Source: a virus
DNA: 24,586 nt
Strand: one strand, 5' to 3'
Virus record (IMG/VR): IMGVR_UViG_3300014050_000130
Span: 1 to 24,586 of that record
Shown: positions 1 through 24,586 of the stretch, piece by piece
How positions within the stretch are numbered: the stretch's first letter is position 1
Layout of the letters: each line of letters begins with the position of its first letter
The notes under the pieces: model-generated
Database searches by the model: none
What the model was told of the DNA's origin: nothing
What the model saw: only the letters and a program-made list of their open reading frames with translations
Translations under genes and position numbers: made by a program

Positions 1-653
1 CGAGTTGCATACAGATTCAAACGATTATCGTGGTTACCTTCTAGCAGTATGATTCTTGCATCGGGAGCAATTGCTCTTTGCTTTGCAAGGAATTCATGTC
101 CATAGTTAATAGCAGCCTGTGTCGTGTTGGCAAATGCTGCTTCTTGAACGTATTTAGAGTGTTCAGGTAGGTCAAGAAAATCTCCAAGATTGATGACCAT
201 ATCAATCCCGTAGGTCTCTTGAACATACGCCATTATCTGAAGAGCAACGTTGATTGCTTGCTCATCGTGGAATGGGTCAAGGTTTCCATCTTCATAACGA
301 CGATAACCAATTTGAGGGTCAGGCAAAATAAATGCACAACGCATTTTGGTATTGGATTTATCGTGTTTAGTTGGAGTCCAGTTTAAAGAAACGTTTACTG
401 GTGTTGCTGGTCTGACGATTTCCCATTGCGGACCTTCGGTCCATGCGGGGTGGATAACGAACTTAAGACCCTCAAGGTCGTGAACAGTTGCATTTCCTTC
501 TTCGTCTTTCGTAACGGTCTGGTAAGTCGATACATTGACCTTAGTGATACGACCAATATCATCCGCATTAAACCCATTTTTTTCAAGTAATTCTCTTATC
601 TTCGAGGATTCTGCAGACTTCTTTAGTTCTTCCCAGTTGTCTTCTAGCGACAC
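1..653 (-). CDS. Calcineurin-like metallophosphoesterase (partial)
   Basis: The reading frame runs off the left edge, so the C-terminus is missing; about 217 residues are visible. Metallophosphoesterase signature motifs appear in order: DPQIG (about residues 112-116), GDFLD (157-161) and GNHDNR (206-211), which bind the two catalytic metals in this superfamily. The first 100 residues form a separate domain with a helical start (SSKIRELLEKNGF) that I do not recognise. I chose the GTG at 653 because an AGGGGG ribosome site lies 7 bases upstream; an ATG at 659 sits only one base after that site. The start overlaps the end of the preceding small gene. In phages such enzymes are annotated as phosphatases or as SbcD-like nucleases; nothing here decides the substrate. 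Family call is strong, function open. Confidence 0.85.
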   Translation of the reverse strand, partial: MSLEDNWEELKKSAESSKIRELLEKNGFNADDIGRITKVNVSTYQTVTKDEEGNATVHDLEGLKFVIHPAWTEGPQWEIVRPATPVNVSLNWTPTKHDKSNTKMRCAFILPDPQIGYRRYEDGNLDPFHDEQAINVALQIMAYVQETYGIDMVINLGDFLDLPEHSKYVQEAAFANTTQAAINYGHEFLAKQRAIAPDARIILLEGNHDNRLNLYAT

Positions 654-913
654 GCACATACCCCCTGACGATGGGTACGCATTGTGTCTTTACACATTGG
701 GACGGTAATAACAGTTGAAAGTTGATTCCATAATTCAACGTGGTTTAAATCGGAATCCAACATAACCTTAATGATTTCTGCTTTATCTTCAGACAAACCG
801 TTGTACCACTTTGCAAATTTGCATTGCTTAGGTTTGACTGGTCGCTCTTCTAGATGAACTAAGAGTTTTTTGAAATCATCAAGCGATGGTTCTGTAGCCA
901 TTTTGGTGTCCAT
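644..913 (-). CDS. Small putative helix-turn-helix protein
   Basis: This 89-residue protein is acidic to neutral and ends in a cysteine pair (CAC near residues 86-88). Residues about 55-83 look like a helix-turn-helix: a helix with HVELWNQLS, a turn, then a helix leading into TMRTHRQG, a pattern like that of small phage HTH proteins ending in an RRHRxGxC-type tail. A GAGGG ribosome site lies 5 bases before the ATG. It overlaps the phosphoesterase gene that follows it, so the two are probably translationally coupled. It could be a DNA-binding regulator or an accessory to the phosphoesterase. The HTH is inferred from pattern only. Confidence 0.6.
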   Translation of the reverse strand: MDTKMATEPSLDDFKKLLVHLEERPVKPKQCKFAKWYNGLSEDKAEIIKVMLDSDLNHVELWNQLSTVITVPMCKDTMRTHRQGVCACR

Positions 914-990
914 ATCTACCCTCTCGTAGCGATTTTGATAAAGAAATCGTACAGAAGGTTGTGCGGAAAAACTAGAGCGACTCGCCCAAA

Positions 991-1227
991 TTAATCTCTC
1001 TTGATTTCTCCATAATTAGGAGAGTTGTCACCCCAGTTATAGAATGAACCAGCAGTCTGCTTAGACAAAGGAGCGGGAGTTCCGTAAGGGTCGCTCTGAT
1101 TTGCCCAAGCAGTACGTGCTTGTGCTGAAGAAAGGTTAGATGAACCAAGAGGGCGTGGGGAAGTTGCCCCTCGGTACGGTTGTACTGCGTTACCAGTTTG
1201 AGATGTCGACAAGTTGCCGTTCATCAC
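991..1227 (-). CDS. Hypothetical low-complexity protein
   Basis: The protein has 78 residues rich in Ser, Gly, Asn, Pro and Ala, with no hydrophobic core, so it is likely disordered. I do not recognise a family. Its start is uncertain: GTG at 1227 and ATG at 1224 are adjacent, and neither has a strong ribosome site, which fits coupling to the preceding gene, whose TAA stop lies two bases upstream. Its composition resembles that of the gene before it (1230-1640), so the two may be related structural or scaffold-like proteins. A 77-base gap follows before the next gene. Confidence 0.5.
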   Translation of the reverse strand: MMNGNLSTSQTGNAVQPYRGATSPRPLGSSNLSSAQARTAWANQSDPYGTPAPLSKQTAGSFYNWGDNSPNYGEIKRD

Positions 1228-1229
1228 AA

Positions 1230-1640
1230 TTACCGCATTGAGTCTGAAGCAGAACCTGAGAAGCCTTGACGTGCTCCCATTGTGCTAGGAACAACACGTG
1301 CATTTGACATTGTTGCACCTGCTGCTGGGTCAATGGTTGGCATCTTTGCAGAGATTGTGTGCTTTGCACCCAAACGCTCTGAAGAACCTGCATCAACCTT
1401 AACTGGTGAGCGACGTGGCTTTGCACCCATCACTGCTGGGTCTGCTGACTGTGTGTTTTTCTTTGGCATCAGTTTACCAACAACTGCACCAACAGATAGC
1501 CGAGCACTGCCCTTGCTAATCATGTCTTGTAAATTGTCTGGTAATGAAACTGAATTCTTTGAACCTGCACCATCCATGTGGCTTGATGCTGCTCCTGCAC
1601 GACGACGCATAGCGTGTCCCATCTTTCTGTAATCTGACAT
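1230..1640 (-). CDS. Hypothetical basic, Ser/Ala/Gly/Met-rich protein
   Basis: This 136-residue protein is rich in Ser, Ala, Gly, Met, Lys and Arg (for example HAMRRRAGAASSHMDG near the N-terminus) and looks largely disordered and basic, which would suit nucleic-acid binding, though that is inference. An AAGGAG site lies 6 bases before the ATG, the best support for this frame. A 116-codon open frame exists on the opposite strand over the same bases, but it lacks gene context. The gene follows the SpoVS-like gene across a short gap that holds a perfect inverted repeat. No family recognised. Confidence 0.6.
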   Translation of the reverse strand: MSDYRKMGHAMRRRAGAASSHMDGAGSKNSVSLPDNLQDMISKGSARLSVGAVVGKLMPKKNTQSADPAVMGAKPRRSPVKVDAGSSERLGAKHTISAKMPTIDPAAGATMSNARVVPSTMGARQGFSGSASDSMR

Positions 1641-1659
1641 TGGAACTCCTTAGTGCCCT

Positions 1660-1680
1660 AAAAGAAGGATACCTTCTTTT
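1660..1680 (-). terminator. Possible weak terminator hairpin after SpoVS-like gene
   Basis: A perfect 9-bp inverted repeat, AAAAGAAGG and CCTTCTTTT, is separated by 3 bases. On the minus strand it reads A-tract, GAAGG stem, loop, CCTTC, then TTTT, the layout of a small intrinsic terminator. The left arm overlaps the TAA stop of the SpoVS-like gene. The GC content of the stem is low and the T-run short, so it may only attenuate, or protect the 3' end of the message. Confidence 0.45.
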
Positions 1681-2038
1681 AACTTGCCTGAATGCTAAAA
1701 ACGATGGCAGAAATTTCTCCATCGCGGGATTCGATTGTGGTAAACCCTGGCTTGCAAGTTAGGTCTAGTCCTCTAGGGGCTACATACCCACGGGCAATTG
1801 CTAGGGCTTTTACTGCTTGGTTTACTGCTCCTGCTCCAACGGCACGCAATTTAACTTGGCGGTCTTGGTAGAGGGCATGGGCAATGGCAGAAGCAACCGA
1901 CTGGGGATTACTTCCAGCACTGACTCTTAGAAATGGTTCGCTTTCAGCGACCACGTTTTCGATTTCAGTCACGATTTTGTGTTCCTTTACTACGGTTTGT
2001 GTGCCCATCCCTGCAGTAAAGGTAAGGTCAAAGACCAT
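1679..2038 (-). CDS. spoVS: SpoVS-like (Alba-superfamily) protein
   Basis: Residues about 36-119 match the stage V sporulation protein S family closely: LRVSAGSNPQSVASAIAHAL, then the family hallmark AVGAGAVNQAVKALAIARG (68-84), YVAPRGLDL, and a C-terminal strand ending in IVFSI. Bacillus SpoVS is about 86 residues; this one carries a 35-residue N-terminal extension without an obvious domain. SpoVS folds like Alba and is thought to bind nucleic acid. In Bacillus it affects septation and coat formation, but here the host is probably a non-sporulating actinobacterium, so a role in phage or host gene regulation is inference. The ribosome site before ATG 2038 is poor; ATG at residue 11 is an alternative start that keeps the whole domain. 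It follows the RuvC-like gene by 5 bases. Confidence 0.85.
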   Translation of the reverse strand: MVFDLTFTAGMGTQTVVKEHKIVTEIENVVAESEPFLRVSAGSNPQSVASAIAHALYQDRQVKLRAVGAGAVNQAVKALAIARGYVAPRGLDLTCKPGFTTIESRDGEISAIVFSIQAS

Positions 2039-2043
2039 ATAAA

Positions 2044-2613
2044 TCAGGCTAAACGTGGCTCATCTCTATATTTTGGGTCAGACATTTGCTTAATTACAGC
2101 CTTTTCTACAGCGTCTATACCCTGACCAGATACTAGACGGGCTAGGGCGTAAGAGTCAGCAGCATTGTCATCGGAGAACTCGACTCCCCATCGCTTGTAC
2201 ATCTGGAGCAGCATCTCTTGTTTCTTGGCATTTCCTTTACCCGCAGCAAACTTCTTTAAGGTCATTGGAGGAACTTGTAACGGATAAAACAGGTGCTCTC
2301 TAAGTATTAACTTAACCGCTCCTGCTAATTCCCCAAGTTTTAATGCTGCTGGACTTTGTAAGACAGAACCTTCCATAGCAACATCAAGTATTTTTCCGTC
2401 ACGTATTTTATATTCGTCTAGTACTTCTCCAATAAAAGCCTGAATATCAACGAGTCGTTCAACGCCAAAATAAGGGGATTTGTAAACCCATGACGTGTAC
2501 TTTTTTAAATCATCGGCTTGCAAAATAGTGATAGCAAATCCAGTCAATGACTGGTCTATACCTACGTAAACTTCTTTAGCAAGTTCTAATCCGTGGTCAA
2601 ACTGTTTTGTCAT
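2044..2613 (-). CDS. RuvC-like Holliday junction resolvase
   Basis: This 189-residue protein has the RNase H fold pattern of RuvC-type resolvases. Acidic catalytic candidates are D20 in VGIDQSLTG, E81 in VAMEG, and D149 with D153 in SDDNAADSYALA. Between them lies the typical LGELAGAVKLIL helix and a basic PMTLKKFAAGKGNAKK segment that should contact the DNA. RuvC-family enzymes cut four-way junctions symmetrically; phages use them to resolve recombination intermediates and branched DNA before packaging. The gene overlaps the dNMP kinase by 17 bases; the start ATG lies inside that gene and has only a weak AAGACAG site, consistent with coupled translation. The nearby RecA and Cas4-like nuclease support a recombination role. 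Confidence 0.88.
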   Translation of the reverse strand: MTKQFDHGLELAKEVYVGIDQSLTGFAITILQADDLKKYTSWVYKSPYFGVERLVDIQAFIGEVLDEYKIRDGKILDVAMEGSVLQSPAALKLGELAGAVKLILREHLFYPLQVPPMTLKKFAAGKGNAKKQEMLLQMYKRWGVEFSDDNAADSYALARLVSGQGIDAVEKAVIKQMSDPKYRDEPRLA

Positions 2614-3121
2614 AGACTGTCTTTACCATGTACTCAAGTTGTTCCAGACTGCCGTCATTCAACAACTTGTGGTCAAACTCGTACCCATCCATTTCCCATT
2701 CAGAAACATGGGAGTTAACTGCTTCTACTCCTGGTCTTTCAACTCTCCATACTTGTCCGCCAAATTCTCGTATAGCAGTTGCTTCGTTTCTAAATCGAAC
2801 ATCTGCAATTACGTAATTGCGGTCTTTTCGCATTTGTCCAAAAGCAGCCATAATCCATACGTTTGGATTAATGTGTTGACGTGCTGCATAACCAAGAGAT
2901 TGAAGAAGTTCTCTAACCTCTGCCTTAGTCTTGGTAATATCCCATCCGTATGTATCAACCATAGACGCTAAATGCTCACCATCAATATGTGGGTTCATGG
3001 CATAAAGAATCTGTCTTATTGGGTCTGCAAACGCTACTCGTTCAAACCCGAAGTCACGGACCAGAACTTCAGCAACCGTGTCTTTACCTGACCTTGCGTA
3101 TCCTGAAAGTCCAATAATCAT
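2597..3121 (-). CDS. Deoxynucleoside monophosphate kinase
   Basis: The 174-residue protein starts straight into a P-loop: MIIGLSGYARSGKDTVA, with the Walker A GYARSGKDT at residues 7-15. The following VAFADPIRQ and LLQSLGYAARQ segments and the VIADVRFRNEA strand are typical of phage dNMP kinases related to T4 gene 1, which phosphorylate dNMPs to dNDPs. Length is that of short phage versions (T4 gp1 is longer, about 240). It would feed the phage polymerase with precursors. The ATG overlaps the stop of the upstream gene as ATGA. A generic AAA-type NTPase is the main alternative. Confidence 0.85.
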   Translation of the reverse strand: MIIGLSGYARSGKDTVAEVLVRDFGFERVAFADPIRQILYAMNPHIDGEHLASMVDTYGWDITKTKAEVRELLQSLGYAARQHINPNVWIMAAFGQMRKDRNYVIADVRFRNEATAIREFGGQVWRVERPGVEAVNSHVSEWEMDGYEFDHKLLNDGSLEQLEYMVKTVYDKTV

Positions 3122-3609
3122 GATGAGAACTTATCCTTTCTAAAAGCACGAATATCAGATGACCTGCGAGTAATTTCACGCGAGACTAATGCGGTGTCAC
3201 GTTCTAAGTTGTAAAACATTGACTCAATCATCTTTCGATAGGCGTATCGTTCATCAACTTCTTCTTGAAGTTTTAATACCTTTGGGTCAATTGAAACTTC
3301 AGCCTTAATTGCAGTAATGCGTTCACCCGTAGTTTTCTGTCCCATACGAGTAACCATTAACTTTGCAGAGGCTATGTCTAAAGAACGTTCGGCTGAACGT
3401 TCATCAACTTGTGCTGCAGAAAGTTGGGTTGCAACATAATTAGACCAGGCAGTTAAAGTGCTAAATAGTTCGCTGAGTTCATCGCTATCTAGGTCAGTTA
3501 ACTCTCTTGGCATGTCAGGAAACTGGTCACGTTTTGGTGCAAAGGAAAACCCTTGCTGTAACAGTGAGTCCACCGCTTTTTGAGATGCTGGTCCTAATTT
3601 AAGTGTCAC
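3118..3609 (-). CDS. Hypothetical helical protein in recombination cluster
   Basis: About 163 residues, strongly helical and rich in Glu, Arg, Lys and Ser; residues 50-150 look like a long coiled coil or helical hairpin. A longer reading from GTG 3630 exists inside the Cas4-like gene, but GTG at 3609 has a GGAG site 6 bases upstream and follows the Cas4-like stop by one base, so I prefer it. I recognise no domain. Position between the Cas4-like exonuclease and the dNMP kinase suggests a partner of the nuclease, such as an annealing or mediator protein, but nothing in the sequence proves it. It contains the repeated ERSAERS. Confidence 0.7.
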   Translation of the reverse strand: MTLKLGPASQKAVDSLLQQGFSFAPKRDQFPDMPRELTDLDSDELSELFSTLTAWSNYVATQLSAAQVDERSAERSLDIASAKLMVTRMGQKTTGERITAIKAEVSIDPKVLKLQEEVDERYAYRKMIESMFYNLERDTALVSREITRRSSDIRAFRKDKFSS

Positions 3610-3610
3610 C

Positions 3611-4450
3611 TTATGCTCCAAACTGTTCACAGGCTTTACAAGTAAGCCCTGGGTTATTACTGCACTCCAATGGAGTTCCTTCTTTTACAGCGTCTACAAC
3701 TTCTTTAGCCTTGTAAAACTTGTCCTCAACTAACTCAAAATCTGCTTTAACAACGAACTCTTTGTAATCTTGGTCAGCCTTAAGTTCATAGATAAATACA
3801 ATCTCGTTAACTTGATTGCCCATCCTCTTCATTAACTCTAGGTAAATCTGACCCTGCATAAGGTGAGTTCTAAATGGACGGCGAATACTTCTCCAGGCTT
3901 TCTGAAGGTCGCCATCTGCTTTAGCAATTAACTCTGGGGCTTCGATTCGAAGGGTTCCTGAACCAATCGACTTAATCTCAATGAGGCAATCTTCTTTAAT
4001 ACCCTTTATCCAACCATCTGCATGCCCTGCTATACGTAACGAATCATCGATTAATGGGACTTCTTTATACTCAAGGAAATAAGAACGGGCTTCGCAGTTT
4101 TTACAAGACTTTGGGGATACCGCATAAAAGGCTTCGGCACAGATGTGGCATAACCATTTTCCATAAAGGTTACCCATTTCTCTAAACCAGTTCTGCCACT
4201 TTGCATGAATAAAGTGACCCTCATCAAAAATTGATTGAAGGCGTAGGTTTGGGGTTTCCTTTTTAACAGAAACGCCAGTTAACGCAAAATACGATGCTCG
4301 TACACACCAATCAGCCTTTGCCATCTCAGATGGATGTAGAACATCTGTTCGACGTTCTTCGGCTGGCTTTAACAGCAGGTGGCGTTCGATGTCCCCGATT
4401 AAACGTGGGTCATTCTTCTTTGCGTCTAGGAAACGCTTTAAATCACTCAT
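3611..4450 (-). CDS. Cas4/RecB-like PD-(D/E)XK exonuclease
   Basis: The 279-residue protein carries the PD-(D/E)XK nuclease core: GHADGW with D145, then LIEIKS with E158 and K160. Cysteines at 49, 263, 271 and 274 have the one-plus-three arrangement of the Fe-S cluster in Cas4 and AddB-type nucleases. Unusually, a second set, C101xxC104 and C116xxC119, lies between the first cluster cysteine and the active site and looks like an inserted zinc ribbon. In phages such nucleases process DNA ends for recombination; there are no Cas1 or Cas2 genes here, so a CRISPR adaptation role is not indicated. The ATG overlaps the stop of whiB. RecA, SSB and resolvases nearby fit an end-resection role. Confidence 0.88.
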   Translation of the reverse strand: MSDLKRFLDAKKNDPRLIGDIERHLLLKPAEERRTDVLHPSEMAKADWCVRASYFALTGVSVKKETPNLRLQSIFDEGHFIHAKWQNWFREMGNLYGKWLCHICAEAFYAVSPKSCKNCEARSYFLEYKEVPLIDDSLRIAGHADGWIKGIKEDCLIEIKSIGSGTLRIEAPELIAKADGDLQKAWRSIRRPFRTHLMQGQIYLELMKRMGNQVNEIVFIYELKADQDYKEFVVKADFELVEDKFYKAKEVVDAVKEGTPLECSNNPGLTCKACEQFGA

Positions 4451-4772
4451 CCCAATCGTCCAATCGCATTATGTAATCCTTTAGTGACATCTTCTTTTTG
4501 TAAGACTTCTTCCACTTTCGAATCAAAGCATTCCGTTCTCTATGAGACAGACCGCCCCAAATTCCGTGTGGCTCTTCTCTTTCTACCGCATCTAGCAAAC
4601 AATTAAGTCTGACTGGACATGGGTTCTTTCCATTCTCTCCAAAGCAGTATGACTTCGCTTCATCAGCGATTACTTTGTAAAGTTCTTTATCTCGTGGTGG
4701 ATAAAAGATGTCGGTGTCGGCAACGCCTTTGCACCTTGCTTTATACCTCCACGACCAAGTTGGTTCATCCAT
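4443..4772 (-). CDS. whiB: WhiB-family Fe-S transcription regulator
   Basis: The 109-residue protein shows the WhiB signature: cysteines at 14, 43, 52 and 58, with CPVRLNCL around the last two, then the GIWGGLSHRER turn that contacts the sigma factor, and a basic C-terminal tail (RKWKKSYKKK) for DNA binding. WhiB-like proteins bind a 4Fe-4S cluster and act with the housekeeping sigma factor; they occur in Actinobacteria and their phages. The cluster spacing is odd: the usual CxxC is stretched to Cx8C by a FGENGKNP segment. ATG 4772 is preferred because an AGGA site lies 7 bases upstream; a TTG at 4778 is too close to it. Phage WhiB proteins can reprogramme host transcription; that role is inferred here. 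Confidence 0.93.
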   Translation of the reverse strand: MDEPTWSWRYKARCKGVADTDIFYPPRDKELYKVIADEAKSYCFGENGKNPCPVRLNCLLDAVEREEPHGIWGGLSHRERNALIRKWKKSYKKKMSLKDYIMRLDDWDE

Positions 4773-4785
4773 TGACAATTCCTGT

Positions 4786-5094
4786 TCATAAGTTCTCTCT
4801 CATTTCTAGGTAATCGTCTTCAAGGAGAATCACGTAATTCTCCCCATCTAGATGGATGCCAAGTACGGGTATTCGGCTATCTAGTATTGCCTCTCTCGTA
4901 ATCTTCTTTAGAACTTCGGATTTAATTGTGACTTGCTTTTTGCCAGTCCACTTGTGTTCAATCAAAAGTTCGTCAGACCTTACATCTCCCTTTCTAGACC
5001 AAAAGGCTCCAGAAGCAGCATTACGAGAACCGCCTATACGTTTTGCTAAACGGTTCTCGTGTTTGCGAGATTCTTTTTGCCCTTCTGATTTCAT
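4786..5094 (-). CDS. Hjc/VRR-like PD-(D/E)XK endonuclease
   Basis: This 102-residue protein matches small phage PD-(D/E)XK nucleases usually annotated as Holliday junction resolvase or RecB-like nuclease. Early basic residues and E13 lead to GGSRNAASGAFWSRKGDV (from residue 21), then LLIEHKWT with D37, E46 and K48 as the metal and catalytic residues, then a helix LKKITREAI and strand VLGIHL. The ATG overlaps the upstream stop (ATGA). It is a second candidate branched-DNA nuclease beside the RuvC-like protein. A 10-bp perfect inverted repeat lies inside its coding region. The nuclease fold is a confident call; the junction substrate is inferred. Confidence 0.78.
   Translation of the reverse strand: MKSEGQKESRKHENRLAKRIGGSRNAASGAFWSRKGDVRSDELLIEHKWTGKKQVTIKSEVLKKITREAILDSRIPVLGIHLDGENYVILLEDDYLEMRENL
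5023..5060. repeat. 10-bp perfect inverted repeat inside endonuclease gene
   Basis: The arms ACGAGAACCG (5023-5032) and CGGTTCTCGT (5051-5060) are perfect reverse complements with an 18-base loop. They encode ENR and GSRN on either side of LAKRIGG, so part of the match is constrained by protein sequence. It could form an mRNA hairpin near the 5' end of the gene or a protein-binding dyad. Confidence 0.6.
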
Positions 5095-5315
5095 TCATCT
5101 TCCAACATGTGTGATTTGTGTTCACCAATCGCCACAATAGTCAGTGCAACTGTTTCTGCCGTAGCCTGTACAGTGACTGACAAATCTTCTGGGTGCATCT
5201 TGTCATGTAGGTTTCTACCTGTTACATACGTGTTTGATTTTTTAACAACATCAGTAAGAATGGTCAGGTATTGGTCCATAGATAGGAACCATTTTGGTTC
5301 ATCACCCAAGGTCAA
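5091..5315 (-). CDS. Hypothetical small protein after recA
   Basis: Up to 74 residues, with a helical middle (VQATAETVALTIVAIGEH) and an acidic end; no family recognised. The start is unclear. The first possible start is TTG 5315; TTG 5309 has a better-placed AGGTGA site 6 bases upstream; ATG 5279 would give MDQYLTILTD and 62 residues. All but the last overlap the end of recA. The stop overlaps the start of the endonuclease gene. The frame is supported by its tight fit between two confident genes, but the protein itself gives no functional clue. Confidence 0.6.
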   Translation of the reverse strand: MTLGDEPKWFLSMDQYLTILTDVVKKSNTYVTGRNLHDKMHPEDLSVTVQATAETVALTIVAIGEHKSHMLEDE

Positions 5316-6318
5316 TCACCTTCTTTCTCAACTCTTCCATAAGGTCAATCTCCTCACGAATGGATGCAATGACCGAATCTGTACCCTGCCATTTGCGGTC
5401 ACCATAGTAGTACCAACCACCCTTACGGTCGATGATGCCACTCAGGACTGACATAGCAGCAATTTCTTTAGCAAAGTCGTACTCGCCTGGTTCACAATCT
5501 CCACCTTTATCAAAGTAGAAATCAAAGTAAGCCACTCGTTGTGGGGGAGCGGTCTTGTTCTTTAGGGTTCTGACCTTGATGGTTTGTCCTACTCGCTTCT
5601 TATCGTTACCAGTTCCCGATTCAATCCATTCATCACGGCGAATTTCAGAACGAGTAAAGAAGGCGTAGTTCTTTCCCTCACCACCTGGGGTGGTACGTGG
5701 GTCACCGTGCATTACGCCAATCTTCATACGGTATTGGTTAATGATTAGCCCTAATACGGCTCTCTCATCTTCAACCAAACTTCTTTTCATGGCTGCACCA
5801 ACAACTCTAAAGAACTTATTGGTTAGAAGTGCTCCTTTACCTACAGTCATTTCGTCCATGTTCTTTTCCATTTCTGGCATTGGAGAAAGTGCTGGCAAAG
5901 AATCAATAACAATTGCATCTACAGATTTTGACTCTGCAAAATCAATAACGGCTTGATAAGCCTCTTCCATAACGTTTGTTTCAATAACAATGACTCGTGA
6001 TGAATCGACTCCACACATTGCTGCGTATTCTGGAACCCATTGCTCTGCAGCAACCCAAACTGTCGTAAAGTCTGGGTTCTTCTTTTGGTTTGCAGCAATG
6101 CACTTTAAGGCAACTGCAGTTTTGCCATGAGAAGATTCGCCAATTAATTCATTCCATTGGTTTCCAGGAAATCCCCCACCTAATACGTAATCTAAAGTGG
6201 TTGAGCCTGAAGTAATTCTAGGGATAAGGTCGCTACGAATATCTGAAGCCTTAACAACAACGTTATCCCCAAACTTTTTATTAAGTTGAGCAAGTACTTT
6301 TAATGCCTCATCATTCAT
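5302..6318 (-). CDS. recA: RecA-like recombinase
   Basis: The 338-residue protein has the RecA core: Walker A GESSHGKT (60-67), a candidate catalytic glutamate in AAEQWVPEY (E92), Walker B VDAIVIDS (133-140), and a DNA-binding L2-like segment NQYRMKIGVMHGDPRTTPGG (194-213) that closely resembles bacterial RecA. The P-loop differs from the usual GPESSGKT, and the length is close to that of bacterial RecA. RecA forms filaments on single-stranded DNA and drives strand exchange; it would act with the phage SSB, the Cas4-like nuclease and the resolvases. The ATG overlaps the previous stop by one base, with an AGGA site about 10 bases upstream. No LexA-type box was found next to it. Confidence 0.93.
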   Translation of the reverse strand: MNDEALKVLAQLNKKFGDNVVVKASDIRSDLIPRITSGSTTLDYVLGGGFPGNQWNELIGESSHGKTAVALKCIAANQKKNPDFTTVWVAAEQWVPEYAAMCGVDSSRVIVIETNVMEEAYQAVIDFAESKSVDAIVIDSLPALSPMPEMEKNMDEMTVGKGALLTNKFFRVVGAAMKRSLVEDERAVLGLIINQYRMKIGVMHGDPRTTPGGEGKNYAFFTRSEIRRDEWIESGTGNDKKRVGQTIKVRTLKNKTAPPQRVAYFDFYFDKGGDCEPGEYDFAKEIAAMSVLSGIIDRKGGWYYYGDRKWQGTDSVIASIREEIDLMEELRKKVIDLG

Positions 6319-6692
6319 TAGCCATCTATCCTTCCAATAATCCCTTGTGGATTCCAGTTACTAGAAGTGTCATTACCACTAGCCGTTTTGACTGGACCTT
6401 CTACCTTTGCACCAGTTAATGCGCCGTACTTACTTCCTGATTGACTGATTGGGTAGCCACAGTCATAACAGCGTGGAGCAGCATTCTGTACTGCCATGTA
6501 ATTGTTGCTTCCACATTCAGGACAAGATTGATTCTGACTTGCACTGCCAATTCGCAGTGAGGGTGCTTGTGGCTGAGGTGGAGTGTAAGGAGTCATCGGT
6601 TGTTGAGAAGGAGGCATAGGCGGTGAAACATCTCGTCTTGGTTGAGGTGTTTGGCTCTGTAACTTCTTTGCCCACCAATCGGCATTAGTCAT
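6318..6692 (-). CDS. Zinc-ribbon protein with Pro/Gln-rich linker
   Basis: The 124-residue protein has a short helical N-terminus (NADWWAKKLQ), a disordered Pro/Gln/Ser stretch to about residue 50, and a zinc-ribbon: C57PEC60 and C75YDC78. The rest is a Gly/Ser/Asn-rich tail. The layout suggests a flexible adaptor whose zinc ribbon binds nucleic acid or a replisome partner. It sits immediately before recA. A weak AAGG site lies upstream of the ATG, and the start overlaps the preceding gene by 8 bases. Function unknown. Confidence 0.72.
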   Translation of the reverse strand: MTNADWWAKKLQSQTPQPRRDVSPPMPPSQQPMTPYTPPQPQAPSLRIGSASQNQSCPECGSNNYMAVQNAAPRCYDCGYPISQSGSKYGALTGAKVEGPVKTASGNDTSSNWNPQGIIGRIDG

Positions 6693-7047
6693 CAGTCTTT
6701 ACCTTTCCTGTAACGTCAATGTTTCCAATCATAATTTGAAGGTAATTTATTAACTTTGTGCGACCATGAATTTCACCGCGTTTAAATGCGTCCTCTGCGT
6801 TTTGTTTATACTCAGGGGTATGGACAGCAAGTTCAAATCTTTTACGCCATTCTTCTGATTCAGCAATCTTCTTTAGATTATTTGCATGAAAGACTTCAAG
6901 TTCTTCGTTACGGTTTCGAAGACGCTGGTTTTCTGCAACTAATGACCTGTTAATTTCTTCAACGTCTTTAAAGTAAGACAGGCTATCGATTACAGCCTCA
7001 AGTTCTTTTTGCAACAATTCGGTGTTTAGTGGTAGTTCTTCGCTCAT
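6685..7047 (-). CDS. Hypothetical coiled-coil protein
   Basis: The 120-residue protein is acidic and helical. Residues about 8-70 show heptad-like spacing (LLQKELEAVIDSL, then INRSLVAENQRLRNRNEELEV) expected of a coiled coil. The C-terminal part (GRTKLINYLQIMIGNIDV) may be a small packing domain. An AGGAG site lies 6 bases before the ATG, which overlaps the upstream stop. No family recognised; oligomerisation is likely. Confidence 0.7.
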   Translation of the reverse strand: MSEELPLNTELLQKELEAVIDSLSYFKDVEEINRSLVAENQRLRNRNEELEVFHANNLKKIAESEEWRKRFELAVHTPEYKQNAEDAFKRGEIHGRTKLINYLQIMIGNIDVTGKVKTDD

Positions 7048-7481
7048 TTCATACTCCTTGGTTTAATCGGTCCTAGACTTAGTAATCCTATATCCACCAT
7101 CTGTGAAATTGCTCCAGTGACAGCAGCCATTGTTAATTGGTGTGTCCGTGCAAAATAAAACTCCCAATACTCTTCTGGGGCTTCTTTTGCTTCATCTCCC
7201 ATTTTTGTTCGATGTAATTCTGTTGTTGCTTTGGCAATCTGATATGTCTGAGCCACAATCAATGGCATCAAGTAAGCAATCTTGGCAACACGAGCATCGC
7301 TGTCTTGTTGCTCTTTTTCTGCAATCTCATCGCTAACGTATGAGGCTCCAGCAATCACACTTAGAGCAAATGCGTCATCAAGTTGAGAGTCTAAAAACAT
7401 CGACCTAATTCGATACATAATTTCTGCCATAAGTCGGTCTTCGTCCAACTCCAATGGCTTCTTTTTCTTGAACCACTTCAC
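7044..7481 (-). CDS. Hypothetical helical protein after polA
   Basis: About 145 residues starting at a GTG that overlaps the polA stop as GTGA, with a GGGGAG site 7 bases upstream. A longer version from ATG 7496 has no ribosome site. The N-terminus is basic (KWFKKKKP), followed by helices with moderately hydrophobic stretches (FALSVIAGASYV, IAYLMPLIVAQTYQIA, MAAVTGAISQMVDIGLL). These are probably buried helices of a soluble all-alpha protein, though membrane association cannot be excluded. No family recognised. Confidence 0.7.
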   Translation of the reverse strand: MKWFKKKKPLELDEDRLMAEIMYRIRSMFLDSQLDDAFALSVIAGASYVSDEIAEKEQQDSDARVAKIAYLMPLIVAQTYQIAKATTELHRTKMGDEAKEAPEEYWEFYFARTHQLTMAAVTGAISQMVDIGLLSLGPIKPRSMK

Positions 7482-9490
7482 TTTGCTTCTCCCCATTTCT
7501 GGACTATGTGTGTATCAGCAATAAGTGGAACAAGCATGTCGGGGAGTTTTACTCCCTCCATCGATTCTTTAATTGCTGCTGCTGTTTCTTCGGCTAGATG
7601 GTCTGGTGCAATTGTCACCAATTCGTCGTGTACAGTCAATAGGACATTCACAGTTGGCTCATTAATAAAGCAAGAATGTGCTCTAACCATGGCTAATTTG
7701 ATTAAGTCTGCAGCAGAACCCTGAATCACCGTGTTGAAGGCTTGGCGTTCTGCTCTGGACTTAGGTCCTAAATCGCTGCTAAGAATTTCTGGGATATAGC
7801 GTCGTCGTCCCAAAACTGTTGTTACATACGGCAATGGACGTTGCTGTCTTGCAATACGGATAACCCGATTTCTATAGTTATTGATAGAGGCAAACCTGTC
7901 GTTAAACAAGTCCATCAACTGATGTGCTTCTTTGACTGTGCAACCAATTTGGTCTGCAATTTTTTCAGGACCAACACCATAAGCAATTGCAAGCACCAAA
8001 ACCTTACCTGCACGACGGTCAACACCCATACGACTACCAATAGTGGTGTAGATGTCACCGCCATCAAGATAGTTCTTTACGAACGCAGGGTCTTTTGAGA
8101 ACGAAGCAATAATGCGTGGTTCAATTTGTGAGTAGTCAGCCACAATTAGTTTGTGTCCTGGTGGTGCAATAAAGAGGTTACGAATTAACTTTCCATATTC
8201 TCCTTGTGATGGAATGTTCTGCAGGTTTGGTTCACTACTAGAAAAACGCCCTGTTTCTGCACCATACGACTTAAAGTTTGTATGGACTTTTCCATTTACT
8301 AAAAGACTTTGACGTGAGACTGTGCGTGATTTACCTGCGGTTGTTCGAGTTACATCGCCACCTGAATACGGCGTTACATAGGTAGTCATCAGTTTGTTTA
8401 GGTCTTGATACCGCATAATTGCACCCACCAATGGGTCTTTTTCACGGTAGTACTCCAAGGCTTCAGAACTTACAGAATAATGATTAATCTGAACCTCTGC
8501 TCCGCTTCTCATTGCTTCTAGTCCTTTTGGAGTAAGAGCAATTTTAATTGTCTTGTTTGGGCGAATTCCTCGACCACCTTCAGACTTTGGAGTAAAAAGA
8601 ATTTTCTGTTTTTCTGGGATGGAGTTCATGTGGAACTCACGTCCAGCAATCTTGTACGCCTCTGCAGTTACGGCTACAAGGTCTTTTTCAATCTTCTTTT
8701 TGAGGCTATCAAGTTCTTCTGTGTCAATGAACGCTCCTGTTAATTCCATGTCTGCAAGAACTAAAAGAAGGTCCATCTCTAAACGCCATACCGTCATCAA
8801 CCCACGTTCTTTTAAACGAACGCTGTAAATCTTGTACAACTCCCAAGTGCTTTCAGCATCAATACCTGCATACTTTGCTACATCGCTAAACGCATGCTTT
8901 TCAACAGCATGTCCAATACCTTTAACAACTATCTTGTTAAGTTCTCGCTTTGAACAGTCGTCCAAACCTAATCCGTTTTTAGTTCTGTTATCTAAAATAA
9001 AAGACGCAATCATTGTGTCAAAGTACGGCTTTGGACAAACTACTCCTCTGTAGTACTTGGCAATTGCTTTGAGGTCGAACTTGATGTTGTGTCCGACTTT
9101 GATTTTGTCACTAAACAATAAAGGCTTGAGTGCTTTAAACACATCCCCTGGGAGGAGTTGGTCGGGAGCAGTATCGAAAACTGGTGTCCAACTATCCTCC
9201 CTTCTAGAATAATCTTGTTCACGTAATTCTTTTCCCTCTGCTAAACGCTTTTGTCCTGATGCTAATAATGGTTTTTCCCAATGCAAAAATTCGCCGTTTG
9301 GATGTCCCATTGGGATAACGTCCACACGTCCTTCGGTTGCAAAAGCAATCCATGTAACTTTATTTAAGACAGGGTGTACTCGTGCAAAGTCATCATCGCC
9401 TGTTGTTTCTACGTCAAAGGCGAATGCTGGTTGTGCCATGTATGCACTAACCATTTCATCTAAATCTTTTTGGTTTGTAATTATGTTCAT
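7478..9490 (-). CDS. polA: Family A DNA polymerase with 3'-5' exonuclease
   Basis: The 670-residue protein has both domains of a replicative phage Pol A. Exonuclease: FAFDVETTG (D26, E28), VGHNIKFDLKA (D139) and YAGID (Y207, D211). Polymerase: motif A ADYSQIEPR (D452), motif B RRAGKVLVLAIAYG (K496, Y504), and motif C TVHDELV (H621, D622). The 5'-3' exonuclease domain of bacterial Pol I is absent. At the site equivalent to E. coli Phe762 there is a leucine. I start it at ATG 9490, with an AGGAG site 4 bases upstream, rather than an upstream in-frame codon at 9547 that would begin inside a hairpin. It is the likely replicative polymerase, next to SSB. Confidence 0.96.
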   Translation of the reverse strand: MNIITNQKDLDEMVSAYMAQPAFAFDVETTGDDDFARVHPVLNKVTWIAFATEGRVDVIPMGHPNGEFLHWEKPLLASGQKRLAEGKELREQDYSRREDSWTPVFDTAPDQLLPGDVFKALKPLLFSDKIKVGHNIKFDLKAIAKYYRGVVCPKPYFDTMIASFILDNRTKNGLGLDDCSKRELNKIVVKGIGHAVEKHAFSDVAKYAGIDAESTWELYKIYSVRLKERGLMTVWRLEMDLLLVLADMELTGAFIDTEELDSLKKKIEKDLVAVTAEAYKIAGREFHMNSIPEKQKILFTPKSEGGRGIRPNKTIKIALTPKGLEAMRSGAEVQINHYSVSSEALEYYREKDPLVGAIMRYQDLNKLMTTYVTPYSGGDVTRTTAGKSRTVSRQSLLVNGKVHTNFKSYGAETGRFSSSEPNLQNIPSQGEYGKLIRNLFIAPPGHKLIVADYSQIEPRIIASFSKDPAFVKNYLDGGDIYTTIGSRMGVDRRAGKVLVLAIAYGVGPEKIADQIGCTVKEAHQLMDLFNDRFASINNYRNRVIRIARQQRPLPYVTTVLGRRRYIPEILSSDLGPKSRAERQAFNTVIQGSAADLIKLAMVRAHSCFINEPTVNVLLTVHDELVTIAPDHLAEETAAAIKESMEGVKLPDMLVPLIADTHIVQKWGEAK

Positions 9491-9511
9491 TATGCTCCTA
9501 AGAAGAAAGCA

Positions 9512-9544
9512 GGGGGCTGGGAAATAGAGGTAAAACCAGCCCCC
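9512..9544 (-). terminator. GC-rich hairpin between SSB and polA
   Basis: A perfect 9-bp inverted repeat, GGGGGCTGG (9512-9520) and CCAGCCCCC (9536-9544), encloses a 15-base loop. Read on the minus strand it is followed by TGCTTTCTTCTT, a pyrimidine-rich tract that is not a clean U-run. It lies downstream of the abundant SSB gene and ends about 20 bases before the polA start. It may end part of the SSB transcripts, giving more SSB than polymerase, or act as a 5' leader structure for polA. Confidence 0.6.
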
Positions 9545-9575
9545 CACTTGTTATGGGACGAGTTACTTTGACGGA

Positions 9576-10241
9576 CTAAGCAACTGAGCGAGCAATCTCA
9601 AGCAATTCAGAACGGGGGGTGTCCCAAATTACTTCAGGGCTGAATGGTTCAGCCTGTGCTACAAGCCCCTCAACCTGAGCAGGGTCAAGGTCCCAATCTT
9701 CTGCAAGGTCAGTAGGACGTACACGCTCAAGAGCGTATGTTGTCTGTGGACCAGTACCTGAACGTGAAATTGAATAGTAGAACTTATTCAACGGACCACG
9801 CTTAGGGTCATCATTCGCTGCTTTAATTTGACGGAACAGCGTTGGAGGTGCGGTAAGAATCATCGTCTTAGGTTCTTCCCCACTCAAGACAAGAACTGTA
9901 AACGCAAACTTACCTCGTGGCTTATCTCCGAGAATGTCGCATAGTGGGCAACCTTGTTCATCGGATTCAGCAATGCAAACGAACGAACGCTTACCTGAAG
10001 AACGGTCAATCCAATGCTGTTCATAAGCACGGAAAGGTCCGTCACCAATGAACTTGATTAGTTGGGATTCTTCAGAGAATTTGAAGTCGTTTGGGTATTC
10101 GCCATCTTTAACAGATGACTTGAGGATTTTTGAGGCTGCATCCCATCCAGACTGGACAGTTGTGCCTACTTTTGGTTTTGCATTTTCGTCATCTGCGTCT
10201 AAGTATGAATCTGCATTGACGTTTGGTGATGTGATAGACAT
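9576..10241 (-). CDS. Phage single-stranded DNA-binding protein
   Basis: The 221-residue protein resembles the gp32-type ssDNA-binding proteins of actinophages: an N-terminal acidic region, a core with LIKFIGDGPFRAYEQHWI and SFVCIAE, a C89/C98/C101 cluster (CPLCDILG) that may hold zinc, and PRGKFAFTVLVLSG. The C-terminal third is acidic and aromatic (DLAEDWDLDPAQVEG), as expected for the protein-interaction tail of an SSB. It should coat single strands and work with the polymerase, RecA and helicases. It is not a bacterial OB-type SSB by sequence. The 48-base gap upstream has no strong promoter that I can see. Confidence 0.8.
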   Translation of the reverse strand: MSITSPNVNADSYLDADDENAKPKVGTTVQSGWDAASKILKSSVKDGEYPNDFKFSEESQLIKFIGDGPFRAYEQHWIDRSSGKRSFVCIAESDEQGCPLCDILGDKPRGKFAFTVLVLSGEEPKTMILTAPPTLFRQIKAANDDPKRGPLNKFYYSISRSGTGPQTTYALERVRPTDLAEDWDLDPAQVEGLVAQAEPFSPEVIWDTPRSELLEIARSVA

Positions 10242-10289
10242 TGGTCTTCTTTCGGTCGTGAGGCTTTCGCACTCTGTTGGATGTGAGGT

Positions 10290-10763
10290 CTATTGACTCT
10301 CTGCTACTGAGTCCTTCCACCGCGAAACAATCGCATGTGTTAGGTCGGTATGCAAAGACCATTCTACACGAGCAGTTCCTAAAAGACCCCTTTTAGAAAA
10401 CTCTTCAACTGCTATTTCTATCAGTTTTCTTGTGTAGACACGGTTTCCGCTTACTTTCTGACCATTTAAGGTCTTAGAACGTAGACGATAAGGGGCACGA
10501 GGTATGTACCCCTTCTTTTCCCACGACCTAATGCTAATGATGCTCTTTTCAAGAGCCTTTGCCATAGCACCAATCGTGAAAACTTCTACTTCTTTTCCAC
10601 CTAGTGTTTTTAGGATTGGGTTTGCATCCCACGCATCCTCTTCAACAACACGGCGTTTTTTTGGCGTGGCTGATTCGCTTCTACGCTTTTGCTTTGACCC
10701 TGGAACATATTCAAGGTCAGAGAACGCAGCGAGAATCTCATCATCTCCACGTAATCCTGCCAT
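10290..10763 (-). CDS. MerR-like helix-turn-helix DNA-binding protein
   Basis: The 157-residue protein has a basic disordered N-terminus (SKQKRRSESATPKKRRV, from residue 23) and a MerR-type winged HTH near residues 60-115: EVFTIGAMAKALEKSIISIRSWEKKGYIP, then the wing with APYRLRS and NRVYTRKLIEIAVEEF. The long effector domain of classical MerR proteins is absent. Such proteins are common beside SSB in actinophages. It may regulate the replication genes or bind the origin; neither can be shown here. ATG with a modest AAGAG site; the previous gene stops 2 bases upstream. Confidence 0.82.
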   Translation of the reverse strand: MAGLRGDDEILAAFSDLEYVPGSKQKRRSESATPKKRRVVEEDAWDANPILKTLGGKEVEVFTIGAMAKALEKSIISIRSWEKKGYIPRAPYRLRSKTLNGQKVSGNRVYTRKLIEIAVEEFSKRGLLGTARVEWSLHTDLTHAIVSRWKDSVAESQ

Positions 10764-10765
10764 TG

Positions 10766-11044
10766 TTACTCTTTTGCAATAGCAATGGCTTGTTTAAGAG
10801 CGTTAGCCCAAACTTCATATTCAAATGCTTTGTCTTTGTTGCCTTTTTTCAAAGCATTGATAACAAGTTCTAGATGAGCAACATACTCATCAGTTAAATC
10901 AGCAATTATCTTTGTACGAACATTAATTCCTGTTGGAATAGAACGTACTGATTTTTCTTGCTCTTCAATTAGACGTGCAACTTTTTCTTTAGTTTTAGCA
11001 GGTTCTGGTTCCCACTGTTGGTGTCCTTTTGGAATTGGCATCAT
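10766..11044 (-). CDS. Hypothetical small helical protein
   Basis: The protein has 92 residues: a basic start (PIPKGHQQW), then two predicted amphipathic helices (KTKEKVARLIEEQEKSV and LVINALKKGNKDKAFEYEV). A GAGAG site lies before two tandem ATGs. It is in the operon between the SNF2 helicase side and the MerR-like gene. No family recognised. Confidence 0.65.
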   Translation of the reverse strand: MMPIPKGHQQWEPEPAKTKEKVARLIEEQEKSVRSIPTGINVRTKIIADLTDEYVAHLELVINALKKGNKDKAFEYEVWANALKQAIAIAKE

Positions 11045-11051
11045 TGTTCTC

Positions 11052-11489
11052 TCATTTCTTACTTAGGGTCAATGCCCAAGTAATGTTTGGCGGTGACATT
11101 TCGTCAACTTCTTCTTGAGTTAATGTGCCGTCATAAAGAGCAGCCAATAACTCATCTTCGTCAATCTTTTCAACGAGTTTTACAAGACGGTCTTTTAGAC
11201 CTTTCTCCTCGATGATTCGCATAGCAACTTCTTCATTGAGTTTAATTGCTACTCGCTTTTGCTTTTTAAAACTTACAAAATCATCAATTGGTTCTGGTAA
11301 CTCCAACCAAAAGTTTCCTTTGTCATCTTCGTAACCGTTCTCATCAATGTGCTTAAAGATTGATGAACGCAGTTCCTCTTTACGCTTTTCATGAACCTCG
11401 ATTACTTCTTTGACGTTCACGTACTCTTTGGCTTGAGTCATCAAATCATCTGACCCAAACTCACGTGGTGAATCGGCTGCTCTAGCCAT
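11052..11489 (-). CDS. Hypothetical charged protein
   Basis: The 145-residue protein is highly charged and mixed helix and strand: a helix EVIEVHEKRKEELRSSIFKHI, a strand-rich middle (GNFWLELPEPIDDFVSFKKQKR) and helices containing IDEDELLAAL. It has one of the strongest ribosome sites in the window (AGGAGG, 4-5 bases before ATG), so it should be well expressed. It is directly downstream of the SNF2 helicase gene, separated by 8 bases. I do not recognise the family. Confidence 0.7.
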   Translation of the reverse strand: MARAADSPREFGSDDLMTQAKEYVNVKEVIEVHEKRKEELRSSIFKHIDENGYEDDKGNFWLELPEPIDDFVSFKKQKRVAIKLNEEVAMRIIEEKGLKDRLVKLVEKIDEDELLAALYDGTLTQEEVDEMSPPNITWALTLSKK

Positions 11490-11497
11490 CTTGCCTC

Positions 11498-13066
11498 CTA
11501 TATTTGGTTTCTACTTAAGAAGTTTAGAAGACTGCCGACCGTTAAGTCAACGCCTCCCTTTGAATTAATTCCTGTGCCGTCAATGACCGCATCAGCAACG
11601 GCGTTCTTCTGATTCAACATCTCAAACTGTCGTTCTTCAATAGAATTCAAAACCAAGAAGTCTTGAATGATTACAGACTTCCAAGTGCTTGAGGCTCTAC
11701 GAATCCGAGAGTTACGTTGAACTGCTGTTCCAGAAGACCAAGGTAGGTCGTAATTTACCAGCAGGTTGGCTTGAGGTAGGTCTACGCCATACCCTCCAGC
11801 ATCAGAAGAAATTAAAACCCTAACTTCTGAAGAAGTTTGAAATTCTAATTTTGCCGATTCTTTTTCTTTTGCGTTCATTTCGCCACTATATGTGCGAGAG
11901 TCAATCTTCTTTAAGGAAAGAGACTTCTTTAACAAAGGCAACATTCCTAGATAACTCGTAAAGATAACCACCTTTGAGTTCTCGTCTGTCTCTAGGTGGT
12001 CAGCCACATAATCCACAACAGCCTCCAGTTTGGAATGGTTCTTGGCAAGATTATCTAGGTGACCACTGACATCTAGGGAGTGGACGTAGGAACTGCCGTG
12101 TTGACCCTCAGACTCCTTGAACTTAGTTGAACTTTCAACTAAAAGTGATGGATGGTCACAAAGCATTCTTAAAGAAGTTATCTTGGACATGATGGAGCCA
12201 CGCAGTGCATCTGCTGGGCTTCCTGGCTGGTAACCCTGACCATAATGAGCGTCTAAAGAAAAACCTCCGCCAAATAACTCCTGTGCTTCTGCCAGTTCAT
12301 TGGACAAGTCCATCGCAATCTTTTCATAAATGTCCCGCGACTTACTATCAAGTTTTACCTTGATAGGGTCAAGATGGATGGTTTCAGGCAAATACGGAGC
12401 CACGTCAGGGTCTGACTGTGCTTTTCTGACGGAGGCTTCCTTCATTTTTTCGTGAAGCAGTGGAAGGTTTCGATACCTTTGCACGCCACCAAAATTGTTG
12501 CGAACGATAAACGTCCTATCGAATAAATCAAAACGACCCAGTAATCCTGGTTCAACAAACTGCATAATGCTGTACAACTCTTCGGGTTTGCCGTTTTGAA
12601 TTGGAGTTCCTGTTAGTGCAAACCTAACGGGTATGGACTTTGCAAGTTCTTTTACCTTCTTTGTTCTTTTAGACCTAAACCCCTTTATGGCAGTTGCCTC
12701 ATCACAAACAACAGCCCCAAAATCTAAATGCTCTAATAGTTCCCAGTCATTGACAATGGACTCATAGTTGGTGATGACATAGTTGTGGTAACCAGCATCT
12801 GCGTACTGAAGTGTTCGTGCTGATTTTGACCCGTCAATGACTATCGACGTTGCATCTGAAAACTTAGCAATCTCACTTGCCCATTGATACTTGAGACTGG
12901 CTAAAGCAATAACCAACACAGGTTTTTGGTCTCGTATCTGCTCCATAGCAGCAATCGTCATACATGTTTTACCCAAACCCATTTCATACGCAACCAACAT
13001 CTTTTTGCGTTCAGCCATACGCTCTACTGCTTCAACTTGATAAGGCTTGAGGGTTCCTTTAAACAA
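11498..13066 (-). CDS. SNF2-family DNA helicase/translocase
   Basis: The protein (about 522 residues) has the SNF2 superfamily 2 motifs: LKPYQVEAV near the start, Walker A YEMGLGKT (27-34), DEAT box (122-125), LTGTPIQNG (from 151), and the second RecA-like lobe with IFTSYLG, SSDAGGYGVDLPQAN and motif VI QRNSRIRR. A closely spaced Leu/Lys-rich insert separates the lobes. Such phage enzymes translocate on duplex DNA and may remodel forks or remove bound proteins. I choose TTG 13066 because an AAAGGG site lies 6 bases upstream; TTG 13084 has none. It overlaps the primase gene by 8 bases. Confidence 0.92.
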   Translation of the reverse strand: MFKGTLKPYQVEAVERMAERKKMLVAYEMGLGKTCMTIAAMEQIRDQKPVLVIALASLKYQWASEIAKFSDATSIVIDGSKSARTLQYADAGYHNYVITNYESIVNDWELLEHLDFGAVVCDEATAIKGFRSKRTKKVKELAKSIPVRFALTGTPIQNGKPEELYSIMQFVEPGLLGRFDLFDRTFIVRNNFGGVQRYRNLPLLHEKMKEASVRKAQSDPDVAPYLPETIHLDPIKVKLDSKSRDIYEKIAMDLSNELAEAQELFGGGFSLDAHYGQGYQPGSPADALRGSIMSKITSLRMLCDHPSLLVESSTKFKESEGQHGSSYVHSLDVSGHLDNLAKNHSKLEAVVDYVADHLETDENSKVVIFTSYLGMLPLLKKSLSLKKIDSRTYSGEMNAKEKESAKLEFQTSSEVRVLISSDAGGYGVDLPQANLLVNYDLPWSSGTAVQRNSRIRRASSTWKSVIIQDFLVLNSIEERQFEMLNQKNAVADAVIDGTGINSKGGVDLTVGSLLNFLSRNQI

Positions 13067-14021
13067 GGTATGCCCTTTCCCCAAAAATCATGTCACGTGC
13101 ATTTGCAATTCCAAAACGAATATCTTCTTCCAACATATCGCCTGGGTCTTTAGCCTCAACCCCGTTGTAGTTAAAGAAGGTAACTTCCATTCCGTATTTA
13201 CGGGCATTAAGCAACAGTGACTCACAGGCTTTACGTCCTGCATCATCAATGCGTGGGTTATCAAAGGCTGCTACAACTCGAACACTTCTGCCCAACAGTT
13301 TTCGTTGGGTGTCACTTACCAATGCTCCAAAGGTAGCAACTGCTCCGTGAATACCGATGCTCTCTAAACGCACCACATCTAATGGAGACTCCACAAGAAC
13401 AATCAATTCTGTGCTCATGTGTTTATAGCCAAACAAGGTATGAGACTTCTTTATGCCTGTTGGACGATTCTTAAAATCTCTTTTACCTTCTGCTTTTTCC
13501 TGCCAACCCATGAGTTCGTTTGTGTAAGGGTCACGAATGACAATAATCCATTTGTCTTTATCCCACAGAACTTCGTACTTCTCACATGCTTCTGCGGTTA
13601 ACTTTCGTTTTTCTAAAGCCCATGCAGGTGGAGCGGTGAAGAGTGCAAGGCGTGCTTCAGACATGGGAAGAGGCTGAGGCAAAGAAACATAATCTCTCAT
13701 GTTCTTTAGCCTGTTGCCCAATTCCTCAACGGACACTTCCTGCATGTTAGCAAGCCATTCTTTGACTTGCTCATAGTCGATTACGCCGTCATCTTCAAAG
13801 AATTTCTGAACATTACCGACTAGAGAAAATACGCTCCCCTTCCAGCCACAAGAGAAACAAAGGTTTGCTCCTGTTTCTTGGTTTATCCAAAAGGAAGGAT
13901 TGCGGTCTTCTTTGCCAACGTTCTGCACGTGTAAAGGACAATGGCAAAGAATTTCATCCCCTCGTTCCCTAATAATTTCAATATCAAGATTATTGAGGAC
14001 CTCTTTTATGTCAATACTCAC
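13059..14021 (-). CDS. dnaG: DnaG-like primase (CHC2 zinc finger + Toprim)
   Basis: The 320-residue protein begins with a CHC2 zinc finger: C28, H31, C55 and C58 (CPLH and CFSCGW). The Toprim domain has its glutamate at E211 (LVESPLDVVRL) and acidic residues at D254, D259 and D260. The DxD element is unusual, reading AFDNPRIDDAG with three extra residues compared with the usual FDxDxAG. It is shorter than bacterial DnaG (about 600) and lacks the C-terminal helicase-binding domain. It makes RNA primers for the phage polymerase. The GTG start overlaps the dnaB stop as GTGA. Confidence 0.9.
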   Translation of the reverse strand: MSIDIKEVLNNLDIEIIRERGDEILCHCPLHVQNVGKEDRNPSFWINQETGANLCFSCGWKGSVFSLVGNVQKFFEDDGVIDYEQVKEWLANMQEVSVEELGNRLKNMRDYVSLPQPLPMSEARLALFTAPPAWALEKRKLTAEACEKYEVLWDKDKWIIVIRDPYTNELMGWQEKAEGKRDFKNRPTGIKKSHTLFGYKHMSTELIVLVESPLDVVRLESIGIHGAVATFGALVSDTQRKLLGRSVRVVAAFDNPRIDDAGRKACESLLLNARKYGMEVTFFNYNGVEAKDPGDMLEEDIRFGIANARDMIFGERAYLV

Positions 14022-15286
14022 GGCATAATTCCACGTTTACAAATTGCACAACTAGACATCTTGGTTTCCTCATGGAAACAACCAGTTTCCCAGTTCCATG
14101 TCAAAACCACTTCACGAGTTGGGCAGTTACGGCTGGCAACAATCTTTAGGTTACGCAAATCATCGTAATCAGGAACAGGCTCTAAACCAAGAATCACATC
14201 AGAATCTTGGAAGAAAGAAGATGAGTAACCAATTGAATCTGCAGTTACTTTACCGCCACGCATCTTCCATAACAGCGTCTGAGTGGTTACCACTACAGGA
14301 ATATCGTGACGTTGTGCTAATCGTTTTAAAGCACGAGTCACGTTTGTGATTGATTGTGGCGTGTTCATCTCACCAGTCATTTCATCCATCATGAGATAAA
14401 CACCATCAACAAATACGATGTTTGGCTTTAGTTTGGTAATGGTTGCTGACAAGGAGGCGACCGTCAGACCGTTAACCGCATCGACCAAGTGAAATGACTC
14501 GTTCATTCCGTCCATCGCTTTTAGCATCTCTAGATAACGCTGCTCTTCATCCGCAAAGAGTTTTCCGCGACGTAAACGTCCATGAGAAACTTGAGCACGT
14601 ATCGCGTCGTGTCGTTGTTGTTGCTCACGGTTTGTCATCTCAAATGACTGGAACATCGGAACCTTGCCATTGTTATGAGTGTGAATAGCAATTGCAAGGG
14701 CTATTTGTGATTTACCTGTCTTAGGGGGAGCAATTACCGTAACTAATTGCCCACCTTGCAATCCCGCAGTCGCTTCGTCAATGACATCAAAGCCTGTGGG
14801 AATTCCTAACATTGTGTGTGTTGCTAGTGCTTGGTATTCAGCAAAACGAGATTCAGCATCATTAGTTAAATCAATCTCGTTTGTACCAGTAACACCTGAT
14901 GTGTTGACTTTAGTAATTGTTGCTTCCATTGCAACCAATGCACCTTCATGGTCATTGGAAGTTAGTTTGTCAACCGACTGCTCTAATCCTTGACGAACTA
15001 AAAGTCTTCTGCGAAATGCAACTGCTTGGTCAACAAGAAACTCTAAAGAGTCTTGAACATCTAAAACTTTGTAAGTTGGGTAATGGTCTTTAACTGTTAC
15101 AGCAGTTGGAACTTCTGAATACTCGTTGTAATGTCGGATAACAAACTTCCATACAGCAGAGTTGTCTTCATCAAGAAACCAATCAGAAGTTACTCCGCGT
15201 TGTAAAACTGGAAGTATGTCTCTGTCGCGGATTACTTTACTGACAAGACGATGCTCATTATCTGCTGCCATTTTTAACCAAACCAT
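14018..15286 (-). CDS. dnaB: DnaB-like replicative helicase
   Basis: The 422-residue protein has an N-terminal helical domain (1-120), then the RecA-fold motor: Walker A APPKTGKS (186-193), SFEMTNREQQQR (214-225), Walker B NIVFVDGVY (289-297), and the VVVTTQTL and SSSFFQDSDVILGL segments. This is the order of DnaB-type hexameric helicases. The C-terminus has Cys residues (SSCAICKRG), a possible small metal site not typical for DnaB. It unwinds the fork and pairs with the primase that follows and the loader at 16171-16893. ATG 15286 and ATG 15271 are both possible starts; neither has a good ribosome site, and both lie inside the preceding gene. Confidence 0.92.
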   Translation of the reverse strand: MVWLKMAADNEHRLVSKVIRDRDILPVLQRGVTSDWFLDEDNSAVWKFVIRHYNEYSEVPTAVTVKDHYPTYKVLDVQDSLEFLVDQAVAFRRRLLVRQGLEQSVDKLTSNDHEGALVAMEATITKVNTSGVTGTNEIDLTNDAESRFAEYQALATHTMLGIPTGFDVIDEATAGLQGGQLVTVIAPPKTGKSQIALAIAIHTHNNGKVPMFQSFEMTNREQQQRHDAIRAQVSHGRLRRGKLFADEEQRYLEMLKAMDGMNESFHLVDAVNGLTVASLSATITKLKPNIVFVDGVYLMMDEMTGEMNTPQSITNVTRALKRLAQRHDIPVVVTTQTLLWKMRGGKVTADSIGYSSSFFQDSDVILGLEPVPDYDDLRNLKIVASRNCPTREVVLTWNWETGCFHEETKMSSCAICKRGIMP

Positions 15287-15446
15287 TTACAGCAAGAATG
15301 TCGAGAACCCTATTAGCGCAGGATTGAACATCCATTGTGTAATAGTTTCCACAATCTCCGCATTGCCATATTGCGTCTCTTACACGTAAATCTTCAAATG
15401 TCATTGGACTTACAAGTGTTCTTGTTGTGTCTGTTGTTTTTGCCAT
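15258..15446 (-). CDS. Small putative zinc-binding protein
   Basis: This 62-residue protein has C29GDC32 and C43, part of a possible zinc-ribbon, in a helical C-terminus (ANRVLDILAVNGLV). A clear AGAGGGG site lies 6 bases before the ATG. It overlaps the start of dnaB by up to 29 bases, implying coupled translation. Only three cysteines are present, so metal binding is uncertain. Function unknown. Confidence 0.65.
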   Translation of the reverse strand: MAKTTDTTRTLVSPMTFEDLRVRDAIWQCGDCGNYYTMDVQSCANRVLDILAVNGLVKNGSR

Positions 15447-15458
15447 TTTGTGCCCCTC

Positions 15459-15875
15459 TTACAAGTTGTCTAGTTCTACACCTTTCGAGCCGTACATTGC
15501 AATACGACTCTGCACATCAATTACTCCACGTAGGTTGACTCGATACGGTAAGTCATCTACAAGTTCTTGAGTTGTAGTATAAATCTGTGCGTAGTTAAAC
15601 GGATTACCGCCACGCCTGTCTAGTATATCCATTACTTTGTCTAGCATTTCTTGCGTCCAACCTTCGGACTCAATTCCTGCCAACTCTGTGGATAAACCAT
15701 AACGATTTGTTAACTCCCACAGTTTGCTCAGTTCTAACTTCTTTAACTCACTAACTGCAAAAGAAGTAGTGGTCTTAAAGAACTTCTTTGTGGTTTCTTC
15801 TTTACGGACAATGACAACATCAGCCAACACAATGATGCGTGGCGGAGTCTCGTTAGATATGTCTCCGTTTTTCAC
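15459..15875 (-). CDS. Hypothetical protein
   Basis: The 138-residue protein has a beta strand near the N-terminus (RIIVLADVVIVRK), a Lys/Thr-rich stretch, then helices (VSELKKLELSKLWELTNRYG, EMLDKVMDILDRRG). The last 40 residues (QELVDDLPYRVNLRGVIDV) look like a folded alpha/beta tail. The GTG start overlaps the stop of the SWIM protein (GTGA), with no strong ribosome site. I recognise no family. Confidence 0.65.
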   Translation of the reverse strand: MKNGDISNETPPRIIVLADVVIVRKEETTKKFFKTTTSFAVSELKKLELSKLWELTNRYGLSTELAGIESEGWTQEMLDKVMDILDRRGGNPFNYAQIYTTTQELVDDLPYRVNLRGVIDVQSRIAMYGSKGVELDNL

Positions 15876-16174
15876 AGTACTTCAACTCGTGCATACTTGA
15901 GAACAAACTCACGGAACTTAGTTGCATCCTGATTTGCTTCTTCCGCCAGTTCTTCTGGAACATTATCGGGAACAAGGATTGCATAGTGTCCGTCGTTCTC
16001 TGCCATACGAGCCTGAATAAACTTCGTATGCTTGCAAGAGTTGCGTAACTTAAATGTGTGACAGTTGCATCGTGGTTCGGGGTTTTCAGGGCTTAGTTGT
16101 ACTTCATACACACCAGTCGGTGAGATGAACAGTTGAACTGTACGCCACGAGTCCACTTTTGAGCCTTTCTTCAT
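15872..16174 (-). CDS. SWIM zinc-finger protein
   Basis: The 100-residue protein holds a complete SWIM pattern, CxC-x8-CxH: C36, C38, C47 and H49 in RCNCHTFKLRNSCKHTKFI. An N-terminal strand pair (TVQLFISPTGVYEVQLS) leads into it and an acidic helical tail follows. SWIM domains bind DNA or proteins, and some SWIM proteins are RecA/Rad51 partners. A GGAGGG site lies 7 bases before the ATG, which sits inside the end of the helicase-loader gene. Its place between loader and helicase suggests a DNA-metabolism role (inferred). Confidence 0.78.
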   Translation of the reverse strand: MKKGSKVDSWRTVQLFISPTGVYEVQLSPENPEPRCNCHTFKLRNSCKHTKFIQARMAENDGHYAILVPDNVPEELAEEANQDATKFREFVLKYARVEVL

Positions 16175-16893
16175 GCTCTTGCCCTCCGTAAGTCTTGGTT
16201 AGTTAAACGAACCCTGATGAAAGCCTCGTTCCCAAAACTCTCCATTGCTTTGCTGTATTGGTTTCCCCAATTTTCCAGCATCACGTTGGTAGTGACTATT
16301 GTAGGAAGAGCACGGTCATATCGACTGCGTAAAATCTCATCGAAACTTGTATCGTCGTATTTTGAGCCGTATTCCTTGCCGAGGTCATCAAGAATTAATA
16401 ATCTGACATTGAGCCAATCTTCTTTAGCCCTGCCATGTAAACCTTCGATAACACGTGTCATTTCACGTTTTTCTTCGGGTTCTGCATCAAATGTTGCTTT
16501 CTTTAAAGACAGGAACTCAGGATAGGTCAGATAGTAGATAGGACGTGAAAGCATTCCGTAGTCATCTGTCTTGCTGTACTTAAGGATTTTTCGAGATTCA
16601 ATATCATCGCTTGGCAAACGACGGACAAACTCCATAGCCGATATAACAGCCATCGTTGTCTTTCCAAGCCCTGGTCCGCCATCAAGCAGGAGACCGACAC
16701 CTGTCAGTCCTAGACCACCCACCTGCTTGATGACGGTTCCAGAAACCATCTCACCTAGCCATTCTTCAATAGCAGGTGGACATTCAGTATTGAGGTCAGA
16801 AAACTCCAACCCTAGAAACCGCATGGGGATATTTGAGTTTCTCATCAACCAATGGCGTTGAAGAGAAGGCAGTTGCTCAATCTTGTACGTCAA
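16171..16893 (-). CDS. DnaC/IstB-like helicase loader ATPase
   Basis: The 240-residue AAA+ ATPase has Walker A GGPGLGKT (72-79), Walker B LLILDDLGKEYG (165-176), a sensor strand TIVTTNV, and a C-terminal arginine-rich helix (VRLTNQDLRRARA). This resembles DnaC and DnaI loaders, which place DnaB on single-stranded DNA at the origin. Gene neighbours (initiator upstream, dnaB downstream) fit. The start is a TTG that overlaps the previous gene, with a weak GGGG site; a start at the internal MRNSNIP would lose part of the N-terminal domain. Confidence 0.87.
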   Translation of the reverse strand: MTYKIEQLPSLQRHWLMRNSNIPMRFLGLEFSDLNTECPPAIEEWLGEMVSGTVIKQVGGLGLTGVGLLLDGGPGLGKTTMAVISAMEFVRRLPSDDIESRKILKYSKTDDYGMLSRPIYYLTYPEFLSLKKATFDAEPEEKREMTRVIEGLHGRAKEDWLNVRLLILDDLGKEYGSKYDDTSFDEILRSRYDRALPTIVTTNVMLENWGNQYSKAMESFGNEAFIRVRLTNQDLRRARA

Positions 16894-17083
16894 TTGTTAG
16901 CCCCGTCTTTTTATCCGTGTATTTGCTCTTGCCGTCTGATGTCAAGCCAGTCTCGTGAATTGTAATTACAAAATACTTTTCGCCTGGAAACAAAATGCTG
17001 GTAACAACATCGATAATCTTTGCTTTCCACTTTGGCATGTCAACAACTGCAAAGACTGGAAGGTCCTTCTTTTTCTTAGGCAT
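16877..17083 (-). CDS. Hypothetical small basic protein
   Basis: This 68-residue protein has a Lys-rich start (PKKKKD) and then a strand-rich body (VFAVVDMPKWKAKIIDV, EKYFVITIHETGLTSDG), which could be a small beta barrel. An AAAGGG site lies 6 bases before the ATG, and both ends overlap the neighbours. No family recognised. Confidence 0.65.
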   Translation of the reverse strand: MPKKKKDLPVFAVVDMPKWKAKIIDVVTSILFPGEKYFVITIHETGLTSDGKSKYTDKKTGLTIDVQD

Positions 17084-17315
17084 TTAAAGCCCTTTCAATA
17101 GCCTGAATGGTTGGGCAGGGATACAATACGTGGTAACCACTGTGAGAACATTCGTGGCACTGTTCATACATCTCATCCGTCTCTGTATTTTTATAGATAA
17201 TGTATGAATGCAACTCCACTACTGCACGAAGGGCGTGAATTGATTGAGCATCACCATTGTAAAGTGCAACATCTAATCTGCGATTGATTTCAATTAGCAA
17301 TTCATTGTGTGTCAT
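17076..17315 (-). CDS. Small putative zinc-finger protein
   Basis: The 79-residue protein has two N-terminal helices (ELLIEINRRLDVALYNGD, IHALRAVVELHSYII) and a C-terminal metal-like cluster C53HEC56SH and H62..C67. I start at ATG 17315, which overlaps the stop of the preceding FmdB-like gene as ATGA; a frame opening further upstream (17387) would run across that gene. Its function is unknown. Confidence 0.7.
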   Translation of the reverse strand: MTHNELLIEINRRLDVALYNGDAQSIHALRAVVELHSYIIYKNTETDEMYEQCHECSHSGYHVLYPCPTIQAIERALNA

Positions 17316-17482
17316 TGTCCGCCCCAGCCTCCGCCTTTGAACTGCACTGCAGGTGGTGTAAATACTTTGCTCATGTGTTTGCCACAACGGTCGCAGATAG
17401 GGCGTTCTGTAGAATCAAATGCAAGGTGCATCTCTACAACGCTGTCTTCACAGGTATCGCATTTAAAGTCGTATTTAGGCAT
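17312..17482 (-). CDS. FmdB-like zinc-ribbon protein
   Basis: A 56-residue gene, easily missed because of its size. It begins MPKYDFKCDTCED and continues to ICDRCGKHMSKVF, giving C8xxC11 and C30xxC33, the layout of the FmdB/CxxC_CxxC_SSSS zinc-ribbon family, which starts with MPxYxYxC. The last residues, VQFKGGGWGG, are also typical (FxGxGW). Both ends overlap neighbours: its ATG lies inside the end of the initiator gene, and its TGA overlaps the next ATG. Family members are poorly characterised; nucleic-acid or protein binding is likely. Confidence 0.85.
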   Translation of the reverse strand: MPKYDFKCDTCEDSVVEMHLAFDSTERPICDRCGKHMSKVFTPPAVQFKGGGWGGQ

Positions 17483-18434
17483 TTAGTTTCTTCTCGTATC
17501 TTTCTAACGCATTGCGCCCTAGCAATGTATTGTGAAACGCTGTTCCGTCAGAAGCATAGAGCATGTCATCGTTTTCTACTACTGTCTCTTGGCTCATGTC
17601 GCCCAGACGGTTAAGTCCTAAGTTTTCTCTTGCCTTGTTCATGTGAGTTCTAAACATCGCAAGATAAATCTTGTACAAATGCGGTGCTTCATTGCCGATG
17701 TTCTTAAAGTTGCTCTCATCTGCCATAAACATCTTTAACAACTCTAGTTCGACCAGGGCTGTCGTTTGGTGCGTCTTTCGCATCTTGGCTAATGCACCTG
17801 CAAGGTTGTTGACATTGACCGTTCCTGGCAACCACGGAAAGCGTCGCCCGACTAGGAAGGAGAACTCGGCTGCCACATCGCGGACTGTCCAATGCTCTTG
17901 TGGTCTCTTGCCTCGTGTCTTTGGATTGTTGCGGGGCACGGACCTCGGCGTATCCTCGGAGTCCAACTTGCCGATGCCACCAATTGACTCGTCGGCTTCT
18001 TGTTCCTCTCGCCATTTACGGTTCATAGCATCCTCACTTACTTTGAGTATTTTTATATTTTCATAACTTATTGACTTATTGGTATTAGGTACTAATGGCT
18101 TATGACTATATGGCTGGAGCACTAAGCCATCTGTACCAGTTGTTGTCCGCCTCTGTAGAGGCGGTGGTTGGCTACACCATAGCCTCTGTAGAGGCGATGG
18201 TGAGAGTACCCAAAAAGAGTGGGCGTAGCGTCCGAGATTTCGTTTGGTCCTGTGGGCGACGAGATGACCGTTGGCTTCTAAAGCCTTCAGAGCCTTTCTC
18301 AGGTGGCTATCGCTCTTGGTTGAGGTAAGTTGGCAGAGGTGGGCGACCGAGGTCTTCACAACCCCTTCAGAGTCCGCTAAGGAGTGCAATACGACTAGGA
18401 GACGGAACTCGTGGTGGGTGAGTTCCTCGTTCAT
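17475..18434 (-). CDS. Winged-helix replication initiator-like protein
   Basis: The 319-residue protein starts with a winged helix-turn-helix (residues about 5-75): LTHHEFRLLVVLHSLADSEG, then a recognition helix with DSHLRKALKALEANG and a wing. A linker rich in Pro, Gln, Ser and Thr (75-120) is followed by a basic middle and a C-terminal helical domain (VRDVAAEFSFLVGRR, ALVELELLKMFMAD, LYKIYLAMFRTHM). This two-domain plan is that of phage initiators such as lambda O and DnaD-like proteins. The DNA of the linker region contains two dyad repeats and an AT-rich stretch, as lambda ori does within gene O. The loader and helicase follow shortly. The initiator role is inferred; a regulator is the alternative. 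Confidence 0.75.
   Translation of the reverse strand: MNEELTHHEFRLLVVLHSLADSEGVVKTSVAHLCQLTSTKSDSHLRKALKALEANGHLVAHRTKRNLGRYAHSFWVLSPSPLQRLWCSQPPPLQRRTTTGTDGLVLQPYSHKPLVPNTNKSISYENIKILKVSEDAMNRKWREEQEADESIGGIGKLDSEDTPRSVPRNNPKTRGKRPQEHWTVRDVAAEFSFLVGRRFPWLPGTVNVNNLAGALAKMRKTHQTTALVELELLKMFMADESNFKNIGNEAPHLYKIYLAMFRTHMNKARENLGLNRLGDMSQETVVENDDMLYASDGTAFHNTLLGRNALERYEKKLNA
18147..18164. repeat. Dyad repeat 1 (iteron-like)
   Basis: CCGCCTCTGTAGAGGCGG is a near-perfect palindrome with 8-bp arms and a central GT. It shares the 15-mer GCCTCTGTAGAGGCG with repeat 2, whose copy begins exactly 33 bp later, close to three helical turns. Confidence 0.85.
18175..18202. repeat. Dyad repeat 2 (iteron-like, extended)
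   Basis: The core GCCTCTGTAGAGGC (18182-18195) is flanked by CACCAT on the left and its reverse complement ATGGTG on the right, with a single mismatched pair between, making a 28-bp imperfect palindrome. The first repeat lacks these outer arms. Confidence 0.85.
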
Positions 18435-18895
18435 TCAGACTTGCGGTACTTGTAGTTTCCGTCGCCATTTATCTTGTCCACAACCATCTTGTAGACAACT
18501 GCGATAAGGGCATCTGTGTACTCTTCAAGGACGTGGGACAGGTGCTCCTCTAGGGCTTCTGTCTCAATGTCGATAATGTTCAATCCGTCTGTAATGTCCC
18601 AGACTTCGTTTTTGCCACCCTGTAGGTCAACGACAACTTCAAAGGCTTCATCTGAGTCATCCCATGCAATGGCTATAACGTCTTTATCCTCTAAAGAAGA
18701 TACAAGTTCTTCAACGGTTCCTGTCTGGCGAACGGGAATCTGGCGTTCTGCTGCTGTCACGATAATCTGGTCGTGGGTTTCATTTGGCTCTGCAACAGGA
18801 ATGACGATTTCTGTTATCTCTTTTTTATCAAGGAGCATACGAAGCCCCATAGTTACTTCAATGTCATCTGATGTGCCGAGAATAATTAATCTCAT
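18431..18895 (-). CDS. Hypothetical alpha/beta protein
   Basis: The 154-residue acidic protein has an alternating strand-helix pattern: MRLIILGTSDDIEVTMGLRML, then EIVIPVAEP, QIIVTAAERQIPV and DVIAIAWDDSDEAFEVVVDL, which suggests a Rossmann-like fold. The C-terminal half is helical (EALEEHLSHVLEEYTDALIAVVYKMV). No nucleotide-binding glycine loop is clear. A GGAG site lies 6 bases before the ATG. It sits just before the initiator gene and overlaps it by ATGA, so it may open the replication operon. Not recognised. Confidence 0.7.
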   Translation of the reverse strand: MRLIILGTSDDIEVTMGLRMLLDKKEITEIVIPVAEPNETHDQIIVTAAERQIPVRQTGTVEELVSSLEDKDVIAIAWDDSDEAFEVVVDLQGGKNEVWDITDGLNIIDIETEALEEHLSHVLEEYTDALIAVVYKMVVDKINGDGNYKYRKSE

Positions 18896-19143
18896 GGGAA
18901 TCTCCGAGTCTGAACGATTTGTGGACGGTCAAGAAGCATTGTAATTGCCAAAGCAACAAATGCAGAGGCAGGGGCAAGGATAACTATGTCAATCCATAGG
19001 TAGCCCATCAGGTATAGCACTCCGACGGCAAATGGCAAAGCAACAAAGCCTTTTAATTTACCCACGTCAAAGTATGCGTCGATTGCTCCTAGTACGTATG
19101 CAACGGCTAGAGCGGAGATGAATAGTTCAATGATTGTGGTCAT
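18892..19143 (-). CDS. Small membrane protein, possible holin
   Basis: The 83-residue protein has hydrophobic segments at about residues 5-22 (ELFISALAVAYVLGAI), 31-50 (GFVALPFAVGVLYLMGYL) and 51-70 (IDIVILAPASAFVALAITML), so two or three membrane spans, with a charged C-terminus (LLDRPQIVQTRRF). Its size, topology and place after the tail genes fit a holin, but no endolysin gene is visible beside it, so this is only a possibility. The 30-base gap upstream has GGAG rather far from the ATG (12 bases). Confidence 0.65.
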   Translation of the reverse strand: MTTIIELFISALAVAYVLGAIDAYFDVGKLKGFVALPFAVGVLYLMGYLWIDIVILAPASAFVALAITMLLDRPQIVQTRRFP

Positions 19144-19173
19144 GGGCGAAGATTACTCCGCCTTGACTAGAAA

Positions 19174-21399
19174 TCAAGCACTCTGGTCTTTAGAGTATGA
19201 GTCGCCTTCAAAGCCCTTGTACGTACGAATACGGTATGGCTGATTGAGTGGTAGCCAGTCTTCTAGAGTCCACAATAGGCGAGGAATCTTGACAGTACGG
19301 CTTGTATAGGCGTAGGAGTAGGAAGCGTGGGCTGTTCCTGACCAAAATACACCTGCTGCTTCAGGAAGTGAGCCGTCAAAGTAGTCAGACGGTTTAAAGG
19401 TTTTCTCAAACTGAACGTTGTCAATCCAAATATCTTGACCAGTTAAAGTTGCAGCAAAACTTGCTGCCATTGTGATATTGCCCTGTGTTGAAAGTCCTTC
19501 AGGAACGTATAAGGACACGTAATACCGTTTCCATGCGGTTGTTAACGCCCATGTTGTTGATGCTGTATCTGAATCTGGACCGTTATCGTCTGACGCAGAA
19601 AGTGTGACTGTAATGTTTCTAGCAGAAGAACACTTCATGTACGCAGAAAAAGTGTAGGTATTTCCCTCAATAATTTTGTAGGTGGTTGGTGTTTTATTAA
19701 GTGTTACAGACACAGCAAAACTGTTTTGTCCGCTTAATTTCATAGAGTAAGTTCCAGGAAGTCCTGGAGGAACATCTGTTACTCGTGTTTTTGTTGAGTT
19801 TGTTGTCCAGTTATTTGTGTTTGTTTCAAATGATGGGTTTGCAATGATGTTTACTTTTTGAGGTTCTAGGAATATGTCTAAACCACGTGCTTCATCAAAG
19901 TTTGTTGCCGTTGCTTGTGGTGCAAACTGAACCATGTCAAGGTTGTAGGAGTTTTGAGTTCTAAAGGTAAATCTAAGAGTTGCATAAACTGCTGTGGATG
20001 GAGAGGTAGCGTTTAACTGAAACCTTTGATAAACACCTGTGGTTCCATTAGGGCTTGCTTCTTGAACATAACTACCAATCTTTACTCCCAGATAATCATG
20101 CCAAGTAATATCCGCAATCATGCTTCCATTGGAGTCCGAAGCAATGTAGTAACTGAGTCTGTATGCAGTGCTTGCTTTTACTGGGATTCCGTTTTTAACT
20201 ACATTGTCTTTTCCTAAAATAAGGTTAGAACAATTTGTAACAGTTCCTGTAGTTGTTGTTGTATTTACATTACTTCCTGAGTTTGCATAAGTAAACGACG
20301 TTGCACTTGGCACAGATGCAACAGAAGCACTTCCATTAAAATCTGCTACAGACACGCTTCCAACCACAACAGTATCTCCTACTGAAAGTCCGTGAGCCTG
20401 TGCCATGACAATAGTTGCAACGTTATTATTACGAGCAACCGATGAAATTTGAGCAACTGCAGTTACAAAACGACCAGACCAAACAGTATCTACTGCGTTT
20501 GTTCCTGTAGGTCCAGGTTTATTGCTAACGGCTGTAAGGGTTCCGTTTGTTTTTGTCCAACGTCCAATTCCTTTTGTAAAGGACGAATCTTGCGTATCTA
20601 ACATAAGGTTTGGGGAGATAGTAAGCGTTGGGTTGTAGTTTGTTACAGCCTCAATGTAGTTTTGAACTCCAAGCAATGTCCCTTTTCTTTGGTACATGTA
20701 TAAGGCTTCACGAATTAATTTCTTTTGATTTCTATATGGCAAACCAAGTTCAGGGTAAAGCCCAAGATGATTTGCCCACAGTGGAACTAAAAATGGAGGT
20801 GTCTTACGCTTTCCGTAAGAAGGCATAAGTAATTCTGCATAGGTTAAAATTTGGTCGTACGTAAATGTAAACCCCGATAAAAATGTGGCAAGGAAACTAT
20901 TTGGGTCAGGAATACCTGTTGGGCTTTTTTCTGGGCTTGTAAATACACGAGGTAAAAGGCGCAAAGTATTTTCTTGGCTACCACGATTTTTCGGCATAAC
21001 AGCAGTTGCATACCCTGCTGGAAGCCACACGTTATTGCTTGTAAATAAGAAAATAGTGTAATAAATAAATTGACCAGGTGTTACTGGTAAGTCGTTATCA
21101 GTATTATCATCTAAAAAATTGTCTTCACCATCAACAAAATAATTGCGTTCGACTAAACCTGAGAGATTATCAGTAGAGGATTGTTCCCAAATGATTACGC
21201 CATCTTCTTCAGTTTCAGAAAAGTTGTCGTTATTTCGAACAAGGCGAATTTTTGTAAAATTTCCAGATGGCGGATTCCAAATTACTTTGATTTTCCCATA
21301 ATCAATAGCCGATGCTTCCATCGGTTCGGCGTTGAGAACAAGCCGTGGAGCATTGCCGTAGTAGGCTCCACGGTAAATAGCACCCGTATACTTTGCCAT
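19174..21399 (-). CDS. Baseplate tail protein with carbohydrate-binding modules
   Basis: The 741-residue protein is a mosaic. Residues about 20-135 look like a fibronectin-III-type beta domain (KIKVIWNPPSGNFTKIRLVR). Residues 145-255 match the TIGR02242 tail domain: LPRVF, then TPPFLVPLWANHLGL and IREALYMYQRKGTLLGVQNYIE, found in baseplate proteins of contractile tails and related injection systems. A CBM-like jelly roll (262-512) is split by a 75-residue beta module (315-388; AHGLSVGDTVVVGSVSVADF). A second CBM-like domain (513-690) begins NIIANPSFETNTNNW. It probably positions host-glycan binding at the baseplate. The C-terminus is rich in Trp, Tyr and Arg. No enzyme motif seen. Confidence 0.85.
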   Translation of the reverse strand: MAKYTGAIYRGAYYGNAPRLVLNAEPMEASAIDYGKIKVIWNPPSGNFTKIRLVRNNDNFSETEEDGVIIWEQSSTDNLSGLVERNYFVDGEDNFLDDNTDNDLPVTPGQFIYYTIFLFTSNNVWLPAGYATAVMPKNRGSQENTLRLLPRVFTSPEKSPTGIPDPNSFLATFLSGFTFTYDQILTYAELLMPSYGKRKTPPFLVPLWANHLGLYPELGLPYRNQKKLIREALYMYQRKGTLLGVQNYIEAVTNYNPTLTISPNLMLDTQDSSFTKGIGRWTKTNGTLTAVSNKPGPTGTNAVDTVWSGRFVTAVAQISSVARNNNVATIVMAQAHGLSVGDTVVVGSVSVADFNGSASVASVPSATSFTYANSGSNVNTTTTTGTVTNCSNLILGKDNVVKNGIPVKASTAYRLSYYIASDSNGSMIADITWHDYLGVKIGSYVQEASPNGTTGVYQRFQLNATSPSTAVYATLRFTFRTQNSYNLDMVQFAPQATATNFDEARGLDIFLEPQKVNIIANPSFETNTNNWTTNSTKTRVTDVPPGLPGTYSMKLSGQNSFAVSVTLNKTPTTYKIIEGNTYTFSAYMKCSSARNITVTLSASDDNGPDSDTASTTWALTTAWKRYYVSLYVPEGLSTQGNITMAASFAATLTGQDIWIDNVQFEKTFKPSDYFDGSLPEAAGVFWSGTAHASYSYAYTSRTVKIPRLLWTLEDWLPLNQPYRIRTYKGFEGDSYSKDQSA

Positions 21400-21408
21400 T
21401 TACGGCTC

Positions 21409-21852
21409 CTACTGCAATTGAACTGCGTAATAAGAAATTTTAAGTGGGTAGTTATTTCCCGCTTGGCTATCATTAACTGGAACATTTAAATCAACTTCAT
21501 AGGTAAATCCTGCAGAAGTAACAGTTTTAACGGTTACAAACCCGTTTTTACCTGTTGTTGGATACATAACAGTTGCAATAACCACGGGAGTTGCAGTAAA
21601 TCTTCCTAAGTCAAAGTTCTTAGTTCCAATAACTAATTGGTCACCAGTTGTAGACGTTGTAAGGTTTACTGTGCCAACCTCCATTGCAAGAGGTACTTGA
21701 GCAGGACGAATTATCGGTGCATTAAATGTTTGTGCTGCACTAAATGTATTGGTAAACCCTGTTCGTGCATATTGCGACAAGTCAGGGTATGCAACTGAAA
21801 GGGATTCCCAATCAGTACCATTCCATACTCGTACTTCTCTATATTGAGGCAT
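21409..21852 (-). CDS. Small tail-tip/fibre protein, lectin-like C-terminus
   Basis: The 147-residue protein starts with a short motif common in phage fibres (REVRVWNGTDWESL), has a Thr/Phe-rich neck (FTNTFSAAQTFNAP), and ends in a beta-rich domain (FDLGRFTATPVVIATVMYP, then FTYEVDLNVPVND) resembling H-type lectin folds. It likely binds the host surface next to the baseplate protein. The lectin reading is pattern-based and moderate. Confidence 0.65.
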   Translation of the reverse strand: MPQYREVRVWNGTDWESLSVAYPDLSQYARTGFTNTFSAAQTFNAPIIRPAQVPLAMEVGTVNLTTSTTGDQLVIGTKNFDLGRFTATPVVIATVMYPTTGKNGFVTVKTVTSAGFTYEVDLNVPVNDSQAGNNYPLKISYYAVQLQ

Positions 21853-21855
21853 TTG

Positions 21856-22065
21856 TTAGTCTCTCTTTTGTAATTTCCCATCAACCCAAAGGTCTCCAAC
21901 ACGAGGGTTTGGACCATGAGTTGCTTCGTCATACTCAACAACAATTGGGTCGCTAGTAAAAACTGCTGCCAGTCTTTCGCTTGTCTTCATTGTCGTTACT
22001 ACTTCTCCATCAAGGATAAAGAGGACGAGTTTTTCGTTGTGTAGTTCTGGGGTGTTTTCAGCCAT
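21856..22065 (-). CDS. Small hypothetical structural protein
   Basis: The 69-residue acidic protein includes KLVLFILDGEVVTTMKTSERLAA and ends in GDLWVDGKL, a motif also found in fibre-type proteins (compare GTIWVDSDS in 23578-24243). An AAGGAG site lies 6 bases before the ATG. It is in the tail-gene run, so a tail accessory role is likely. No family recognised. Confidence 0.65.
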   Translation of the reverse strand: MAENTPELHNEKLVLFILDGEVVTTMKTSERLAAVFTSDPIVVEYDEATHGPNPRVGDLWVDGKLQKRD

Positions 22066-22354
22066 TTGTTTCTCCTTCGTCGGCTCCTACTGTAACAGCA
22101 TGCCACTTACCTATGGGGCATGAAGCATGAGGAAGTTTTGCTTTTTCGGTCATAAAGCACCCGCATTTTCTGCAGGTCTTTGTTATGTTGATTAGGTGCT
22201 CGCACTTCAAGCATCCTTCTTCATAACGAGCCTTAAAGGTCTCGTCATCAACTCTGCCTATCTTTGGGTTTATTAAATCCCAAGGACGTGCAGCATCGCC
22301 TGGGTTTTTCTCTTTCCAAATATCCCAGGGTCTTTTCTTAGGTGTCTCTGTCAT
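22058..22354 (-). CDS. Small Cys-rich zinc protein (DUF6171-like)
   Basis: The 98-residue protein has a cluster C48LKC51, C61RKC64GC66 and C79PIGKW, the pattern of small Cys-rich proteins widespread in T4-like and other environmental phages among tail genes (CGCFM...CPxGKW). The N-terminal half repeats RPWD-type segments (RPWDIW and RPWDLI). Likely binds one or two zinc ions. Its start overlaps the end of the cysteine-rich tail gene (ATGA). Function unknown; the DUF name is from memory of the motif. Confidence 0.75.
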   Translation of the reverse strand: MTETPKKRPWDIWKEKNPGDAARPWDLINPKIGRVDDETFKARYEEGCLKCEHLINITKTCRKCGCFMTEKAKLPHASCPIGKWHAVTVGADEGETNG

Positions 22355-23568
22355 TGTCCGTATGCCTTTACTTGTATTGAGCCGATATTTCTTCCATCTT
22401 CGTAGTTGCTTGGAGCACCTACAAGTCCGTAGTTAGTGCTAACTAGGTTGTTAGTTACTGACACAGACCCGACTTGTTGAGTATACAACGAGTCTTTGTA
22501 TGCTGTTATAGAGATAGTGTCGTTTACACCTGAAATTTTTACCGCATTCCAACGTTCATTTACTTGAGTGTCACTGACTACTGAAACAACGCCGTTTGTC
22601 ATTTGCAAAACACGAATATAAAAGTATTGATTGTATGCAGTTGCAGTTCCTACGTTATCGCAAACAAATCTGCTTCCTGATTGGCAACAATTGTAATAAG
22701 GAACGTTACTAAATCCATCAGGGGAACAGGTCTCGATTGTCTCAGTAAATTCCCCATATTGAGTACATACAAAAGCACCATATTGAATATCGTATCCCGC
22801 ACAACCTACATAAACTGAGTAGGTTTCAGATGTACAGTCTCCAGGAATGGTTCTTGTACAAATGTCTCTATCGCAACAAATGCTTGTTCCAAAACGGTTA
22901 CAGTACTTAATGCAGCAGTTGTAAGTTGTAGTTCTATCTGGTGTACATACTGTTCTAGTTCTAGTTTCATAAATAGGGTCAACACACGTAACTGTGTCGG
23001 GTTCGTAGTAACCGTCTACACAATCTACGTATGTGTTTGTTTCTACTAATAGTGTGTTCGGTGGCTCACAAACGAGATTGTAACCCGCAGGGTCTGGACA
23101 TGCAGCAATGCAATAAGACTCATTATGTCCTGATATGCAATAAGAGTAGGTGTAAGACGTTTGATTGTAATAAGGAATAACTGCTGTCCAGTTGTTTTCA
23201 TCTAGACCACGAAAAACAACACCCATACCAGGAGATAATTCATTGGCCTCTAAATTAAAATCAGAAAACCCTGTATCAATAGTTGCAAGTGGGTAGTCTG
23301 ATTTTGAACCCGTAGTATTAGCATTGTTTGAATTGATACGCCATTGACTTCTTTTTAATTCCCAGGCTTGTCCACTTTCAGCAACACCTAATGTGTTAGT
23401 TGTGTCTTGTCGAGAAAAAGTATCCTTTAATTCTGCAGCCCAAAATTGTTTCCAGTTACCGTTGACTTTTACATAGCCAAATTGGGCACGCTTCCACCCA
23501 CCATTGACTTTTGCAAAAAGCCCAGAACCAGACTTAAAATCACCAGAGACCTTAGAACCAATAGCCAT
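22351..23568 (-). CDS. Tail protein: ConA-like domain split by Cys-rich insert
   Basis: The 405-residue protein starts with two short repeats (FAKVNGGWKRA and YVKVNGNWKQF), common at the base of actinophage fibres. A concanavalin-like domain begins with DTFSRQDTTNTLGVAESGQAWE (residues 49-70) and is cut at about residue 136. It resumes at 312 with YFYIRVLQMTNGVVSVVSD and runs to the end. The insert between has 20 cysteines (144-303), including CC pairs at 218/219, 231/232 and 294/295; the rest of the protein has none. The insert is also rich in Tyr and Thr. Reading frame is kept across both junctions. It should be a surface-exposed tail protein; the insert may be disulphide-bonded or metal-binding. 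Its ATG has an AAGGA site. Confidence 0.88.
   Translation of the reverse strand: MAIGSKVSGDFKSGSGLFAKVNGGWKRAQFGYVKVNGNWKQFWAAELKDTFSRQDTTNTLGVAESGQAWELKRSQWRINSNNANTTGSKSDYPLATIDTGFSDFNLEANELSPGMGVVFRGLDENNWTAVIPYYNQTSYTYSYCISGHNESYCIAACPDPAGYNLVCEPPNTLLVETNTYVDCVDGYYEPDTVTCVDPIYETRTRTVCTPDRTTTYNCCIKYCNRFGTSICCDRDICTRTIPGDCTSETYSVYVGCAGYDIQYGAFVCTQYGEFTETIETCSPDGFSNVPYYNCCQSGSRFVCDNVGTATAYNQYFYIRVLQMTNGVVSVVSDTQVNERWNAVKISGVNDTISITAYKDSLYTQQVGSVSVTNNLVSTNYGLVGAPSNYEDGRNIGSIQVKAYGQ
22627..22635. repeat. 9-bp direct repeat, 3' side of Cys-rich insert
   Basis: TTGATTGTA, encoding Tyr-Asn-Gln at residues 312-314 of the tail protein. An identical copy lies 534 bp (178 codons) away at the other edge of the insert. 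Confidence 0.75.
23161..23169. repeat. 9-bp direct repeat, 5' side of Cys-rich insert
   Basis: TTGATTGTA, encoding Tyr-Asn-Gln at residues 134-136 of the tail protein, in the same frame as the other copy. Joining the two copies would restore a continuous ConA-like domain. Confidence 0.75.
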
Positions 23569-23577
23569 GATTAGTCC

Positions 23578-24243
23578 TTAAGGAATGTACTTAATCCAGA
23601 TGTCTCCGTTATTACCACCAGTTGGGTCTGACGTTGAGACCGTGATGTTACGAAGACGAGAGGTAAGTGCTTGGTCTCCTGTAAGTGTTCCTCCAGTAAT
23701 TTGAATTGTAGTTTCGGCAGAAAGCACAGCAGGGTTTGAATCTGAGTCAACCCAAATTGTGCCTGTTGGTAACCCAAGGGCTGCACCATCTGGGGTTGAT
23801 GATTGCCAAAGGATTGGCTTTAACTCCTGGTTATTAACAATAACTTTTCCAGCATTATCAACTTTAGTTAATATAGTTCCAGAAGAGTTTTTAAACTGAA
23901 GTAGGTCTGCTGTTTGATTAGTAAATCCTTGCAAACGAAGAGGTATTACTGTTGCATTTGATGCTTGTATCGTATCGTTACCCGTATTGTGGGTGTACTG
24001 TGTATGAACGTCGCCTTTAATACCTTGCTCGATATTGGCAATACGAGCCTTAAGAGTTGCAAAAGTAACCGTTGCTTCATCAAAAGTTCCTGCATATCCT
24101 GCAGTTACCTGTGGAAGTGTTCCAATCGTTGCTTGAATAGCGGTAACTTCTTGCTGAAGAGCGTTAACGTGTTCGGCAAGAACTAGGTCGGTAAAGTCTT
24201 CTTTAGTGGTAAAGGACTTAACTCCGTCTGGATAAACAGCCAT
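23578..24243 (-). CDS. Tail fibre-like protein
   Basis: The 221-residue protein opens with the fibre motif YPDGVKSFTTKEDFTDLVLAEHVNALQQEVTAI, a helix with heptad spacing that would trimerise, then a beta-rich shaft (TVIPLRLQGFTNQTADLLQFKNSSGT) and two copies of a short tip motif, LPTGTIWVDSD and TGGNNGDIWIKYIP. This is a common plan for small actinophage fibres. A strong AGGAG site lies 6 bases before the ATG. Receptor binding or fibre assembly is inferred. Confidence 0.8.
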   Translation of the reverse strand: MAVYPDGVKSFTTKEDFTDLVLAEHVNALQQEVTAIQATIGTLPQVTAGYAGTFDEATVTFATLKARIANIEQGIKGDVHTQYTHNTGNDTIQASNATVIPLRLQGFTNQTADLLQFKNSSGTILTKVDNAGKVIVNNQELKPILWQSSTPDGAALGLPTGTIWVDSDSNPAVLSAETTIQITGGTLTGDQALTSRLRNITVSTSDPTGGNNGDIWIKYIP

Positions 24244-24251
24244 TTTTTCTC

Positions 24252-24503
24252 CTAATCTACGGCTTCATTCTCTCTGGTTTTGCGGTTTTTGACTGGCTTA
24301 ACCCTTAGCCATTGATGGTATGGGTATGGCTTGGGCTGGTCCTTGTTGCCAAGGTATTGCGAACCGTGGTCAAGGTAGTCTCCAGAGTCTTGATTTTGTT
24401 TGCCATAGCCAAGATAGTTGCCACTAGGTCCACCTCGGTTGTTCCATTTGATGTGCGTTCTGTAATGATGTGAGTTCCTTCTAACCCTGTTAAAGAAGTT
24501 GTA
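24252..24503 (-). other. Open frame without a normal start, overlapping tail gene
   Basis: An 84-codon stretch is open in the -1 frame relative to the tail protein gene that ends at 24305, and continues 53 bases past that stop to a TAG that overlaps the AGGAG site of the next gene. The product would include HIKWNNRGGPSGNYLGYG and DYLDHGSQYLGNKDQP, which look protein-like. It has no ATG, GTG or TTG. It may be a -1 frameshift extension, a gene with a rare start, or chance. Confidence 0.35.
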
Positions 24504-24586
24504 TCAGGAAGAACTTTGACATTAATTCTTTTACCTTTATCAGGTTTGCCAAAAGTGCCACACCAAACGGGATAACTAACATCGCC
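24305..24586 (-). CDS. Tail/baseplate protein, C-terminal part (partial)
   Basis: The N-terminus lies beyond the right edge; 93 residues are visible. It begins in a beta-rich domain (YPVWCGTFGKPDKGKRINVKV), passes through an amphipathic helix with coiled-coil spacing (LVATILAMANKIKTLETTLTT) and ends in SPSHTHTING, a His-Thr tip that in other phage tail spikes and fibres can hold metal. It is therefore likely a trimeric tail or baseplate component. The following 54 bases before the next gene are covered only by the alternative frame listed separately. Confidence 0.75.
   Translation of the reverse strand, partial: GDVSYPVWCGTFGKPDKGKRINVKVLPDTTSLTGLEGTHIITERTSNGTTEVDLVATILAMANKIKTLETTLTTVRNTLATRTSPSHTHTING

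Follow-up and report, generated by a model that had tools for sequence, protein, structure and literature searches.

The adhesin-like gene and its tail-gene neighbourhood

The window, meaning the whole stretch of 24,586 nucleotides analysed, is a 24.6 kb viral record in which phage replication genes are present. An open reading frame encoding 405 residues opens with an ATG that has AAGGA ahead of it, the start of the following gene overlapping its stop. The features of this region are as follows.

24305..24586 (-), partial homologue of a baseplate spike protein with a Phage_base_V OB domain, two genes upstream (homologue L011:2787-3260 matches PF04717, 8e-13)
23578..24243 (-), conserved 221-aa tail-fibre-type protein, immediately upstream (weak PHROG tail fibre match; 68-74% identical in relatives)
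22351..23568 (-), tail adhesin-like protein of 405 aa with a Cys-rich β insert (ORF; conserved in 19 other complete loci)
23434..23568 (-), its N-terminal short-repeat module (AKVNGGWK...VKVNGNWK), residues 1-45 (phrog_25859/36019 matches)
23158..23433 (-), N-terminal half of its ConA-like domain, residues 46-137 (pLDDT about 90; PDB matches)
22657..23157 (-), Cys-rich all-β insert, residues 138-304, 20 Cys, an extension of a ConA hairpin (relatives, models)
22354..22656 (-), C-terminal half of the ConA-like domain, residues 305-405 (pLDDT about 90; PDB matches)
23161..23169 (-), left copy of a 9-bp repeat, judged coincidental; its YNQ residues are conserved in the protein family
22627..22635 (-), right copy of the same repeat, likewise judged coincidental
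22058..22354 (-), 98-aa, 6-Cys, DUF6171/zinc-ribbon-like protein overlapping the adhesin stop, a conserved neighbour
19174..21399 (-), 741-aa minor tail protein with a CBM_4_9 carbohydrate-binding domain (Pfam 6e-12), resembling the minor tail protein of Streptomyces phage GiJojo and relatives

The syntenic order runs from the OB-fold spike through the 221-aa tail protein, the adhesin, the DUF6171-like protein and products of about 70 and 147 aa to the 741-aa CBM_4_9 protein. With Phage_base_V upstream, CBM_4_9 downstream and the order conserved, the adhesin gene lies within a baseplate/tail-fibre cluster. Neighbouring tail proteins in the window, which leaves the sheath, tube and wedge genes outside, contain 0-2 Cys each. 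In one relative (L010:2210-3055) the OB-fold spike protein has 282 aa, against about 150-165 aa in the others with a visible start, so its C-terminal part varies.

In record L103, which holds the most divergent member of the adhesin family (L097), only two small downstream genes are recognisable, and the adhesin therefore occurs in another phage background too. The genes in common with L103 are the zinc-ribbon-like one at 22058-22354 (-) and the approximately 70-aa one at 21856-22065 (-). The zinc-ribbon family is also found in cyanophages and Stenotrophomonas phages, where no adhesin relative was found, and for this reason any link between the zinc-ribbon-like neighbour and Cys-rich folding is no more than a guess.

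Streptomyces phages GiJojo, LuckySocke, Alone3 and BRock have the closest counterparts of the DNA polymerase and the 741-aa protein, which hints at a possible actinobacterial host. DNA polymerase I, at 7478-9547 (-), is itself closest to Alone3, LuckySocke and GiJojo, at 35% identity. Scans of bacterial and archaeal genomes gave no confirmed relative of the adhesin, and thus no host or prophage link.

The adhesin is present in a single copy per record. A Pfam search with its ORF returned no match, a PDB sequence search only chance-level matches to the F17-G lectin, and tblastn against cultured-phage records no match to the whole protein. PHROG matches are confined to the first 50 or so residues. 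This N-terminal module is of low confidence in the AlphaFold2 model, is absent from L097, and is the only part in common between relative L096 and gene EVB81_007 of Rhizobium phage RHph_I46. Residues 1-45 probably represent an attachment module common to unrelated phage tail proteins. The stretch (KVNGGWK...VKVNGNWK) appears mobile, since a similar one starts an unrelated glycine-rich protein in RHph_I46.

Site, age and origin of the insert

A preliminary description of the locus placed all cysteines of the protein in one in-frame insert within a ConA-like domain, and translation bears this out, with 20 of 20 Cys falling in residues 144-303. The site of the insert, given there as 22627-23169, is confirmed; its exact edges are not, as the relatives place the variable Cys-rich part at about residues 138-304 (22657-23157), which is slightly narrower.

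AlphaFold2 models were made of the window protein (mean pLDDT 78.5) and of relative L005 (84.5), the two proteins being 57% identical. Both contain a confidently predicted ConA-like sandwich on either side of the insert, as the preliminary description had supposed, and the insert itself is modelled as all-β. Strand elements of about 41 residues (126-166) and about 38 residues (287-324 / 286-323) continue out of the neighbouring ConA strands, and several further β-hairpins lie between these two long strands in both models. With only moderate confidence in its central part (pLDDT 54-75) and a pTM of 0.54-0.56, the insert has an uncertain overall shape, which could be a straight ribbon or a folded-back sheet. 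In a Foldseek comparison of the whole model with the PDB only weak rows appeared, a good part of which were long-β pore-forming toxins (TM below 0.15); these were judged to be chance similarities of long β hairpins and give no sign of a pore.

By VIA-align the top match is CBM66 of Bacillus subtilis (4azz), at Z 17.4 and rmsd 2.4, with 154/165 residues aligned within model residues 50-405; the mycobacteriophage Douge central fibre ranks next (Z 16.9). The model thus has the two-sheet jelly roll, of about 160-170 residues, of solved ConA-like/CBM66 members. A continuous 165-residue domain aligns around the insert, and the ConA-like fold of the full-length prediction therefore does not need the Cys-rich part. 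Consistent with this, the protein WWT39762 of Microcystis phage Mwe-JY05, whose C-terminal domain is homologous (3.9e-11 for the half before the insert, in a four-sequence test), has NYFFYVSETTGSAVRFYVRN at the insert site, forming a short hairpin only. Together the two comparisons uphold the earlier proposals that the domain is complete and normally uninterrupted without the insert, and that the insertion occupies an exposed hairpin.

IMG/VR was scanned with profiles of the whole protein, the C-terminal flank, the N-terminal flank and the left edge, and 19 further distinct complete proteins and several fragments were recovered. The complete relatives are 25-84% identical to the reference member L005. 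The Cys-rich insert stands at the same place in every relative long enough to tell, including 20/20 distinct complete members. Flank-only scans, which are unbiased towards the insert, found no family member without it, and a search with the insert alone returned only known family members. An uninterrupted copy, sought as the preliminary description had proposed, was found in none of the 19 complete relatives; the uninterrupted homologue is that of Mwe-JY05. Because every sufficiently long relative carries the insert and flank-only scans find none without it, the insert, universal in the complete members found, is ancestral to the family.

This bears on the proposed origin of the insert. As described earlier, TTGATTGTA occurs in frame at 22627 and again at 23161, a distance of 534 bp (178 codons); that strand of the window has no further copy. 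The two copies were read as the boundary left when the insert entered this phage's gene by recombination between them. Their presence at both edges, in frame, is what speaks for such an event. Repeats of this length are, however, predicted by chance: in codon shuffles of the adhesin ORF, 80% hold at least one in-frame 9-bp repeat with copies at least 300 bp apart. A longer in-frame repeat, the 14-bp TTCCTTATTACAAT encoding PYYN, lies in the same ORF at 23164-23177 and 22690-22703. Moreover, all 19 other complete relatives have the insert, down to about 25% identity, and none has a 9-bp repeat at both insert edges, the longest edge match being 4-8 nt. The left YNQ is part of PYYNQT, a motif conserved in the protein family; there is no such conservation on the right, where some relatives have YNQ and others YTN, FEQ or YND. 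Given the shuffles, the longer pair and the relatives without it, the 9-bp repeat is no scar. Arrival by this route is refuted for this lineage by the insert-bearing relatives and can be given almost no credence; a recent arrival in this phage by any route is not supported either.

Cysteine numbers, probable pairing and rate of change

The number of cysteines is even in 20/20 distinct complete proteins (16, 18, 20, 22, 24, 26, 28 or 32), and the Cys of each of the 20 members are confined to one continuous stretch of the insert. For two members the count begins at the ATG and omits a Cys that precedes it. Every other residue type is even in only 6-12 of the 20 proteins. There are 12 distinct Cys patterns, for which the probability of all being even by chance is approximately 2^-12 = 2.4e-4, a rough figure that treats each pattern as one draw while the patterns share ancestry. 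The pairs C144/C153 and C294/C303 have matching 9-residue spacings in most members, and the first two and last two stem Cys may thus be held in a fixed antiparallel register, C144 with C303 and C153 with C294. C157 is missing in L010, L036, L039 and L096, and C295 is missing in all four; these two may form a further cross-strand pair.

The preliminary description allowed for stabilisation by either disulphides or metal. A zinc- or other metal-stabilised module, with Cys that stay reduced, would suit the reducing cytoplasm in which the protein is made, and the product of the next gene is zinc-ribbon-like. The insert, however, has hardly any of the CxxC or CxxC...CxxC and His knuckles of a zinc ribbon or zinc finger (CxxC 0-2 and His 0-2 per protein across the 20 members), its model is all-β without knuckles, and totals of 18, 22 and 26 Cys do not divide into sets of four. 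That the count stays even throughout the 12 patterns suits pairwise bonding. The metal half of the earlier claim is accordingly improbable. Even Cys counts and the near absence of CxxC and His favour intramolecular disulphides over zinc. Against the disulphide reading, disulphides are unusual in proteins made in the cytoplasm. Glutaredoxin, a sign of phage thiol chemistry, was not found in the records of 7 relatives, which may be fragments. The earlier remark that such a module is rare for phages holds only in part: every complete member of this family has the insert, and phage Milano is a known case of whole tails cross-linked by disulphides (PMC10811340).

Identity to the window protein is 28-46% in the insert and 59-73% in the N-terminal ConA half. 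In ten close pairs dN is 0.14-0.41 in the insert vs 0.04-0.17 in the flanks, 1.5-5 times as high; dN/dS of the insert is below 1. In the close pairs dS of the insert (22657-23157, -) is also above that of the flanks, a hint that lineages have exchanged the insert by recombination. For this reason its faster change may be due partly to recombination rather than selection. Judged from these substitution patterns, the insert is the variable part of the protein, under overall purifying selection and perhaps with recombinational exchange.

Possible role and comparison with known systems

Overall, the insert is real and conserved, the repeat-based account of its origin is wrong, and the functional reading is plausible. 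A ConA/CBM-like domain in a baseplate cluster, near a second carbohydrate-binding domain, would most simply be an adhesin. The receptor-binding role proposed earlier for the tip suits this gene cluster, and the preferred reading is a lectin-like tail-tip adhesin whose variable β finger, stapled by disulphides, would make contact with the host. The Cys-rich extension is probably held by disulphides and would help the virus grip its host. Since the finger itself is variable, it most likely contacts something variable, the host surface.

A probable arrangement can be outlined. A short N-terminal attachment module would be followed by a single β-sandwich of ConA/CBM66 type, in which the two strands of one β-hairpin would run outwards without turning, as long antiparallel strands joined via several more β-hairpins. 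Intramolecular disulphides, about 8-16 in number and 10 in the window protein, would staple this finger, forming once the protein has folded or has left the cell. It would project from the baseplate, where its variable loops could bring or tune contact with the host surface, the lectin fold either binding sugar or merely displaying the finger.

The main rival of host contact is a structural or protective role, in which the insert would serve as a stabiliser, a spacer or an inter-subunit contact (e.g. in fibre trimerisation) and touch no receptor. The conserved insert edges, several conserved Cys and a dN/dS below 1 fit such a device, and whole phage tails are stabilised by disulphides in Milano (PMC10811340). 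Unlike an assembly interface, however, the central part of the insert differs widely among members in sequence, length and Cys number, and the neighbouring tail proteins are far more conserved. The structural or protective role is thus considered unlikely, and the host-contact reading is preferred.

The family, which has no Pfam model or cultured-phage match, is a form of the known ConA-type tail adhesins and no separate kind. The finger itself may, tentatively, belong to a separate class of receptor-binding elements in phages, in which a lectin scaffold extends one of its hairpins into a hypervariable β finger stapled by disulphides, with Cys gained and lost only in pairs and a tip that is diversifiable yet rigid. 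If so, a disulphide-rich, fast-changing finger serves for host contact in phages whose tail proteins fold in a reducing cytoplasm, and a natural scaffold-plus-variable-loop system exists outside immunity. An even Cys count at a lectin hairpin would then be a sequence rule for finding adhesins among unannotated phage proteins.

Several known systems resemble parts of this protein. CBM66-type modules (B. subtilis CBM66 4azz; the ConA domains of ReqiPepy6 and actinophage minor tail proteins) have a fold like that of residues ~50-137 plus ~305-405. They differ in having no Cys-rich insert and in sequence (14% identity); sugar binding, a CBM-type trait, may be a property of the present protein too. 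The ReqiPepy6 ConA domain is too distant for sequence alignment. The tip of the Douge central fibre gp20 (8zdp/8zdq) has the same ConA-like phage tail-tip fold, and its C-terminal domain (CFP-tip-CTD) was reported to bind glycans of the mycobacterial host (PMC13033339). It differs in sequence (15% identity), phage type and host, and no disulphides are mentioned in the main text of that report (PMC13033339). Matches over most of the query, likened by predicted structure alone (E 1e-11 to 1e-20, 16-22% identity), are found in BFVD among six proteins of uncultured Caudovirales, A0A6J5KM36, A0A6J5RDN1, A0A6J5REI5, A0A6J7WRS3, A0A6J5MLT4 and A0A6J7WYT9.

A precedent for disulphides in phage tails is Agrobacterium phage Milano, with disulphide-linked tail, baseplate and receptor-binding proteins (PMC10811340). 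The bonds listed for Milano are inter-subunit, with Cys scattered over many tail proteins, whereas here the Cys are packed in one insert. Among open-licence papers, none was found that describes a Cys-rich insert for a ConA/LamG tail protein of a phage. In principle the finger can be likened to the ultralong CDR loops of antibodies. The bovine ultralong CDR-H3 is a long two-stranded β stalk on a β-sandwich with a disulphide-rich variable tip; it belongs to an unrelated host protein of different fold and origin, and the likeness is one of analogy only.
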